Origin: Candidatus Thorarchaeota archaeon
Lineage (GTDB): Archaea; Asgardarchaeota; Thorarchaeia; Thorarchaeales; Thorarchaeaceae
Length of the DNA: 64,000 bases
Assembly: GCA_003345545.1 (NCBI GenBank)
Contig: PRDH01000015.1
Location: forward strand, 1-64,000
Direction: 5' to 3'
Below the pieces are notes generated by a model, which saw only the letters and a program-made list of their open reading frames with translations, did not search any database and had not been told where the DNA came from. The position numbers were made by a program, and so were the translations under genes. Every line of letters starts with the position of its first letter. Position 1 is the first letter of the stretch. Positions 1-64,000 of the stretch are shown in pieces.

Positions 1-506
1 TCGTCAGCAACGAGTATCTTCGGTTTGAGTGCCAGTGTCGATGCTATTGCAACCCGTTGCTGCTCCCCTCCTGACATCTCATGAGGATGCTTGTTTCGAA
101 GATGCTCAAGCTCCAAGAGATCGATTAGCTCCTCCACCCTGCGGCGTATCTCTGCTGGGTCTACACCGAGATTCTCAGGGCCAAATGCAATCTCTTTCTC
201 CACATTGAGAGTGACAAGTTGGTTCTCTGGTTGTTGAAAGACAAGTCCTGCAATTGTCGCCATTTCCGCAACAGTGTGGTCGCGGGTGTTCATTCCATTG
301 ACAATGACATTCCCAGCAATGTATCCGCGATGGAACTGTGGCACAAGTCCATTGATGGTTCTGCACAGTGTAGTCTTGCCACATCCACTGGGTCCAGTGA
401 TAACGATGTATTCACCCTCGTCAATAGTCAGATTGATCTTCTTGAGTGCAAGGAAGTCAGTCCCATAGTATTTGAAACTGAAGTCCTGAAACTCAATCAA
501 TGGCAT
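1..506 (-). CDS. ECF/CbiO-type ABC transporter ATP-binding protein (3' end outside the window)
   Basis: The visible 168 codons form the N-terminal part of an ABC ATPase that would power uptake of a vitamin or metal ion with an ECF-type membrane partner. Seen: Walker A GPSGCGKTT, Q-loop FQQPENQ, signature MSGGEQQR and a Walker B ending LVADE at the window edge. The FQQPENQL Q-loop is typical of EcfA/CbiO proteins; this is family knowledge. The ATG at 506 follows an AGGAG about 10 bases upstream, just after the stop of the DHH gene, so the two may be co-transcribed. The substrate cannot be read from this part, and partner genes would lie outside the window. Confidence 0.85.
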   Translation of the reverse strand, partial: MPLIEFQDFSFKYYGTDFLALKKINLTIDEGEYIVITGPSGCGKTTLCRTINGLVPQFHRGYIAGNVIVNGMNTRDHTVAEMATIAGLVFQQPENQLVTLNVEKEIAFGPENLGVDPAEIRRRVEELIDLLELEHLRNKHPHEMSGGEQQRVAIASTLALKPKILVAD

Positions 507-519
507 TGACTATAATCTC

Positions 520-1521
520 CTAGGGTTCACTTGTGGGCTCATGCTCTCTCTCTATGATTGTTCTTATCAAATCTACAGACTTAACAATTGCCTCTTCAAG
601 ACCTTTCGTGCCGTTAGCCCCCGCTGCATTTTCATGACCGCCACCTTTTCCTCCGATGATATCCCCAAGAGGCTCCATCACATCCTTGCCAAGATTGACT
701 GACGTTGCTGTGGAGAATTCACGAGTACTTCGGGAGCTGACTCTCACCACACCCTTTGAGGGGCTGCCACCAACGATTGCCACATCGGCTCCCATCTCAA
801 TGAGAGATCTACACACGCTTGCCTCGAAGGCGCTAATTGTGGAAGTGGCAAGCACCCAGTCCCCAATCATGTGAATCTTGATTCTTCCTGCTGCCTTCAG
901 GCGAGCTATTCTCTCCGAACGGTCTGGACGCATCAGGAGAGCCTTGATGCATCGTTCATAGTCTGCACCGTATTCTATTAGTCTGATGGCGGTCTGAAGT
1001 GTTTTGGTGTCCGCGAAATAGAACCGCCTCGTATCGAAAAGGATTCCTGTGAGCAAGAGGTTGGCAGTTGCAGGGTCAATACGAATCATCTCTTCTTCAA
1101 AGATATCGACCATGATCTCGCAGGTCGACGAGCGATCGCTCTTCACCAGTCGATGTTCAGAGAGAGTTTCAACCTCGGGATTATACTCATGATGATCCAG
1201 TATTATGGTTCTGCTGGGGTCTTGTGGTACTTTCTGAAGCTTCGGGCCAAGCTGAAATGTGCTATTCGTATCGACCAGAATAACAAGATCGCCCACAACA
1301 TCCGATGTTTCGAGAATCGGTACATCAGAAGTGAAAGTGTCTATGACTTGATGAGACAAACGGCTCAAATCATCAGCTAGGAGAACGGGCGACCCTGCGG
1401 GATTGATTGCCCTGTACAGTGTGGAGAAAGCAATCATTGCGCAGACTGCATCCGGATCGGCATTCTGGTGCCCTAGAATTAGCGGTCTCACTGATTCTGA
1501 AAGGAGAGACCTCAGATTCAT
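520..1521 (-). CDS. DHH/DHHA1-family phosphoesterase (NrnA/RecJ-like)
   Basis: The 333-residue protein is a predicted Mn-dependent phosphoesterase acting on short oligonucleotides or cyclic dinucleotide products. Seen: N-terminal GHQNADPDA, a DTN motif, the signature LDHHEYNP, and a glycine-rich C-terminal end (GGKGGGHENAAGA) typical of DHHA1 domains. The start was placed at the ATG whose first bases overlap the upstream stop (ATGA, 1521-1518) rather than at an upstream alternative that would run into the DUF3194 gene. It sits downstream of DUF3194 and prefoldin beta, an order common in archaea. Whether it acts as a nanoRNase, an exonuclease or on cyclic dinucleotides cannot be told from sequence. 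Confidence 0.85.
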   Translation of the reverse strand: MNLRSLLSESVRPLILGHQNADPDAVCAMIAFSTLYRAINPAGSPVLLADDLSRLSHQVIDTFTSDVPILETSDVVGDLVILVDTNSTFQLGPKLQKVPQDPSRTIILDHHEYNPEVETLSEHRLVKSDRSSTCEIMVDIFEEEMIRIDPATANLLLTGILFDTRRFYFADTKTLQTAIRLIEYGADYERCIKALLMRPDRSERIARLKAAGRIKIHMIGDWVLATSTISAFEASVCRSLIEMGADVAIVGGSPSKGVVRVSSRSTREFSTATSVNLGKDVMEPLGDIIGGKGGGHENAAGANGTKGLEEAIVKSVDLIRTIIEREHEPTSEP

Positions 1522-1829
1522 TTTGCTTTCAGCCCCATCAGCTGTTTTTCTAGCCACTCTGCGCCCCAATCGATTGCTTCCTGAATTACATCCTGGAGCG
1601 AAATGCCAGTGTCGAAACCCTGACCGATCTCGATGTCGATATCAACATCTAGTTGACCGTCAAGCAGGCTTAGAGCGCAGCTGACGAATAGATCTTCGAT
1701 GCTCTTCCCAGGTACCCTCTTCAGAAGGAACCCAGTGACTTGGCGTTCACATTCCTCAGCCATCTGCTCAATTATTCCTTCAGAGATATCGGGAAGGCCG
1801 ATATCGATAATGTTAGTCATCTCTCTCAC
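1518..1829 (-). CDS. DUF3194 family protein
   Basis: This 103-residue acidic protein resembles DUF3194, an archaeal family of unknown function usually encoded next to prefoldin beta. Seen: an acidic alpha/beta pattern with alternating hydrophobic residues (LDVDIDIEI) and a C-terminal helix ending in a basic tail. It overlaps the prefoldin gene by ATGA at 1829-1826 and the DHH gene by ATGA at 1521-1518, so translation of the three is probably coupled. The conserved neighbourhood suggests a role near protein folding or RNA metabolism, but no activity can be assigned. Confidence 0.72.
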   Translation of the reverse strand: MREMTNIIDIGLPDISEGIIEQMAEECERQVTGFLLKRVPGKSIEDLFVSCALSLLDGQLDVDIDIEIGQGFDTGISLQDVIQEAIDWGAEWLEKQLMGLKAK

Positions 1830-2188
1830 TGGAGTCGAAGATTCTGTTTGGAGAGTTCAAGTTGTATCTTGTTCTGGAGCTCTTGAAGCTTCCCGGTCAG
1901 ACTCTCGAGCTGCTTCTTCGTGGATGCAAGCCGCAGTTCCAGGGTCTTCTGTCTATCATCAAGTTCCGCAGCGAGTGAAGGTTTGTCTACTTTGAACATC
2001 ACTTGCCCTACCGCTTTGTAAGTCACAACGTCATCCGCCTGCTTATTCAACTCCTCAAGAGTACCCGTCACTTCAGTGAGTTCGGACTGAAGCGCTTGTG
2101 ACAATGTAGCAAGATTCTCATGGTTTCTGCGCATCGTATCGAACTTCTGAAGTTCCTGCTCTAGTGCTGGAGGTATATTCTGAGCCAT
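1826..2188 (-). CDS. pfdB: Prefoldin subunit beta
   Basis: The 120-residue protein is the beta subunit of the hexameric prefoldin chaperone, which holds unfolded proteins in the cytoplasm and passes them to the thermosome. Seen: two long heptad-patterned helices (about residues 5-50 and 75-118) joined by a short beta hairpin (YKAVGQVMFKVDK), the standard beta-type layout and length. The ATG at 2188 has GGGAGAT upstream. It is followed by an overlapping DUF3194 gene and preceded by Pcc1, the usual archaeal neighbours. The alpha subunit is not in this window. Confidence 0.92.
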   Translation of the reverse strand: MAQNIPPALEQELQKFDTMRRNHENLATLSQALQSELTEVTGTLEELNKQADDVVTYKAVGQVMFKVDKPSLAAELDDRQKTLELRLASTKKQLESLTGKLQELQNKIQLELSKQNLRLQ

Positions 2189-2250
2189 TATCCTGTATCT
2201 CCCAAATCCGATAGTAGTGCCGTTCTAGATTGCGCGTTCGAACTGGTGAC

Positions 2251-2535
2251 TTAAGGCTTTGCATCAGTACTCCCGGAATCAATGTTCTCTAGTGTTCTCA
2301 TGCATGCAGAGATCCATGCGACATAGGAGTTCAAGGACGCACGCATCGCAGTCAGGTCATTAGCCTCAATTCTCACAACCAGAGAAGAGCCATTGACTGT
2401 GACTGTAGACGTAGCTCTGTCTGATGGAATCGACTCTGTTTCAGGTGCCAGGGCAGCACATAGAATCCTTGCTTTCTGCTCTGATTCAAGAGGTATTTCC
2501 AGTACGGACCTACTCTTGACATCACTACCAGTCAC
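2251..2535 (-). CDS. pcc1: KEOPS complex subunit Pcc1
   Basis: This is a roughly 94-residue Pcc1-type protein, the dimerisation subunit of the KEOPS complex that makes the t6A modification at position 37 of tRNAs reading ANN codons. Seen: the short beta-beta-alpha pattern with LEIPLESEQKARILCAALAPE near the N-terminus and the motif RIEANDLTAMRASLNSY near the C-terminus, both characteristic of the family. A GTG at 2535 has AGAGG about 10 bases upstream; an earlier GTG at 2544 is also in frame but too close to that site. The gene begins inside the end of the Brix gene. Other KEOPS subunits are not in the window. Confidence 0.82.
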   Translation of the reverse strand: MTGSDVKSRSVLEIPLESEQKARILCAALAPETESIPSDRATSTVTVNGSSLVVRIEANDLTAMRASLNSYVAWISACMRTLENIDSGSTDAKP

Positions 2536-3094
2536 TTGATACACTTCCTCTGAACGTAGAAACTAGAATTCTCGGCCCCGCCTCAAGCCCATTATGAGCA
2601 TCATAGTGAGTCCAAAGAATCTTTCCTGAGGCATCGTCTTCGAACCAGATGAAACTTTGGTTATCCTCTGTTAATGCTCCGATGGGATTGAGCCGCTCTG
2701 AGAGATTGAGGCTCAATAGCGATGCAATATCATTGGCCAGCTCTTTGGCTCTCTCGCTGCTCTCCGATTTGATGACAACGCTGTCGACCGTCGTAGTTCG
2801 GATTGAAGCCGCAGAAGAAACCTCGCGTCGAAGGCGAATGCGGTCAAATCTGATGCTGATGACCTCTTGACCAGCAGATGAGAGAACCGTCATCTCGCCA
2901 GGATTGCCCTTCCAAATAGAGATAATAATGGCTGCCTTAGCACCGTTTTGGTTTATCCGGGCAGTGAGTTCAGCGAGGCCCATTCCTCCACGATTGAACC
3001 GCTCGACCCTGGGTAGAACTGAACACAGATCACGAACAAAAGTCCGAACTCTATTTGATGTCTTCCGTGAAGTTGTAAGTAATAGACTCGGCAA
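2525..3094 (-). CDS. Brix domain ribosome-biogenesis protein (Imp4-like)
   Basis: The 189-residue protein is a single Brix domain, the archaeal counterpart of eukaryotic Imp4/Rpf/Brx1 factors that bind rRNA during subunit assembly. Seen: LLLTTSRKTSNRVRTF near the start, followed by VERFNRGGMGLAEL and an alternating beta-strand pattern through the middle. The start is a TTG at 3094; no ATG in this frame precedes it, and the ATG at 3119 is in another frame. It lies 17 bases after L37Ae and overlaps Pcc1, so all three are probably one transcript. In many archaea rpoP sits between L37Ae and this gene; here there is no room for it. Confidence 0.85.
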   Translation of the reverse strand: MPSLLLTTSRKTSNRVRTFVRDLCSVLPRVERFNRGGMGLAELTARINQNGAKAAIIISIWKGNPGEMTVLSSAGQEVISIRFDRIRLRREVSSAASIRTTTVDSVVIKSESSERAKELANDIASLLSLNLSERLNPIGALTEDNQSFIWFEDDASGKILWTHYDAHNGLEAGPRILVSTFRGSVSSDW

Positions 3095-3111
3095 CTGGAA
3101 TCGGCTCGAGA

Positions 3112-3516
3112 TTAGTCATCATTAGTGTCTTCGGACTCTGATGTTGAAACTGTTTCAGCATCAAGAATGACTTCGTCCTCTTCCTTTCCAACATTGGGTA
3201 GGAAATCAAGTACATCCTCAATGTTTTCGTTTTCGCGAAGTGCTAGAAAGTCACCTGCAACCCTCTGGGCGATTACTCTCCTTGAAGCCTTTCCTGGCTC
3301 AGTAAAGGGGACATAGGCACCACCTGCGAAAAGAAGATTGCACTTATTGCACTTCCAAAGCCCAACAGCCTCTCTCCTGAGTGCCTTTGTTGCACATGCC
3401 GGACACCGGACTGGTTCGCTCGCCTTATTCTCTATATCTAGGACTCGCTTTCGTAGCTTGGCGCCATATCGTGGTCCGAATCTTCCGGTGCTCCCGACCT
3501 TCTTGGTTCGTGCCAA
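3112..3516 (-). CDS. rpl37ae: Large-subunit ribosomal protein L37Ae with an acidic C-terminal extension
   Basis: This is the zinc-ribbon ribosomal protein L37Ae. Seen: the N-terminal TGRFGPRYGAKLRKRV, the zinc ligands CPAC (about residue 38) and CNKC (about residue 55), and AGGAYVPFTEPG. The family is usually about 85-95 residues; here 134, because about 45 extra residues follow, ending in a very acidic, Ser/Thr-rich tail (SESEDTNDD). The start is a TTG at 3516 with AAGGAG nine bases upstream. It is upstream of Brix in the same direction. The extension is atypical and is discussed in the findings. Confidence 0.93.
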   Translation of the reverse strand: MARTKKVGSTGRFGPRYGAKLRKRVLDIENKASEPVRCPACATKALRREAVGLWKCNKCNLLFAGGAYVPFTEPGKASRRVIAQRVAGDFLALRENENIEDVLDFLPNVGKEEDEVILDAETVSTSESEDTNDD

Positions 3517-3660
3517 TTGTATGATCTCCTTATAGTATCGTATGTGGGCTACTTGAGGTGGCTACTGGAGCCAACCAATCGCCCGCATGAATCGCTTATT
3601 AGCATATCTGTCTGTAGGCAGAGAGAGGGCTCAAAGAGTGACCTAGAGTCCTCCACGAGC

Positions 3661-4488
3661 CTATTTGACTGCTTTCACAGACTCGTCGATCTTCCTGCGA
3701 ATGTCCTTCCCTGCAACCAGAGCCATGTCCATTGCCTGCTCGATGAGACTCAACGACATTGCACCTGTTCCTCCGCCTTTCTGGAGAGCAGTGAAGTTGT
3801 TCTTCTCATCGATGGCCATGGTAAGCCTGCAATCCTGAACGAATTCCTCCTTAAGAGTGGGGTCCAGAATCAGATGTTTGCCAATCTTGACGATTGTATG
3901 CTCTACTGCAATATTGGCAACAGGGAGTGAAAGTATCTTACCTGTAGCGACAAGCTCCTTCTCTTCAACCTTCATTTCAGGAAACTTCGTTGTCAGCAAG
4001 GCAACATTCACTGCAATCGATGATGCGTCGATGAGGTTACCATCATATTCAAGCGGATAAACATCTGCGAATACCATGTACACCTTCTTGCCCTCTAGAA
4101 TGCAGAGCTTCTTCGCATCCACCATCTCCGACTCACGTACACCTCTGTCAACAATTCTGGCAAGTTCAATTGCATCCTCTTTGGGGGGACCCAGCTCGAA
4201 TAAGGGTGATGCAATTGGAGACATTTCAGCAGTCACCATTATGACACCCTCATCGGGAGCATCAGAATAGGGCTCACCTACGAGGACCTTGACACCTGCA
4301 ACAACACTTGTGTCACCGAGTCGTACAAGAGCCGAACCTTCTGCCTTAGCAGGTACGACATTCGCTTCGACCTGAATATCACGATATTGATCGAAGGCAC
4401 GGCCGTCGAGTCTCTCTCCCTTTCCGAGAAGTTCAGCTATAAACTCGCGGTCAATGTGACTGATTGTTTGTGATGAAAAATCACTCAT
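3661..4488 (-). CDS. rrp42: Exosome complex RNase PH-like subunit Rrp42
   Basis: Rrp42 is the catalytically silent RNase PH-fold partner of Rrp41 in the hexameric core ring of the archaeal exosome. Seen: GERLDGRAFDQYRDI near the N-terminus, GSALVRLGDTSVVAGVK, and the Rrp42-type C-terminal half with GGTGAMS. The start is taken at the ATG at 4488, because GAGGAGG lies nine bases before it and directly abuts the alternative ATG at 4497. That gives about 275 residues, usual for the family. It follows Rrp41 with a one-base gap, so coupling is likely. Confidence 0.95.
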   Translation of the reverse strand: MSDFSSQTISHIDREFIAELLGKGERLDGRAFDQYRDIQVEANVVPAKAEGSALVRLGDTSVVAGVKVLVGEPYSDAPDEGVIMVTAEMSPIASPLFELGPPKEDAIELARIVDRGVRESEMVDAKKLCILEGKKVYMVFADVYPLEYDGNLIDASSIAVNVALLTTKFPEMKVEEKELVATGKILSLPVANIAVEHTIVKIGKHLILDPTLKEEFVQDCRLTMAIDEKNNFTALQKGGGTGAMSLSLIEQAMDMALVAGKDIRRKIDESVKAVK

Positions 4489-4489
4489 T

Positions 4490-5305
4490 TCACTCATCCT
4501 CCTCTGGCATGTCAGCCTCACCCAAGTCCGTTTCGAGGTCGTCCTCGAACTCATCTTCTTCAACAGGCTCGCCGTCGGGAGTCTTCCGGACATATGCTCT
4601 CTTCAGAGCATCCTTCTGAAGTTCGTGCAGGTACTTGCAGGAGCCGATACCCATCTGAATCGCTTCCAGAAGTTCGTCACGCGTGAAGAAACCGTCCTGT
4701 TGGAGGAGGGTGATTTCGTCAGTCGGGGGTAGAATCGCAATCGGAACATCGCCCTGACCGTATTTGTCTTCCTCATCGCCAAGATCTACAATGATTACAC
4801 CGTCAGCCTTGCCAACAGCTACAGCCGGAACTAGACTCCTCATTGGGATTCCTGCGTCTGCAAGCGCCAATGATGCGGCGTTAATTGATGCACAGCGTGT
4901 ACCTCCATCAGCCTGAATGACTTGTATGAACACATCAATCACTGCACGCGGAAATTCCTCTAAGAAGAGTGCAGGACTCAACGCATTGGCAATTACCATT
5001 GAGATTTCCTTTTCCCTTCGGGAGGGAGCAGGCTTCTTTCTGTCAGGAACTGAGAAAGTGGCCATCCTGTAGACTACTCTAAGGTATGCCTTATCGTTCA
5101 GTGCAAGGTGCCTCGGATGTAATTCCCTAGGTCCGTAGACTCCTGCAATGATGTATGTTTTACCCTGTCGGATTGATGCAGAACCATCGGCTTGCTTCAA
5201 AACACCAACTTTCAGCTCAACTGGTCGCAATTCATCAGGTCGTCGACCATCGACCCTTAAACCCTCAGGACTAATCAGGTAGTCGGGTTTTGTTTCTGGA
5301 CTCAT
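4490..5305 (-). CDS. rrp41: Exosome complex exonuclease Rrp41
   Basis: Rrp41 is the catalytic phosphorolytic 3'-5' exoribonuclease subunit of the exosome ring. Seen: GLRVDGRRPDELRP at the start, GPRELHPRHLAL, a YRMATFS strand, ADGGTRCASINAA, and the acidic stretch DLGDEEDKYGQGD that contains the catalytic aspartate region in this family. The 271-residue protein is longer than usual because of a strongly acidic C-terminal tail of about 30 residues. Stop and start codons overlap with Rrp4 at 5305. It pairs with Rrp42, encoded immediately downstream. Confidence 0.96.
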   Translation of the reverse strand: MSPETKPDYLISPEGLRVDGRRPDELRPVELKVGVLKQADGSASIRQGKTYIIAGVYGPRELHPRHLALNDKAYLRVVYRMATFSVPDRKKPAPSRREKEISMVIANALSPALFLEEFPRAVIDVFIQVIQADGGTRCASINAASLALADAGIPMRSLVPAVAVGKADGVIIVDLGDEEDKYGQGDVPIAILPPTDEITLLQQDGFFTRDELLEAIQMGIGSCKYLHELQKDALKRAYVRKTPDGEPVEEDEFEDDLETDLGEADMPEEDE

Positions 5306-6225
5306 TACTTTTTCACATCCTCATTTTCAACTGTATCGTCTGATTCATCTTCAGCATCATCTGAAGCTGTAGTTTCTGATTCCTCGTCAAGGTAGTCCTC
5401 CATATCGGATTCCAGATCTCGGTCATTCTCTACAGCTTCAATAGTTTCATCACCTACATCAGCAGACTGTTCGACTTCGGCGACCTCATCCTCAGCTTGT
5501 TTCTCGGTCTTCTTTCCAGCCTTCTTGGAAGGAGCAGCAGGACGTAGCTGTGCCACCTCTTCGGCAAGCATCGTATTGATCCTTTCAGTCAGGTTGGATG
5601 TATGTGCCTGAGTTTCAATGGTCTTGATGGCTTTGATTGTCAAGCGCAGTGACGCAATATCTGGCGCTTTTATCCAGATGCGTCCATTTTGACCAACGAC
5701 TGTTTGTATCCTCAGGTGATCTGTAATCATGTTGATCATTGACCCTCTTCTGCCAATGATTCGGGGTATCTTTGCTGGACTAACATCAAGGAGCATTCCT
5801 TTCTCTAAGACTCGCAGGCCTCTTCCCTTCATTGAGAGAAATGGACCAATCTGTCTGTCAAAAGCAAGCACTTCAGCGGATATGACATCACCAATATCCA
5901 TGTACTCAGAAATATCATCAGAGTAGGGACGTCTCAGCGCGTTATTTGCATGCAAAGATGCTCCATAAGGACCACCGATATCCACTTTCCAGTTATTTCC
6001 CGCAACTGTTGTGATGATGCCAACAACCAGATCGCCTTCCTTTGGGATGTAGGCACCCTCCAGCGCAACAACCTTTACAGTGTTGCCTCTAAGCTCAGCT
6101 AATCCAACAAGTGTGGAGTAGATCTTGCCATTCTCATCATACGTGCCATAGGACGGTCTGTATCTGCCTTCTGCAAGCAGCTGCCCAGGCACGACAACTT
6201 CACGTTTTTGAAAGTATATTGCCAA
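5305..6225 (-). CDS. rrp4: Exosome RNA-binding cap subunit Rrp4 with a long acidic tail
   Basis: Rrp4 forms the RNA-binding cap of the archaeal exosome. Seen in order: an N-terminal domain (VVPGQLLAEG), an S1 domain (about residues 60-135, GDLVVGIITTV and GDVISAEV) and a KH domain with PRIIGRRGSMINMI. Family members are about 230-250 residues; this one is 306, the extra being a lysine-rich linker and about 60 very acidic residues. The start is a TTG at 6225 with GAGGG nine bases upstream. It heads the Rrp4-Rrp41-Rrp42 series and follows SBDS by 58 bases. Confidence 0.95.
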   Translation of the reverse strand: MAIYFQKREVVVPGQLLAEGRYRPSYGTYDENGKIYSTLVGLAELRGNTVKVVALEGAYIPKEGDLVVGIITTVAGNNWKVDIGGPYGASLHANNALRRPYSDDISEYMDIGDVISAEVLAFDRQIGPFLSMKGRGLRVLEKGMLLDVSPAKIPRIIGRRGSMINMITDHLRIQTVVGQNGRIWIKAPDIASLRLTIKAIKTIETQAHTSNLTERINTMLAEEVAQLRPAAPSKKAGKKTEKQAEDEVAEVEQSADVGDETIEAVENDRDLESDMEDYLDEESETTASDDAEDESDDTVENEDVKK

Positions 6226-6283
6226 TTATTCGTTCCCTCTGTAATCTAGTTTCAATCTTAATTATTCCTCTAACGGGATTCTG

Positions 6284-7009
6284 TTATCTAACGACTTCAA
6301 TACGAATCTGACCCTTTGTCAGCCTGTTCAGCTCGTCATAGAGCTCTTGTCTCTTCTGGGCAGGAAGCTCAACCAGGCCGGTCCATGAGCCATCGAGATT
6401 CCACGACTCTGACTTGATAACGGCTGCATTCGAGACCAAGTTGTATCCCTTTCCAGAGTGTGCTGCAGGTATAGTGATTTGCAGTTTGACACTCTCAAAG
6501 GATATTGGAATGATGACTCTCAGAGCCTTGACCACGTTGGGAATCTGTTCATCAACGCTGATGAAAGGGTCGACCTGCACTTTTGCCTCCTCAAGAGCCT
6601 GACGAATTCTGTCAGGTGGATGAGGATGGCCCGTCTGAGGGTTCATCGCACGTTTTGCGATGTGATCAATGATGGTGTCTGTCTTCTCATGCACAAGCTG
6701 AACTCGCTGTTCGTGAGTGAGCTTGAACTCACCCTGCTTGATAATCTGGGGAGCAATATCAAAGATCTCAGAGGTCCCAAATGCATCCTCGAAAAGGTTC
6801 TCTGAGGCATGGTCACCTCTCCTCGCATCTTCGTATACAATATAGGATTTGAGTATGTCCTCAAGTGGGATCTCTTCTCCTCGTCTGTACTTGAAGGCAA
6901 GATCAGGGTCAACAAACAGTTCAAACCGATTGGGCCCCTTCTTAAGACTGACAACAACAGCATCGAGATCAAGCCAAGTTTCGCCAATTCTCCTATCTCC
7001 GCCGCTCAT
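6284..7009 (-). CDS. SBDS/Sdo1 ribosome maturation protein
   Basis: This is the archaeal orthologue of Shwachman-Bodian-Diamond syndrome protein, which in eukaryotes works with EFL1 to release eIF6 from the large ribosomal subunit. Seen: the N-terminal domain with VVVSLKKGPNRFELFVDP and a central helical domain with HPHPPDRIRQALEEAKVQVDP, both diagnostic, followed by a ferredoxin-like C-terminal domain. Length about 241 matches the family. An in-frame TTG directly before the ATG at 7009 is also possible. An AGGAG lies after the PsmA stop. Its place between PsmA and Rrp4 is classical for archaea. Confidence 0.94.
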   Translation of the reverse strand: MSGGDRRIGETWLDLDAVVVSLKKGPNRFELFVDPDLAFKYRRGEEIPLEDILKSYIVYEDARRGDHASENLFEDAFGTSEIFDIAPQIIKQGEFKLTHEQRVQLVHEKTDTIIDHIAKRAMNPQTGHPHPPDRIRQALEEAKVQVDPFISVDEQIPNVVKALRVIIPISFESVKLQITIPAAHSGKGYNLVSNAAVIKSESWNLDGSWTGLVELPAQKRQELYDELNRLTKGQIRIEVVR

Positions 7010-7026
7010 CAATTTGCAGTCAACTC

Positions 7027-7761
7027 CTATTGCTTCTTCCCAGGCTTGGGAGGATTCAGAAACGTTTCAATCTCAGCACGAGAGAGCTTCTCAAACTTGC
7101 GTGTTGCCAGTGGTATCTTGGCAATCTCAACATTATCAGCGGAGAGATCGCGCTCAGTTGCTTCGCGAAGAGCACCAAGAGCCAGTTTGATTGCATCAGA
7201 CAGCGATTTCTCTCTTGAGTAATTCTTCTCAAGGAATTCACCCGCTCTTGTCGTACCTTTGCCAATCACTGCAGCCAAAAAGCCCCAGTATGTGCCAACA
7301 GGGTCAGTCACAAAGAGTCTTGGTGCATTGTCAAAGTCAATAGATCCTATTATCATCGCTACACCATAGGGTCGGGCGCCGCCGCCTTGAGTGAACTCTG
7401 CCTTCTTGTTGCATATGTGTTCAGCAATGACCTCTGCAGGAACAGGTTCTTCGTAGGTGAGCCAGTACGATTGTGCCTTGATTCTGGCCTCATATAAAAG
7501 CCTGCGCGCATCGGCCATCAGACCCGATGTGGCCGTGCCAATATGGTCATCTATTTTTGCTATCTTCTCAACACTGTCGGGCTCCTGAAGAGGTTCGATT
7601 CTCTTCTCTGTGACAAGAATGACTCCCTCGTTTACAAGGACCCCAATTGATGTTGCCCCCTGTTCTACTGCCTTCTTCGCGTATTCGGCAGCGAATATTC
7701 TCCCATCAGGACTAAAGATGCTGGTACTCATATCATAACCAGCACCAGAGATTCCAAACAC
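7027..7761 (-). CDS. psmA: Proteasome alpha subunit
   Basis: This is the outer-ring alpha subunit of the 20S proteasome. Seen: GYDMSTSIFSPDGRIFAAEYA, the alpha-type N-terminal gate region, then EQGATSIGV and the conserved fold through PRLFVTDPVG. The start is best placed at the GTG at 7761 because GGAGG lies eight bases upstream and the product then begins MFGISGAGYD, close to other archaeal alpha subunits; an upstream in-frame ATG at 7821 would add 20 residues unlike the family. It is the first gene of the colinear run PsmA-SBDS-Rrp4-Rrp41-Rrp42. No beta subunit gene is in the window. Confidence 0.94.
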   Translation of the reverse strand: MFGISGAGYDMSTSIFSPDGRIFAAEYAKKAVEQGATSIGVLVNEGVILVTEKRIEPLQEPDSVEKIAKIDDHIGTATSGLMADARRLLYEARIKAQSYWLTYEEPVPAEVIAEHICNKKAEFTQGGGARPYGVAMIIGSIDFDNAPRLFVTDPVGTYWGFLAAVIGKGTTRAGEFLEKNYSREKSLSDAIKLALGALREATERDLSADNVEIAKIPLATRKFEKLSRAEIETFLNPPKPGKKQ

Positions 7762-7981
7762 AATGTATTCCTCCAAGTAGTCATTAGAACTCGCCGGAAG
7801 CCAGAACCCACAAGTGGGCATCGCCTGACAGTTCCAGGGATAGTAAAGACTCCTATGCAGTCAGCCCTGAGGTATTCTACCGCTTGGGCTCAAAGGCAAT
7901 TCTCCGACCTAGCCACATAAAGCTTCTGGTCTATCAGCTTAGCTACATTTGTTCTCTTCTTGCTGACTGATATTGATGATA

Positions 7982-8380
7982 TCACTGTTGGAGCCAATAG
8001 AGATACACGACGAATCCGAGAGAGAATATTGCTGTTGTACCACCCACCGCGGATCCAAACATGAGCCAAGCCATTGCTGCGACTGTGATGAAGACTAGTA
8101 TCACTTCGAACCAGCCGGCCCTCACTCCAGATATGAAATGCTTTAGGGTAATCACAGTGACCGAGAGGAAAATGAATATTCCAACCATCGTGAGTGACTC
8201 AAGCAGGACAGTGACATATAGATTCATTTCACTGAGTATACCAATCGGGCTGGTTTCAATGATGTCAGGCGAGGACCATGCCCAAAATGTAAGTCCTAGT
8301 ATCAAGAATACAACTGTGAATACCAAAGTAATCACTGTAGAGCGTATCACTTCGCCTCTTTCTGGAGTATCATCGCTCAC
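7982..8380 (-). CDS. Small four-helix membrane protein, unknown function
   Basis: The 132-residue protein has a short acidic N-terminus and about four hydrophobic segments (roughly residues 15-33, 52-77, 88-108 and 111-131). No family was recognised. The GTG start at 8380 is supported by GGAG nine bases upstream. It stands alone between the metal permease gene and the proteasome gene, with gaps of about 150 and 220 bases, so it is probably its own transcription unit. No charged or catalytic motif suggests an enzymatic role. Confidence 0.6.
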   Translation of the reverse strand: MSDDTPERGEVIRSTVITLVFTVVFLILGLTFWAWSSPDIIETSPIGILSEMNLYVTVLLESLTMVGIFIFLSVTVITLKHFISGVRAGWFEVILVFITVAAMAWLMFGSAVGGTTAIFSLGFVVYLYWLQQ

Positions 8381-8528
8381 TGTTGTTCACTCCGACCTTG
8401 AAAAGCGAGGGTTAATGTTTCACTCTTAAAGATAGCGACAGACTCAATGTCGTCCGGTCTGATTCTCATCCAGAAATCGGCCTTTGTCTTCATTTTGGCT
8501 TGAAGATAATGGGATAGATGATGCAATT

Positions 8529-9485
8529 CTATATAACATGGGAGGACCCATCATTGTGCGTATGCACATCGGAAACCGACTGATTGAGCGGCTCAGTGAC
8601 ATCCTTTGGTCGAGAATCAACCTCTGGAAGTTCTGTTCTCACCCGGTCTCTCACTCGTTTTATTTGGAGAGCAAGAACATAGGAGAGACCTGCCAATATA
8701 CCAGCTATGGCGCTGGGGGAAACATAGACAGCGAATGAAGCCGTTATCCCAACGAGCTCAGCAATAAGGGCAATCATGAACACTGAGAAAATCACCCCTC
8801 TGACTGATTTTACAAGCTCATTGGATGCCGCTGCAGGAGCAACCAGTATAGCATAGACAAGAATCGCACCTACTGCCTTGGTAGCAAGTGCGATGGCTAG
8901 AGCTGAAACGATAAGCATGAGATAGTGATAACCGCGAGCATTCATACCATGAGCGACGGACCCTTCCATATCCACGCTGACATAGACGAATTCCTTGTTG
9001 AACATTAGAGTGATTATTCCAAGGAGAAAAGCTGTGCTTGTCAGCATGATGATATCAAAGTTGTTTAGAAGGAGGATATCACCTACCAGGTATCCCCATA
9101 TTTGAGGTACTCTGTATGGAGGTATGTAGTACATCAAGAAGACGGCAAGACTCATCGAGAGGGCAAAGGATACACCGACTGCAACCTCCATCTTCTGTGT
9201 GATGCCAGATTCTCCGGCATATCCTGTGAAAATGGATACAAGGACACTGAACAGGAGCGCCCCAAGAACAGGGTCAAACCAAGGAACAAGTCCGGATTCC
9301 TGAAGGAATATTCCGAGTGCAGTTCCTCCAAGTGCAGCATGAGCTACTCCAGAAGCCATGAAAGAGAGACCTCTGAAAACCAAGAAAGTACCACTTGCCG
9401 CAGCTATGACAGCAACGAGGATAGCTGCAAGCAATGCTCGCTGAAGAAAGGGACTAGTCATGATGACCTGAATTATATCAATCAT
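8529..9485 (-). CDS. ABC-3 family metal ion transporter permease (ZnuB/MntB-like)
   Basis: The 318-residue protein is the membrane component of a metal (Zn, Mn or Ni) uptake ABC transporter. Seen: about eight hydrophobic segments and the family region ALLAAILVAVIAAASGTF plus VGAILVYAILVAPAAAS. The ATG at 9485 overlaps the end of the ATPase gene, with AGGA about 10 bases upstream; an in-frame TTG lies nine bases earlier. The C-terminus ends in a histidine-containing stretch (SVDVHTHNDGSSH-like), common in metal transporters. It follows the NikR-like regulator and the ATPase in one operon. Confidence 0.9.
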   Translation of the reverse strand: MIDIIQVIMTSPFLQRALLAAILVAVIAAASGTFLVFRGLSFMASGVAHAALGGTALGIFLQESGLVPWFDPVLGALLFSVLVSIFTGYAGESGITQKMEVAVGVSFALSMSLAVFLMYYIPPYRVPQIWGYLVGDILLLNNFDIIMLTSTAFLLGIITLMFNKEFVYVSVDMEGSVAHGMNARGYHYLMLIVSALAIALATKAVGAILVYAILVAPAAASNELVKSVRGVIFSVFMIALIAELVGITASFAVYVSPSAIAGILAGLSYVLALQIKRVRDRVRTELPEVDSRPKDVTEPLNQSVSDVHTHNDGSSHVI

Positions 9486-10284
9486 GTCGATCAAATCCTG
9501 AGTCGCGCGTTAGACAGTACCTGTGCCCAGAGTACTCCACTATCTTAGCTGTGGGCCCATAGACACTCTTGATCAGTTCGGGTTCCATTATTGAGCAGGG
9601 CTCACCTACTCCGATGACAGTGTTCTTCAGAAGAAGGACGTCGTGTACCATCATGTGTATGGGATTGAGGTCATGAGTAATCATGATGATACTGACATCG
9701 TTGTCACGATGGTATCGCCCAAGTGCATCAACAATGAGATCTTGGCTCTCTGCATCTGTTCCGGCGAGAGGCTCATCAAGCACAAGGACAGATCCTTCTC
9801 CAGCCAACGCTCGAGCCACAAGCACTCTCTGTCGCTGACCGCCAGAGAGCTCTGGGAATGGACGATTCCAGAGAGCGTCCATATTCACTTGGCGAAGTGC
9901 GTTCAGTGCCACCTCTTTATCTTTTGTAGATGCGATTCGTGGTGGGAGCTTCTTGAGTAATCTGCCCATGAGCACGATGTCCTTGACCTTCATGGGCACT
10001 GCCAGCTCAATCCTATCCCTTTGAGGAACATATCTGACTTGCTTTCGTATCTTGCTTGCATGCTTGACTGAGTCATGCCCCAGAACGCTGATTGTGCCCT
10101 GAGCAGGCTTGATAAGACCAAGCGCAGCCTTGATGAGCGTCGATTTGCCCGATCCATTGGGCCCGATAATCGCTAGGAAGCTAGGTGATTTTATCGAGAA
10201 GGACACATCATGAAGAGCAAGCTCTCCATTGGGATACCTGACAGCCAGACTATGCGCTTCAATAAGTGGAGATGCTTCCGTTAT
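9478..10284 (-). CDS. Metal ABC transporter ATP-binding protein (ZnuC-like), apparently with a non-AUG start
   Basis: This ATPase energises the adjacent ABC-3 permease. Seen: Walker A GPNGSGKST, Q-loop VPQRDR, signature LSGGQRQR, Walker B VLVLDEPLAG and the H-loop ITHD. The first GTG in frame (10206) would cut off the usual beta strand before Walker A, yet the frame continues upstream through HSLAVRYPNGELALHDV, as expected for the family. No ATG, GTG or TTG exists between the upstream in-frame stop and 10206. An ATA at 10284, six bases after GGAGG and overlapping the NikR stop, is the best start candidate. Confidence 0.88.
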   Translation of the reverse strand: MTEASPLIEAHSLAVRYPNGELALHDVSFSIKSPSFLAIIGPNGSGKSTLIKAALGLIKPAQGTISVLGHDSVKHASKIRKQVRYVPQRDRIELAVPMKVKDIVLMGRLLKKLPPRIASTKDKEVALNALRQVNMDALWNRPFPELSGGQRQRVLVARALAGEGSVLVLDEPLAGTDAESQDLIVDALGRYHRDNDVSIIMITHDLNPIHMMVHDVLLLKNTVIGVGEPCSIMEPELIKSVYGPTAKIVEYSGHRYCLTRDSGFDRHD

Positions 10285-10679
10285 TTGCCACCTCCAATCA
10301 AGTTGACATCGACTTTGAGTACTTTCTTTTGCGATCTCAGTCTCTTGAAGAAGGCACGAACTATGTCAGCATCCGCATCCACAATCATCACCTCTGTGCA
10401 ATTGCCATCTCTCGTATGAGCATGAACCGTAGCGGTGAGGTGTTCTCTAAACTCATGTTGAACAGCGCTTACCTCATTGCCTTGGCCTCTATTATGGTAG
10501 AGGGCCGTGAAGACAGCTGTTACAGCTCCTTCTGCCTGTTCAAGAGTCCGATGTTCAGACATCAGCTTTTGTACTGCATGCCGAACGACCTCGGACCTAT
10601 TTGAAAACCGCCCTTCGTTCTGAAGGAGTTCTAACTGATCAAGATCAGAATCAGACATAGAGATAGCAACAATCGGCAT
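10281..10679 (-). CDS. NikR-like metal-responsive ribbon-helix-helix regulator
   Basis: The protein has an N-terminal ribbon-helix-helix DNA-binding domain (MPIVAISMSDSDLDQLELLQ, then NRSEVVRHAVQKLM) and a C-terminal ACT-like metal-sensing domain. Seen: the metal-ligand pattern VHAHTR followed by a cysteine (NCTEV), matching the HxH...C ligands of NikR. In the family nickel binding triggers DNA binding. It is the first gene of the permease/ATPase operon and is divergent from the binding-protein gene, so it probably controls both sides. Start at 10679 is chosen for spacing to GGGTG; an ATG three bases upstream is equally possible. Confidence 0.85.
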   Translation of the reverse strand: MPIVAISMSDSDLDQLELLQNEGRFSNRSEVVRHAVQKLMSEHRTLEQAEGAVTAVFTALYHNRGQGNEVSAVQHEFREHLTATVHAHTRDGNCTEVMIVDADADIVRAFFKRLRSQKKVLKVDVNLIGGGK

Positions 10680-10707
10680 CATTAGCACCCTGTGACCTAT
10701 GCATCTG

Positions 10708-10718
10708 AGTTAGTAACT
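10708..10718. promoter_or_regulatory. Short palindrome in the NikR/binding-protein divergent promoter region
   Basis: AGTTA-G-TAACT is a perfect 5-1-5 inverted repeat in the 119-base gap between the NikR-like gene and the divergent metal-binding protein gene. It sits about 80 bases before the binding-protein start and 30 before the regulator start. It is a candidate operator for the regulator, by inference from position only. Its arms are shorter than those of known NikR boxes. Confidence 0.3.
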
Positions 10719-10798
10719 ATTTCATAATCCTTAATAACATTTCAGAAAGAGCGTCATGCTTGACTGAATTCTCAAGCAATAGAAGTTCTGGTGGGATT

Positions 10799-11854
10799 AT
10801 GCTCAGGCACAGAGAGACCATACTTCTTTCACTCCTGTTGTTAGTAGTACCTCTCGTTACTAGCGGGATGACCCTGGATGCCCAAGCACAGGTTCAACCC
10901 GTGTATGAAGTAGCCGTATCGGTTGCTTCGCTTGCAGGTATTGTAGAAGGGATTGGAGGACAACTGATCACAGTATCTATTCTCATGGAGCAGGAAGCAG
11001 ATCCTCACTCATTCACAGTTACTCCTGCAGTATTGGCTATTGCAGAAGCCGCTGATCTATTGGTTTTCACCGGACACTTTCAGTGGGAAGAGGATATTGC
11101 CAATGAAACAGCAACCCCATTCATAACACTGCATGATGAGATTGCTTTGGAAACCTATGAGGATTATGGCGCTGCTCTTTCAGCTTTGCCTGGTGGGATA
11201 GAACTCGAGGGCCAGAGAGGCAATCCGCATGCATACTGGCTCTTGCCTAGGAATGCTATTGCAATTGCTAATGCCACGCGTGCAGCACTCTCAACACTAA
11301 ACGTGACTCTCAGCGAGTCCTGGAATTCCCATTTTGCGTCCTTTGTTCAGAAGATGAGTGATCTCCAGTCGCTCATAGCTTCACTGGATGAAACGCAAGG
11401 CTTCTCGAATATGCGAGCTGTAGCGGTTTTCCCTTCAGAAATATATGTTGCTGAGGCATTCGGAATCAAGTGTGACACTGTTCTTGTAGTAGAAAGCATC
11501 ACCATTTCTGGAGCCAAACTCTTGGAAGTCCAGGATGCCCTGCGGAATGGTACAGTTCAACTAATCATTGGCTCTGATGTTTCACAATTCCAGGCCGGAG
11601 GCGAATTCGCTTACCAACTTCAAGCGGATTATGGAGGAACTCTGATCTGGTGGAAGACACTGTTCTTTGCCGAAATGGACTACTTCGCACTGATGACCTT
11701 CAATCTTGGAGCCCTCGCATCCGGCTTAGAGGGTAGATCGGGCAGTACTGGCAGTGAAACGGTGAATGTTGCACTAGTAGTCCTTGTAGCTTCTCTCGGA
11801 ATAGTGGTGACAATCGAAACAATCATCTTGATTGTGAGAGCTCGAGCAGAGTAG
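10799..11854 (+). CDS. Metal ABC transporter substrate-binding protein (ZnuA/TroA-like), membrane-anchored
   Basis: The 351-residue protein is a cluster A-I metal-binding protein for the ABC system encoded divergently. Seen: an N-terminal signal/anchor helix (about residues 6-25), the metal-ligand histidines in ADPHSFTVTP, FTGHFQWEE and NPHAYWLLP, and a predicted second anchor at the C-terminus (VALVVLVASLGIVVTIETIIL). Bacterial members have one anchor or lipidation; a C-terminal helix is an archaeal-type tether. The ATG at 10799 has GGTGGGA upstream. Metal specificity cannot be told, but the NikR-like neighbour suggests Ni or a related divalent ion. Confidence 0.85.
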   Translation: MLRHRETILLSLLLLVVPLVTSGMTLDAQAQVQPVYEVAVSVASLAGIVEGIGGQLITVSILMEQEADPHSFTVTPAVLAIAEAADLLVFTGHFQWEEDIANETATPFITLHDEIALETYEDYGAALSALPGGIELEGQRGNPHAYWLLPRNAIAIANATRAALSTLNVTLSESWNSHFASFVQKMSDLQSLIASLDETQGFSNMRAVAVFPSEIYVAEAFGIKCDTVLVVESITISGAKLLEVQDALRNGTVQLIIGSDVSQFQAGGEFAYQLQADYGGTLIWWKTLFFAEMDYFALMTFNLGALASGLEGRSGSTGSETVNVALVVLVASLGIVVTIETIILIVRARAE

Positions 11855-11865
11855 CTCAATCAAGA

Positions 11866-12189
11866 CTACTTGACATCAGTACCAAGGCGCAGGTTATAGA
11901 CAGCAGTTTCTAGTTCAGCAAGCTCGTCCTGTAGCTTTCGATATTTCTCCTCGAACTCATCGACCCCCACCAGTCCAGCCTTTTTATTGACGACGAGCTG
12001 TTTCAATGCCTTCTGGCGTTCGTGAATTTGGCTCTTGATATGCTCCCAGTCCTCTCGGTTGGACTCGACTGAATCACTCCAACTCGAACTGGATGCATCG
12101 TCCTGTTCCAGCTTGTGGACCAGGTCATCGAGGGATTCTTTGATCTTTGCCGACGCCTTTTTCGATTTATGTTCACTCAAAACCAACAC
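11866..12189 (-). CDS. Small coiled-coil protein, unknown function
   Basis: The 107-residue hydrophilic protein is mostly predicted helix: a heptad-like pattern runs from about residue 15 to 100 with a serine-rich break (DASSSSWSDS) in the middle. No family was recognised. The start is a GTG at 12189 or the following TTG; the upstream gap is about 55 bases from the AEC permease gene on the same strand. It ends 11 bases from the convergent metal-binding protein gene. It may be a scaffold or regulator, but nothing in the sequence shows this. Confidence 0.5.
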   Translation of the reverse strand: MLVLSEHKSKKASAKIKESLDDLVHKLEQDDASSSSWSDSVESNREDWEHIKSQIHERQKALKQLVVNKKAGLVGVDEFEEKYRKLQDELAELETAVYNLRLGTDVK

Positions 12190-12244
12190 AACTCATCATG
12201 TTGTCCAAGTGAAGTCGATATATGCCTTCAGATTGCGCCTAGGA

Positions 12245-13180
12245 CTATCCTAGGAGAAAAGGTATGGCTGGGACAATCGGCAGGAGGAATAGGGTGCCAA
12301 CCGTCACAATAGTCGCAGCCTTTTGCGTATCAAGCTCGAAGCTCGCAGCGTAGACAACAGTCAGGACTGCAGGTGGCATTAGAGCCTCAAGGATGATGAT
12401 GGCTGTAGGCACATGTGATAGCCCGGAGAGAAGAATAACTGGTATCGTGATGAGAGGAACCAGTATCTGTCTTATTCCGACGACTTCCAAGGCAGCTCTT
12501 ATGTCAACGAGTGAGAATCGCACTCCTACGCCGATACCAACTGAGACCAGTGCAAGATACGTTGTCATGGGACCAGCAAATGAGAGCACGATTGCAAGGT
12601 CTCCTGTTAATTGAGCTCGTGTCGCAAACAAGATCAGTGCGATGATTGCTGCAAGAAAGGGCGGGAACATGAGCGCATCCTTCACGATTCTCAGCCGCTC
12701 CGATGTCTTGTTTCCGTACACAGCTCCTATCAATGATCCAAGTGTGGCGAGCAGTATCATTTGTGTCAGAGAGAATACAATGACAATTGGTAGCCCTGTG
12801 CTTCCTATGAACATCAAAACGAGAGGGAGTGGTATGAAGAGAGCGTTATTGAAGGTAACACACATGTAATAGACACCCCTTGTTGAGTCGTCGATATTGC
12901 TCCTCAATAACCTGATGTACATCAAAACGGGACCTAGAAGATCGACAAGGAGAGATAAGGCCACAATGAGAGGTACGTCAAGGGTGGAGTCAGGAGAAGC
13001 CGTGAGTAATGTGTGGATGAAGAGAATCGGAATCAGTAGATTGACGAGCAGAGCGGTGAGATACTTGTTGAACACTTTTCCTTTGCCTGATAGTCTGGCA
13101 ACTAGGAACCCAAGTAGAATGAGGCCATAGAAGAAGCCGAACTGCGCAACGATATCAAGTACTGTCTGAAAGCTAAGCAC
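12245..13180 (-). CDS. AEC family permease (auxin efflux carrier-like)
   Basis: The 311-residue protein has about ten hydrophobic segments in two repeats and matches the AEC/BASS-like fold: NNALFIPLPLVLMF in the first half and LEALMPPAVLTVVYA in the second are the discontinuous-helix regions typical of the family. Prokaryotic AEC proteins move malate, malonate or other organic anions; the substrate here is unknown. The start is a GTG at 13180 without a clear Shine-Dalgarno sequence. It may share a transcript with the coiled-coil gene downstream. Confidence 0.8.
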   Translation of the reverse strand: MLSFQTVLDIVAQFGFFYGLILLGFLVARLSGKGKVFNKYLTALLVNLLIPILFIHTLLTASPDSTLDVPLIVALSLLVDLLGPVLMYIRLLRSNIDDSTRGVYYMCVTFNNALFIPLPLVLMFIGSTGLPIVIVFSLTQMILLATLGSLIGAVYGNKTSERLRIVKDALMFPPFLAAIIALILFATRAQLTGDLAIVLSFAGPMTTYLALVSVGIGVGVRFSLVDIRAALEVVGIRQILVPLITIPVILLSGLSHVPTAIIILEALMPPAVLTVVYAASFELDTQKAATIVTVGTLFLLPIVPAIPFLLG

Positions 13181-13293
13181 CCAGCTAGGTCGAGGTCAAA
13201 CAACGGAATAAGCTGCCGGAAGAGGATGCCGTTCAACAGCCTTTTCTAGCTGCGCGCCCTCGTCATGAAATACACAAAAGAGAGGATCCATCG

Positions 13294-13632
13294 ATGGTGA
13301 CACAGGAAGAGCTTCTGACAGCGATTCGGAATATGATTGCCAAGGCTGAAGAACCGAAGATGCAGAAACGCTTCGCAAACTTCAACAGGAGCTTACTCAT
13401 GACATTCGGAGACCTGGGAATGGATATCGCGGTCGTCTTTGTTGAAGGAAAAGGCACTGTAGAGAGAGGCGTGATTGAGAGCCCAGATATGGCCATCAAG
13501 ACGGACAGTACGACCATCATTGACATTCTGGACGGTAGTCTTTCTGCAATGCGTGCCTTCATGAGCGGCAGAATCAAGGCAGACGGACCAGCAAGAGACC
13601 TGATGAAACTGCAGCATCTGCTGAAAGCCTGA
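13294..13632 (+). CDS. SCP2-like sterol-carrier-fold protein
   Basis: This 112-residue protein looks like a stand-alone SCP2 (lipid-binding) fold. Seen: N-terminal helix, then RFANFNRSLLMTFGDLGMDIAVVF, DMAIKTDSTTIIDILDGSLSAMRAFMSGRIKADG and DLMKLQHLL, the last segments being typical of SCP2 helices. It is a clear paralogue of the protein at 21785-22117. The ATG at 13294 has GAGAGG eight bases upstream. It is convergent with the aldehyde oxidoreductase operon. A hydrophobic-ligand role is inferred from the fold. Confidence 0.7.
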   Translation: MVTQEELLTAIRNMIAKAEEPKMQKRFANFNRSLLMTFGDLGMDIAVVFVEGKGTVERGVIESPDMAIKTDSTTIIDILDGSLSAMRAFMSGRIKADGPARDLMKLQHLLKA

Positions 13633-13645
13633 TCCTGCCCGTAGG

Positions 13646-15427
13646 CTACTTCACATCGATTCCTAACTCACGCAGAGCCACGTTTCGAGGCCTACCAGTG
13701 TTTCGGTCCCAATTTCTATAGTCATAGTAATCCCGTAACTGAAGCTCCAAATCTGGAACAAAGCCATCGGTCACGTTTTCAGCTTGAGGCGTTAAGAGAG
13801 GTTGTGGTAGACAATCATCCTGCGGAATAAACCCGCATCGTAGATTAAAGAGGCGCTTCATCGTGACTGCGCGGCTCCCGATCTTGAGTATATCTTCTAG
13901 TCGATATGAGGAACCTATCGCCAGATTCAGAAGGTCGAGAATCGTCTTCAAAGGAACAATTGCAAAGTGACACATAATGACGGAATCACAGAAGGCGCGG
14001 AAGTCCTGAGCTCGGGCAGCAGTATTCCCTTTGTCCTGATTCACCGATCGATCTCCAGCAGATATCCCAAGTTCTCGTACATCAGCACCCATATCAACAC
14101 TGTACATGTCTCCTTCAAGGTGGGTGGCTCCTCGTGAAGCAGTCGCATAGACTGTTGCCATGCCAGAAAAGGCTCGCGGGTCATGATTTGGAATCTCGAG
14201 CCCTTTCACATGAAGAACAAACTCCTCAGCTCCGTGAATCTTGCCAAGAGCAAGCGATCCTTCAGCAAGGATGTTACCGATCCCTTCCCGTCTGGATATC
14301 GCGTGGATGAGCTCAATCACGCCATCAGGATCAGCCCACCTTAGGCCGTAGTCAGCCTTTCCTGTATCACAGAGATGAGTGGCACAAGCAATGGTACTGC
14401 CACAGCTGATTGTGTCCATTCCATATTCGTTGCATAGACGATTCATCAGCACGATTTTCTTCAAATCCGATACCATGAGGTTGGTCCCAAAAGCAGCAAG
14501 TGTCTGATACTCGGGTCCTGCAACGTCCTCAAGATTGAACTCGGGTATGGATACTCGCCGTCCGCAACCAATTGGGCAGGAGTGACAAGCGCTTCTTCCT
14601 ACGAGCATCTCACTGAGCGACTTGGCATTGATGAGATCAGCATCATCAAACGCAATATCCTGAAAGTATCTGATTGGTACATCATTGAACATCATTCCGA
14701 TGTCGATGTACAATGCAGTACCCTGTTCGCGCAACATCCCCATTGCTTCGCCCAGAATCTTGGATGATGATAGTGCCAGCTCCTTAAACTCATCAGGGAA
14801 GGCAAGAGGAGTGTCGCGGGACCCAGAAACAGTAATCGCTTTCAGTTTCTTAGAGCCCATCACTGCTCCAAGGCCACACCGCGCAGCCACTCGCTCATCA
14901 TTTACGATACTCGCAAACTTGACGAGATTCTCGCCTGCAGGGCCAATACAGGCAACTTGCATCCTTCTCTGACTTTTCTTCAGAGCCTTCTGAGTTTCCC
15001 CGGTAGTCAATCCCCACAGGTGGTCCGCAGTCCTAAAGCTAGCGCGTCCATTATTCACATCAAGAACTAGAGGAGTTTCTGAGGCTCCGGTGACTAGAAT
15101 GCCATCAAATCCTGAGGCTTTCAGTTGAAATCCGAAGTGGCCACCTGCGTTTGATTCGCCCCAGAACCCCGTGATGGGGGACCTCCCACATACCACATGA
15201 CGCCCAGTGCAGGGAGCAAGGGTGCCAGTCAACGGGCCGGTCATGAACAGCAGCATATTGTTCGGGCCCAGAGGGGCACAGGTAGAGTCCAATAGATCAT
15301 ACAATAGACGGCCGGCATAACCACTCCCTCCCAAGAACAACGTGGCAACCTGCTCTTCAACCGTAATCACACTTGTTTCTTTCTTCGAGAGGTCTGCCAC
15401 CAGGATTTTACCGTGATAGCCGGGCAT
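13646..15427 (-). CDS. Tungsten-dependent aldehyde:ferredoxin oxidoreductase
   Basis: The 593-residue enzyme oxidises an aldehyde to the acid and passes electrons to ferredoxin, using a tungsten-pterin cofactor and one 4Fe-4S cluster. Seen: LFMTGPLTGTLAPCTGRHVV and GGHFGFQLKASGFDGI in the first domain, the cluster ligands CHSCPIGC (about residues 280-287) and a late cysteine near residue 484 (FCDSVIMC). Length and ligand spacing fit AOR/FOR-family enzymes. Its ATG follows the aldolase stop directly (TGAATG). The operon context suggests it oxidises an aldehyde released by the aldolase, which is inference. Confidence 0.92.
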   Translation of the reverse strand: MPGYHGKILVADLSKKETSVITVEEQVATLFLGGSGYAGRLLYDLLDSTCAPLGPNNMLLFMTGPLTGTLAPCTGRHVVCGRSPITGFWGESNAGGHFGFQLKASGFDGILVTGASETPLVLDVNNGRASFRTADHLWGLTTGETQKALKKSQRRMQVACIGPAGENLVKFASIVNDERVAARCGLGAVMGSKKLKAITVSGSRDTPLAFPDEFKELALSSSKILGEAMGMLREQGTALYIDIGMMFNDVPIRYFQDIAFDDADLINAKSLSEMLVGRSACHSCPIGCGRRVSIPEFNLEDVAGPEYQTLAAFGTNLMVSDLKKIVLMNRLCNEYGMDTISCGSTIACATHLCDTGKADYGLRWADPDGVIELIHAISRREGIGNILAEGSLALGKIHGAEEFVLHVKGLEIPNHDPRAFSGMATVYATASRGATHLEGDMYSVDMGADVRELGISAGDRSVNQDKGNTAARAQDFRAFCDSVIMCHFAIVPLKTILDLLNLAIGSSYRLEDILKIGSRAVTMKRLFNLRCGFIPQDDCLPQPLLTPQAENVTDGFVPDLELQLRDYYDYRNWDRNTGRPRNVALRELGIDVK

Positions 15428-16063
15428 TCAGAAGCCTCTCATCATCTCCCACACATCTTGCTCATCTTGAACTGCATCCTCAGGAAGAAGATGTGGAGTT
15501 CCGCTCTGTTTCGCAATCAGATATATTTCACTGGTCCGTTCAAGAACGAGAGCAAGGTGCAGAGCCTCTTTCAATGTCTTTCCAATACAGACAGCACCAT
15601 GATTGCCGATGAACGCAGCACTTCGATCCTCCATTGCAGCTGCAACGTTTTTCGCAAGTTCCTTGGTTCCGGGTACGGCATACTTGCTTACCCGTATCTC
15701 AGAACCAAGTTTCGGTACGACTTCATCTATTATTGGTGGGAGCGGTTCGTTCAAGACTGCCATCGCAGTAGCATAGAGACTATGTGTGTGGACTACCGCC
15801 TTAGCGTCCTTTCGAGTGTTGTAGAGCTCAAGGTGCATCTTGGTTTCAGTACTGGGATTCTTGGTACCTTCGATAACATTACCATTCATATCTAGAACGA
15901 CCATATCGTCACTGTTCATCTCAGTATAATGAATGGAACTGGCTGTTATGACCACATGGTTGCCCAGTCGGATACTGACATTGCCGGAGGATCCAATTAC
16001 TAGGTTCTCCTTCACCATCTGTAGACAGATGTCCAAGACTTCTTTCTTTGCATCTTCGTACAT
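15428..16063 (-). CDS. Class II aldolase (fuculose/rhamnulose-phosphate aldolase type)
   Basis: The 211-residue protein is a zinc-dependent class II aldolase/adducin-family enzyme. Seen: GSSGNVSIRLG near the start, the catalytic glutamate in PSTETKMHLELY, the zinc histidines in VVHTHSLYATAM, and the third histidine in FIGNHGAVCIGK. Members cleave fuculose- or rhamnulose-phosphate to DHAP and lactaldehyde, or act on related sugar phosphates. The ATG at 16063 lies two bases after the kinase stop. It sits between a sugar kinase and an aldehyde oxidoreductase, which fits cleavage of a phosphorylated sugar. Confidence 0.88.
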   Translation of the reverse strand: MYEDAKKEVLDICLQMVKENLVIGSSGNVSIRLGNHVVITASSIHYTEMNSDDMVVLDMNGNVIEGTKNPSTETKMHLELYNTRKDAKAVVHTHSLYATAMAVLNEPLPPIIDEVVPKLGSEIRVSKYAVPGTKELAKNVAAAMEDRSAAFIGNHGAVCIGKTLKEALHLALVLERTSEIYLIAKQSGTPHLLPEDAVQDEQDVWEMMRGF

Positions 16064-16065
16064 GC

Positions 16066-17565
16066 TCACGCACCGTCGCAAAACATACTGGACCATTTGG
16101 AGAAGTAGGACTTGTATAAATCTGCCCGTTCGTCAGGATTAGTAGCGGACTTCCACTTGACCATTGCCTTAGCCGCATCCATTAGTCTGGAGTATTGACC
16201 AGCCCCTGTCGACGCGCATATTGCTGCGCCCAGAAGACTGCCCTCTGGCTGAATCGGAGTATGCACAGAACGTCCAAGGACATTAGCAAGCATTTCAGGC
16301 CAGATCCGTGACTGTGTCATGCCTCCAATTGTCTTGATGCAACTAGCCTGCTGATGGGCTTCTAGCTGTTGACAATTCCCTCTCACTGCATAGGCGATGT
16401 TTTCTAGGACTGCATGTATCATTGCAGCGGAATTCAGGGGAGTCACTTGAGGCAGAGCTGGCTGTGGAAAGACCATCTTGGCTTGTTTGACATCAGTGAT
16501 CTGTTGACAGTTCATTATACTGGGTCCCAATGCTACGAAGGTCTCATGGCTTCCTGGAGGAATGCCCGTGAGTATCCTGTCAAGATGCTTCAACGTGTCC
16601 CTGATGCAGCTCTCTGTGTCCTTGGCACGTTCACAGAGGAGTCGAACAACCCAGTTAAGGTAGGCACCAGTCAAGGTTGCATTACTCTCAAGTACCCAGT
16701 TGTCAGGTATCATGTGGCAGCCTGTCCAGATCTTTTGAGATGGGTCACAATAGAACTTGTCCAGAATCATCATCACAGGTGCAGTGCTCCCAGCTATGAC
16801 AACAATCTCCCCGGGTTGAGCGTCACTTGCTAAGAGTGCACAATGAGCATCTGCACCGCCCTGAGCAATTGAAAGTCCTTTTGGCAGTCCACATGCCTTA
16901 TGCGCCTCTGGAGTCACCTCACCTGTGATGGTTCCGGTCTCATGAATCTCTGGCAGAATCTCGCTACTGACGCCGACAGCCTCGGTGACTTCATCGCTCC
17001 ACTTGCCGGTCCGAATGTTCATGAAACCTGTAGCGCTGCCGGCTGACGGATCCGTGGAGAAGATACCGCCGAGCCTATAGGCTATCCAGTCGTTGATAGG
17101 CAGTACATGAGCTATTGACTCAAAGACCTCTGGCACTTCCTCTTCGAACCAAGACAGTCTTGCAGGTGAAAACATGAGCGGCGGCCAGCAGCCAGTGATC
17201 TCATGGTACTTCTCCCCGATAGACTCTTCGATTATGTACTGGGTCATGGCCCCGCGCGCATCAACATTGGGTCCTGCATAGACCTCTACTCCTTCCCTAT
17301 CGACAAAGACCACACCATGTCGTTGGCTTGTGGTGGACACAGCTAAGATATCGGAGGCCTTCACTCCAGAGGTCTTGATTGCCTCTTTGACAACTGTGCA
17401 TATCAAGTGCCAGAAATGCTCTGGGTCAAACTCCTTTGCTATCTCCAAATGGGTCGGAGTAGTGTAGTTCCAAGGCCGCCTACTGATTCCTAGTGGCTCG
17501 CCTTTCGTACCAGAAATCATACAGCGCACACCGGTAGTACCTGCATCTATTGCTGCGACTACCAT
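16066..17565 (-). CDS. FGGY-family carbohydrate kinase
   Basis: The 499-residue protein is an ATP-dependent sugar or polyol kinase of the xylulokinase/LsrK-like group. Seen: the N-terminal phosphate motif AAIDAGTTGVRCM, SQRHGVVFVDREG, the catalytic region GGADAHCALLA, and GGMTQSRIWPEMLANVLG near the C-terminus, the FGGY signature region. It begins directly after the dehydrogenase stop (TAGATG) and ends two bases before the aldolase. The substrate is unknown; xylulose, fuculose, rhamnulose or an LsrK-type ligand are all possible. Its product is probably the aldolase substrate. Confidence 0.87.
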   Translation of the reverse strand: MVVAAIDAGTTGVRCMISGTKGEPLGISRRPWNYTTPTHLEIAKEFDPEHFWHLICTVVKEAIKTSGVKASDILAVSTTSQRHGVVFVDREGVEVYAGPNVDARGAMTQYIIEESIGEKYHEITGCWPPLMFSPARLSWFEEEVPEVFESIAHVLPINDWIAYRLGGIFSTDPSAGSATGFMNIRTGKWSDEVTEAVGVSSEILPEIHETGTITGEVTPEAHKACGLPKGLSIAQGGADAHCALLASDAQPGEIVVIAGSTAPVMMILDKFYCDPSQKIWTGCHMIPDNWVLESNATLTGAYLNWVVRLLCERAKDTESCIRDTLKHLDRILTGIPPGSHETFVALGPSIMNCQQITDVKQAKMVFPQPALPQVTPLNSAAMIHAVLENIAYAVRGNCQQLEAHQQASCIKTIGGMTQSRIWPEMLANVLGRSVHTPIQPEGSLLGAAICASTGAGQYSRLMDAAKAMVKWKSATNPDERADLYKSYFSKWSSMFCDGA

Positions 17566-18564
17566 CTAATCGTATACCTCCGGATTCAGAATGTTCTTTG
17601 GTCGTTTCCCTCGGACAAATGCTACGATGTTCTCAACGATGATTTTTGACTGTCGTTCTATTGTTTCCACAGTGTTGCTTCCCATGTGAGGCATGACGGT
17701 GACGTTATCCAGTTCGAGAAACGCATTATCACAGTCGACCGGCTCCATGGAGAACACATCCAGTCCGGCACCTGCAATGGCTCCTGCCTTCAATGCGTTG
17801 AGAAGTGCATCTTCATCTGTGACTGATGCTCGTGCCGTGTTAATGAAGATGGCAGTCTTCTTCATCAGATTAAATTCCCTTGCGCCCAGCATTCCCTGGG
17901 TTTCGTCGGTAGGTGCACAATGAACTGTCACAATATCCGACTCGCCGAGAAGGGTGTCAAGACTCACAGACTTTGCGCCCACTGCACGTATGCGCTCCTT
18001 AGCCACGTAGGGATCAAACACCAAGAGCTTCACACCAAAGGAAACAAGCCGCTTCGCAACTTCAAAGCCGATATTTCCTAGACCTATGATTCCGACAGTT
18101 CTGCCGTTCAACTCAAAACCAGTGAGCTTGGTGTACATTCCTGCAAAGTCTTTGAAGTCGTTGACAAAGAAGTCATCCTTGAGCAGACGCTCTGCTGCGT
18201 TGACTTTCCGAGCCTGACTGAGCATCAATGCAATGGCCAGCTCGGCAACTGCTACAGTATTCCTACCTGGTACAGCAATGACCGGAATTCCCTTCGCTGT
18301 TGCTGCGTTGAGTGAGATGTTGTTAGGTGAGCCTCGGACAGACCCAACAAGCTTGATCCTGGTCTGTTCGAGTACCGGTTCCTTGATTTCATCACCCTCG
18401 ACGATTACAATGTCATACTCTCCATCTCTGAGTGTCTTCAGGAGTGAGTCACCCATGTGCAGCTTGCCCGTTTCAAGCCAACTGCGATAGTCAATCTCCA
18501 ATCCTTCGTCACGCAGTCGTTTAAGGCCGGACTCAGAAAAAGGAGCAGTAATTAGGACTCTCAT
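17566..18564 (-). CDS. D-2-hydroxyacid dehydrogenase (phosphoglycerate dehydrogenase-like)
   Basis: The 332-residue protein belongs to the NAD-dependent D-2-hydroxyacid dehydrogenases. Seen: Rossmann motif GIIGLGNIGFEVAKR, the substrate arginine in FINTARASVTDEDAL, a downstream glutamate in DVFSMEPVD and the catalytic histidine in VTVMPHMGSN. It is short for a PGDH (no ACT domain). The ATG at 18564 has GGAGG six bases upstream, and it is first in a four-gene operon with kinase, aldolase and AOR. The context suggests reduction or oxidation of a glycolate- or lactate-like product rather than serine synthesis. Confidence 0.88.
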   Translation of the reverse strand: MRVLITAPFSESGLKRLRDEGLEIDYRSWLETGKLHMGDSLLKTLRDGEYDIVIVEGDEIKEPVLEQTRIKLVGSVRGSPNNISLNAATAKGIPVIAVPGRNTVAVAELAIALMLSQARKVNAAERLLKDDFFVNDFKDFAGMYTKLTGFELNGRTVGIIGLGNIGFEVAKRLVSFGVKLLVFDPYVAKERIRAVGAKSVSLDTLLGESDIVTVHCAPTDETQGMLGAREFNLMKKTAIFINTARASVTDEDALLNALKAGAIAGAGLDVFSMEPVDCDNAFLELDNVTVMPHMGSNTVETIERQSKIIVENIVAFVRGKRPKNILNPEVYD

Positions 18565-18681
18565 GTTATGCCTCCGAGGATGCGAATCAAGAGATATACG
18601 ATACTGCCCTTTAAACGTTGATTGGGAGTCGTGGGGCAGTTTGCCGCGCAGACTCCGATGCAGTTCAAAGATTGTCCACGC

Positions 18682-18689
18682 CTTATATT
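18682..18689 (+). promoter_or_regulatory. Candidate archaeal TATA box (CTTATATT) for the ABC-2 exporter genes
   Basis: CTTATATT matches the archaeal box A consensus on the strand of the exporter genes. Transcription would start about 25 bases on, near 18712, giving a leader of only about 10 bases before the ATG at 18723. No Shine-Dalgarno is obvious before that ATG, which fits a nearly leaderless transcript. Confidence 0.45.
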
Positions 18690-18722
18690 CATTCTATGCA
18701 TCCATATGACTCGTGAAAAACA

Positions 18723-19469
18723 ATGTCAGAATCTGCTATCACAATAACAAATCTAACAAAACGGTTCGATGATATAACAGCTATTGAGAATCTCAGTCTT
18801 GAAATTGGCTGGGGCGAGCTGTTCGGCATTCTCGGGCCCAATGGTGCAGGTAAGAGCACGACAGTCAATATTCTCAACACTCTTCTGAAACCGACAGATG
18901 GCTCAGCCACGGTCGATGGCCACGACGTCGTGTACGATCCGGAAGGCGTTCGAGAAGTAATCGGTGTTTGTCCCCAAGAACCAGCTTTCTATAGGTTTCT
19001 TACGGGTGAAGAGAATATCATCCTGATGGGCGAGATGCATCTCGTCCCTAGCGATGTCCTCAAGGAACGTGTCAAGACCATGGCTGAAAAGATAGGCATG
19101 GAGGACCACATCAAAAGGCGTTCTAAGGATTACAGCGGGGGAATGATTCGTCGGGTCAGTATGCTTATGGCGTTGATAAACAACCCGAAGATTGCATTGC
19201 TCGATGAACCAACGGTCGCAATGGACCCAAACTCCCGTCGAGCAGTATGGGACTTCATTCGCGAACTGAAAGCTCAGGGCAAAACGGTCATCCTGACTAC
19301 GCATTACATGGAGGAGGCTCAGGAGCTCTGCGACAGAGTAGCCATTATTGATAATGGATTGCTGATTGAGATTGGATCACCTTCAGAGCTAGTGGAGAAG
19401 CACAAGGTGAAGAACCTGGAAGAAGTCTTCCTGAAACTGACCGGAAAGAAGCTGAGGGAGGCTGTTTAA
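18723..19469 (+). CDS. ABC-2 exporter ATP-binding protein
   Basis: The 248-residue ATPase drives the adjacent ABC-2 permease. Seen: Walker A GPNGAGKSTT, Q-loop CPQEPAFY, signature YSGGMIRRVSM, Walker B IALLDEPTVAMD and H-loop LTTHYMEEAQ. Sequence features are those of the DrrA/CcmA-type drug or lipid exporters. The permease gene starts two bases after its stop. A TATA-like element lies at 18682. The substrate is unknown; the membrane protein and regulator downstream may belong to the same unit. Confidence 0.92.
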   Translation: MSESAITITNLTKRFDDITAIENLSLEIGWGELFGILGPNGAGKSTTVNILNTLLKPTDGSATVDGHDVVYDPEGVREVIGVCPQEPAFYRFLTGEENIILMGEMHLVPSDVLKERVKTMAEKIGMEDHIKRRSKDYSGGMIRRVSMLMALINNPKIALLDEPTVAMDPNSRRAVWDFIRELKAQGKTVILTTHYMEEAQELCDRVAIIDNGLLIEIGSPSELVEKHKVKNLEEVFLKLTGKKLREAV

Positions 19470-19471
19470 AG

Positions 19472-20632
19472 ATGAATCTACGGAGAATACTGGCTCTGAC
19501 AAAGAAGGAGCTGAAGAAGACCACAAGAGAACCTGCAGTTCTCTTCCTTCTGATTATATTTCCAATCATGATTACATTCGTGTTTGGTCTTGCATTCGGT
19601 GGAATCGGAGGAGGAACCGCAACAAGCTTCGATGTGGGTGTCCTGAATCTGGATGCTACAAGCCCTCAAGCCGATTGGAGTCTTGCATTTGTAGACAATC
19701 TGACTGCATCTGAGGTCTTCGTCACGCGTGCGTATAGTGACAATGATTCTGGGCATTCAGCACTCATTCAGGGCGACCTTGATGCATTCATCATCATTCC
19801 TGAGGGATTTGGTGACAGTGTTGCATCGTATTATGGATCGCCGCTCGACCCAAGTGCGTGGACAAACTCGACCATTGAACTCTATGTCGACAGCGGGTCT
19901 CAGATGGCAGTGTCAGCCATTCCTCCTCTTGTCAAAGAGGTCTTGATGAGGACCCTCTTCGGAAACGATGCAATGACGATCATTCTACCTGTTGAGATTG
20001 GAAACCTTGGCTTAGTTGAGTCAAGCGCTCTCACCCAGTGGGATTTCATGGCTCCAGGAATCTTTGCCTTCGCTGCCATATTCATGACAATGATTGTGGC
20101 TCAGACGATGACTGTTGAGAGGGATGAGGGACTCCTGAAGAGACTAAGAACAACGCCTGCTTCATCAGCAGACTATATGATTAGTCAGACCGTGTCCTAT
20201 ATGATCATTGCATTAGTGCAGGTCGCGTTGGTCCTAACATCATCATTCGTGATAGGTTATCGACCGGCAACGGGAATTGCAGGAGTTGCATTTGCCTTTG
20301 TAATTACTTTTGCGTTTTCACTGGTCGCAGTTGGATTCGGTCTAATATCTGCCACAGTTTCCAAGTCCGCTGAATCGGCCACAGGTGTGAGTTTCGTTTT
20401 CATCATGCCACAGATGTTCTTGGGAACATTCATGCCTCTCGGTGGAGCGACAGAGATGATCTCCAAGTTCATTCCAAGCAAGTATGTCACTGAGGCAATA
20501 ACGACTCTATTCCTGAGAGGTGCACCGATGACTACTCCTGTTATCTGGATTGACCTAGCCATTGTATCAGTCATCGGATTCTTGCTCCTAGCTATAGGAG
20601 TCATTCTGTTTGAGAGATACGGTTCTCGTTAG
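19472..20632 (+). CDS. ABC-2 type transporter permease
   Basis: The 386-residue protein has one N-terminal helix (about residues 22-44), a large extracellular domain of about 150 residues, and five C-terminal helices, the type seen in YhgE/DrrB/ABC-2 families. The segment FAAIFMTMIVAQTMTVERDEGLLKRLRTTP is the ABC-2 permease signature region. It is coupled to the ATPase gene by a two-base gap. A strong hairpin terminator follows its stop, so this pair is probably its own transcription unit. Confidence 0.9.
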   Translation: MNLRRILALTKKELKKTTREPAVLFLLIIFPIMITFVFGLAFGGIGGGTATSFDVGVLNLDATSPQADWSLAFVDNLTASEVFVTRAYSDNDSGHSALIQGDLDAFIIIPEGFGDSVASYYGSPLDPSAWTNSTIELYVDSGSQMAVSAIPPLVKEVLMRTLFGNDAMTIILPVEIGNLGLVESSALTQWDFMAPGIFAFAAIFMTMIVAQTMTVERDEGLLKRLRTTPASSADYMISQTVSYMIIALVQVALVLTSSFVIGYRPATGIAGVAFAFVITFAFSLVAVGFGLISATVSKSAESATGVSFVFIMPQMFLGTFMPLGGATEMISKFIPSKYVTEAITTLFLRGAPMTTPVIWIDLAIVSVIGFLLLAIGVILFERYGSR

Positions 20633-20659
20633 GAGTCCCCCGGGGGACTCCCTGTTTTT
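20632..20659 (+). terminator. Rho-independent-like hairpin with T-run after the ABC-2 permease
   Basis: GGAGTCCCCC followed by GGGGGACTCC is a perfect 20-base palindrome that begins in the stop codon region and is followed by five T residues (20655-20659). It would fold as an eight-base-pair stem with a CCGG loop. Its position and T-run make transcription termination the likely function. Confidence 0.7.
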
Positions 20660-20688
20660 CTATTAGAGTTATTAGGAGGTAACAATAC

Positions 20689-20721
20689 GTGGATGTGAAC
20701 GAATTTGAGGTGAGTGAATGA
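20689..20721 (+). CDS. Possible 10-residue leader peptide upstream of the membrane protein gene
   Basis: AGGAGG at 20674-20679 is followed by nine bases and a GTG, the same spacing used by annotated genes here. The frame reads GTG GAT GTG AAC GAA TTT GAG GTG AGT GAA TGA, a 10-residue peptide. Its stop overlaps the ATG at 20718 as ATGA, so ribosomes would finish exactly at the next start. It could simply couple translation; it may also be chance. Confidence 0.35.
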   Translation: MDVNEFEVSE

Positions 20722-21395
20722 GCTCTGATGAAAGCGGGACAGATAATGATATGATTGAGAAAGCGAAACAACTTCTCCTGCTCGCAGATCTGGTTGACAA
20801 GTACCCGAAGGTAGTCTCGCGTAGAGTGGGAGGTCTAGTCTATCTCCTAATTGGTGGCGGGATCTCGTTCGCCACATTGATTCTTATGTCGCTTCAAGAT
20901 TTGCTTGGACCCGGAGATCCTTTTCTGGTCAACGTGGGTTTCGTGGTATTCAGCCTCGTTCTTTCATGGGTCATTGGCTTTAGACTGATTGCTCCCCTTA
21001 CACGTTCATACCCAGTAGAACCTAGCTCATCTGAAGGTGGAAGACTGGTCTATGCACTATGGGGAGTCCTTGGAGTAGCCATTGTGTTATCATCACTGGT
21101 GATATTTCAAATGGGATTAGCAGCACTATTCCCACCAACACTCCAATTCATAATGGGCTGTGGTTTCACAGCCAATTATGTCATGGGAAGAAGAGCAAGT
21201 GATTTAGATTTCTATTCTAGGGAGCACATCTACTTTGCAATTGCGATCTTTCTCAGCATAGTTCCAATGTTGATAGTTCCGGCTGCTGCATACGCAATCC
21301 TAATCGTAGTGAACATGGGTGGAATATACAGTATCGGCATATACATGCTAATTGCTGCTGAAAGAATTCTCTTGGAGAGCAAAAGGCAGGGATAG
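20718..21395 (+). CDS. Multispanning membrane protein, unknown function
   Basis: The 225-residue protein starts with an acidic cytoplasmic segment and then shows about six hydrophobic segments, arranged as two groups of two plus a final pair, with short loops. No family was recognised. The ATG at 20718 has GAGGTGA seven bases upstream. Two bases after its stop the winged-helix gene begins, so the two proteins probably act together, perhaps as sensor and regulator or as an exported-substrate immunity pair; this is inference. It is separated from the ABC exporter by a terminator. Confidence 0.6.
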   Translation: MSSDESGTDNDMIEKAKQLLLLADLVDKYPKVVSRRVGGLVYLLIGGGISFATLILMSLQDLLGPGDPFLVNVGFVVFSLVLSWVIGFRLIAPLTRSYPVEPSSSEGGRLVYALWGVLGVAIVLSSLVIFQMGLAALFPPTLQFIMGCGFTANYVMGRRASDLDFYSREHIYFAIAIFLSIVPMLIVPAAAYAILIVVNMGGIYSIGIYMLIAAERILLESKRQG

Positions 21396-21397
21396 GA

Positions 21398-21775
21398 TTG
21401 AGTTTTGGTGGGGGCCTCCTGTCTGCGTTGGCAGGACTTATGAATGAAGACCGTGAGACCTTCGTCCCAGCGAGACTTTCAATCCTCTCATACCTGTACT
21501 TCACTCGGACAGCCAAGTTCACTGACCTGCAGAAGACACTGAATCTCACATCTGGGAACTTGTCAAGTCACCTGCGGAAGCTTGAATCACTTGGGCTGAT
21601 CAGAATCTCAAAACGATTTGTTGAACTCAAACCTACCACACTAGTTGTGATTACCCAAGAGGGTGCTGCGCGCGTGAGAGCGCAGTTGCTAAAGATGCGA
21701 GAGCTCGTCGCTGCAGCGATGGAAGAAGAGTCCATGGCACATCCTCAGAGTGCCAAGAGCGTTGCAGAGCTATAG
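21398..21775 (+). CDS. Winged-helix transcriptional regulator
   Basis: The 125-residue protein is a single winged-helix DNA-binding domain. Seen: RLSILSYLYFTRTAKFTDLQKTL, the recognition-helix region TSGNLSSHLRKLESLGLI and a wing (RISKRFVELKPTT), a pattern shared with archaeal HTH regulators that resemble MarR and PadR proteins. Start is a TTG at 21398 next to the membrane protein stop; an ATG at 21440 is also in frame. It probably controls the neighbouring membrane or exporter genes. Confidence 0.72.
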   Translation: MSFGGGLLSALAGLMNEDRETFVPARLSILSYLYFTRTAKFTDLQKTLNLTSGNLSSHLRKLESLGLIRISKRFVELKPTTLVVITQEGAARVRAQLLKMRELVAAAMEEESMAHPQSAKSVAEL

Positions 21776-21784
21776 CGCAATATG

Positions 21785-22117
21785 CTATACGAGCAACTTC
21801 TGGAGTTTAAGGAGGTCTGGAACCTCACCTACAGTCTTCAGCTTGCCAGATGAATAGGCAGACATTGGGCTCTCGGTCTTGTTCATTATTCCAAAGAAGA
21901 CACTTGTGTCCATTGTCACCTTTAGCTGTGAGTCTATCTCTCCCTCCGCAATCTGCTCGAGCTTGGCATCCCCGATTTTCATGTATACCTTCAGGTCTAT
22001 ATCAGGAAAGATGAATTGGACAGTCTTGTTATAGCCCTCGAACCTGCGTTGTATCTTGGGATCCTTGAATCGGTCTCCAAGAGATTTCAGCTGCGCCAGT
22101 ATCTTTTCTTTTGTCAT
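21785..22117 (-). CDS. SCP2-like sterol-carrier-fold protein (paralogue)
   Basis: The product, 110 residues from the ATG at 22117, resembles the SCP2-like protein at 13294-13632: both start with a short helix, then RRFEGYNKTVQFIFPDIDL-type and SSGKLKTVGEVPDLLKLQKLL-type segments. The upstream in-frame region would add residues with no counterpart in the paralogue, so the shorter form is preferred. It lies 112 bases after the DUF2096-like gene on the same strand and may be co-transcribed with the HdrA gene there. Lipid or acyl-group binding is inferred from the fold. Confidence 0.65.
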   Translation of the reverse strand: MTKEKILAQLKSLGDRFKDPKIQRRFEGYNKTVQFIFPDIDLKVYMKIGDAKLEQIAEGEIDSQLKVTMDTSVFFGIMNKTESPMSAYSSGKLKTVGEVPDLLKLQKLLV

Positions 22118-22229
22118 TCCGACACCGTGGTGCCAATTCACAAAGGACAAGTTATAGTTTATGAATAGCTTGACCGACGATGCCAGGGTTTCGTCATACG
22201 GAGATGGCATCGTAGGTTCCAGCAAAAGA

Positions 22230-22805
22230 CTATTTCATTCTGCTTTCACCGTAGAAGACCTGACCTAGCTTCTTCATGGCATCTCGAATGCAGTCTTTCT
22301 TCCCACTGACCTGTAGATACCGTTCTCCATCTAGAGAGATATTCACTCCGCAGTCCTCTGCAATCTCAGAGACAACCTCTACTGGAACATCTTCAGGAAG
22401 CCTAATACGGAAGAAATCTACTTGCTTGTCTCTCGGTATATCTGAGATTGGCACTTGTGGCTCGGGCTTGTACTTCTTACTCTTGCCCTCCATTGCTGCG
22501 TCAAATCTTGCTTCCCAAGTGTTTCGATATTTGACACCCCCATTTTCCTCTGCCCAGACCATGAGTGTACTTCGAAGTCGTTGTATCTTGTTTTCCATCT
22601 CAATCTGAAGCTGGGTGTCAGCGTCACATTGACCTTCTGATCTCATCTCACTCCCAAAGGAACGAAGATACTCGATGCTCATCTTTGAGTTTCGAAGGTC
22701 AGCAAAAGTCAAGTCAGGGATGAAGACCTCTCTCTCCTTCAAAGCTCCCAATAGATCATTCAAGACCATCCACCCCGCAAGAAGACCATCCAATGAGACC
22801 ATCAT
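22230..22805 (-). CDS. DUF2096-like protein, unknown function
   Basis: This 191-residue protein resembles DUF2096, which is known mainly from methanogens. Seen: WMVLNDLLGALKEREVFIPDLTFADLRNSK with a helix-rich N-terminus, a central linker and a C-terminal alpha/beta part (EDVPVEVVSEIAEDCGVNI...VSGKKDCIRDAMKKL). The match is from memory and should be treated as tentative. Its ATG lies one base after the stop of the large HdrA protein, so the two are probably co-translated. The pairing hints at a link with electron bifurcation or a cofactor, but no activity is known. Confidence 0.5.
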   Translation of the reverse strand: MMVSLDGLLAGWMVLNDLLGALKEREVFIPDLTFADLRNSKMSIEYLRSFGSEMRSEGQCDADTQLQIEMENKIQRLRSTLMVWAEENGGVKYRNTWEARFDAAMEGKSKKYKPEPQVPISDIPRDKQVDFFRIRLPEDVPVEVVSEIAEDCGVNISLDGERYLQVSGKKDCIRDAMKKLGQVFYGESRMK

Positions 22806-22806
22806 G

Positions 22807-25800
22807 TCACTCTCTCAACATTTCTTCTGTTTCGTTGAGGATGCTCTTTTCCCGCCACCAACGAAGATCGCGTGCTCCAGTGGGACAGATCGCACAACAC
22901 GCTCCACATCCCTCACACCGCATCTCATCGGTGACACTCTTCTTGACACCAGGTTCAATCTCCATCATCGAGATTGCATCATACGGACAGATTTCCGAAT
23001 AATGGCAGAGATCACAGCCGACACATAGGTCTTGATCGACCTCTGCTGTTAGGAGCTCAATCTCTACAGTACCTAAGTTAAGTGGTATGCATGCCTCGCT
23101 TGCAGCTCCGCGAGCTTGGTTTATGGAATCTCCAACATTCTTGGCATAGGTGACCCCAAGAAAGACACCCGGTACTGTGGTTTCCACCGGTTTGTACTTC
23201 ATATGCATCTCCGCCAAGAAACCATCCTGACCCCGGTTGATGCCCATCGCCTTCACAAACTGATCAACATCATGTGGTGCTTCAAGCCCGAGAGCCAATA
23301 CTACCATCTCTGACTTGATTCTGAGGATTTCCTGCGAAAATGTGTCGTAGACTGTGACAATTGCAGCATCACTGTCAGGATCCTTCTCAACCGTAATAGG
23401 TTTCTCACGTTCCCAACGGAGATAGATCACTCCCTTCTGCCTGTTCTCACGCCACATCTCTTCCATACCCTTCGCATATGGACGTATGTGCTCCTTGAAG
23501 GCCGAGAATATCCTGATATCAGGAAACATCTCCTTCAACTCGTGCTGCATAGCAATTGTCGCTGAGCAACACACCCTTGAGCAGTATCGGTTGCCTTCAC
23601 CTGGATTCTGTCTCGATCCCACGCAATGAATGAACACAGGATTCTTTGGTGGTTTCTTCAGCTCACCATTCCTTAATCGCCGCTCCAGTTCAAGCGTCGA
23701 AATCACACCAGGAACAACGCCCCATCCATACTCGCCTTGCTTTGGTTCATAGACATCCGTCCCTATAGCTATTACCATGGAGCCAATGCGATGGATGGTC
23801 TTTTCACCTGTCTTGGTGTTTTCTACCGTAATGTCATAGTTTCCATACGAGCCAGCTCGCGCGACAACTTTCGAGTCCAAGAGAACTAGTATGCGCTTGT
23901 TCTTCTTGGTCCTGCTAGTAAGGTCTTTCACAATGTCTTCTGCAGAATCCAGGGCAGGAAACAGCTGACATAACTCGTTTAGCCTACCACCGAGTCTGTC
24001 CAGCTTTTCGACAAGAATTACATCGAAACCCTTTCGTGCAATATCAAGAGCTGCTGTCATACCAGAGACCCCTCCCCCAACGACCATCGACACTGGAGTC
24101 ACTTTGACACTCTTTGACGGAACGATTTCGTTATTGACAGCCTTGGCTACAGCGCTCCGTATCATATCTTGAGCTTTCTCTTGCCTTACTTCAGGGGCCT
24201 CATTCACATGGACCAGTGCAAGATGCTCGCGCAGACCAACGGGACCCACCAGGTAGTATCCTGAGAGACCTGCAGCCTCCAGGGCTCTTCTGAAGGTTGA
24301 CTCGTGCTGCAATGGCGAACAGGATCCGACTACCACACGGTTGAGCTTATGCTCCTTAATCGCTTTGGTCACAAGTTGCTGACCGGGGTCACTGCACATG
24401 AAGATATAATCGGTAGCATATGCCACGTTCGGCAAGCCCTTTGCCCACTCTGCAAGACCTGGCGAACTTATCTCATTCCCGATGATTCCACCGCAGTGAC
24501 AGATGAAGACACCCACACGTGGCTCATCACTGATGAATGCGGGAGGAATCTCCGGTTTTGGTTCTGCAATTGGAATTGGCAGGATTGACTGAGCAGCCAT
24601 TGCGGCTCCTTTCCCCTCATTGACACTGTCTGTGCCATCCCTTGGACCATGGGCACAACCAGCCACAAAGATGCCTGGTCGATTAGTTTCAAGTGCAGAT
24701 GCATTTGCGTGCTTCTCCTTGATCCATCCAGCTTCATCGAGGTCAATCCGAAGTGTCTTGGCCAGTTCTTCGACACCTGCACTGGGTCTGAAGCTGGCAT
24801 TGAGAACGACCATGGAGATCTTGTCGAGTTCGAGGATTTTGCCTAAGTCTGTGTCCTCCATCTTGACATACAGGTCACGTGTGTCAGGATCTTCCTGAAT
24901 CTGGGAAACCCTACCTCGAATGAATTTGATGCCCCGATTCTTTTCAGAGTCCCATAGGAACTCCTCGAGTGCCTTTCCAGCTGTTCGCATGTCCATGTAT
25001 GTGTAGATTATCTCGCAGTGATCCTTTGGATAGTGCATTCGAGTCACCTGCGCCAGTTTTAGTCCGAATGAGCAGCAGACTCTATTGCAGTGCGCGCTGT
25101 ATCCACTGATATTCTCTCTTACATCTCTACTTCCTACGCAGTTCACGAACAGGATTCGCTCTGGTTCTTTCCCATCTGATGGACGCACTATGTGTGAGTC
25201 AGTAGGTCCAGTGGGATGTGTCTGTCTATCATACTCCATTGAGGTCACTACATTTGGAAAGACACCGTAGCCATATTCTCCATAGTCCAACGGTCTATAC
25301 TCTTCGAACCCAGTGGCCACAATGATGGAACCAACATGGAGGTCGTATACCTTATCTTCATCATCGTACTTGATGCAGTCCTGCGGACAGACTGATGCAC
25401 ATGTTCCACAGCCAATACATGCGTTTCTGTCAATCGTTGCAATCAGCGGAATCTGTTGTGGAAAGTTCATGTAGATCGCCTTCCGGAGAGAGAGTCCCTT
25501 GTCGTACTCATTTGGCACTTCGACCGGACAGGAACGAATACACAGCTGACAACCAGTGCATTTGTCCGCATTGACATAGCGAGCCTTCTTACGAATCGTG
25601 ACTGTGAAGTCGCCCTCTTCTCCGGTCACCTTTTGAACGGTCGATAGTGGATGAATAGTGATGTTGGGATGTTTGCCAACAAAGGATGTGAGAGGTGTCA
25701 TAACACACGCTGAGCATTCCAAGGCGGGGAATATCTTGTAGATCGCCACATAGTTCCCACCAATGTTCACTTTCTTCTCAATTATGTGGGCATGATGACC

Positions 25801-25911
25801 GCCGTTGGCAAGACTCAGAGAGGCATTGATTCCCGCCATGCCTCCTCCAATGACTAAGACATCTGTTGGCTTGGCCTTCGGTTCTGATTTCTTGGTTGAC
25901 TTGCGGACCAT
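22807..25911 (-). CDS. Tandem double HdrA-like flavoprotein (second copy, no MvhD)
   Basis: The 1034-residue protein carries two HdrA-like modules in one chain. Seen: first Rossmann motif VLVIGGGMAGINASL, ferredoxin motifs CTGCQLCIRSCP and CIGCGTCASVCP, a second Rossmann unit (MVVGGGVSGMTAALDIARKG, about residue 590), and two C-terminal ferredoxin motifs CVGCDLCHYSEICP and CEGCGACCAICP. HdrA binds FAD and is the bifurcating subunit of the Hdr complex. The start at 25911 has GGAG upstream; a TATA-like element lies at 25961. Unlike the copy at 27467 it has no MvhD domain. It may form a heterodimer with that protein. Confidence 0.85.
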   Translation of the reverse strand: MVRKSTKKSEPKAKPTDVLVIGGGMAGINASLSLANGGHHAHIIEKKVNIGGNYVAIYKIFPALECSACVMTPLTSFVGKHPNITIHPLSTVQKVTGEEGDFTVTIRKKARYVNADKCTGCQLCIRSCPVEVPNEYDKGLSLRKAIYMNFPQQIPLIATIDRNACIGCGTCASVCPQDCIKYDDEDKVYDLHVGSIIVATGFEEYRPLDYGEYGYGVFPNVVTSMEYDRQTHPTGPTDSHIVRPSDGKEPERILFVNCVGSRDVRENISGYSAHCNRVCCSFGLKLAQVTRMHYPKDHCEIIYTYMDMRTAGKALEEFLWDSEKNRGIKFIRGRVSQIQEDPDTRDLYVKMEDTDLGKILELDKISMVVLNASFRPSAGVEELAKTLRIDLDEAGWIKEKHANASALETNRPGIFVAGCAHGPRDGTDSVNEGKGAAMAAQSILPIPIAEPKPEIPPAFISDEPRVGVFICHCGGIIGNEISSPGLAEWAKGLPNVAYATDYIFMCSDPGQQLVTKAIKEHKLNRVVVGSCSPLQHESTFRRALEAAGLSGYYLVGPVGLREHLALVHVNEAPEVRQEKAQDMIRSAVAKAVNNEIVPSKSVKVTPVSMVVGGGVSGMTAALDIARKGFDVILVEKLDRLGGRLNELCQLFPALDSAEDIVKDLTSRTKKNKRILVLLDSKVVARAGSYGNYDITVENTKTGEKTIHRIGSMVIAIGTDVYEPKQGEYGWGVVPGVISTLELERRLRNGELKKPPKNPVFIHCVGSRQNPGEGNRYCSRVCCSATIAMQHELKEMFPDIRIFSAFKEHIRPYAKGMEEMWRENRQKGVIYLRWEREKPITVEKDPDSDAAIVTVYDTFSQEILRIKSEMVVLALGLEAPHDVDQFVKAMGINRGQDGFLAEMHMKYKPVETTVPGVFLGVTYAKNVGDSINQARGAASEACIPLNLGTVEIELLTAEVDQDLCVGCDLCHYSEICPYDAISMMEIEPGVKKSVTDEMRCEGCGACCAICPTGARDLRWWREKSILNETEEMLRE

Positions 25912-25960
25912 GCGAACATTCTCCAAGGTGCTAATGCAACAAGAGCTCGAGCAGAGCAGG

Positions 25961-25970
25961 AGATATAATC
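25961..25970 (-). promoter_or_regulatory. Candidate TATA box (GATTATATCT on the minus strand) for the second hdrA
   Basis: On the minus strand GATTATATCT lies about 50 bases before the ATG at 25911, so a transcript would begin near 25940 with a short leader. This suggests the second hdrA is transcribed on its own, apart from hdrA-hdrC-hdrB upstream. Two palindromes lie just upstream of it. Confidence 0.45.
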
Positions 25971-26000
25971 TTTCTGTCACGACCTCGGTGTATCATGAAT

Positions 26001-26018
26001 TTGGAACACATGTTCCAA
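26001..26018. promoter_or_regulatory. Palindrome TTGGAACA-CA-TGTTCCAA upstream of the second hdrA
   Basis: The two 8-base arms are exact inverted repeats separated by CA. The site lies about 30 bases upstream of the candidate TATA box and 90 bases before the hdrA start, in the gap after hdrB. Its symmetry suggests binding of a dimeric regulator. No known family was matched. Confidence 0.5.
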
Positions 26019-26041
26019 CACTATTTCTCTATTCAGTAGCT

Positions 26042-26058
26042 GTTCACAGCATGTGAAC
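26042..26058. promoter_or_regulatory. Palindrome GTTCAC-AGCAT-GTGAAC upstream of the second hdrA
   Basis: A second exact inverted repeat (6-5-6) lies 23 bases from the first, near the end of the hdrB gene. Together the two could form tandem operators, or this one could act as an hdrB terminator hairpin, though no T-run follows on the minus strand. Confidence 0.4.
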
Positions 26059-26068
26059 CTGTCAAACC

Positions 26069-26944
26069 CTAGATACCGAGAATGTCACGAATTGGATTCA
26101 GGCTAACTCTATTCAATTCAAACCCTAATGGCTCGGCATCAATTCCCAGTGCTGTGCCCAGGACTTGCGTGACAAAGAGAGCTGGTAATTCCAGAGAGTT
26201 TCCTGCTTCATCTTTGAGACCTATCTGCTGAATGTCGAACTGGGTCTGACATGCGGGGCAATTCGTGACCACACAGTTCGCCCCTGCGCCATTTGCAGAG
26301 ATCATCTTCTCTTTCAGTATCTTAAGGGCGACCGATTCGCTTGCAATGAGAAGAGGTGAACCACAACAACGCAGCTTCATGTCCCAATGGACACACTTTG
26401 CACCTGTGATCTCAATCAATTCATCGACCTTTCGAGGTAACTCAGGGTCGTCGAATCCCGCAACACTGGACGGCCGAATAAGATGGCACCCCGGATGGAA
26501 TGCAACCCGAAGGCCATCTAGACGCCGAACAATCTTTTCTTCGATCTCGCCCCTCATATCATAGAGGACTTCTACAAAGTGACGTATCGTGGCCTTTCCA
26601 GTGTACTCTAGACCCAATGGTTTCAGAACTGCGTTGACCTTCTTTCTGCAAGCTGCATTGTTGTGAAGCACATGGCTGGTATCCTTCAGAGAACCAAAGC
26701 AGCCATTACAGGGAGTGACAATGTCATGACCTCTCTGCTCTGCCAGTGCTATATTACGACCGGACATGGAGAGCCAGCTGTTCTCATCAATTGATTTGAG
26801 AACTACGGTTCCACAACAGGAGGCGCCTTCAAAATCAATCAACTCAATGTCAAGATTCTTTGCAACTGCACGCATAGACGACTCGTAATTGTTGAACCTA
26901 CTTGGAATAGCGCACCCAAGGAAGACCTCATAGCTCTGTGTCAA
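26069..26944 (-). CDS. hdrB: Heterodisulfide reductase subunit B-like protein (HdrB)
   Basis: HdrB carries the noncubane Fe-S site that reduces a disulfide such as CoM-S-S-CoB in methanogens; the partner substrate here is unknown. Seen: FLGCAIPSRFNNYESS near the start, and two CCG-domain cysteine motifs: EGASCCGTVV...CNGCFGS in the first half and HPGCH...LRCCGSPLL...CPACQTQ in the second. The start is a TTG at 26944 with GAGGAGG nine bases upstream, one base after the hdrC stop. Length about 291 is typical. Confidence 0.92.
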   Translation of the reverse strand: MTQSYEVFLGCAIPSRFNNYESSMRAVAKNLDIELIDFEGASCCGTVVLKSIDENSWLSMSGRNIALAEQRGHDIVTPCNGCFGSLKDTSHVLHNNAACRKKVNAVLKPLGLEYTGKATIRHFVEVLYDMRGEIEEKIVRRLDGLRVAFHPGCHLIRPSSVAGFDDPELPRKVDELIEITGAKCVHWDMKLRCCGSPLLIASESVALKILKEKMISANGAGANCVVTNCPACQTQFDIQQIGLKDEAGNSLELPALFVTQVLGTALGIDAEPLGFELNRVSLNPIRDILGI

Positions 26945-26945
26945 T

Positions 26946-27464
26946 TCACACATCCTCCTCAAGCTTCATGAGCCCTGTCTTCTTGAGCATCCTCTTTGTG
27001 TCTTCAATATTCAGTACGGGAACTGGGTCAAGTCCGAGATCATCGCGTTCCCAGTCAGTAGGCTCGTAGAGCCTTCCCTTATCATACAGTGATTGTCGTG
27101 CTCCTGAATATCCGGGAGGTGCGATTCTCTTCTTGAAAGCCATATTCTTCAGACCGAACAAGATGTCTGTGATCTCTATTCCCTGAGGGCAGCGTTCTTG
27201 ACAAGTATAACATGTCGTACACAACCAGACCATATCGGTTTCGAGAACCTCCTTCAGGCCAAAGAGAAGCATCCGCATCACTTCATGAATCTGTATGTTC
27301 ACCTTATCAGAAACTGGACAACCAGCACTGCATTTTGCACATTGGAAACAGGCAGTGAGATCCTTCCCTCCAATCAGGTTCGAAGCTCCTCTTGTGAACT
27401 CAGCATCCATTGCCTTGAACTTCTTTCCATCAAAAGACTTGAATTGTCCCCACGCGTCTGTCAT
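26946..27464 (-). CDS. hdrC: Heterodisulfide reductase subunit C-like protein (HdrC)
   Basis: This 172-residue ferredoxin-like protein passes electrons from HdrA to HdrB. Seen: two 4Fe-4S motifs CFQCAKCSAGCPVS and CTTCYTCQERCPQGI. The ATG at 27464 lies two bases after the stop of the HdrA-MvhD gene and has AGGAGG about nine bases upstream. The order hdrA-hdrC-hdrB and the overlaps indicate one operon and one complex. Like other HdrC proteins it has no membrane segment. Confidence 0.92.
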   Translation of the reverse strand: MTDAWGQFKSFDGKKFKAMDAEFTRGASNLIGGKDLTACFQCAKCSAGCPVSDKVNIQIHEVMRMLLFGLKEVLETDMVWLCTTCYTCQERCPQGIEITDILFGLKNMAFKKRIAPPGYSGARQSLYDKGRLYEPTDWERDDLGLDPVPVLNIEDTKRMLKKTGLMKLEEDV

Positions 27465-27466
27465 TT

Positions 27467-30400
27467 CTATTGCCTCCTCTGTCTCAATGGACTTGGCCCA
27501 AGCCGGTCTGCCAGTTCTGCAAACTCTTTCACAGTTTCGGCCCATATCGACCCTTCACTTGCACTGATATGTGTGAACTGCAGTCGATCGGTTTCGAGCC
27601 CGGCTTTCTCAATGATCTTCTTGGCAATAGCAAATCGACGCTCAAAGGATATGTTACCATCAACGTAATGGCAGTCTCCCACATGACATCCAGAGATCCA
27701 CACCATATCGGCGCCTAGTCTGAAAGCTTCCAAGATATGCTGTACGCTCACTCTTCCAGTACACATGACTCGTATGTCCCGGACATTAGAGGGCTGTTGA
27801 AAACGGGACACACCAGCACTGTCTGCGCCTGCGTACGAGCACCAATTGCAGAGAATCGTCAGGATCCTCAAGTCGTTAGCAGGCATGTTCTCCAATGCAC
27901 TGCGAATCTGCGTGAGTATCTGATCCTCGGTGAAGTGCTTCATAGTGATAGCACCCGAAGGACATCCAGCGCCACATTTCCCACATCCTTGGCATAGAAC
28001 CGGATTCGTCACTGCATAATCATGGCTCCCATCGCCAGGAACAACCTCGATTGCATTGTAGGCACAGTTGATCTCGCAGGTCCCACAACCAATACAGATC
28101 TCGGGATCAACTACTGAAACTATGGCCTCAGCCTTTCGAATTCCTCTGATGAGGGGAATCAGTGCCCTTGACGCTGCTGCTTGCCCTTGAGCGATGGACT
28201 CGCCGATGCTCTTTGGAGCGGTAGCAGCACCAGCAACAAACACACCATCAGTCTGGAAGTCTACCGGCCGTAGTTTCGGGTGAGCTTCCATGAAAAAGCC
28301 AGAGAGGTTGAGTGGTACCTTGAATAGCTCCGAGATCTCTTTATTCGGCCTTGGAACCATCGCAGTGGCAAGTATTGTATGATCGACGTCAATGATGAGT
28401 TCAGCACCCAGCACTTGATCCATCACAGTAATGCTCAGAGCTTTGTCACGCCCTTTCTTCACAGCAGGTAGTGAGTCCTTATCATACCTGACAAAGACGA
28501 CGCCCTTCTTGCGAGCTTCTCGGTACTTATCTTCTGCAGAGTAGAAAACTCGAAGATCACGGTAGAAATGGAACACACGGGAATTCGGGTATTTCTCAAC
28601 TAGTTCAAGTGTATGCTGCAAGGCAACGGTGCAACAGATTCCTGAGCACCATGTGCGGGCTCCTTCAAGTGACGCGTCCTCTCGCGAACCTGCACAATGA
28701 ATGACTGCGAAGGTCTCTCCATCATTGATGCCCTCTCCGCTTGCCACTCGCTTGTTGAATTCCACTTCAGTCATTACTTCGGGCAGTTTCTTGAGACCAA
28801 AGAGCCCTTTCTCTTCCAGAGCGATTGCTCCAGTCGCAACAATGACAATGCCAACAGTCAGCGATTCTCTCTTCTTTCCAGTCTTGATGACTACCTCGAA
28901 TTCGCCAATAGAACCCTTTGCCTCAACGACCTCGGAGTTCAACATGATTGTAACGTTCTCGTTTCCAGTGATTCTAGACTCATAGTCAGCTATGATTTCT
29001 GAAGCAGGAGTATGGGTGAAATTGACCGTGGCAAGCTCGTTGAGGAATCCACCAACCCGGTCCTGTTTCTCTACTAGATAGACCTTGAAGCCCTTCTGAG
29101 CAATGATATCAGATGCAGCCATTCCAGCGACTCCAGCACCAATAACAAGGACAGATGGCCCAATCTGGGTCACCGCCTCTTCCTGTGCCTCCAGTAGTCT
29201 GGCTCGACCAACTGACATTCGCACCAGATCCATGGCCTTCGAGGTCGCTTCATCCTTGTCAGCCTGGTGAATCCATGCACAGTGCTCGCGGATGTTTGCC
29301 AATTCGAATAGATACTTGTTCAGTCCTGCTTCTTCAATCGTCGCTCTGAACAATGGCTCATGAGTTCGGGGAGTACATGATGCTACAACTAACCGGTTGA
29401 GCTTGTGCTCCTTAATCGCATCCTTGATTACGACTTGAGCGTCTGAAGAACAGGAGTAGAGGAGATTCTTGGCAAACACAACATTGGGAAGTTCGCTTGC
29501 ATACCGAGTGACCTCTGCAACATCTACGGTTCCTGCTATATTGATTCCACATGAGCATACAATCACGCCAATACGTGGCTCTGCTGTCAATAGCTCAAGG
29601 TCTTCTTTTGTAAGAGCGTCTGTTTCATCGCCCTTAGGGATTGTTAAATCCATTGCAGCTAGAGCTGCAGCAGCGCTACCATGCGCAACAGAATCGGGAA
29701 TGTCCTTGGGCATATGAACAGCCCCACACATGTGAACTCCAGGTACTCCAGTTTCAGAAATCATCAGTGATTTCAGGTCTGGTTGTATGAATCCAGACTC
29801 ATCTTTCTCGATGCCCAATTGCTCGAATATCCCCGAGTCCGAAGAAGGCACCATTGCGGGACAAAGAACAACGAGATCATACGTATCTAAGAGAACTTCA
29901 TGACCCTTGGTATTACTGTGCCGGACTAGAAGGTTCTTAGTGCCGTATTCCTCCTGTATCTCACTCGGCAGCCCCCTCACAAAGTGAATATCATATTCAG
30001 TTTCGCCCCTCACAAGGAACTCCTCAAAGCCCTTGCCGAATGCGCGCATATCATTATAGAGGATGTCAATATGTACGTCAGGAGTGTGTTCCTTAGTAAT
30101 GATTGCCTCCTTGGTCGCATACGTACAACAGATCCTTGAGCAATAGGAACAGTGATTGACGTCTCTCGAGCCCACACATTGAATGAATGCAATCCTATGA
30201 GGTTCGCGGCCATCAGAGGGACGCATGACGATACCTCGGGTCGGACCGCTGGCCGATACCATTCGTTCATACTCCAATGCACTTACAACATTGCCATAGC
30301 GTCCATAACCATACTCAGGCACTGTGGTTGGATTGAGAAGCTCGTACCCAGTCGCTATAATGATTGACCCAGCATCAATCACCTTGGTTTCGTCAGCAAT

Positions 30401-30922
30401 ATCAAAGTTAATCGCCTCTGCTTTGCAGGTCTTCACACAGGTCATGCACTCAATGCAATTTGCAGCATCTATCGTAGCAATGTTTGGAACAGCCTGTGGA
30501 AAGGGAATGTATGCAGCCTTTCTCATCTTGAGACCGAGGTCATATTCGTTAGGAACCTCAATTGGGCATACCCTCTGACATTCACCACAGCCTGTGCATT
30601 TCTTGGCATCAACGCGGCGTGTATGTTTCAGCACATCGACTTTGAAATCACCTGTTGTACCCGTAATTCCAGTGACTTCAGAATAGGCAAGAATCTCAAT
30701 ATTCGGATGACGCGAGCAGTCAACCATCCAGGGTCCTTGAATACACATGCTGCAGTCCAATGTCGGGAAGGTCTTATCCAGCTGGGACATGTGACCTCCA
30801 ATCGAGGGTTTCTTCTCGACAAGAAAGACCTTGACTCCCATTCCTGCGAGGTCAAGTGCGGCACGCATTCCTGAGATACCAGCTCCAATTATGACGACTG
30901 GTTTTGATATGGGCTCTGCCAT
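27467..30922 (-). CDS. HdrA-HdrA-MvhD fusion flavoprotein
   Basis: The 1151-residue chain contains a first HdrA module with GAGISGMRAALDLAG and ferredoxin motifs CTGCGECQRVCP and CIECMTCVKTC, a second HdrA module with VLVIGAGVAGMAASDIIAQ (about residue 605), then CIGCGTCEINC and CQGCGKCGAGCP, and at about residues 1020-1140 an MvhD domain (ILCNWCSY, RVMCTGR, WISGCHVGDCHY). MvhD normally links HdrA to a hydrogenase or formate dehydrogenase. No hydrogenase genes are in the window. It starts the operon HdrA-C-B. Family HdrA proteins are about 650 residues; this is a duplicated, fused version. Confidence 0.88.
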   Translation of the reverse strand: MAEPISKPVVIIGAGISGMRAALDLAGMGVKVFLVEKKPSIGGHMSQLDKTFPTLDCSMCIQGPWMVDCSRHPNIEILAYSEVTGITGTTGDFKVDVLKHTRRVDAKKCTGCGECQRVCPIEVPNEYDLGLKMRKAAYIPFPQAVPNIATIDAANCIECMTCVKTCKAEAINFDIADETKVIDAGSIIIATGYELLNPTTVPEYGYGRYGNVVSALEYERMVSASGPTRGIVMRPSDGREPHRIAFIQCVGSRDVNHCSYCSRICCTYATKEAIITKEHTPDVHIDILYNDMRAFGKGFEEFLVRGETEYDIHFVRGLPSEIQEEYGTKNLLVRHSNTKGHEVLLDTYDLVVLCPAMVPSSDSGIFEQLGIEKDESGFIQPDLKSLMISETGVPGVHMCGAVHMPKDIPDSVAHGSAAAALAAMDLTIPKGDETDALTKEDLELLTAEPRIGVIVCSCGINIAGTVDVAEVTRYASELPNVVFAKNLLYSCSSDAQVVIKDAIKEHKLNRLVVASCTPRTHEPLFRATIEEAGLNKYLFELANIREHCAWIHQADKDEATSKAMDLVRMSVGRARLLEAQEEAVTQIGPSVLVIGAGVAGMAASDIIAQKGFKVYLVEKQDRVGGFLNELATVNFTHTPASEIIADYESRITGNENVTIMLNSEVVEAKGSIGEFEVVIKTGKKRESLTVGIVIVATGAIALEEKGLFGLKKLPEVMTEVEFNKRVASGEGINDGETFAVIHCAGSREDASLEGARTWCSGICCTVALQHTLELVEKYPNSRVFHFYRDLRVFYSAEDKYREARKKGVVFVRYDKDSLPAVKKGRDKALSITVMDQVLGAELIIDVDHTILATAMVPRPNKEISELFKVPLNLSGFFMEAHPKLRPVDFQTDGVFVAGAATAPKSIGESIAQGQAAASRALIPLIRGIRKAEAIVSVVDPEICIGCGTCEINCAYNAIEVVPGDGSHDYAVTNPVLCQGCGKCGAGCPSGAITMKHFTEDQILTQIRSALENMPANDLRILTILCNWCSYAGADSAGVSRFQQPSNVRDIRVMCTGRVSVQHILEAFRLGADMVWISGCHVGDCHYVDGNISFERRFAIAKKIIEKAGLETDRLQFTHISASEGSIWAETVKEFAELADRLGPSPLRQRRQ

Positions 30923-31019
30923 TGTACCGTCTCTCCGAAGAGGTGTCGCGTTGATTCAAGATTGCCCGATAAAATGTTTCGCATTGAGCAGTAGTCAAAA
31001 CCGCAAGGTTGCGCTCCTT

Positions 31020-31033
31020 GATTGGCGCCAATC
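31020..31033. promoter_or_regulatory. 14-base perfect palindrome GATTGGCGCCAATC
   Basis: This exact self-complementary sequence lies about 100 bases upstream of the hdrA start and 360 bases before aconitase. Its symmetry and its place in the shared promoter region suggest an operator for the hdr operon. It shares TTGG/CCAA ends with the palindrome at 26001 but differs in the centre and length. Confidence 0.5.
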
Positions 31034-31094
31034 CTTTGGAATTAACAATTCTTAATGCATGCTCTTAATACAACGTCAGTAACGTCTTGAGATT

Positions 31095-31226
31095 ATGAAG
31101 GCCGCTAGACTCTACACGCGAGTCTATCTGGCGCGTACAAAGGACCGCCGGGAGATTGGAGCACTGGATGATCTCAGCAAGATTGAGATTGTGATCTTCA
31201 CACCTCCACAGTTCAGACTCGAATGA
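31095..31226 (+). CDS. Possible 43-residue ORF
   Basis: An ATG at 31095 opens a 43-residue frame (MKAARLYTRVYLARTKDRRE...FTPPQFRLE) with a GAG-like site just upstream. The sequence is basic at its N-terminus and looks protein-like, but it is short and has no recognised family. Its early part also forms a perfect seven-base-pair inverted repeat (31106-31112 with 31120-31126), so it may instead be a leader structure. Confidence 0.25.
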   Translation: MKAARLYTRVYLARTKDRREIGALDDLSKIEIVIFTPPQFRLE

Positions 31227-31393
31227 AGCAAGCATGCAGGAATACAACATTCGGTAATCGCGCAGGCAGCAGCAAGGATTTATGCCCATAAGTTGCGGAT
31301 GGCCCCACCGAAAGGGGCAGACTGAAAGCCCTCGACCCGCTCTTACGACAGAGAGAGGTTTCGGAGTACCTAGCAATAGAAGGCGCTCGTGCA

Positions 31394-33340
31394 ATGACCT
31401 CAGTTGCAAGAAAGATACTATCTGAACACATTATGTCAGGGTCCGCTTCACTTCGCCCTGGCGATGAAATTGGGCTGAAGATTGACCGCACACTGACTCA
31501 AGATGCTACTGGAACTCTAGCATATCTCCAATTCGAGGCAATTGGCCTGGAGAAAGTTCGAACTGAGCTGTCAGTTTCATTTGTTGACCATAACACATTG
31601 CAGACAGACTTCAGGAATCCTGACGACCATCGATACTTGCAGACTGTGGCTGCAAAGTATGGCATTCTTTTCTCAAGACCAGGAAACGGAATATGCCACC
31701 AGGTGTTCTTGGAGCGATTTTCGAAACCGGGAGAAACGCTAATTGGATCGGACTCGCACACACCAACAGCAGGCGGGGCAGGGATGATCGCGATAGGAGC
31801 TGGTGGCCTGGATGTTGCGGTGGCGATGGGAGGCGGAGCGTACTATCTGAAGACACCGGAGATCGTCGGTGTGAAACTCTATGGAAGAATGCCGGACTAT
31901 GTTTCAGCAAAGGATGTCATTCTTGAGGTCTTACGAAGGTTGAAGGTGGACGGAGGAGTAGACAAGATACTTGAGTACTTTGGCCCAGGGATTAAGCAGC
32001 TGTCTGTTCCGGAAAGAGCTACTATTACGAATATGGGAGCTGAAACTGGCGCAACGACATCCGTGTTTCCCTCAGACGAGATAACAAGAGAATTCCTGAA
32101 GATGCAACAGAGAGCCCATGATTGGGTGGAGATTCCGGAGGCCAACGAGAAGGATTTTGACGAAGTCATCACAATAGACCTGAGTAAGCTTGAGCCATTT
32201 ATAGCGAAGCCTCACTCGCCTGACAATGTTGTTCCTCTCTCGGAGCTAATTGGATTGAAGGTTGATCAGGTGGCCATAGGCTCATGCACTAACTCCTCAC
32301 TCAAAGACATGCTCACTGTGGCGGCGCTGCTCAAGGGAAGAAAGATACATCCAAATACCGTTCTAGGTGTGTCGCCTGGTTCTCGTCAAGTATTGGAGTA
32401 CATCGCTGAGAACGGTCAGCTTGCAGACATGATTTCAGCTGGAGCCAGGATTCTCGAGAGCGCCTGCGGCCCGTGCATTGGAATGGGTTTTGCACCACCC
32501 TCAACAGGAGTTTCATTGAGAACCTTCAATCGCAATTTCAAAGGAAGAAGCGGGACTGCAGATGCTCAGGTCTATCTGGTGAGTCCTGAGGTCGCAGTAG
32601 CAGCCGCCATCTATGGAGAGATAACGGATCCACGGAAGCTCGGACCACCCCCAAGAGTTGAGATGCCTTTGAAAATAAACGTCGATGACTCAATGATAAT
32701 CAGGCCATCAAACACACCTAGCAGCGTTGAGATTATTCGGGGGCCAAACATCGTACAACTTCCGAAGATGGTACCACTCCCGGACAGTCTACCAGCCATG
32801 CAGGTGCTGATCAAACTTGGAGATGATATCACGACTGACCAGATTATGCCAGCGGGAGCAAAGATACTGCCATTGCGATCGAATCTGCCTGAAATCAGCA
32901 TGCATGTCTTTGAGCAAGTGGATCCATCATTTGTATCAACAGCCTTGCGAGCAAAGGAACAGGGCGGAGGTATCATACTTGCCGGTAACAACTATGGTCA
33001 GGGCTCTAGTAGAGAACATGCTGCGCTTGCACCAATGTATCTTGGAGTAAAGCTTGTCCTTGCAAAGTCTTTTGCCAGAATTCACAAGGCCAACCTAGTC
33101 AATTTTGGAATCTTGCCCTGTACAATAGACGACCCTACACTATTCGAGAAGATAGATCCAGGCGATACTCTTGAAATGAAGAGAATTCGTCAGGCTCTCA
33201 AGGAGGGAAGAACACATCTCTCTCTCACTAATAAGGCGAAGGGTATCAAGATACCCATGACATGTGAACTCACTGAACGTGAGAAGAACATTATCCTGGC
33301 AGGAGGCCTTCTCAACTATACCAGAGAGGGAGGAATCTGA
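31394..33340 (+). CDS. Aconitate hydratase
   Basis: The 648-residue enzyme interconverts citrate and isocitrate. Seen: SVSFVDHNTLQ, the Fe-S ligand cysteines C298 (GSCTNSS), C358 and C361 (SACGPCIGM), and the C-terminal swivel domain with NNYGQGSSREHAAL. It is close to the mitochondrial-type and bacterial AcnA-short form group. ATG at 31394 is the first in-frame start; no closer Shine-Dalgarno is clear. Twenty bases after its stop the ATP-citrate lyase gene begins, so all four genes of this run are probably one operon. Confidence 0.92.
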   Translation: MTSVARKILSEHIMSGSASLRPGDEIGLKIDRTLTQDATGTLAYLQFEAIGLEKVRTELSVSFVDHNTLQTDFRNPDDHRYLQTVAAKYGILFSRPGNGICHQVFLERFSKPGETLIGSDSHTPTAGGAGMIAIGAGGLDVAVAMGGGAYYLKTPEIVGVKLYGRMPDYVSAKDVILEVLRRLKVDGGVDKILEYFGPGIKQLSVPERATITNMGAETGATTSVFPSDEITREFLKMQQRAHDWVEIPEANEKDFDEVITIDLSKLEPFIAKPHSPDNVVPLSELIGLKVDQVAIGSCTNSSLKDMLTVAALLKGRKIHPNTVLGVSPGSRQVLEYIAENGQLADMISAGARILESACGPCIGMGFAPPSTGVSLRTFNRNFKGRSGTADAQVYLVSPEVAVAAAIYGEITDPRKLGPPPRVEMPLKINVDDSMIIRPSNTPSSVEIIRGPNIVQLPKMVPLPDSLPAMQVLIKLGDDITTDQIMPAGAKILPLRSNLPEISMHVFEQVDPSFVSTALRAKEQGGGIILAGNNYGQGSSREHAALAPMYLGVKLVLAKSFARIHKANLVNFGILPCTIDDPTLFEKIDPGDTLEMKRIRQALKEGRTHLSLTNKAKGIKIPMTCELTEREKNIILAGGLLNYTREGGI

Positions 33341-33359
33341 ATCCGCAGGAGGAACATCA

Positions 33360-34643
33360 ATGGCACAGAAATCAATCTATGAGTATTCAGCAAAGATACT
33401 GATTGCCAATGAATTGGAGAAGCACTTTCCGGAATTCAGATACCACCGAAAGCTTGCTGTAATAACTCCAGACACCAAATGGGCGAAACTAGAGAAAGAC
33501 CATCCATGGTTGAAGACTGACAGACTAGTAGCCAAACCTGACCAGCTCTTTGGCAAACGAGGAAAAGCAAACCTCCTTCTTCTCAATGCCAACCTGAGTG
33601 AATTGAAGCAGTTCATGAAAGAAAAGCTGGGCAAGGAAATTGAGGTTGGAGGAGTAAGAGGAGAGCTTACGAGATTCCTAGTTGAGCCATTTATTCACCA
33701 TGAGAAAGAGCTGTACGTGTCCATAACCTCGGACAGGAAGAACGACATTGTCCACTTCTCCTTTGAGGGCGGGGTATTCGTAGAAGAGAATTGGGACAAG
33801 GTAATCCATATTCCAATTCCTATTGGAACAGACATCAATGCCATTGATTTGGAGAGCAAGATCAAGGGCTTAGGTACTCTGGCACATTCTGTCATCCCAT
33901 TCATCAGGGGATTATTCCAAGTATATTGTGAGCAAGACTTCGCATTTCTGGAGATCAATCCATTTGCCATTACAAAAGACGGTCTTGTTGTGCCATTGGA
34001 CATGAAAGCACGCCTTGATGACACAGCTGCGTTCAGACATACTGACACGTGGGGAAATCCTGAGAATCCAATTGCGTTCCCAGTATCTTTCGGGCAAAAG
34101 CACTCCAAAGAGGAGGAGTTCATTCAGAGCCTCCAAGTGCAGACGGGTTCATCTTTGAAACTTACGATTCTTAACAGGGAAGGTCACATCTGGACAATGG
34201 TCGCAGGTGGAGGTGCGAGCGTCATCTATGCCGACACGATTGTTGACCTTGGTTTCGGCAATGAACTGGCTAACTATGGGGAATACAGCGGGAATCCCAC
34301 TCGTGAACACACCGAGTTGTATGCACAGACTCTCATAGACCTCATGACAGAGAAACCAGACCCAGAGAAGAGACCCAAATTCCTCTTGATTGGCGGTGGT
34401 ATTGCTAACTTCACTGATGTAAAAGCAACGTTTCAGGGAATTGTGAGCGCATTACGAAGGTCGGCAGAGAAGCTGAAAGAAACAAATGTCAGAATCTATG
34501 TGAGACGTGGAGGGCCTAATGAAGCTGAGGGCCTTCAACTTATGCGCGATGTCGGTAAGGAGATTGGTATCCCCATTGAGGTCTATGATAGATATACGCA
34601 CATGACGAGAATTGTTCCTCTTGCGCTGAAGGGGGTCAAGTAG
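33360..34643 (+). CDS. aclB: ATP-citrate lyase small subunit (succinyl-CoA synthetase beta-like)
   Basis: The 427-residue protein is the ATP-grasp subunit of ATP-citrate lyase. Seen: NAVITPDTKWAKLEKDHPWL-like region, VAKPDQLFGKRGKANLLLL and FLEINPFAIT, matching the N-terminal part of animal ACLY and bacterial AclB. The ATG at 33360 has AGGAGG seven bases upstream. It cleaves citrate with ATP and CoA together with AclA, encoded one base later. The enzyme is usual in eukaryotes and reductive-TCA bacteria but uncommon in archaea. Confidence 0.92.
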   Translation: MAQKSIYEYSAKILIANELEKHFPEFRYHRKLAVITPDTKWAKLEKDHPWLKTDRLVAKPDQLFGKRGKANLLLLNANLSELKQFMKEKLGKEIEVGGVRGELTRFLVEPFIHHEKELYVSITSDRKNDIVHFSFEGGVFVEENWDKVIHIPIPIGTDINAIDLESKIKGLGTLAHSVIPFIRGLFQVYCEQDFAFLEINPFAITKDGLVVPLDMKARLDDTAAFRHTDTWGNPENPIAFPVSFGQKHSKEEEFIQSLQVQTGSSLKLTILNREGHIWTMVAGGGASVIYADTIVDLGFGNELANYGEYSGNPTREHTELYAQTLIDLMTEKPDPEKRPKFLLIGGGIANFTDVKATFQGIVSALRRSAEKLKETNVRIYVRRGGPNEAEGLQLMRDVGKEIGIPIEVYDRYTHMTRIVPLALKGVK

Positions 34644-34644
34644 A

Positions 34645-36483
34645 ATGGACAAGTATGAGCTGTTCAACAAGAATACTCAAGCGATTATTCATGGCTTTCA
34701 GGCCGATGCCATCCAAAGAATGCTCGACTTTGATTTCGTCTGCAAAAGAAGTACGCCCAGTGTAGCGGCTGTAGTTCGTGCTTCCCAGGAGGGCGCCATG
34801 GAATATCACAAGGTCTTTTGGGGCAGCAAGGAGATTGTGATTCCAATCTATAAGACTCTGGATTTGGCGGTGAAGAAACATCCAAACGCAGACGTGTTAA
34901 TCAATTTCTCGTCGTTCAGATCTGCATTTCCGACATCCAAGGAAGCCCTTGAAACAGATACAATCAGAACAATTGTGATTATCGCAGAAGGAGTCCCAGA
35001 ACGTCAGAGTAGAGAACTCATTGAAATAGCCGAGAAGAGGAAGAAGATCATCATAGGACCAGCAACAGTAGGAGGACTTCTTGCAGGGGCCTTCAAGATA
35101 GCTAATACCGCAGGTACAATTGATAACATCATCAAATCAAAGCTCTATAGACCGGGAAGCGTGGGATTCGTGTCAAAGTCGGGCGGTATGAGCAATGAGA
35201 TGTATTTCATGATTGCCCAGAACTCCGATGGCATCTATGAAGGAATAGCAGTCGGTGGAGATCGGTATCCTGGCTCAACACTAGTTGATCATATTCTGCG
35301 ATTTGAAGCCAACCCCAGAGTCAAGATGATTGTGTGCCTGGGGGAAGTCGGAGGGAGAGATGAGTACGCAATCGTTGATGCCATCAAGGTTGGGAAGGTG
35401 AAAAAGCCACTTGTCATGTGGGTCACAGGAACTTGCTCTAAGATTTTCCCAGCTGGAGTTCAGTTTGGGCATGCAGGAGCCATGGCAGGAACAGATATGG
35501 AAACTGCCGATGCAAAGAACAAAGCGCTGGCACACGTTGGCGTGATAGTACCACAGTCGTTTGATGACTTCGGTGATAGGATTCGGGAGACCTTCGAGAG
35601 GCTGAAGTCGGAGGGACGAATCGAGCCTATAGAGGAGTTCACTCCACCTGAGCTGCCCATGGATTTCAATAAAGCTCTTGCGAAAGGACTTGTAAGAAGA
35701 CCAACTGACGTTGTAACCACAATATCGAATGAAACAGGTGATGTGCTGACCTATAACGGTGTACCGATTGACAAAATCATCAGAGAAGACCTCTCGATAG
35801 GCTATGTGATAGGTCATCTCTGGTTCAAGAAGGAACTCCCACTGTTTGCTCAGAAATACATCGAAATCGTGCTAAAGTTGACTGCAGATCATGGTCCAGC
35901 TGTGTCAGGTGCACATAATGCGATTGTGGCTGTGCGTGCAGGGAAAGATCTCATGTCTTCGCTGGCCTCTGGCATCCTGACCATTGGCCCCAGATTTGGG
36001 GGAGCCATCTCAGATGCTGCAAAGTACTTCAAAGACGCACATGATTCAGGCAAGACTCCGCAGGAGTTCATTGACTACATGAAGGACGTAATAGGCATCA
36101 ATATACCTGGAATTGGACACCGTGTGAAATCAGTGCAAAACCCAGATGTCCGCGTTGAGCTGCTGAAGGAATTTGTTCGTAACAACTTTCCGAACCATCC
36201 CTACCTTGACTATGCACTTGAAGTTGAAAAATTAACCACTGTCAAGCGGAATAATCTGATTCTCAATGTGGACGGGTGCATAGGAATTTGCTTCTTGGAC
36301 CTCATGGAGAATCTTGACCTAACTCTGGAAGAAAAACAAGACATTCTGGATACTGAGATGCTGAATGGGTTGTTCGTTCTGGGGCGTTCAATTGGGATGA
36401 TGGGGCACATCTTCGATCAGAAGAGGCAACGTGCAGACCTGTACAGACAGCCCTGGGATGAGATTCTGTACACCACAAAATAG
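34645..36483 (+). CDS. aclA: ATP-citrate lyase large subunit (succinyl-CoA synthetase alpha plus citrate synthase-like domains)
   Basis: The 612-residue subunit joins an SCS-alpha-type phosphohistidine domain to a citrate-synthase-fold domain. Seen: TIIGPATVGG-like segment, VSKSGGMSNEM, the catalytic histidine H276 in QFGHAGA, and in the citrate-synthase part GIGHRVKSVQNPD and LNVDGCIG. Long stretches closely match animal ACLY and AclA of green sulfur bacteria. It is immediately downstream of aclB (one-base gap). Together they make acetyl-CoA and oxaloacetate from citrate, with the reverse direction also possible. Confidence 0.93.
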   Translation: MDKYELFNKNTQAIIHGFQADAIQRMLDFDFVCKRSTPSVAAVVRASQEGAMEYHKVFWGSKEIVIPIYKTLDLAVKKHPNADVLINFSSFRSAFPTSKEALETDTIRTIVIIAEGVPERQSRELIEIAEKRKKIIIGPATVGGLLAGAFKIANTAGTIDNIIKSKLYRPGSVGFVSKSGGMSNEMYFMIAQNSDGIYEGIAVGGDRYPGSTLVDHILRFEANPRVKMIVCLGEVGGRDEYAIVDAIKVGKVKKPLVMWVTGTCSKIFPAGVQFGHAGAMAGTDMETADAKNKALAHVGVIVPQSFDDFGDRIRETFERLKSEGRIEPIEEFTPPELPMDFNKALAKGLVRRPTDVVTTISNETGDVLTYNGVPIDKIIREDLSIGYVIGHLWFKKELPLFAQKYIEIVLKLTADHGPAVSGAHNAIVAVRAGKDLMSSLASGILTIGPRFGGAISDAAKYFKDAHDSGKTPQEFIDYMKDVIGINIPGIGHRVKSVQNPDVRVELLKEFVRNNFPNHPYLDYALEVEKLTTVKRNNLILNVDGCIGICFLDLMENLDLTLEEKQDILDTEMLNGLFVLGRSIGMMGHIFDQKRQRADLYRQPWDEILYTTK

Positions 36484-36517
36484 AATTCGAATTCAAAGAG
36501 AAGAGAGAGTCTATGAA

Positions 36518-37846
36518 ATGACGGAATACGAAAAACTAGTACCCCCAAAAAGGGGAAAGAAAATAACAGTCAAGAACGGTAAATGGACGGTTCCCGACAA
36601 TCCGATTGTTTGTTGGATTGAAGGAGATGGCATTGGCCCGGAAATCAGCAGTGTAATGCGAAAGGTTGTAGATGCAGCAGTCGAGAAAGCCTACAAAGGA
36701 AAACGAAAGATTGAGTGGTTCGAGATCTACGCAGGGAATAAGGCTCGTGCTCTCTATAACCCAAAAGTCACTGATGAGCAGCTCAAAGCGCTATCACCAC
36801 AAGACCAACGAAAGGCCTACCTGCCTGATGACACTCTGAAGGCAGTACGCGAATATCATGTCGCCATAAAAGGACCGTGCGAAACACCTGTTGGTAAGGG
36901 ATTTTCATCCATCAATGTTGGGCTTCGACAGTTCTTGAGCCTGGGTGTCTGCTTGAGGCCTGTTTGGCATATCAAGGGGGTTCCTGCTCCTGTCAATGAC
37001 CCCGATGCAATAGACATGGTCGTATTTCGCGAGAACCTAGAAGACATCTATGCTGGGATTGAGGCCTACCCGGGCTCTGAACAGGCCAAACAGATCATCA
37101 ATTTCCTTAGAACGGAATGGAAGGTTCCAGTTGACTCCGAGAGTCTACGAGATTCGTCTGGCATATCAATCAAGCCCATGTCCCCTGAGAACTCAAAGAA
37201 TCTTGTAAGGAGTGCCATCGAGTATGCAATAAAGATGAAACGACATGTCGTGACGATATGTCATAAAGGGAACATCATGAAGGCTACTGAAGGGCAATTC
37301 ATGAACTGGGGCTATGAGGTCGCCAAGGAGGAGTTCAGAAACGTCATTGTCACTGAGGAGGAACTCAACCAAAAGTATGGCGGCGATGTCAAGAAAGCAA
37401 TTGCCGATGGAAAAATCCTCGTAAATGATCGGATTCAAGATGCAATGTTCCAACAGGTCTTGCTTAGGCCAATGGAGTATGAGGTGCTGGCTATGCCTAA
37501 CCTCAACGGTGACTATCTCTCAGACCAGCTTGCAGCCCAAGTGGGCGGACTTGGCTTTGCACCGGGAGCGAATCTCAACGATAACATCTTCTTCGCTGAA
37601 GCAACTCATGGTACTGCTCCAAAACACGCGGGGAAGAATGAAATCAACCCAGGTTCAATCATTCTTTCAGCCTGCCTGATGTTGGAGCACATGGGATGGG
37701 GTGAGGCATCGAGCATCATTAGGTCTGCGGTTTCGAAGACAGTAGAGTCAAAGAAAGTGACCTATGACATTGCTCGCCAATTGACACCCCCGGTTGAACC
37801 CATATCGACAACAAAATTCAGTGATGAGATCATAAAGAACCTCTAG
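36518..37846 (+). CDS. icd: Isocitrate dehydrogenase, probably NADP-dependent
   Basis: The 442-residue enzyme is a type I isocitrate dehydrogenase of the bacterial/archaeal group. Seen: IEGDGIGPEISS, the substrate serine region GKGFSSINVGLRQ, RENLEDIYAGIE and DQLAAQVGGLGFAPG. At the coenzyme site HGTAPKHAGKN has a lysine where NADP enzymes have Lys and NAD enzymes have Asp, so NADP is likely. ATG at 36518 was chosen over an earlier in-frame start because purine-rich bases precede it. It completes the run aconitase-ACL-IDH. Confidence 0.92.
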   Translation: MTEYEKLVPPKRGKKITVKNGKWTVPDNPIVCWIEGDGIGPEISSVMRKVVDAAVEKAYKGKRKIEWFEIYAGNKARALYNPKVTDEQLKALSPQDQRKAYLPDDTLKAVREYHVAIKGPCETPVGKGFSSINVGLRQFLSLGVCLRPVWHIKGVPAPVNDPDAIDMVVFRENLEDIYAGIEAYPGSEQAKQIINFLRTEWKVPVDSESLRDSSGISIKPMSPENSKNLVRSAIEYAIKMKRHVVTICHKGNIMKATEGQFMNWGYEVAKEEFRNVIVTEEELNQKYGGDVKKAIADGKILVNDRIQDAMFQQVLLRPMEYEVLAMPNLNGDYLSDQLAAQVGGLGFAPGANLNDNIFFAEATHGTAPKHAGKNEINPGSIILSACLMLEHMGWGEASSIIRSAVSKTVESKKVTYDIARQLTPPVEPISTTKFSDEIIKNL

Positions 37847-37862
37847 TCATTGAAGTAGACCT

Positions 37863-37878
37863 GGTCCTATCAAGGACC
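37863..37878. repeat. Hairpin GGTCC-TATCAA-GGACC downstream of icd
   Basis: A five-base-pair stem with a six-base loop just after the IDH stop. It is followed by a longer hairpin at 37921. No T-run follows, so function is unclear: a transcript 3' end structure or RNA-processing element are the likely options. Confidence 0.4.
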
Positions 37879-37920
37879 GGATCAGTTCATCCAATCCCTC
37901 ATCAGATGGATATACAAAGA

Positions 37921-37945
37921 GTGGCAACCACTTCAGGGTTGCCAC
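37921..37945. repeat. Hairpin GTGGCAACC-loop-GGTTGCCAC downstream of icd
   Basis: A perfect nine-base-pair stem with a seven-base loop (acttcag), about 75 bases after the IDH stop. It lies between icd and the convergent arrestin-like gene and could mark the 3' ends of both transcripts. Confidence 0.5.
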
Positions 37946-38022
37946 AGTGCTGGATAGCTCATAGGTCATAATCTTAGCCGAGAGCCTTCCTCAATAGGCT
38001 GGGACTACGAGTAATAGCCTGC

Positions 38023-38478
38023 TTAGAAAGTGATGACGAGTTCCATGTCGTGGCTGGTCACATCAGGTCGACCTTTGACGCCAATCACGCCTTTCATCAT
38101 CCAAGTATTACGGGCGTTCATGCTACGGTAGGTCGGAGGCACGCTTGAGGGTAAGGGGAGACTGAAGGGGATGCTTTCCCTGAAACCACTAGTGAAATGT
38201 CTTCCTCCTGCCACAGTGAGCTTACCTTGATGAAGTGTGCTGGTCTGCTCGGCGGTCACAGGTACCTGCTTGTTCTGAACCATCTTGTTTTGGGTGGCTC
38301 GGGTCCATTCGTTGACCCAGATCTCAATACGGAGTTCATCGGCGTCGAATTCTTCCGATGCCGAAATATCGAGTTTACCTTGCAGCGGCTCTCTTAGGCT
38401 GAACGTTCCCTTGTCAAGCAGCACTGCAATAGACGCGTTTGGTGCTTTTAGCTTACCAAGAAATCCCATAGACTTCAC
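38023..38478 (-). CDS. Arrestin/Spo0M-like beta-sandwich protein
   Basis: The 151-residue protein shows the alternating beta-strand pattern of the arrestin-like fold: NASIAVLLDKGTFSLREPLQGKLDI, ELRIEIWVNEW, a long insertion, SIPFSLPLPSSVPPTYRS and NTWMMKGVIGVKG. This resembles sporulation-control protein Spo0M and arrestin-domain proteins; the match is by pattern and is moderate. In eukaryotes arrestin folds recruit trafficking proteins, but no role here is known. The start is a GTG at 38478 or the ATG at 38469. It is convergent with IDH. Confidence 0.55.
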   Translation of the reverse strand: MKSMGFLGKLKAPNASIAVLLDKGTFSLREPLQGKLDISASEEFDADELRIEIWVNEWTRATQNKMVQNKQVPVTAEQTSTLHQGKLTVAGGRHFTSGFRESIPFSLPLPSSVPPTYRSMNARNTWMMKGVIGVKGRPDVTSHDMELVITF

Positions 38479-38890
38479 ATCATTTTATGTATTGAACCCA
38501 GATTATGCTGGGTTGCGTGCCATACTGAGGAGGCTGTTCATTTAGCATTTGCGCCTATTGCTTGAAACATGACTGAAGATTGACCTCGAAGCTGGGTGTG
38601 CCTGCAATCTGACCCGCCAGACGTTCCCCTAGCTCGACCTCGTAGGTGCACTGACTGAGAGACAAAATCACTATTCTACTGAGCCATCATACTGAACCAA
38701 CCTTCAAGCTTGTCCACTCCTTCGAGCCGAATAGTTGTGTCTTGCTCTGTAGGAATAGGTGTTATGATGTCTGATTTCCATCTTTTGAAGCATCTTGAAA
38801 CGTAAAGAGGCGAAATATGTTCTATGAATTGTGCTAGCCGACCACCGTTCATAGGATACAGAATGGTGGTTATTAAAGGAGAAGTCGAGG
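38479..38890. other. Intergenic region without a supported gene
   Basis: About 410 bases separate the Spo0M-like gene (minus) from the secreted acidic protein (plus). A weak minus-strand frame of 58 residues (38676-38852) has no clear ribosome site. A TTATTAAA element near 38872 could be a box A for the acidic protein gene, leaving a very short leader. Nothing else was seen. Confidence 0.4.
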
Positions 38891-40198
38891 ATGGTTCTGG
38901 TGAACTATATAATGAAACACAATGTTTCGAAAGTATTGCTGCTTGCACTGATGTTTCTATTGTTAGCATCATTTTCTCCTGCTATTGCATTTTCAAACAG
39001 TCAGAGTGATGATGCTACTACTGGAACCAAGCACGCGCAGTCTGACGATAACAGTACCATTACTGATGATGACGACGAGCATGAGCTCGATGAGCATCGG
39101 GATGATGATGGGACTGCTTGGATAGAAACTGACATCATGACGGTGACTCTGAGTCCGGAGATGCCGACCTACCAGTATTGGTATGCAACTGACAACAATG
39201 GGAGTCTTGCTCGTTTCATGATCAGCTACAGAATGATTGTTGAGTTTGAGGACTCCAATGGCGACGGTGTCTTCCAAGCCAACGAAACAATCGCCTTTGC
39301 GCCGCTTGATGCCTTCGAGTGGAGCCTTCAAACCGGGACTATCACTGATAGTCTTGACCAAGTTGTAGAGGTCTTTGCCTCGTACACAAAGGGCGGCTTG
39401 AGTGGTGAGTGGGAGGACGATTGGTTCGAAGACTGGATGCCCGAGCTTGGAGATGATGGTGAGGGCGATGACAACTCAACGCTCTTGGCCAGTGATGGTG
39501 AGAGCAACTACAACTTCACAAGATTCTCCGAAATGACCCTCCGTTTCTATGGTCACATCTACACGACTGACACCGAGGGAAATGTCACTGATGACTTTGG
39601 CTTCCAATCCAATTACACCGTTGCTGGCGGATCGGAACTCAAGGTAGACATTGAGATCGGAAACTTTCCATTCCTCTCGAACACTTCGAAGGTTGCAGTA
39701 CTGAATTATATGCGAGAAGACGTTGCGTCAACAGATGATTCAGATCACTTCTTCAGGCTTCATGAGGATGATAGCGATGATGAGGTTGAGTCCGAGGATA
39801 TATCTGATGACCATGGAACAATGTTCGAAGACAAGGATGATGACCATGATGGTGAAGATGATAGCATTCAACAGCTCTCAATTGTTGATGATGCCACCAA
39901 CACTACTCGCGGGCTCTATACTTGGCTTGACAGGGCATTGATAACCTATCTGAACAGCACTCAAGTTGCAGTGGATGTAGGTGCTTCCTACTGGACAGAT
40001 GGGAACGGACTTCTGCTGTTCCTAGTATATCCTAACTTCGATGGAGGCTCCATCTTGCATGACCCATCAATGAAACTCCTCGAGGATGGAGCGCCAACAG
40101 GTGGTGCATCAGGAATTCTAGGTCTGGAAACAATCGCTTTGATTGGTGTCGCAGCAGCAATCATTGTAGTTGCCGGGCTGGCAATCAAACGCCGTTAG
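38891..40198 (+). CDS. Secreted, membrane-tethered acidic protein with an EF-hand-like loop
   Basis: The 435-residue protein has an N-terminal signal helix (about residues 14-35), a region with a canonical EF-hand loop (DSNGDGVFQANE, residues 121-132, with Asp and Glu at the calcium positions), a very Asp/Glu- and His-rich region around residues 280-330, and a C-terminal anchor helix with RR at the end. N-glycosylation sequons are plentiful. It probably sits on the outer face and binds divalent metal. A GGAG eight bases before the ATG supports the start; a second ATG at 38912 is possible. Confidence 0.65.
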   Translation: MVLVNYIMKHNVSKVLLLALMFLLLASFSPAIAFSNSQSDDATTGTKHAQSDDNSTITDDDDEHELDEHRDDDGTAWIETDIMTVTLSPEMPTYQYWYATDNNGSLARFMISYRMIVEFEDSNGDGVFQANETIAFAPLDAFEWSLQTGTITDSLDQVVEVFASYTKGGLSGEWEDDWFEDWMPELGDDGEGDDNSTLLASDGESNYNFTRFSEMTLRFYGHIYTTDTEGNVTDDFGFQSNYTVAGGSELKVDIEIGNFPFLSNTSKVAVLNYMREDVASTDDSDHFFRLHEDDSDDEVESEDISDDHGTMFEDKDDDHDGEDDSIQQLSIVDDATNTTRGLYTWLDRALITYLNSTQVAVDVGASYWTDGNGLLLFLVYPNFDGGSILHDPSMKLLEDGAPTGGASGILGLETIALIGVAAAIIVVAGLAIKRR

Positions 40199-40202
40199 TC
40201 TT

Positions 40203-40239
40203 GTAGGGGGAGTTCGCTCCCTCTACTCGACTTCTTTTT
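40203..40239 (+). terminator. Terminator hairpin with TTCG tetraloop after the acidic protein gene
   Basis: GTAGGGGGAG-TTCG-CTCCCTCTAC forms a ten-base-pair stem (one G-T wobble) with a stable TTCG tetraloop, followed by a TTTTT run (40235-40239). It lies five bases after the stop, so the acidic protein gene is terminated before the next gene starts. Confidence 0.72.
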
Positions 40240-40292
40240 CTTTCAAACAGATGGATTATTAGACTCTATGACAAGACAATGAGTTGGTCCTT

Positions 40293-41297
40293 ATGCAGAG
40301 AACGACAGCACGCATCCTCGTGCTTGTATCAATCCTAGTTCTAGGTGTATTTGCCTTGAACAATCAAGCCAGCGCAGCATCCGGGACTCAGAACATCATG
40401 ATGACAGACATGCATGTTCATGCAGAACTGGGGGCTGACTGTTCATCTGAGGTCTTGATGGAAACAAATGTGATAAACATGGGACCGACCGACTTGAACT
40501 CGTTTGATATTAGAGTCGATGTACGAGGCCTGCTGGTGAATTCAGCCAATCTTAACGGATCTCTTGTTGATACCACCGTTTCTCCTCTGAGCAACTATGT
40601 GATTGTGACAGTTGAGCCCTATGCTCCTATTCCTTCAGGAGCTTCGATGATGCTGAATCTCAATTTCACAACGCAGTGTCTTCAGGAACGCATTGGCCTC
40701 AGCAGCGACGGCACAATGTACGTCAACCATTTAATCTACTATATTCGTCCTCTTGATGAGGTTCACAATCTCACTTTCGCAGCTGCACTCCCACCTCATG
40801 CTGTACTTGACTTAGAGGCTGCAGCACCGCTCTTTCCCAGCGCAACATCGAACCATACAGATGGCATAAGGACTGTATATGTCTGGAGGATGGATACTCT
40901 TCTCCCAGGACAGGAGGTTGCGTATATCATCAAGTACCTGATACCTGCAGCCCTTCTTGACACCCCAGCGACTATCACGGACAATTCCTTAGTCATTGGC
41001 ATACTCGCCGCAGTAGGTGCAGCGGGAGCTGTACTCATCCTTGAGCGGACACCAGCTTGGATAAAACAATTGAGGGCAAGAGAAGTCGTTGTCAGTGGGA
41101 GGATATCAAGTCAAGAACAAGAGATTCTTGATTTTCTTTCCTCTCGTGGAGGATCATGTTCACAGAGAGAGATCTATGCAGGTCTGGATATGTCCCAGGC
41201 AATGGCTAGTATGATGCTTACATCACTTGAGGAACGTGGTCTCATCAAGAGACTACGAAGTGGAAGAGAGAATATTGTACACATTATGGAAGACTAG
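40293..41297 (+). CDS. Ectodomain protein with a cytoplasmic winged-helix domain (membrane-tethered regulator)
   Basis: The 334-residue protein starts with a signal/anchor helix (about residues 8-25), has an extracellular beta-rich domain of about 190 residues, a transmembrane helix near residues 235-250 (VIGILAAVGAAGAVLIL), then a cytoplasmic winged-helix domain with GGSCSQREIYAGLDMSQAMASMMLTSLEERGLI. This is the layout of archaeal one-component regulators that sense something outside and bind DNA directly. It overlaps the convergent hdrB gene by four bases. The ligand is unknown. Confidence 0.7.
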   Translation: MQRTTARILVLVSILVLGVFALNNQASAASGTQNIMMTDMHVHAELGADCSSEVLMETNVINMGPTDLNSFDIRVDVRGLLVNSANLNGSLVDTTVSPLSNYVIVTVEPYAPIPSGASMMLNLNFTTQCLQERIGLSSDGTMYVNHLIYYIRPLDEVHNLTFAAALPPHAVLDLEAAAPLFPSATSNHTDGIRTVYVWRMDTLLPGQEVAYIIKYLIPAALLDTPATITDNSLVIGILAAVGAAGAVLILERTPAWIKQLRAREVVVSGRISSQEQEILDFLSSRGGSCSQREIYAGLDMSQAMASMMLTSLEERGLIKRLRSGRENIVHIMED

Positions 41298-42217
41298 GAT
41301 TCTTCCACTTTGATACCAATCCGCTGCCATGCAGGTTCGCTCTTTCGCTGTATGTATTGAAGATGCGTGGCCAAACCGAATTCTTCTGGCTCATGGCCAA
41401 ATGCCAAGGCAAGTAGTTCAACAACATGAAGAATATCAAAGGTATACTCCTTTTCGAAGTACTTCTGAATCTCCACCTGGCCCATATCCAGTTGCAGCTC
41501 ACAGAATGGACATGGTGTCACAATCATGTCAGCGCCTCCGGCCTCAATCAGACTATCAAACTTCTGCTTTGTGAATTCGAGGGCGAGCTTCACATCTGCT
41601 GTTCTGACTGCGCCACCAGCACCACAACATATCAGCTCATCCTTGTAGGGAACATATTCGGCACCCGAGGTCTCACAGAGTTCTCGAAATATGTGGGGTC
41701 GCTCCGAATCATCTTTCTGTTTGACGCTCTTTGGTCGCATCCAATGACAACCAGGATGTAGAGCCATCCGGACCCCCTTTAGTGGCCGCGTGACCTGCTC
41801 ACGGATTTTCTCCAGACCTGCTATCTTGTACAGGGCATCAACATAGTGCCAGACCTCAATGGTTCCCTTGAATTCACGATTTACCTCTGCGAGGTTCTCG
41901 TTGACTTTTTCCCTGAGTTCGGCGTCATGTTTCAGTTCATGATTGGCATCCCATAAACTAGCAAAACAGCCATTACAACCGGTCGTGATTGGATGGCCAC
42001 CAGCTTCTGCAATCGTAAGGTTCCGAGCCGCGATTGTCGCCCAAGTCACTCGATCGAATGATCCAAAGACACCTGGAGCAGGACAGCAAGTGGCACCTTC
42101 CATATCAAGGAGTTCAATGCCAAGATCCTTGAAGACAAGCTTCGCTGCTTTTTCGACACTTGGATATCTATGAGGAATGATGCATCCAAGGAAATGGTAG
42201 AAGGATTTCTTAGCCAT
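41294..42217 (-). CDS. hdrB: HdrB-like protein, second copy
   Basis: The 307-residue protein has the CCG-domain pattern of HdrB: FLGCIIPHRYPSVEKA, EGATCCPAPG (with Pro where the first copy has Gly), GCNGCFASL, HPGCHWMRP, LICCGAGGAVRT and CPFCELQ. The ATG at 42217 has GAGGAG eight bases upstream. It forms a pair with the HdrC-like gene two bases upstream, but no HdrA gene is next to it, so it may use one of the HdrA proteins encoded about 11 kb away. Confidence 0.9.
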   Translation of the reverse strand: MAKKSFYHFLGCIIPHRYPSVEKAAKLVFKDLGIELLDMEGATCCPAPGVFGSFDRVTWATIAARNLTIAEAGGHPITTGCNGCFASLWDANHELKHDAELREKVNENLAEVNREFKGTIEVWHYVDALYKIAGLEKIREQVTRPLKGVRMALHPGCHWMRPKSVKQKDDSERPHIFRELCETSGAEYVPYKDELICCGAGGAVRTADVKLALEFTKQKFDSLIEAGGADMIVTPCPFCELQLDMGQVEIQKYFEKEYTFDILHVVELLALAFGHEPEEFGLATHLQYIQRKSEPAWQRIGIKVEES

Positions 42218-42219
42218 AG

Positions 42220-42765
42220 CTATTTCTCCTCTTTCTCAGCAACGAGCCTGTCAAAACCTGTCTTCTTTGCAATCTTGCGTAGCTCCTCGATTGCTTCGGG
42301 GTATCTGCTGGCATTGGGTGGAACTCGCTCAAGGCCAACCTTCTCACGTAGGTTTTGCCATGACTCGCTGTCTAGAGGGACTGCATGACCAGCTTGGAGC
42401 ACTTTTTGGGCTGTCTTCTGATGCGGGACTAGCATGTAACCCTCGGCAACAGCAATATTCCGAATTGCCTTGATGACATCAGTCGGTTTCACATCTTGTG
42501 GGCAACGATCAGTGCAGGTATAACAAGTAGTGCAGTACCAGAGTTCTTTTGCAGAGATGCACTGCTCCTTGAGGCCAAGGAGAGCCTTTCGAATAATCCC
42601 CCTCACAAGATAGTTAGTTCGTGCTCCGGCAGGACAGCTTCCACTACATGTGCCACACTGGTAGCAGCTCTGGATGTTGGGACCACCGATCTTCTTGATC
42701 ATCTGAACGAAGGAGTCATCAGGGAGGTCGATTTCGATTGTGGCTTTTTCCTCAGTACTGGTCAA
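42220..42765 (-). CDS. hdrC: HdrC-like protein, second copy
   Basis: The 181-residue ferredoxin-like protein has two 4Fe-4S motifs, CYQCGTCSGSCPAG and CTTCYTCTDRCPQDV, and matches HdrC in length and layout. The start is a TTG at 42765 with GGTG seven bases upstream. It is followed by the HdrB-like gene with a two-base gap. The pair probably forms a separate disulfide- or redox-active module, perhaps partnering one of the double HdrA proteins or another electron donor. Confidence 0.9.
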   Translation of the reverse strand: MTSTEEKATIEIDLPDDSFVQMIKKIGGPNIQSCYQCGTCSGSCPAGARTNYLVRGIIRKALLGLKEQCISAKELWYCTTCYTCTDRCPQDVKPTDVIKAIRNIAVAEGYMLVPHQKTAQKVLQAGHAVPLDSESWQNLREKVGLERVPPNASRYPEAIEELRKIAKKTGFDRLVAEKEEK

Positions 42766-43021
42766 GATAATGCACCGACAGGATGGAGGAGGTGATTTTC
42801 AGCCTTAAATTCATTACCAAAAGGTCACATTATCTGAGGCCTGTTCATCAGGTCTCTCGAATCAAAGGATTCCACCGCTACGATGGTGAGGTTGCGGCAT
42901 GAAAGATAGTATCTCTCGTGGGAGCATAGACAACAATACATTTGATTCAGAATTTCTGGACAACGCTACGGATGCATAAGCTAGCGGGCTCAGGGATTCC
43001 AAGCTGCGAAACGCTTGGCAT

Positions 43022-43939
43022 TCAGAACCATTTCTTCGCCACATAATAGACAACTAGCGCCATCACGATGCTTGAAGATAGCAATACCACAATGAAAGTA
43101 GCAATGCGATAGTCTATCGGCGCTGTAGTATTGCTTATAGTCGTTGAAGTGTTTGTGGCCACCTCTCCTGCTATGAACGGAGAGTCGGATCGGTCATACG
43201 AGAAATAGATACCATCCGTAGCACGAATCTCCACAATATAGGTGTCAAGCTTGTAGAATTGTGAGCAGTTCCAGTTGTACCACTTCTCTGTCAATGACGA
43301 TGCAACTGTTTCAAACGTGAGCCCGAGGTCAGACGAAACCCGAACATCATAGCGAAGAGAGTCATCGACGTTGATGTCATATGCATACCATCTGATTGTG
43401 TTCACGCCAGTCCACTCTTCGCCACCGTTAGGAGAGAGCACAGTGACCGCGGGTACGAAGTAATTGCCGATGTACACGTTTTGAAAGACTATGGATAGCA
43501 CAGTCCCATTTGTCAGCCATACAGTGGAATTAATGAAACATGTAGCATTGTTGCCCAGAGTCTTGGTGTCTATGACGAGTGTAGGCGTATCTTGTTCAAC
43601 TGCAATAGTTGCCGGAATCGCTGGCGCAACTACCTCAAGACGTGATCTGTTCACGACTGATGCACTCCATGCAGACCGGAGAATCACATGGTCACCAGCA
43701 ATGACTGAGTCAGATAGGACTGCAATCTCAGTCAGATTAGCAGGTGTATGGTATGTAAGATTCAGTTGAGGTGAATCAGCAGAGAGCGTGCTTGGATAGA
43801 GATCAATTGTAGTTATCAACGAATTCCCGGTATTGGGAGAGAATACCAGCATTGAAGATAGCATCAAGAAAACCGAGGCAATTACAAAGCAAAGACGAAA
43901 CCCATGCGGACTGTTGCTACTTTGAACCTGCTGTTTCAA
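43022..43939 (-). CDS. Surface protein with an N-terminal and C-terminal anchor
   Basis: The 305-residue protein has an N-terminal hydrophobic segment (about residues 16-38), an outer domain rich in N-glycosylation sequons, the motif VTVLSPNGGEEWTGVNTIRW seen in archaeal beta-sandwich surface proteins, and a C-terminal membrane helix. The start is a TTG at 43939 that overlaps the stop of the winged-helix gene upstream (TTGA), so the two are translated together. It probably acts as the sensor part for that membrane-bound regulator. Confidence 0.6.
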   Translation of the reverse strand: MKQQVQSSNSPHGFRLCFVIASVFLMLSSMLVFSPNTGNSLITTIDLYPSTLSADSPQLNLTYHTPANLTEIAVLSDSVIAGDHVILRSAWSASVVNRSRLEVVAPAIPATIAVEQDTPTLVIDTKTLGNNATCFINSTVWLTNGTVLSIVFQNVYIGNYFVPAVTVLSPNGGEEWTGVNTIRWYAYDINVDDSLRYDVRVSSDLGLTFETVASSLTEKWYNWNCSQFYKLDTYIVEIRATDGIYFSYDRSDSPFIAGEVATNTSTTISNTTAPIDYRIATFIVVLLSSSIVMALVVYYVAKKWF

Positions 43940-44418
43940 TCTCCATCACCTTCTGAAAACGGTTGCTCTCTCCATACCTTCAGGGCTTCATACCATAGCA
44001 CCACACATACTGATACTAGGATACAAATCAGGGTAGCGGAGTACCAGTCAGCATACCAGATCAACAGAGAAGCAAAAGCTGCTGTAAGCGACGAGTACAG
44101 TGTTGCGTAGAACAGGTATCTTGGTACCAGGAGTCTACCCTTTCCAATGAATTGATTCAATATGCCTACTCGTACATCTCGTGTTACGCTGTACTGTCCA
44201 TGAACATCTTTCTCAACAAGGCCGTACTGACGCAGCCGCTCTAGATGGTGCATGGACAGCGATGGGCTTGAGAGATCAGCCCCACGCTGGATTTCTCTCG
44301 CAGTCAGTGGCTCTGGATGCCGAAGCATATACCAGTAGACTGACAGGGTCTTGCCTTTGATCAACTCGGCCAATTCTTCATCAGTAGGCTCCAATTTGGT
44401 CAAGACCCGCGACTCCAA
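43936..44418 (-). CDS. Winged-helix regulator with two transmembrane helices
   Basis: The 160-residue protein begins with a winged-helix DNA-binding domain (TAREIQRGADLSSPSLSMHHLERLRQYGLVEK) and ends with two hydrophobic segments (about residues 100-146) and a short acidic tail. The domain is ArsR/DUF-type and would sit on the inner face of the membrane. It is translationally coupled to the surface protein gene by a TTGA overlap, so the pair may form a sensor and a tethered transcription factor. The target genes are unknown. Confidence 0.72.
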   Translation of the reverse strand: MESRVLTKLEPTDEELAELIKGKTLSVYWYMLRHPEPLTAREIQRGADLSSPSLSMHHLERLRQYGLVEKDVHGQYSVTRDVRVGILNQFIGKGRLLVPRYLFYATLYSSLTAAFASLLIWYADWYSATLICILVSVCVVLWYEALKVWREQPFSEGDGD

Positions 44419-44608
44419 ATAGTTGATGAAGCTGTGACGGGAAATGACTCTTAAAGCCTGCTAATCAGCTCTTGACTACGGAGACCTCAAGGCAAGGCTA
44501 AAAAGGGGTATTCGTTTTTCATGACCCAAACATAGCACTCCATCGATGTCCAACTAGCGGGCTCTATGGTAGAATGAGCCTTACTGAACAAACAGGAGAA
44601 AGCCATAG

Positions 44609-44962
44609 ATGTCTTCGGTCCCAACACCAGTCACACCAAAACCCCCAAGGACGAGAGAGAGGGTACTAGTCATTCTCCAAGAGCAGTGCAAAGAGTGTGG
44701 GCTTTGCATAGAGTTCTGCCCCAAGAAAGTCCTGTGTTTTACAGACATCTATAATCGAAAAGGGTACCATCCTGTCACTGCGTGCGATATTGATGCATGT
44801 GTGAACTGCGAGTTCTGTGAGCGAATTTGCCCGGATATGGCTATTTTTCTTGCCGGCCGTGAAGAGGCAAAGAAGGCGTACAAAGCAGGGGCGCTTGAAG
44901 AGGGAACTGTAATCCCGGAGTTCGAGGCAAAGCCAGCAGAGAGGAAGGAGAAGTCAAAGTAG
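44609..44962 (+). CDS. korD: 2-oxoglutarate:ferredoxin oxidoreductase delta (ferredoxin) subunit
   Basis: The 117-residue protein holds two 4Fe-4S motifs, CKECGLCIEFCP and CVNCEFCERICP, and a basic C-terminus, the layout of KorD/PorD subunits that carry electrons to ferredoxin. The ATG at 44609 is preceded by AACAGGAGAAAG. Its stop directly abuts the korA start at 44963. The korB and korC genes are about 3.5 kb downstream, past three unrelated genes. Confidence 0.9.
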   Translation: MSSVPTPVTPKPPRTRERVLVILQEQCKECGLCIEFCPKKVLCFTDIYNRKGYHPVTACDIDACVNCEFCERICPDMAIFLAGREEAKKAYKAGALEEGTVIPEFEAKPAERKEKSK

Positions 44963-46099
44963 ATGCCCGAGCGTATCATGTTCACAATGGGGGATATTGC
45001 ATGCGCTGAGGGTGCACTCTGTGCTGGTTGCAGATACTTTGGTGGATATCCAATCACACCTGCCACCGAGATTGCAGAATGGATGTCACAGAGAATGCCG
45101 CAAGTTGGTGGTGCCTATGTTCAGTATGAAGATGAGATAGCATCCATTACGAGCGTGATAGGTGCGTCATGGACTGGAGTGAAATCAATGACAGCTACCT
45201 CAGGTCCTGGTGTAAGCCTCATGCAAGAAGCAATTGGCCTGGCAGTGATGACTGAAACACCGCTTGTACTCGTGAACATCATGCGTGGAGGCCCAAGCAC
45301 AGGACAGCCCACAAGGGGTCAACAGGGCGATGTCATGCAGGCAAAATGGGGAAGCCACGGCGACTATCAAATAATCGCTCTCACTCCAGCATCAGTTCAG
45401 GAGATGTTCGACCAGACTATTCAGGCATTCAATCTGTCAGAGCGGTATCGAACGCCTGTCTATGTGCTGGCTGATGAAACCGTGGGCCATATGAGAGAGA
45501 AACTAATCATCCCTGATCAAAAAGACATATGGATTGAGAACCGCAAAACACCCACTGTGGAACCATCAGAGTATCTACCATTCAAAGCAGATGATGACCT
45601 CGTGCCGCCAATGGCTCTGTTGGGATCCAAATATCAGTTCTATGCCACCGGCTTGACTCATGATGAAAGAGGGTATCCAAGTGACAGCGAAGAAGTTCAG
45701 ATTGAACTCATAACTCGTCTCAGCAACAAGATACTCCGTAATGCGGATAAGATCATTGACGTCGACCGTGTAGAGCTGGATGATGCCAGAATCGCTGTGA
45801 TATCATATGGCACGCCAGCACGAAGTGCAAAGAGGGCCATCAAGATCGCTCGCGAGCAGGGTATCAAGGTCGGGATGCTAAGGCTCAAGACTGTGTGGCC
45901 ATTCCCTGAAAACGAGGTTGCACAGATTGCCACAGAGGTCGACCATATCATTGTCGCAGAACAGAACCTTGGACAGGTCTACTATATGGTGAAGGCTGCA
46001 GCTGCTTCGACACCAGTTCATCTAATGGCAAAGCCCGCAGGAATGCCGCAGCTTCCTAGCGAGATTCTTGACAAAATCAAAGAGATTGATGCGCAATAG
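44963..46099 (+). CDS. korA: 2-oxoglutarate:ferredoxin oxidoreductase alpha subunit
   Basis: KorA is the substrate/pyrimidine-domain subunit of the ferredoxin-dependent 2-oxoglutarate oxidoreductase that interconverts 2-oxoglutarate plus CoA and succinyl-CoA plus CO2. Seen: GCRYFGGYPITPATEI, TATSGPGVSLMQEAIG and RGGPSTGQPTRGQQGD, characteristic of the family. Length 378 is normal. Its start ATG follows the korD stop with no gap. It fits with the ATP-citrate lyase, aconitase and isocitrate dehydrogenase genes elsewhere in the window. Confidence 0.92.
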   Translation: MPERIMFTMGDIACAEGALCAGCRYFGGYPITPATEIAEWMSQRMPQVGGAYVQYEDEIASITSVIGASWTGVKSMTATSGPGVSLMQEAIGLAVMTETPLVLVNIMRGGPSTGQPTRGQQGDVMQAKWGSHGDYQIIALTPASVQEMFDQTIQAFNLSERYRTPVYVLADETVGHMREKLIIPDQKDIWIENRKTPTVEPSEYLPFKADDDLVPPMALLGSKYQFYATGLTHDERGYPSDSEEVQIELITRLSNKILRNADKIIDVDRVELDDARIAVISYGTPARSAKRAIKIAREQGIKVGMLRLKTVWPFPENEVAQIATEVDHIIVAEQNLGQVYYMVKAAAASTPVHLMAKPAGMPQLPSEILDKIKEIDAQ

Positions 46100-46173
46100 A
46101 GCCAACGGCTATTCTTGGTTCATGATGCTCTACACAGGGAAGAGTTAAGTCAAGAAGACGATGGAGTTTGATC

Positions 46174-47148
46174 ATGAGGGTCCTAGTGACTGGGTCATTT
46201 GGCAACCTCGGAGAGAGCACATTATTGGCACTCTTCGAGAAGGACTATGAAATAAGATGCTTCGATCTATGTACTAATGCAAGCCAAAAGACACAAGAAA
46301 GGTTGGAGAAGAGAGGCGTCTTTGACACAATATGGGGGGATATTCTTGACATAGAAACTGTGAAATCTAGTGTCGAAGATGTTGACTGCATCATCCACCT
46401 AGTGGGAATCATGCCCCCCTTGTCTGAGAGAAGACCAGATCTTGCAAGAGCCATAAACGTTGAGGGAACTCGAAACATCATCAATGCAGCAGAAACACAG
46501 GGCAGATTACCCAAGTTCATCTTTGCAGGATCGGTATCAACATTCGGACCCACGATGCACCTCCAGCCACCACGAGCTGCAAAGGATCCATTGGTAGCCA
46601 CTGATACATACACTGAAACAAAAATCGCCTGCGAAGGGATAGTACGAGCGTGCAGTCTTCCTTGGACAATCCTGCGAATCACAGCGGCACCACCAACTGT
46701 GGTTAGTGCAGACATGAGTGCACTGATGTTCGAGATGCCACTCGACCAACGGATCGAGTTCGTACACTCTCGGGATGTTGGCCTGGCCTGTGCAAATGCA
46801 GTGGAGGCAGAAACATCTGGAAAGACACTTCTAATAGGCGGTGGAAGGTCAAACCAGATGATTCAACGGGAATTTATCTCGAGAGTAATGAAGTTGATGG
46901 GTCTGGGATTGCCCCCTGAGTCCGCATTCAAAGTGCCAAAGAGGCCCGAGGAATACTATTACACTGATTGGCTCGATACCGAAGAGTCACAGCGACTTCT
47001 GAAATATCAGACTCGAGCATTTGACCAGTATCTCGAAGAGATGAAGTCCATGCTAGGTGTCAAGAGATATGTTACCAGACTATTCAAGGGACAAGCGATG
47101 AAGCAAATACTTGCGGCCTCACCATATTACACGAAGAGCGATGACTGA
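46174..47148 (+). CDS. NAD-dependent epimerase/dehydratase-family SDR protein
   Basis: The 324-residue protein is an extended SDR. Seen: Rossmann motif VTGSFGNLGESTLL, GTRNIINAAE, and the YTETK active site (YxxxK) preceded by a GSVSTFG serine. The ATG at 46174 has GGAG seven bases upstream. The substrate is unknown; sugar-nucleotide or steroid-like and hydroxyacyl substrates are all used by the family. It follows korA by 74 bases and is convergent with the small GTPase gene; no clear link to the kor enzyme is seen. Confidence 0.82.
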   Translation: MRVLVTGSFGNLGESTLLALFEKDYEIRCFDLCTNASQKTQERLEKRGVFDTIWGDILDIETVKSSVEDVDCIIHLVGIMPPLSERRPDLARAINVEGTRNIINAAETQGRLPKFIFAGSVSTFGPTMHLQPPRAAKDPLVATDTYTETKIACEGIVRACSLPWTILRITAAPPTVVSADMSALMFEMPLDQRIEFVHSRDVGLACANAVEAETSGKTLLIGGGRSNQMIQREFISRVMKLMGLGLPPESAFKVPKRPEEYYYTDWLDTEESQRLLKYQTRAFDQYLEEMKSMLGVKRYVTRLFKGQAMKQILAASPYYTKSDD

Positions 47149-47216
47149 TTCTCTTTGGAGAGAGAACGAGAGATATCACACGAAATCAAAGGCACGTTCA
47201 TTCTCATGGCAAAGGA

Positions 47217-47732
47217 CTAGAAAAGCGATTGGCAAATGCTCCGTGCAATCATCTCGAAGGCCTTGTTCACATTCTTATCATCTCTGACCGAGGTTTCGAT
47301 ATAGTCCATTCCTAGTTCGCGTGCCATTCTTTGGCCTTCCTCAATAGGGATGACTCTCTCCTCCACAAGGTCTGTCTTGTTCGCCACAAGTAATGACTTG
47401 TATTCCTCCACATTTCGGTCGACTTCTTTTTTCCATTCAATCACATCATGTAGAGTTTCCCATGCAGTGACATCATAGAGGAAAATGACTCCCTGCGTGC
47501 CAATGTAGTAGTTTGCCCGTACCCTCTCAAGAAAAGCCTGAGAGCCCAGATCCCAAATCTGGAGATTCACAAGATTGTTGTCAACCTGCATCTTCTTGTA
47601 GGCAAAACCAGTTCCTAGGGTTGGAGAATAGTGTTCCCTGAAGACCCCTGTGGAGTATCGGATGATGATACTCGTCTTGCCTACTGATGCGGATCCAACG
47701 GTGACTACCTTGAGAAGATAAGTTGGACTCAT
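47217..47732 (-). CDS. Ras/Rab-superfamily small GTPase with altered G3 motif
   Basis: The 171-residue protein is a eukaryote-like small GTPase. Seen: G1 GSASVGKTS (residues 13-21), switch I threonine T38 in SPTLGTG, G3 WDLGSQ (residues 60-65), G4 ANKTD (117-121) and G5 ETS (146-148). At G3 the second glycine of the Arf-like DxGGQ (Gly60 in Ras) is Ser64, while the glutamine is kept. There is no C-terminal cysteine for prenylation. The ATG at 47732 has GGGATG seven bases upstream. It follows a longin-like protein gene on the same strand by 104 bases. Target and membrane are unknown. Confidence 0.88.
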   Translation of the reverse strand: MSPTYLLKVVTVGSASVGKTSIIIRYSTGVFREHYSPTLGTGFAYKKMQVDNNLVNLQIWDLGSQAFLERVRANYYIGTQGVIFLYDVTAWETLHDVIEWKKEVDRNVEEYKSLLVANKTDLVEERVIPIEEGQRMARELGMDYIETSVRDDKNVNKAFEMIARSICQSLF

Positions 47733-47836
47733 ACTTAATCATCCCACGAATCTCAGGGACCTATTGTCGTGTAAATCAGATAACGGTTACCATGACATAT
47801 GAACTCGTCGAATGAACATACAGAGCAGCTGTAATC

Positions 47837-49438
47837 CTAGTACGTGATGGTTGTAGGGATAGATGTGATGGTCTTAGGAATAGTGATACCGAGTTGTAAT
47901 GACAGTATCAGCAGAGTCAACTTCGCGGCCGCTCCCAGTTTGGAGTACTCCAACATCAAACGCTTCAGGCTCTCATTCTTTTGCCACTTCACCCAATAAT
48001 CAGGAGGTATATCCATCAGCGGCACTCCGGATGCCGCACAGATTCTACTGATACGCTCTGTCCCATAGATGGCCTGACCCCTTGTGACAAGGGTGAAGAT
48101 CATCTCTTCTGTAGCATCATCACCTGCCGGTGTTAACGACCCGGTCTTGATTGTTCTAATCTGAGACCGACCATGGCTGCTCAGTTGCTCTAACCAGAGG
48201 GAGTACTCCTCAAATCCTCGCATATCAAATGGAGCAAACCGACTGACTATGCGTTCTCTGAAGGCATTAGTAAGGGCAATAGCAAAGGATTCAAGGTTCC
48301 TAGGGTCAAGAGCCGCCGCAAACTGTGCCAGGATTTTCATCCATTCACCAAAGAGGAGCATGAGCCTTCGGTTGTTGAGGCCTTCGAGGATTTTGATGTC
48401 GAAATCAACAGACCAATGGTTGTCTGCAAAACGAAGTTGCCCCAGGGTTTCGGGGGTCTCACTCGCATTCATAACAGAGGTCAGAGCTTTAGTGGCATCT
48501 CCTACCGGGTAGCATTCCTCAGCCACACGTAGCGATATCTCAAGAACCTCCTTTGCCAGGAGAATACGTCTCTTCTCGGGAGAGAGAGCCTCAATCACCC
48601 CAGTTTCAAGAAGATAGTCCAGCGCCCTAAGTATCTCTCGCTCATCGTATGAGGCGCCGAGCTCACCAAGTATCTCTCTGACAGTTCGTCGGCCGTCCAT
48701 CAGACCTGCAATACGGGGGATTACAACAAGCATCTCTGGATGTAGGTTGCGCAATGCTTCGGTTTCTCGAGATGTCGCCTGCACATACCGAAAGAACTCA
48801 GTCCGAGCCGAAACGAAATCATTGAAGCTCAGTGTGTTACGAAAGCGAATGACGCGATATGCCCATAACTTGGATATCTCAAGGAATAGGTCTCTCTTTG
48901 ATAGTCCACTCACTTCCAGTATCTCCTTCATGTTTCGGGATCCGTTGATTAGCGGCACGAGAGTACCACTGGACGTGACAATTGTGTTCGGGTCAACTGT
49001 GAAGTATGGTACCCATGAATCGGGAAGGTCATCAAAGGAGAGCTTCATCATCACGCTTTCGCCAAAGGGCTCCAAGTAGGCCTCTGCAAAGGACACATCA
49101 TTATCATAGAGTTGCGTTTTTGGAAGCCATTTCTGTTCAAATTCAGTCAGCAGCGAATTGAGTACACGAATGACCTCTGTGTTAAGACTCTGCACGCCAA
49201 CAGCTACCATGTGCACATTCTCGCCATTCAATACTGTAAAAACGTGAGCCCCATAATCTACGTGGAAGACAGGTGCACTCTGCTGAAACACTTCTTTTGA
49301 GAACATGTCGATGGCAGTGAAGAAGCTTGATGCGAGAATAGGATTCATACCAAAGGCACGAGGATCAAGTTGCATGTAGAAACGAGGATTGCTGTTCTTG
49401 TCTGTTATTAGGATGGCTTCAATCACGTGTCCAGGCAT
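47837..49438 (-). CDS. Longin/roadblock-like protein with two winged-helix repeats
   Basis: The 533-residue protein starts with a roughly 105-residue alpha/beta domain (EAILITDKNSNPRFYMQL, HVFTVLNGENVHMVAVG, then a long helix) like longin or roadblock domains. Two similar segments follow: NGSRNMKEILEVSGLSKRDLFLEISKLW (about residues 165-192) and DGRRTVREILGELGASYDEREILRALDYL (about 248-276), each with the helix-turn-helix/wing pattern seen in DUF4388-type proteins. The remaining 240 residues are helical and unrecognised. It lies upstream of the small GTPase on the same strand and may be its regulator or scaffold. Confidence 0.65.
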   Translation of the reverse strand: MPGHVIEAILITDKNSNPRFYMQLDPRAFGMNPILASSFFTAIDMFSKEVFQQSAPVFHVDYGAHVFTVLNGENVHMVAVGVQSLNTEVIRVLNSLLTEFEQKWLPKTQLYDNDVSFAEAYLEPFGESVMMKLSFDDLPDSWVPYFTVDPNTIVTSSGTLVPLINGSRNMKEILEVSGLSKRDLFLEISKLWAYRVIRFRNTLSFNDFVSARTEFFRYVQATSRETEALRNLHPEMLVVIPRIAGLMDGRRTVREILGELGASYDEREILRALDYLLETGVIEALSPEKRRILLAKEVLEISLRVAEECYPVGDATKALTSVMNASETPETLGQLRFADNHWSVDFDIKILEGLNNRRLMLLFGEWMKILAQFAAALDPRNLESFAIALTNAFRERIVSRFAPFDMRGFEEYSLWLEQLSSHGRSQIRTIKTGSLTPAGDDATEEMIFTLVTRGQAIYGTERISRICAASGVPLMDIPPDYWVKWQKNESLKRLMLEYSKLGAAAKLTLLILSLQLGITIPKTITSIPTTITY

Positions 49439-49626
49439 CTTGACGCACTATCTTTGATGATGGTAGGTTTTGATGAATATTAGCCTTCTTTGGAGAGACA
49501 ATAGGTAGGTATCTCACGACTTCATTGAGAGCGGTCAGTGCATTTTATCATGACTGACTATTCGAATATGACTCGACTCGTCGACCACATCAACAAGCCT
49601 TTTATCATATTGACAGTCGAAACTTG

Positions 49627-50487
49627 ATGAGAGTACCCTCCATGACTGAAGCAGTGCGTGTCTTGAAGCATCCGATGGCCAAGTACATTCGAACTGATAG
49701 AACTCCATTCATCTATTGCCCGGGCTGCTCTGTCGGGATTGTATCAGGCATGCTCGCAAGAGCAATTGATAATCTTGGCATCGATTTTACCAAGGTCGTA
49801 GTGGTTTCAGGCGTTGGATGTACAGGAAGAACCTCAGGGTACTTCAAGACGGGGACATACCATACAACTCATGGAAGGGCAATAGCTTTCGCAGAAGGCG
49901 TGAAAATAGCTAATCCTGAACTCAGCGTCATTGTTGTCAGTGGGGATGGGGATGTTGCAGCTATTGGCGGTAATCATCTCATTCATGCGTGTCGTAGGAA
50001 TATTGACATAACTGTCATCTGCATCAACAACTTCAATTACGGCATGACAGGAGGGCAGTTTGGCCCAACAACTGAGCACGAACGATTCTCTCAGACGAGC
50101 CCAGCTCCGATTGGCAACATAGAGCATCCATTCAACTTAGTGAAGCTAGCAGCATCATCTGGTGCGACCTTTGTGGCGAGATGGACAGCAATCCAAGTTC
50201 GAAGAGCAACAAAGTCAATGGAGAAGGCAATCAAGAGGAAGGGTTTTTCATTCGTCGAAATAATCGGAGCCTGCCCCACAGCCTATGGTAGAATGAACCG
50301 ATTGGGTGACGGTCTGGCCATGCATAAGCATCTACTGGAGGTCGCCGAGATTCAGAATGGTCTGCCACCTCATGAGGCAGAGCTTGACTATGCTCGTAGA
50401 ATTGTATGTGGTGAGTTTGTGGACATTGAAAAGCCGGAGTACACCGCTGTTCTAGAAGAAGCGCATCGTCGAGCCAAGGGTGAATGA
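49627..50487 (+). CDS. korB: 2-oxoglutarate:ferredoxin oxidoreductase beta subunit
   Basis: KorB binds thiamine pyrophosphate. Seen: CPGCSVGIVSGML, the TPP/metal motif GDGDVAAIGGNHLIHACRRN and NNFNYGMTGGQFGPTT. Length 286 is normal. Start at 49627 or a second ATG at 49642 cannot be settled; a TTTATCATATT element lies about 25 bases upstream, compatible with a leaderless or short-leader transcript. It overlaps korC and lies on the plus strand, separated from korDA by the epimerase and, on the minus strand, the GTPase and longin genes. Confidence 0.92.
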   Translation: MRVPSMTEAVRVLKHPMAKYIRTDRTPFIYCPGCSVGIVSGMLARAIDNLGIDFTKVVVVSGVGCTGRTSGYFKTGTYHTTHGRAIAFAEGVKIANPELSVIVVSGDGDVAAIGGNHLIHACRRNIDITVICINNFNYGMTGGQFGPTTEHERFSQTSPAPIGNIEHPFNLVKLAASSGATFVARWTAIQVRRATKSMEKAIKRKGFSFVEIIGACPTAYGRMNRLGDGLAMHKHLLEVAEIQNGLPPHEAELDYARRIVCGEFVDIEKPEYTAVLEEAHRRAKGE

Positions 50488-50488
50488 T

Positions 50489-51049
50489 TTGAGCAGATAC
50501 GAGATACGAATCGCAGGCTTTGGTGGTCAAGGTGTGGTCACAATGGCTGTGGTGGTCGGAGAAACCGCTGCACTGAATGACAATAAGTACGTCGTGCAGA
50601 CCCAGTCATATGGACCGGAAGCCCGTGGCGGTGCGAGCAAGAGCGAGATAGTCATCTCTGATGAAGAAATTGACTACCCAAAGGTCATGGCACCTGATGT
50701 GTTTGTGGCGTTGAGTAGAGCTGCCTACCTAGAATACATCCACGGTCTAAAAGAGGATGGAGTTCTTATCATAGATGAAGACATGGTGGGCGTGGAGGGC
50801 AAGCTTCCCAAAGGAGTGAAGGTCTACAAGATACCTGCAACAAAGATTGCAGACAAGGAAGTAGGTAACAAACAAGCGACAAATATGGTGATGCTAGGAG
50901 CCTTTACCGTCATCACGAGAGCATTGTCAATTGGGGGGCTGAGGGCCAGAATCGAAGAGAAGTGGCCGAAATTCCTCAAGACGAACATGCTCGCATTGGA
51001 ACTGGGCATAAGAGCGGGCGAAGAGGCCTTGGCCAAGAACGATGACTGA
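50489..51049 (+). CDS. korC: 2-oxoglutarate:ferredoxin oxidoreductase gamma subunit
   Basis: KorC is the CoA-binding gamma subunit. Seen: IAGFGGQGVVTMAVVVGE, SYGPEARGGASKSEIVIS and NMVMLGAFTVITRALS, all family-typical. Start is a TTG at 50489, five bases after GGTGA, just past the korB stop; a GTG at 50480 is also possible. With korA, korB and korD it makes a complete four-subunit enzyme. Confidence 0.92.
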   Translation: MSRYEIRIAGFGGQGVVTMAVVVGETAALNDNKYVVQTQSYGPEARGGASKSEIVISDEEIDYPKVMAPDVFVALSRAAYLEYIHGLKEDGVLIIDEDMVGVEGKLPKGVKVYKIPATKIADKEVGNKQATNMVMLGAFTVITRALSIGGLRARIEEKWPKFLKTNMLALELGIRAGEEALAKNDD

Positions 51050-51097
51050 GTGACACATGGGTCGCTGCTACTAAGGTATGCTTAGAAATAGGATACG

Positions 51098-51877
51098 CTA
51101 TTTATTCAGTCCCCTTATAGCAATAACAGCTGCTCCCAGAGCTCCTGTGAACTGGGGATTCTCAGGAACCCATAGTTCGGCTCCAAGTTGCTTTGATAGA
51201 TGGTGCTTGAATGCAGGATTCAGAGCCACGCCTCCCGTCAGGCAGATGGGTCGAACAATGCCAACACGCCTAGCGAGAGATGCAATCTTGGTGGCCATCG
51301 ATGCATGAAGTCCAGCCGCAATGTCCGAAGGATCCTTTCCAGCACCAATATGACAAATGACCTCACTCTCTGCAAAGACAGTACACGTACTGCTGATTGT
51401 CGCCGGTGTCTTTGACGTCAGGGCAAGAGGCCCGAGCTCACTGATGGAGATGCCAAGCACACCAGCCATCACCTCAAGGAATCTTCCAGTCCCCGCGGAG
51501 CACTTGTCGTTCAACTCGAAGTTCACAGGTCGACCTTCCGGACCGATGCGAATCACTTTTGAGTCTTGACCTCCAACATCGATTAGAAGACGCATTTCCG
51601 GATGCAGGGAGTGAACGCCCACACTGTGACATGTTATTTCGGTGACTGATTGCTCAGCATCTTCTACTTGAGTACGTCCGTAACCTGTACTTATTATTGG
51701 AATACCCTTTAGTTTCATTTTGGAGGAAACCCGTAACTCCTCCATTATTCTCTCAACAGCCTGTGAACCAGAGGATCCTGTGGGCATGATATACGAAGCG
51801 AGAGTCTTCAGAGTGGAATCCACGAGAACGCCCTTTGCAGTGGTTGAACCGATGTCAATACCGATCCCATGTTTCAT
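51098..51877 (-). CDS. 2-hydroxyacyl-CoA dehydratase activator (BcrA/BadF/HgdC family)
   Basis: The 259-residue ATPase carries a 4Fe-4S cluster between subunits and sends an electron into the dehydratase. Seen: GIGIDIGSTTAKGVLVD, LLIDVGGQDSKVI, the cluster cysteines in NDKCSAGTG and SSTCTVFAESEV, and GGVALNPAF. Start at 51877 has GAGGTA about 10 bases upstream, following the stop of the downstream-located subunit gene. It belongs with the two dehydratase-like subunits in the same operon. Confidence 0.92.
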   Translation of the reverse strand: MKHGIGIDIGSTTAKGVLVDSTLKTLASYIMPTGSSGSQAVERIMEELRVSSKMKLKGIPIISTGYGRTQVEDAEQSVTEITCHSVGVHSLHPEMRLLIDVGGQDSKVIRIGPEGRPVNFELNDKCSAGTGRFLEVMAGVLGISISELGPLALTSKTPATISSTCTVFAESEVICHIGAGKDPSDIAAGLHASMATKIASLARRVGIVRPICLTGGVALNPAFKHHLSKQLGAELWVPENPQFTGALGAAVIAIRGLNK

Positions 51878-51890
51878 CACAGTCAGTACC

Positions 51891-53132
51891 TCAGAGGAAC
51901 ATCTCAAGAAGCGCATCTACTCGCGTCTGTATCTGAGCCTCGTTATATAATCTCGAATCCACCATGTCACCCTCTATTACAACTCCCGGAACCCCGGTCC
52001 GTTCGCTGACGATCTCTTTCGAAACTAGCTGACCAAGGGAGTAGCGTTTGCATGATCGCACAGAGAACATGATGAAGCCATCAAGGTCATAGTCCTCAAT
52101 CAGCTGACACATCTTGTCTATCTTTGCCTCAAGTCCCTTGTTAAGGTACGAATTGGAATATATGCTCACGACGCTCCCATACAGATCATCTGTTTCAATG
52201 GCTCCAGACCATGCATGCGTGTAGGTATCAGCCGGAAAGACCACACCTCTCTTTGCCAGACCATTAAAGAACCTGAAAATGGAATGCCATGGCGGAATAT
52301 TGTCCCAGAGTAGACGTATCTTCTCATCGCGGATTGCACCTATGCCTTCTTTCACTCTCGAGTTCACTTCATCTAAGAGAGTCTGATAGAAGTCGATGAT
52401 GATATCAGTACCTCTCATGGAAACCACAGGCGCCATCGTCAAGAAGCGATCAGCGCAGTTCAGCGGCGATGGTCGATTCTTGCATGCAGCCAAGGATTGA
52501 TTATAGAGTTTGATAGCTCTACTGGAAAGGTCAGCAACCTCGCGCATTCTCTTCTCTGTAAGGGTGGTGTGAAAGGTCGTCCCAAGAAAATCCACAAGCC
52601 GGTCAATCCCCTTTCTCACATACTCTTTGTGATGCTCAGGTTGTTCGCCTTCAATCGGTGGTGTGTCCAAGAGAAACACGGGTGCGCCGGTCTGCTCTGA
52701 TACTGCATCGTACCATCTGAGGACAGTGCCACAGATGTTGTTACAAGCAAGAAGTGCCTGGGGAACTGGTAGTCCATCCATTGGGCTAGCATTCGGCTTC
52801 TCTACTGAACCTATACTTGCTCGTGCATAAGAGCACAACTCCTGCGAGTATCCTATCTCTTCAGCATAGCCACACACTTCTGGACCTACCTTCTGAGACC
52901 CTACGACAGCTCCATACTGCTCAGGATAACTCACACCAACGCCCATTGCTACAGGAATCTCTACAGGGAATCCCGAGGTCACCCATGCAAGACGCTTTTC
53001 TTCACTGGCCTGTTGACCCTCTAGCATGTACTGGAACATAATCTGTTGGAGTAGTGAATTTGATTCAAGCTGGCGATAGGCTTTATCTTCTTTCTTTGTC
53101 TCTGTCAATATGCTCACCTCACGTTTTACCAA
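51891..53132 (-). CDS. 2-hydroxyacyl-CoA dehydratase subunit (HgdB/BcrB-like), second of two
   Basis: The 413-residue protein belongs to the HgdB/BcrBC family that binds a 4Fe-4S cluster and removes water from 2-hydroxyacyl-CoA or reduces aromatic acyl-CoA. Seen: the cysteine-bearing segments EVCGYAEEIGYSQELCSY and LLACNNICGTVLRWYD, and a C-terminal FMFSVRSCKRYSLGQ. Length is normal. It overlaps the other subunit gene by 14 bases and precedes the activator gene. The order is subunit, subunit, activator. The substrate is unknown. Confidence 0.85.
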   Translation of the reverse strand: MVKREVSILTETKKEDKAYRQLESNSLLQQIMFQYMLEGQQASEEKRLAWVTSGFPVEIPVAMGVGVSYPEQYGAVVGSQKVGPEVCGYAEEIGYSQELCSYARASIGSVEKPNASPMDGLPVPQALLACNNICGTVLRWYDAVSEQTGAPVFLLDTPPIEGEQPEHHKEYVRKGIDRLVDFLGTTFHTTLTEKRMREVADLSSRAIKLYNQSLAACKNRPSPLNCADRFLTMAPVVSMRGTDIIIDFYQTLLDEVNSRVKEGIGAIRDEKIRLLWDNIPPWHSIFRFFNGLAKRGVVFPADTYTHAWSGAIETDDLYGSVVSIYSNSYLNKGLEAKIDKMCQLIEDYDLDGFIMFSVRSCKRYSLGQLVSKEIVSERTGVPGVVIEGDMVDSRLYNEAQIQTRVDALLEMFL

Positions 53133-54366
53133 AGGACTCCAAGAAACTCTGAATTCTCACTTCTATGCGAGATCTATCAGACAGTTCTGGATCAATAGGG
53201 ATTCTCACCGTTCGCACTCCTTGCCGGGAAGCTGCTCTCTCGATCGAGGGAGCCTCGAATTCGTCAGGATCACAGAAGGACTGCTCAAATACCATCAAAC
53301 CATCAACTTCCAGTGGTCCGAGAAGCCCTTCAAGATAGCTCATCCGATGACCAAGGCCTTCCTGGGTTGGTTCTCCCGGAGCTGATAAGATAGACTTCGC
53401 CATTTCTTCAAAGGGGTCACCTTCCACATCCAAGGGCGGAGTAAACGCCGTCTTGAAACCAAAGGAGAGAAGATCGAGAATAAGTATTGAATCAATGAAT
53501 CCGCGGACACCAGTGATGATATTAGCAATTGCTTGGGGCTCCACCATACCACCAGCAACGGCAATCCTTGGTCTGTGTGATGATTTGAGTTTCTTGATCT
53601 GGGAGAAGTGTCCAGTCTTGAATGCCTTGAGAATGGATGTGACAACGCTAGAGAGTGCCATTTTCTTAATTCTATTATGAACCAGTGATGTAGTGTTATG
53701 TAGCTCCAATCCGACTGCAGGGAGTGGCGTCGTAAGAAAGGCTCGCATCAGACGACAGAGTTCGGTATAGGACAGCACTGCTGGTTCTGCAACTCTTGCA
53801 CTGTATAGATACTGCGCATCTTCGCGAAATTGACCGACAAGTGAAACAGCACGTTGATAGTTCTCTGATAGAAATGGACGATCTAGCGATTCCTCAATTC
53901 CATCACTCAACAGCTGAAGCTCCTTTGCTAGGTATCTCACAATAGAACCATCTTTGACATGCCTCGTAGCAGGATATGTCAGTCGGAAGACCACATCATC
54001 AGGGAAACGAAAGCGCCACACGTCTGAAAGATTGTGAAGAGAATCACAGGTGTTGCTTGGAAAGATAAGACCAGCGATAGATGGCATCTGATCGTTAGTC
54101 CTCTGGCTGTACAGATTCCTGACATAAGAACAGGCGAATGTCTGCAGACTCTCTTCAAATCCGCCGGATACTCCCGGCAGACCTCGCAGGAGGGACGGTG
54201 TCAGACCATGAGCAAGTATCAATTCAAGTGGTGTATGGGGATAGATGTAACCTATGACCTCCTCTCCGGCCTTGAGAAGCTGCCGCAGGCCAGCACTAGA
54301 CTGTTCAAGTATTCCTTCGTAACTCAATATTGCTCCCTCGCACAACTGCAGGGTAGTAATAGTCAA
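53119..54366 (-). CDS. 2-hydroxyacyl-CoA dehydratase subunit (HgdB/BcrB-like), first of two
   Basis: The 415-residue partner has the same fold with cysteines in PSNTCDSLHNLSD and FACSYVRNLYSQ and a later FEQSFCDPDEFE. It is more divergent than the second subunit. Its end overlaps the start of that gene by 14 bases, so the pair is coupled. No Shine-Dalgarno is obvious for its start at 54366. It is divergent from the acyl-CoA synthetase gene, suggesting that acyl-CoA esters are made and then processed. Confidence 0.8.
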   Translation of the reverse strand: MTITTLQLCEGAILSYEGILEQSSAGLRQLLKAGEEVIGYIYPHTPLELILAHGLTPSLLRGLPGVSGGFEESLQTFACSYVRNLYSQRTNDQMPSIAGLIFPSNTCDSLHNLSDVWRFRFPDDVVFRLTYPATRHVKDGSIVRYLAKELQLLSDGIEESLDRPFLSENYQRAVSLVGQFREDAQYLYSARVAEPAVLSYTELCRLMRAFLTTPLPAVGLELHNTTSLVHNRIKKMALSSVVTSILKAFKTGHFSQIKKLKSSHRPRIAVAGGMVEPQAIANIITGVRGFIDSILILDLLSFGFKTAFTPPLDVEGDPFEEMAKSILSAPGEPTQEGLGHRMSYLEGLLGPLEVDGLMVFEQSFCDPDEFEAPSIERAASRQGVRTVRIPIDPELSDRSRIEVRIQSFLESFGKT

Positions 54367-54522
54367 TCTCTAGCACCATCCATCTTATTTGTTATGCTAC
54401 GGCAAAGAATCTCTGTCAGTAGAAGGAAATATGAGGAGCTAATGTTATGCTGAATGACCAGACTTCAACTGAACTTGACTACGATGACTCGTATCAAGTA
54501 TCAATATAGAGAGGAGAATAAC

Positions 54523-56274
54523 ATGGAAGAGATGCTTTGGCACAAATACAAGTGGCCAAAAGAAGCGCCCCATTCACTCGAATATCCGGACGAGCCACTC
54601 TATGCTTTGTTAGACAAAACAGCCAACGAGCATGGTGACCTGCCGTTTACCGTGTTCATGGGGATGAAGAGAACTTACGCAGAAGTAAGAGAAGATGCTA
54701 ATAAGATTGCGAACTATCTGGCAAGCATTGGGATCAAGAAGGGCGACAGGGTTGCGATTTTCATGCCCAACATGCCGCACTACCCGCCAGTATTCTTTGG
54801 TATTTTGAAAAGCGGAGCAACTGCAGTCACATGCAATCCACTCTACAAGCCCGGAGAACTCAATTTCCAGCTGAAGGACTCTGGCACAAGAGTAGTCTTT
54901 GTGCTGGACCACCCGGTCTTCACACCATCATGCTACGAGGCGATTAAGGACACAAAAGTGGAGAAAGTGATTGTCTGTAACGTGAAGTCATTCCTGCCCA
55001 AGGTAAAGGCAGTACTGGGTGGACTCCTTGGGAAGATACCCAAGAGCCCCTTCTACGAGGATGATAAGACTGTCTTCTATGATGACATCTTGGCGAATTC
55101 CGAAGCAAAGCCGCCCGATGTTAAGTTCAACCGTAAGGATGACGTGGCGCTGATACTCTACACCGGAGGCACAACAGGAGTACCAAAGGGAGCAGCATTG
55201 CTTCACAGTAACCTGTACTCAAACGTCCTCCAGATCTTCAACTACGCCTGGATAGACCCGAAAGACCATCCTCAGAGCGGCAGAATGCGCATTGGCGAAG
55301 AGGTGGTTGTTGGTGCCCTGCCATGGTACCATAGCTATGGCCTCACTCTGAGCCTTCTCATGTCAACCTATCTTGCGGGGCAGCTTGTGTGCGTTCCAGA
55401 CCCACGTGCTGGAAAGCCTCCAATGACAGAGTTGTTGAAGGAACTTGAGAAGAACAAGGGATCGATTCTCAATTGCGTGCCAGCACTCTACGCAGGTATT
55501 GTCAACAACCCCAAAGTGAAGGAGTTCAATCTGAGATCAGTGAAAGTCTGTAGTTCGGGAGCAGCTCCACTTCCTCCTGAGCTTGCTAAAAACTTTGAAG
55601 ATATCACAGGAGCAATCCTCTTTGAAGGATATGGGTTGACCGAAACTTCACCAGTGACACATATCAACCCTACGAACAAGACAAACCGCAAGTTTGGGTC
55701 AATTGGTTTGCCAATACCAGACACGTACTGCAAGATTGTGGACCTCGAAACAGGCGCCAAGGAGTTGCCGATTGGCGAAACTGGCGAGTTAGCTGTATCG
55801 GGGCCACAGGTGATGCAGGGATATTGGAACAAACCAGAAGAGAACAAGCAGGTCTTCCGTCAGATTGATGGAAAACGCTTCTTCCTCACCGGTGACATCG
55901 GACACATGGACAAAGAGGGTTTCACTGTAATCTCTGACAGAAAGAAGGACATGGTCAATGTAGGTGGTCTGAAGGCATATCCGCGAGAGATTGAGGATAT
56001 ACTCTATGAACATCCCAAGGTGCAGATGGCTGCGGTCATTGGTGTACCGAGGAAGGAGGATCGAAGCAACGAGTTTGTCAAGGCCTTTATAGTCCTCAAG
56101 CCCGGAGTCGAGGCAACACCCGATGAGTTCATCGAGTGGTCGAAGGACAAGATGGCTGGCTACAAACGACCCAAGGAAGTCGAGTTTGTCGCCTCGCTGC
56201 CGCTCACTAATGTTGGAAAGGTCCTGAGAAGAGAACTACGGACCAAGGAATTACAGAAGAGAGGCTTGGCGTAG
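54523..56274 (+). CDS. Long-chain acyl-CoA synthetase, first of two tandem copies
   Basis: The 583-residue enzyme activates a carboxylic acid to its acyl-CoA via an AMP intermediate. Seen: AMP-binding YTGGTTGVPKGA, ALPWYHSYG, EGYGLTETSP and the C-terminal GDIGHMDKEGFTVISDRKKDM and GLKAYPREIE-type hinge. The start has GAGGAG six to seven bases upstream. It is very similar along its whole length to the enzyme that follows, including length. A terminator separates the two, so each may be transcribed alone. Confidence 0.92.
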   Translation: MEEMLWHKYKWPKEAPHSLEYPDEPLYALLDKTANEHGDLPFTVFMGMKRTYAEVREDANKIANYLASIGIKKGDRVAIFMPNMPHYPPVFFGILKSGATAVTCNPLYKPGELNFQLKDSGTRVVFVLDHPVFTPSCYEAIKDTKVEKVIVCNVKSFLPKVKAVLGGLLGKIPKSPFYEDDKTVFYDDILANSEAKPPDVKFNRKDDVALILYTGGTTGVPKGAALLHSNLYSNVLQIFNYAWIDPKDHPQSGRMRIGEEVVVGALPWYHSYGLTLSLLMSTYLAGQLVCVPDPRAGKPPMTELLKELEKNKGSILNCVPALYAGIVNNPKVKEFNLRSVKVCSSGAAPLPPELAKNFEDITGAILFEGYGLTETSPVTHINPTNKTNRKFGSIGLPIPDTYCKIVDLETGAKELPIGETGELAVSGPQVMQGYWNKPEENKQVFRQIDGKRFFLTGDIGHMDKEGFTVISDRKKDMVNVGGLKAYPREIEDILYEHPKVQMAAVIGVPRKEDRSNEFVKAFIVLKPGVEATPDEFIEWSKDKMAGYKRPKEVEFVASLPLTNVGKVLRRELRTKELQKRGLA

Positions 56275-56283
56275 ACTGGACTA

Positions 56284-56317
56284 GCGGGAGATCCTTCTCC
56301 CGCATTCTTCTTTTTTG
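56284..56317 (+). terminator. Terminator hairpin with T-run between the two acyl-CoA synthetase genes
   Basis: GCGGGAGA-TCCT-TCTCCCGC is a perfect eight-base-pair stem, followed after a few bases by CTTCTTTTTTG. It starts ten bases after the stop of the first synthetase. It should end that transcript, so the downstream paralogue needs its own promoter. Confidence 0.72.
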
Positions 56318-56414
56318 ATTCCTCAAGACATATGAGGGACTGTAGCAATATCCTAGTGGTAGGTAGTGATTAGACATCACAGCGATTCGCTACCGAGAGA
56401 GGAGATGAAGTGAG

Positions 56415-58166
56415 TTGGATGATGTATACTGGCGGTCAGGCGTTGCATGGCCAAAACGTGCTAGAAAGACCCTGGACTATCCAAAGGAACCCCTATTCGC
56501 CATGTTGGATAGGGCGGCTGAGAAGAGCGGAAACTCACCCTACACTGTATTCATGGGAAAATCACAGACATATAGCGAAGTGAGAGAACACGCAGACAGG
56601 ATAGCCAATTTCCTCACCAGCAAGGGAATCAAGGGAGGAGACAAGGTCGCCATCTTTCTCCCTAATGTGCCCCACTTCCCTGCCGTGTTCTTTGGTGCAC
56701 TCAGGGCAGGGGCAAAGGTGGTGACATGTAATCCATTATACAAGGCCGGCGAGCTGAATTACCAGCTGAAGGACACTGGTGCACGCATAGTGTTTGCATT
56801 GGATCATCCAACCTTCACACCAATATGCTATGAGGCTATCAAGGGCACTGATGTCCATACCGTGGTTGTATGTAGCGTAAAGCCATTCCTGTCCAAAGTG
56901 AAGGCAGTGCTGGGAGGACTTCTCGGGAAGATACCAAAGAGCCCATACTACGAAAAAGACAAGACCGTCTTCTATGAACAGATTCTATCCACATATGAGC
57001 CCAAGGCGCCTCAAGTCACCATCGACCCAATGGACACAGCAGTTCTGATCTACACTGGGGGAACAACAGGAAACCCGAAGGGTGCTGAACTGACCCACCA
57101 TAATATGACATCAAATATACTGCAGATAGCAGAGTGGGTCTATTTGGAGGAGGAGGATGCAGAGAGATCGGGCGGCGTCAGGTATGGAGAAGAGGTCTTT
57201 GTCGGGGCAATACCCTGGTATCACAGCTATGGCCTCACGCTGACAATGCTTATGGCCACATGGCTCGGAGGAAGACTGGTATGCATTCCTGATCCTAGAT
57301 CTGGAAAGCCGCCTCTGTCCGATCTGCTGAGCGAGCTGTCAAAAACCAAGGGAACTGTCTTGAACTGTGTGCCCGCACTCTATGCCGGTATCGCAAATCA
57401 TCCCAATGTCGGAAAATACGATTTGTCGTCGGTCACGATCTGCAGTTCAGGAGCTGCACCACTGCCACCAGAAGTTGCCAAGGCTTTCGAAGCAGTGACA
57501 GGTACACTTCTCTTTGAGGGGTATGGACTCACTGAAACTTCACCAGTGACCCACATTAATCCAACGAACAGCAGATATCGCAAGTTCGGCTCGATAGGCC
57601 TCCCAATCTCAGACACAATCTGCAAGATAGTTGACATGGAAACAGGGACGCGAGAGATGCCAATTGGTGAGGTTGGCGAGATCGCAGTCCACGGCCCGCA
57701 AGTCTTCAAGGGATACTGGAAGAAGCCCGATGAAACTGCGAATGTGATACGGACATTTGGCGGGAAGCGTTTCTTCCTGACAGGCGATATTGGTAGAATG
57801 GACGAGAATGGATACACCTTCATCAGCGATAGAAAGAAACAGATGATCAATGTCGGTGGTATGAAGGCATACCCACGGGAAATCGAGGACATACTGTTCA
57901 CCCATCCGAAGGTACAGATGGTAGCAGTTATAGGAATCCCCCGTGAAGAGGATCGCAGCAATGAGTTCGTCAAAGCGTACATTGTATTGAAAGATGGTGA
58001 GAGAGCAACACCTGAGGAGTTCATTGAGTGGGCGAGAGATAAGATGGCAGGTTATAAGCGTCCTAGAGAGGTTGAGATTGTAGCCAGTCTGCCTATGAGT
58101 AATGTTGGGAAGGTGCTGAGAAGAGAACTGCGCGATGCCGAGCTCAAGAAGAGAGGTTACACATAA
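56415..58166 (+). CDS. Long-chain acyl-CoA synthetase, second of two tandem copies
   Basis: This 583-residue enzyme is a close paralogue of the gene before it, with the same AMP-binding YTGGTTGNPKGAELTHHN, IPWYHSYG and EGYGLTETSPVTHINPT. The differences are spread evenly, which fits an older duplication with substrate divergence. Start is a TTG at 56415; GAGGAG lies upstream but spacing is long, so a nearby alternative start cannot be excluded. It is followed by a separate DUF998 gene. Confidence 0.9.
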   Translation: MDDVYWRSGVAWPKRARKTLDYPKEPLFAMLDRAAEKSGNSPYTVFMGKSQTYSEVREHADRIANFLTSKGIKGGDKVAIFLPNVPHFPAVFFGALRAGAKVVTCNPLYKAGELNYQLKDTGARIVFALDHPTFTPICYEAIKGTDVHTVVVCSVKPFLSKVKAVLGGLLGKIPKSPYYEKDKTVFYEQILSTYEPKAPQVTIDPMDTAVLIYTGGTTGNPKGAELTHHNMTSNILQIAEWVYLEEEDAERSGGVRYGEEVFVGAIPWYHSYGLTLTMLMATWLGGRLVCIPDPRSGKPPLSDLLSELSKTKGTVLNCVPALYAGIANHPNVGKYDLSSVTICSSGAAPLPPEVAKAFEAVTGTLLFEGYGLTETSPVTHINPTNSRYRKFGSIGLPISDTICKIVDMETGTREMPIGEVGEIAVHGPQVFKGYWKKPDETANVIRTFGGKRFFLTGDIGRMDENGYTFISDRKKQMINVGGMKAYPREIEDILFTHPKVQMVAVIGIPREEDRSNEFVKAYIVLKDGERATPEEFIEWARDKMAGYKRPREVEIVASLPMSNVGKVLRRELRDAELKKRGYT

Positions 58167-58307
58167 GTCAACTTCAATCACAATAAGAAACATAGGTACA
58201 GCCTGTGCTGGGTCAGATTGGCTGGCGTTCGTACATTTCGTTTATTAGTGAGTTGTGACTAAGAATGTGAACTATCACTCTAATCGATTAGAGGAGAGGT
58301 GAACGAT

Positions 58308-58952
58308 ATGGCTGGGTCGTGGAAGAGAATTGGTGCCTATTTGGGAATACTTGGTGGAATCATTTTCATCATTACAACGTTCATAGCAATGCTGACATAT
58401 CCGGGAGGATACTCATTCTTAGAGAACTACTTCAGTGAGCTTGGGTTGACAGTAATAAATAGTCAACCATCAATGCTGAACTATGTTCTGTTCAATATCG
58501 CATGTACAAGTGCTGCAGTCTGCCTAGTGCCGTTTGTATTCGCGATGCGCACAGTATTCACAGAAACTGGGGTGCTGAAGGGCTTGAGCTGGGTAGGCAC
58601 CATTCTGGTGATTGCTGCTGCTCCAAACCTATCAGCCCTTGCGTTGTTTGCTGCAAATCTCTTTGGGTATGAGCATTTTCTGACGACGATGCTCTTCTTC
58701 CTACTCATAACCTTGGGAATTCTCATCTACTCAATTGCCATACTTCTCAACAAGAACTACGGGAACCTCTATGCTCTGATTGGGTTCGTAGTCGTAGTGA
58801 TCTGTTTCCTTCACGTCGGAGCTTTCTTCAGCTCAGCATTTGACATGTTTGGAACAGCTCTATGGCAGAAACTATCAGTCTACGCGCTGATTCTGTGGTC
58901 GGCATTTCAGGGATACAGACTCCTGAAGGTAATTGATGGAAAGGCTGAATAA
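58308..58952 (+). CDS. DUF998-like membrane protein
   Basis: The 214-residue protein has about six hydrophobic segments and resembles DUF998, with the family-like YFSELGLTVINSQPS between helices 1 and 2. Function of the family is unknown. The ATG at 58308 has AGAGG eight bases upstream; a GTG nine bases earlier is less likely. It stands alone between the acyl-CoA synthetase gene and the convergent carbonic-anhydrase-like gene. Confidence 0.68.
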   Translation: MAGSWKRIGAYLGILGGIIFIITTFIAMLTYPGGYSFLENYFSELGLTVINSQPSMLNYVLFNIACTSAAVCLVPFVFAMRTVFTETGVLKGLSWVGTILVIAAAPNLSALALFAANLFGYEHFLTTMLFFLLITLGILIYSIAILLNKNYGNLYALIGFVVVVICFLHVGAFFSSAFDMFGTALWQKLSVYALILWSAFQGYRLLKVIDGKAE

Positions 58953-59012
58953 CTCCATGGAGATACAAAGGGACCAGATCTTGGGTAGCCACCGCGAGGG
59001 TAAAACGGAGGC

Positions 59013-59540
59013 TCAGCCAGACTTTCCAGAACCCGACTTCTTGTGGCTCTTACCCAACTCAATGTAGAGCTGTGCACCGGTCATGAAACTCTCGCGAAGC
59101 GCTTCAGAGACCTCCTTCACAACTTTTCCGGGAATGCCCATGACAAGACTTCCATCCGGAATGACCGAATTATTGGTCACGACAGAACCAGCTCCGATGA
59201 CACAGTCATTGCCAACCTCGGCACCATCAAGAACAATAGAACCCATCCCTACGACTGCACGGTCTCCAATCTTGCATGCGTGTATCACACAGTTATGACC
59301 AGCTGTCACATAATCACCAATGATAGTGGGATGCATGAATGTGGTGTGTACTGTGGCATTGTCCTGAATCGACGTGCCTTTTCCAACCCGTATGTAGTTC
59401 ATGTCAGCTCGAAGCACAGCAAACTCCCAAATGCTTGAATCAGCACCGACCTCAATGTCACCAATCAGAGAGGCTCTGGGAGATATGTACGCTTCAGGGT
59501 CAACCCTTGGTTTCTTACCATTGAACTCGTAGAGACCCAT
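59013..59540 (-). CDS. Gamma-carbonic-anhydrase-like left-handed beta-helix protein
   Basis: The 175-residue protein is a hexapeptide-repeat beta helix of the gamma-carbonic anhydrase/CaiE-PaaY type. Seen: repeats such as ISPRASLIGDIEVGADSSIW and metal-ligand histidines in ATVHTTF and AGHNCVIHACKIGD. Family members hydrate CO2 or act on acyl-CoA intermediates. The ATG at 59540 (the shortest good start) gives a beginning MGLYEFNGKKP. It is convergent with DUF998 and divergent from the acyl-CoA dehydrogenase gene. Confidence 0.85.
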   Translation of the reverse strand: MGLYEFNGKKPRVDPEAYISPRASLIGDIEVGADSSIWEFAVLRADMNYIRVGKGTSIQDNATVHTTFMHPTIIGDYVTAGHNCVIHACKIGDRAVVGMGSIVLDGAEVGNDCVIGAGSVVTNNSVIPDGSLVMGIPGKVVKEVSEALRESFMTGAQLYIELGKSHKKSGSGKSG

Positions 59541-59656
59541 AGTATTCCACCTAAGACGGCAACTGGCGCTCAGTGCCTTTAAGAGTGTTGTCATGGAAAT
59601 GGCGCCAGAACACATTTTACATCCTGTTGTGTCTACAATTGATGGGAGGCATAACA

Positions 59657-61375
59657 GTGATTCTATTGGATCCCAATAACCTCACTCGCAAATACTCGGA
59701 TGCTGAATCGAAGAATATAATGAAGAAGACCGTCCAGTTCTTTGAGAACAAGGGAAAAGTCGCCCTCAAGAATGATGACCATGAGAGAGTCTGGTACCAA
59801 GACTTTCTAGACTTCGTGAAGAAGAATGAGATTTTCTACAAATTACTCACGCCTAGTAAGTATGGTGAGAAGGGATGTAGATGGGACACATGGCGGAACA
59901 TGGAGTTCAATGAGATACTGGCATTCTATGGTCTTCACTATTGGTACACCTGGCAGGTCTCAATTCTCGGTCTTGGGCCGATTTGGATGAGCAAGAATGA
60001 AAAGGCGAAGAAGAAGGCAGCGAAATACCTCAAGCAGGGGGAAGTCTTTGCATTTGGCTTGAGCGAGAAGAATCATGGTGCAGACCTCTACTCATCTGAG
60101 ATGAGTCTCAAGGTACTAGGAGACGGCAAATACATTGCTAATGGCTCCAAGTACTATATCGGGAATGGAAACGTCGCGCGAATGGTCTCGGTCTTCGGAA
60201 AGACAGATGTTCCCTCAGACCCTGAGAATGCCAACTACGGTAACTATGTCTTCTTTGCCGCAGACTCTCAGCATCCAAACTACGAGTGTGTCAGAAATCT
60301 GGTGAATGTGCAGTCATACGTTGCTGAGTACAAACTCAACGACTATCCTATTTCAGAGGCAGATATTCTATCCAAGGCGAGAGAGGCTTGGGACTGCACA
60401 CTGAACACTGTCAATGTAGGCAAGTTCAATCTCGGATGGGGATCGATTGGTATCTGTACACATGCTCTCTACGAGGCCATCAATCATGCATCCAACAGAT
60501 ACCTCTACGGAAAATATGTTACCGAGTTCTCGCATATTCGACAGTTCTTCACTGATGCATATGCCCGATTAGTCGCCATGAAACTCTTTGCCCTCAGAGC
60601 TGGGGACTACATGAGGACTGCATCTCTAGAAGACAGACGCTATATCCTCTACAACTCTCTCGTGAAGATGAAGGTCACGAGTGAAGGCGAAAAGGTGATT
60701 GACCTCTTGTGGGACATCATTGCGGCACGTGGCTTTGAAGGGGAAACCTACTTCTCAATGGCAGCAAGAGATATTCGTGCGCTGCCAAAGCTCGAGGGAA
60801 CAGTTCATGTCAACATGGCACAGATCATCAAGTTCATGCCAGCGTACTTCTTCATGCCTCAGGAATACCCGGTTGTGGGTACAATATCTGAGCCAAAGGA
60901 TGATGAGTTTCTCTTCAATCAAGGTATCACAAAAGGCCTGAGCGGTATCAGATTCCATGACTATCGAGCTGTATACGACACGGTAGACCTGCCCAATGTG
61001 AACATCTTCAAGAAACAGGTTGAGGTGTTCAATGAGTTCATGACTGAAGCAACACCTGATGAGAAACAGGGCGAGGACCTTGATTTCATACTGAATGCAG
61101 GAGAGCTGTTTTCCTTAGTGGTCTATGGGCAACTCATAATTGAGAATGCCAAGATCTACAAGATATCGGACTACTTGCTCGATCAGATTTTTGATCTCAT
61201 GGTTCGTGACTTCTCAAGGTATGCCCTCCAGATGTATTCGAAACAGAGCACTACAGAGAAACAGCAGGAGATACTGCTGAGGATGATTATGAAGCCCCAT
61301 GTAGACAGGGAGAGGTATGAGGCAATTATCAAGGAAGTCTATTCGTTGAATGGAAGATATGAGATGCGCAAGTAG
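59657..61375 (+). CDS. Acyl-CoA dehydrogenase family protein
   Basis: The 572-residue protein is an FAD-dependent acyl-CoA dehydrogenase. Seen: GEVFAFGLSEKNHGADLYSSEM, GKYIANGSKYYIGNG, and a C-terminal helical domain with DIIAARGFEGETYFSMAARDIRALPKLEGT. It is longer than the usual 380-residue enzymes, with about 100 extra C-terminal residues. The start is taken at a GTG at 59657 because GGGAGG lies seven bases upstream, giving a product starting MILLDPNNL. It may work with the acyl-CoA synthetases nearby. Confidence 0.88.
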   Translation: MILLDPNNLTRKYSDAESKNIMKKTVQFFENKGKVALKNDDHERVWYQDFLDFVKKNEIFYKLLTPSKYGEKGCRWDTWRNMEFNEILAFYGLHYWYTWQVSILGLGPIWMSKNEKAKKKAAKYLKQGEVFAFGLSEKNHGADLYSSEMSLKVLGDGKYIANGSKYYIGNGNVARMVSVFGKTDVPSDPENANYGNYVFFAADSQHPNYECVRNLVNVQSYVAEYKLNDYPISEADILSKAREAWDCTLNTVNVGKFNLGWGSIGICTHALYEAINHASNRYLYGKYVTEFSHIRQFFTDAYARLVAMKLFALRAGDYMRTASLEDRRYILYNSLVKMKVTSEGEKVIDLLWDIIAARGFEGETYFSMAARDIRALPKLEGTVHVNMAQIIKFMPAYFFMPQEYPVVGTISEPKDDEFLFNQGITKGLSGIRFHDYRAVYDTVDLPNVNIFKKQVEVFNEFMTEATPDEKQGEDLDFILNAGELFSLVVYGQLIIENAKIYKISDYLLDQIFDLMVRDFSRYALQMYSKQSTTEKQQEILLRMIMKPHVDRERYEAIIKEVYSLNGRYEMRK

Positions 61376-61438
61376 ATCATGACCGTCCGACTCTTGTTTC
61401 TTCGATAATAGCAAATAGCCAGGCTTATCACCAACTGG

Positions 61439-62057
61439 ATGTTGAATCAAGATGCCGGTTATGCCGTTCCATATCCACTTGCATTTCTATTCTCCAGGGC
61501 AGACGAGCATCTATCCCTGCCTGGATTAATCGTTGGCTCAGTCATACCTGACATTGAAGTCCCATTTATGGGGATGTTCTTTGCCAGTCTTCCAGACCAT
61601 CTCTTCTTGCACGGCCTTCTTGATGCTTTGACGATTGGAACTCTGCTTGCGGCTGCCATTACACGTTTTCTGTACACACCGATTGTGTCGCATGTCTTCG
61701 GGGTTGAGAGAGATGAACTGAACTAGGTATGTCGAGTAGGTCCTTGGATGGCAGTATCTTGTTTCCTTGGAGTGACAACACATTTGGTGCTTGACTTTCC
61801 GATGCACTGGTATAATTCTATTCTCTGGCATTGGGCAAATCCGTATCACACTATTGGTTCGCTATTTCTCTTGTTTATGCCGATCTTTGATATCTGGGCT
61901 GCTTATTTGAATGCCAGTACAATCATGCATGTTGGGCCATGCCCCAGATATAGAAGCGCAGTTGAAGACATGGTATGAATACCGTGGATGGAACAGAAAG
62001 ACAGCAAGACCACCCAAAAACAAGCTCGAGAATCTTGGTCTTGGCGACCTTACTTGA
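61439..62057 (+). pseudogene. Decayed membrane-bound metal-dependent hydrolase-like gene (DUF4184/DUF457-like)
   Basis: The reading frame starts at 61439 (YPLAFLFSRADEH...GLIVGSVIPDIEVPF, like the N-terminus of DUF4184-type membrane hydrolases), hits an in-frame TAG at 61724-61726, and continues in the same frame through GVTTHLVLDFPMHWYNS and NPYHTIGSLFLLF. A frameshift around 61920-61945 is then needed to reach a natural-looking end (IEAQLKTWYEYRGWNRK...NLGLGDLT) at 62057. Two lesions in one gene point to decay, although sequencing error cannot be excluded. The gene was probably once co-transcribed with the dehydrogenase. Confidence 0.6.
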
Positions 62058-62228
62058 GTACCAACTTCCTTGGTTTTGGAAGACTCTCCACGATATCTTT
62101 CAGACAATTATGGAGAACCTCAACATCTATGATCTTCAGTTTATCATTAGTCGAAGGGGTGGAGATGTTGAGATGCAACGTGCATTTGAGGGAGCAAATA
62201 AGTCTGGTATATATTGGAAAACAGTGAG

Positions 62229-62936
62229 CTAGCTCTTTGAGAGAAAACGAGTCCCCAAGAAGAGTTCCTTTAGGATTACTCTGGTGAATTGTGACCCCAT
62301 TTTGAGAGTTGGTGATTGCTTTGCGGGGCCCACTCTTTCCAATTCTCTAGTGGGAATCTCAACCACTCTCTTCTTTAATTTGAGACATCTAATTGTCTGT
62401 TGAATTTCGATATTGTAACCCTGCGCATCTTGCTTTAGATGTTTCAAAAGGCTTCGCTTTATCAAACGATAGCCATTAATTGCATCAGTGACACTGCCAC
62501 CCCAAAACAGCTTGGTAAGTCTGGAAAAGAACATATTCCCAACTCTTCTGATTCTATAGGGGTCATCAGAATCGTCACTAACTGAGCCCTCGGTAAATCT
62601 TGAGGCAATTACCAGATCAGCATGATGAGCTATCATTGTGTCAATCAAGTGTGGCAGGTCACTTGGATCTTCATTTCCATCTGGACTGAAAAAGAGGAGC
62701 GCATCAGCGTCTGTTTGTTCGATTGCTTCAATCACTGCTTTCCCTCTACCTATCTCTTTCTGTTGTACTACACGAATACCTAGTGATTCGAGGAACTCGA
62801 CACTTCCATCTGTTGAATGTCCATCCATACACAGAAGATCATCAAAGATACTGGCATCAATTCTAGGAATAACTTCTTTCATAGGCTCCAACTCGTTTTT
62901 TACTAGCAAAACCAAAGCTACAGAAAGACGTTTCAT
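62229..62936 (-). CDS. Family 2 glycosyltransferase (dolichol-phosphate sugar synthase-like)
   Basis: The 235-residue protein is a GT2 enzyme that transfers a sugar from a nucleotide donor to a lipid phosphate or other acceptor. Seen: VALVLLVKNE at the start, CMDGHSTDGSVEFL, GRGKAVIEAIEQ, FSPDGNEDPSDLP (the DxD-like metal site), and SVTDAINGYRLIKR. No membrane helix. It is a close relative of the divergent gene at 63106. Its ATG at 62936 is preceded by an AT-rich stretch shared with that gene. Confidence 0.87.
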   Translation of the reverse strand: MKRLSVALVLLVKNELEPMKEVIPRIDASIFDDLLCMDGHSTDGSVEFLESLGIRVVQQKEIGRGKAVIEAIEQTDADALLFFSPDGNEDPSDLPHLIDTMIAHHADLVIASRFTEGSVSDDSDDPYRIRRVGNMFFSRLTKLFWGGSVTDAINGYRLIKRSLLKHLKQDAQGYNIEIQQTIRCLKLKKRVVEIPTRELERVGPAKQSPTLKMGSQFTRVILKELFLGTRFLSKS

Positions 62937-63105
62937 TACTATCGCAGCTCCTTCATTCCTCTATCTACTACTTCTAAGTGAGATGAGCTGATGAAAAAAA
63001 TGTTCCCGTTGAGATTCTCTTTTTTTTTAACTGATGGATTATTATAGTATTCTCTGTTCTTACCAGGATGTCACCCCAAAAGAACTGTTGTTTGGAGATG
63101 CTTCG

Positions 63106-63822
63106 ATGGTGTTCACAAAAAGAGGTCATCCTCCCACAAAAGCGTTAATCATTTTGACTTTCAATGAAATTCATGGGTCTAGAGCTCTTGCTGACAAGAT
63201 ACCCTATACTTTGTTTGACAATTCTATTGTAATTGATGGAGGAAGTACTGATGGAACACGGGAGTTTTGGGAAAGCAGAGGAATACGAGTGGCTCAACGT
63301 CGCTCTCCCGGGCGTGGGAGTGCTTTCATAATCGCTATTGAAGAGTGTAAGGAAGACATACTCCTCTTTTTCAGTCCAGATGGAAATGAAGATCCAAACG
63401 ATATACCACGACTTTTGGATGCGGTCTTGACATCAGATCTTGTCATAGCTACTCGTTTTGGTAAGGGTGGGACAAGTGATGATGCAGAAGTTTTGAGAAC
63501 TTTCGGAAATCTTCTTTTTACAGCTATTTGCAGACTGCTTTTCAGAGCCAAGGTCACCGATGCTGTAAACGGATTCCGCACCATCTGGAGAAAGAGAATG
63601 ATGAATCTCAATCTACCCCCTTCGCGATTTGAGATTGAAATGCAAATCACCATACGCGCTTCAAAACTCAATATGAGAATAACCGAAATCTCAACTCATG
63701 AATTCAAGAGGATTGGAGGAGTATCAAAAGCGAAATCATTTGATGTAGGTTTGTCTTACTTGAAACTCTTCCTAGATGAACTTCTTCTGGGGAGGAGATT
63801 CATTAATAAAGCGCACACATAA
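63106..63822 (+). CDS. Family 2 glycosyltransferase, paralogue of the divergent gene
   Basis: The 238-residue protein shares with its divergent neighbour ILTFNE, IDGGSTDGTREFWESRG, GRGSAFIIAIEE, FFSPDGNEDPNDIPRL and TDAVNGFRTIWRK. The start at 63106 has GGAGA about seven bases upstream; an earlier in-frame ATG at 63034 would add residues with no family support. A TTATTATAG element near 63046 is a possible box A. It is followed by the start of a small transporter-like membrane protein, the type often paired with lipid-linked sugar enzymes. Confidence 0.87.
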   Translation: MVFTKRGHPPTKALIILTFNEIHGSRALADKIPYTLFDNSIVIDGGSTDGTREFWESRGIRVAQRRSPGRGSAFIIAIEECKEDILLFFSPDGNEDPNDIPRLLDAVLTSDLVIATRFGKGGTSDDAEVLRTFGNLLFTAICRLLFRAKVTDAVNGFRTIWRKRMMNLNLPPSRFEIEMQITIRASKLNMRITEISTHEFKRIGGVSKAKSFDVGLSYLKLFLDELLLGRRFINKAHT

Positions 63823-63855
63823 GCGCTCTGCAATGCTGTACGGTGAGTATCGCTT

Positions 63856-64000
63856 ATGGAGTCTGCGGCTATAACTCTCATCTTGATATTAATGGGAATC
63901 GCCTTTGTTCACGTCATAGGAGAGATCCTATTCAAGAAGGGAGGGATGACTTCATTTGCGGAATCAGAGAGAGGTCTTGATACGAAATCCTGGAGACATT
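63856..64000 (+). CDS. EamA/SMR-like membrane protein (5' part, runs off the window)
   Basis: The 48 visible codons start at the ATG at 63856 with one hydrophobic helix (AAITLILILMGIAFVHVIGEILFKKGG), a pattern seen in the first helix of EamA/ArnE-type small transporters. It begins 33 bases after the glycosyltransferase stop, in the same direction, which suggests a partnership such as flipping of a lipid-linked sugar. This is inference from position. Confidence 0.55.
   Translation, partial: MESAAITLILILMGIAFVHVIGEILFKKGGMTSFAESERGLDTKSWRH

Follow-up and report, generated by a model that had tools for sequence, protein, structure and literature searches.

The NPRL2/NPRL3 proteins (Npr2/Npr3; GATOR1/SEACIT) act on Rag (Gtr) GTPases, and in bacteria, the polarity GTPase MglA is paired with MglB, a GAP of the roadblock class. 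In NPRL2 and NPRL3, a longin domain is followed by tandem winged helices (wH), a domain fusion that has been placed in the early eukaryotic lineage (PMC3521125), and longin domains are the GTPase platforms of GATOR1 and Mon1-Ccz1 (PMC8534245). For Asgard archaea, Rab and roadblock structures have been published together with a predicted longin (PMC10933270), and the eukaryotic-signature proteins catalogued for these organisms already include a class named "NPRL2-like longin domain" (PMC9834061). Asgard genomes encode dozens of small GTPases, the regulators of which are mostly unknown. Thorarchaeota are relatives of the ancestors of eukaryotes, and here, we analyze, in a genome of this lineage, a compact GTPase-partner pair for which there is strong genomic evidence that the two genes belong together. 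The pair is located in the first 64,000 nucleotides of contig PRDH01000015.1 (GenBank assembly GCA_003345545.1), a stretch to which we refer as the window.

The gene pair and its surroundings

The two open reading frames were recovered with exactly the coordinates, common direction and 104-bp intergenic gap given in a first-pass annotation of the window, with the GTPase gene lying downstream of the gene for a 533-aa longin/winged-helix protein. Gene starts, here and in the compared genomes, which are mostly draft MAGs, were set from the open reading frames and alignment only. In the following list of features, N and C denote the two units that are fused in the 533-aa protein.

47217..47732, minus strand: small Rab-like GTPase of 171 aa, a member of the paired DxGSQ group (open reading frame; Pfam Ras, E = 1.5e-43; N-C linkage in 43/45 loci)
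47673..47696, minus strand: P-loop GSASVGKT (G1), residues 13-20 of the GTPase (sequence; alignment)
47538..47552, minus strand: G3 motif DLGSQ, residues 61-65 of the GTPase, with Ser for the DxxG glycine and Gln retained (alignment)
47837..49438, minus strand: longin/winged-helix protein, 533 aa, a fusion of the N and C units (open reading frame; homologs; N and C separate in paralogous loci)
49025..49438, minus strand: predicted longin domain, residues 1-138 (hhalign to Asgard Fuz_longin_1-type domains, E = 3e-18 and 4.5e-15)
48743..49024, minus strand: linker and winged helix 1 (wH1), residues 139-232, NPRL2-like (PDB profile search; homology to wH2)
48524..48742, minus strand: winged helix 2 (wH2), residues 233-305 (hhalign of wH1 with wH2, E = 1e-9; weak PqqD matches in the family)
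48149..48523, minus strand: mostly helical region, residues 306-430, the end of the N unit (conserved in the alignment; low-confidence AF2 secondary structure)
47864..48118, minus strand: C domain, residues 441-525, all-helical (alignment; without a family in Pfam or PDB; encoded on its own in paralogous and ODP-linked loci)

At positions 44609-51049 of the window, the genes for a 2-oxoacid:ferredoxin oxidoreductase (ferredoxin, alpha, then beta, gamma) are split between alpha and beta by the pair, which is antisense to them. Eight loci, including that of the window, form a cluster with these surroundings. No relatives of the pair were found in the viral contigs scanned.

Domain architecture of the 533-aa protein

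A direct Pfam scan of the 533-aa protein scored no family, and we therefore built family profiles. In profile-profile comparison (hhalign), residues 1-138 aligned over ~120 columns, with a probability of 98-99, to Asgard domains retrieved with Pfam Fuz_longin_1, at E = 3e-18 for the wide version of this reference set and 4.5e-15 for the strict one, and control profiles of the GTPase, ODP and the C domain gave nothing against the same residues. Given the strong alignment with Fuz_longin_1-type domains and the silence of the controls, the N-terminal domain is identified by profile comparison as a longin, not a roadblock, domain. Thus, of the longin/roadblock-like N-terminus originally proposed, the longin half stands; a roadblock/MglB identity was rejected, with Asgard roadblocks reaching only E = 0.01-0.02 and a probability of 2-4 (hhalign). 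The AF2 models were of low confidence, with a pLDDT of 53 for the full protein (9-row alignment) and a mean pLDDT of 48 for residues 1-135, and Foldseek produced no significant match with either model; the low-confidence secondary structure of residues 1-135 fits the order b-b-a-b-b-b-a-a, without an N-terminal helix.

The two winged-helix segments, previously noticed as repeats, are mutually homologous (hhalign probability 96, E = 1e-9). Weak Pfam matches were obtained among 17 members of the family, to HTH_NPRL3 (6/17), PqqD (5/17), TrmB (3/17) and NPR2 (1/17); DUF4388, to which the repeats had been likened, is absent both from the 25 Pfam families listed for these members and from the results for the window protein itself.

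Downstream of the mostly helical region, the protein ends with the C domain, which, along with the G3 serine of the GTPase (see below), was overlooked in the first-pass annotation. This domain (~85-115 aa) belongs to no known family in Pfam or PDB and is previously undescribed; the C family is present in 45 of the 228 Asgard genomes. Weak matches of the C domain to TAF (0.009) and PFK-gamma (0.011) were dismissed.

Resemblance to NPRL2 and other longin proteins

When the family profile was compared with all PDB sequences, human NPRL2 was the top match (E = 1.3e-5, and 3e-6 once the alignment had been widened), followed by yeast Npr2 (0.0067, then 7.4e-5), both matches being essentially confined to wH1, whereas the next matches were noise (0.88, then 0.024 with the wider alignment). 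As a control, another Asgard longin-wH-wH family found only MarR (0.015) in the PDB, and no NPRL2. Because NPRL2 and Npr2 lead, the later matches are noise, and the control family does not retrieve NPRL2, the resemblance of wH1 to NPRL2 is, at the level of sequence profiles, specific, and the predicted domain layout is equal. In the reverse direction, Pfam NPR2 scored nothing over the cut-off in the 228 Asgard genomes, and the best matches of HTH_NPRL3 in Asgard genomes were other proteins, so that the family of the window was not singled out. Taken as a whole, the sequence comparison is suggestive of membership of the 533-aa protein in the NPRL2 family, or of common descent. Although the winged helices were described earlier as unusual in trafficking factors, they are not out of place in a GTPase regulator: longin plus tandem winged helices is the NPRL2/NPRL3 layout (PMC3521125), and NPRL2 is the best PDB match of wH1.

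The window protein shares with NPRL2/NPRL3 the longin domain, the tandem winged helices and the association with a small GTPase but carries, in addition, the helical region and the C domain; moreover, the GTPase linked to it, judged by gene linkage, is not a Rag but a single-domain, Rab-like protein. Furthermore, an arginine finger like that of NPRL2 is not apparent in the window copy. At position 65, a loop residue of the longin domain that might be the counterpart of NPRL2 Arg78, 35 of the 40 GTPase-linked copies have Arg but the window copy has His, so that an Arg-finger GAP mechanism is unsupported for this copy.

The Fuz_longin_1-type longin, a possible GTPase platform, is also common to the window protein and the MON1/FUZ/HPS1-type proteins (Mon1-Ccz1 GEF). 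The latter contain several longin domains each and, to our knowledge, no tandem winged helices of the kind found in the window protein. In MglA/MglB, as here, a small GTPase is accompanied by a protein with a fold of the roadblock/longin class, but this comparison is by analogy only because the partner in the window is a longin, not a roadblock, protein; the GTPase differs as well, being Rab-like, with Ser in G3.

A Rab-like GTPase with a modified G3 motif

The Rab/Arf-like GTPase of the first-pass annotation is indeed a Ras-superfamily G domain (Pfam Ras, E = 1.5e-43; Arf, 6.9e-14), with the characteristic P-loop, GSASVGKT, and NKTD; the Gtr1_RagA score (E = 5e-4) is below the cut-off. Its best PDB matches are Rabs, including a Thorarchaeota Rab. 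This protein, Thor-Rab (PDB 7EZB; 4e-32), belongs to the same superfamily and, like the window GTPase, has no C-terminal cysteines (PMC10933270). The window GTPase ends in ARSICQSLF, without CC, CxC or CAAX prenylation cysteines.

In G3, the window GTPase departs from the DxxGQ of Rabs and reads DLGSQ. All 21 aligned paired GTPases read WD[L/M]GSQ, with D61, G63, S64 and Q65 invariant, so that the near-universal DxxG glycine (Ras Gly60) is replaced by Ser and the catalytic Gln is retained. By contrast, Gly occupies this site in every G3 motif recognised among the other Ras-type GTPases of the host genome, in the other Asgard Rab-like GTPases examined, and in the closest unpaired relatives, which have DLAGQ or DMGGQ. 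The GSQ group falls on one side of a branch of the GTPase tree with support of 91/92, and GTPases that match the one in the window at E <= 1e-40 are found in 37 of the 228 Asgard genomes, nearly all of which belong to the family of the window genome. In Ras, substitutions of Gly60 compromise switching. Since Ser occupies the position of the DxxG glycine of switch II, the window GTPase probably switches or hydrolyses GTP unlike ordinary Ras-family proteins and relies on the partner.

The closest unpaired GTPases, with the canonical DLAGQ, are encoded ~80 bp from a co-directional gene for a 477-aa protein (L149:4974-7022, L153:1011-3059). In L149, this neighbour is a PAS-PAS-HATPase protein of the histidine-kinase type, which suggests another GTPase-sensor pairing.

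Conservation of the linkage in fused and split forms

Adjacency in other Asgard genomes was set beforehand as a test of the pairing, and the pair is kept in 43 of 45 homologous loci. This sample consists of the N-C loci without ODP and with >700 bp of downstream sequence; the GSQ GTPase is downstream on the same strand, within 250 bp in 38 cases, and the usual distance is 50-105 bp. Linkage was found in 23/24 fused and 20/21 split loci, counts that show persistence, not probability, because related loci are not independent events. Clustering by flanking genes yielded ten contexts, nine of which contain the pair. With 43 of 45 loci keeping the pair in nine gene contexts, its adjacency is not due to chance. 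The exceptions are L030, a second N-C copy in one genome, without the GTPase, and L061, which is at a contig end; in its close relatives, an inserted gene precedes the GTPase, which lies ~1.4 kb downstream.

The GTPase-linked loci divide about equally into two forms. In one, N (~420 aa) and C (~95-120 aa) are encoded by two neighbouring genes, with the GTPase gene next; in the other, they are fused, as in the window. The host genome has both forms, the fused one in the window and the split one at G000:C30, where the contig stops 1.2 kb past C. The fused forms comprise one group in the N tree (support 100/100), and the GTPase tree contains a matching fused/split division.

Two variants of the locus deserve mention. 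At L148:4830-5516, the GSQ GTPase is kept, only ~40 codons of N remain and C is absent, a natural case of partner loss. In one clade (L049:3535-4902, L057:6705-7967), the C gene and the GTPase are separated by a co-directional gene for a secreted-looking hydrolase that, by eye, resembles a beta-lactamase.

An ODP-linked form of the N and C genes

In several Thorarchaeota genera and in the Asgard families f18, f19, f21, f22 and f27, N and/or C genes are accompanied by a gene for an ODP di-iron protein (Pfam ODP, 1.5e-53), with no adjacent GTPase. ODP is an oxygen sensor, acting in chemotaxis, in Treponema denticola (PMC7666581). In these loci, N and C are partnered with an ODP protein; beside the window pair, there is no ODP gene, and a GTPase is present in its place. 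Given that N and C occur in ODP loci without an adjacent GTPase, GTPase control cannot be their sole role. Close relatives of the GTPase-linked protein are thus encoded beside a likely oxygen sensor rather than a GTPase, which gives the pair the appearance of a signalling module in which the partner was exchanged.

The two forms are distinct in sequence. In the unrooted N tree, the ODP-linked and the GTPase-linked N proteins fall on opposite sides of a branch with support of 96/100, and of the five residues that mark the two groups, three (F20, M22, F40) are in the longin domain. The C proteins of ODP loci have strongly basic tails, a feature absent from the fused form. The ODP form is the more widely distributed of the two, which suggests, on an unrooted tree, that it is also the older.

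The ODP loci include a conserved Asgard operon that consists of genes for the longin/winged-helix protein, ODP and the small C protein, without an adjacent GTPase (L066-L070, L081, L120-L123, L126, L131, L159-L162); N is absent or off-contig in some of these operons, and the di-iron ligand positions of the ODP proteins (H-x-D-x-D, H, D, H) are intact by eye. This ODP-N-C operon is apparently undescribed. In the open literature searched, which mostly excludes subscription papers, we found no paper that treats the gene pair, the GTPases with GSQ or the form linked to ODP.

Function and origin of the pair

We infer, with a probability of roughly 0.6, that the two genes form a signalling module in which the longin/winged-helix protein physically binds the GTPase and controls its cycle, and that this module was derived by a partner swap with a redox sensor. 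Under this scenario, the 533-aa protein (longin - wH - wH - helical region - C domain) would be the dedicated partner of the neighbouring GTPase, with the longin domain most likely binding the switch surface and setting the nucleotide state, and with the winged helices and the C domain serving as protein-protein surfaces, as in NPRL2/NPRL3. The clustering of F20, M22 and F40 in the longin domain fits a partner interface there. The N-C genes would have been duplicated, the GTPase would have replaced the ODP di-iron sensor, and N and C would have been fused later, in the clade of the window. Between the roles of GAP, GEF and effector, the sequence data available here favor no single one. Of the "signalling or trafficking module" first proposed, the signalling part is favored by the ODP partnership and by the PAS/histidine-kinase-type genes beside close unpaired GTPases, and the trafficking part is unsupported. 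A longin protein and a small GTPase are indeed conserved as a pair in related Asgard genomes, and the proposal of a candidate archaeal GTPase regulator, undescribed in the literature searched, remains plausible.

If the longin/winged-helix protein were an effector that reads the GTP-bound GTPase and relays the signal via the winged helices and the C domain, the linkage and interface evidence would look the same. The window copy has no conserved catalytic residue, and the service of N and C to an ODP input elsewhere is what one would expect of an output unit common to two inputs. However, longins found at small GTPases have mostly been described within GEFs or GAPs (PMC8534245, PMC9481161), and we consider an effector role credible but rather unlikely. 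A DNA-binding regulator, with the tandem winged helices in contact with DNA and transcription under the control of the GTPase or ODP, would account for the two winged helices, the weak TrmB matches in 3/17 family members and the strongly basic tails of the C proteins in ODP loci. Yet, the net charges of the window copy are low (+2 and -3 for the winged helices, +2 for the C region), the fused form has no basic tail, and it is NPRL2, not a transcription factor, that wH1 matches best in the PDB, which makes this alternative doubtful.

A membrane-trafficking or tethering module appears highly improbable: it would agree with the combination of a longin domain and a Rab-like GTPase, but the GTPase lacks C-terminal prenylation cysteines, N and C partner ODP elsewhere, and close unpaired GTPases are found beside PAS/kinase-type genes. 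Finally, an orphan N-C locus (L030) and a GTPase with only an N relic (L148) do exist, as would be expected if the two genes were chance neighbours with no common function; considering the 43/45 loci, the nine gene contexts, the matching trees and the group-specific motif, the probability of such coincidence is negligible.

Returning to the signalling module derived by a partner swap, we tentatively propose a more specific course of events, whereby the pair would be an archaeal forerunner of the GATOR1 layout, with the longin plus tandem winged-helix protein serving small GTPases as a partner already in Asgard archaea, and an ODP-N-C redox module would have swapped its oxygen sensor for a GTPase with a switch II (DxGSQ) rebuilt to fit this partner. 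Should the longin/winged-helix protein prove to be a relative of NPRL2, the fusion of domains that underlies a central nutrient-signalling GAP of eukaryotes would predate eukaryotes. The alternation of ODP and GTPase is a concrete case of redox-sensor and GTPase modules with common core proteins.

Other longin proteins in Asgard archaea

Several Thorarchaeota conserve, near a roadblock gene, tandem paralogous genes for longin-wH-wH proteins of ~300 and ~275 aa that are 38% identical (L075:4006-5735, in the host genome at G000:C24; L076:4887-6713; L191-L195). These paralogues resemble an NPRL2/NPRL3-like pair in layout, and the area gives HTH_NPRL3 matches; their profile, the control mentioned above, has no NPRL2 match in the PDB. 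The longin-type domain also recurs in large Asgard proteins, including beta-propeller/TSP3 proteins, a 2116-aa protein and a TPR protein, at residues 1711-1812 in L135, 738-845 in L136, 689-821 in L137 and 570-679 in L138.
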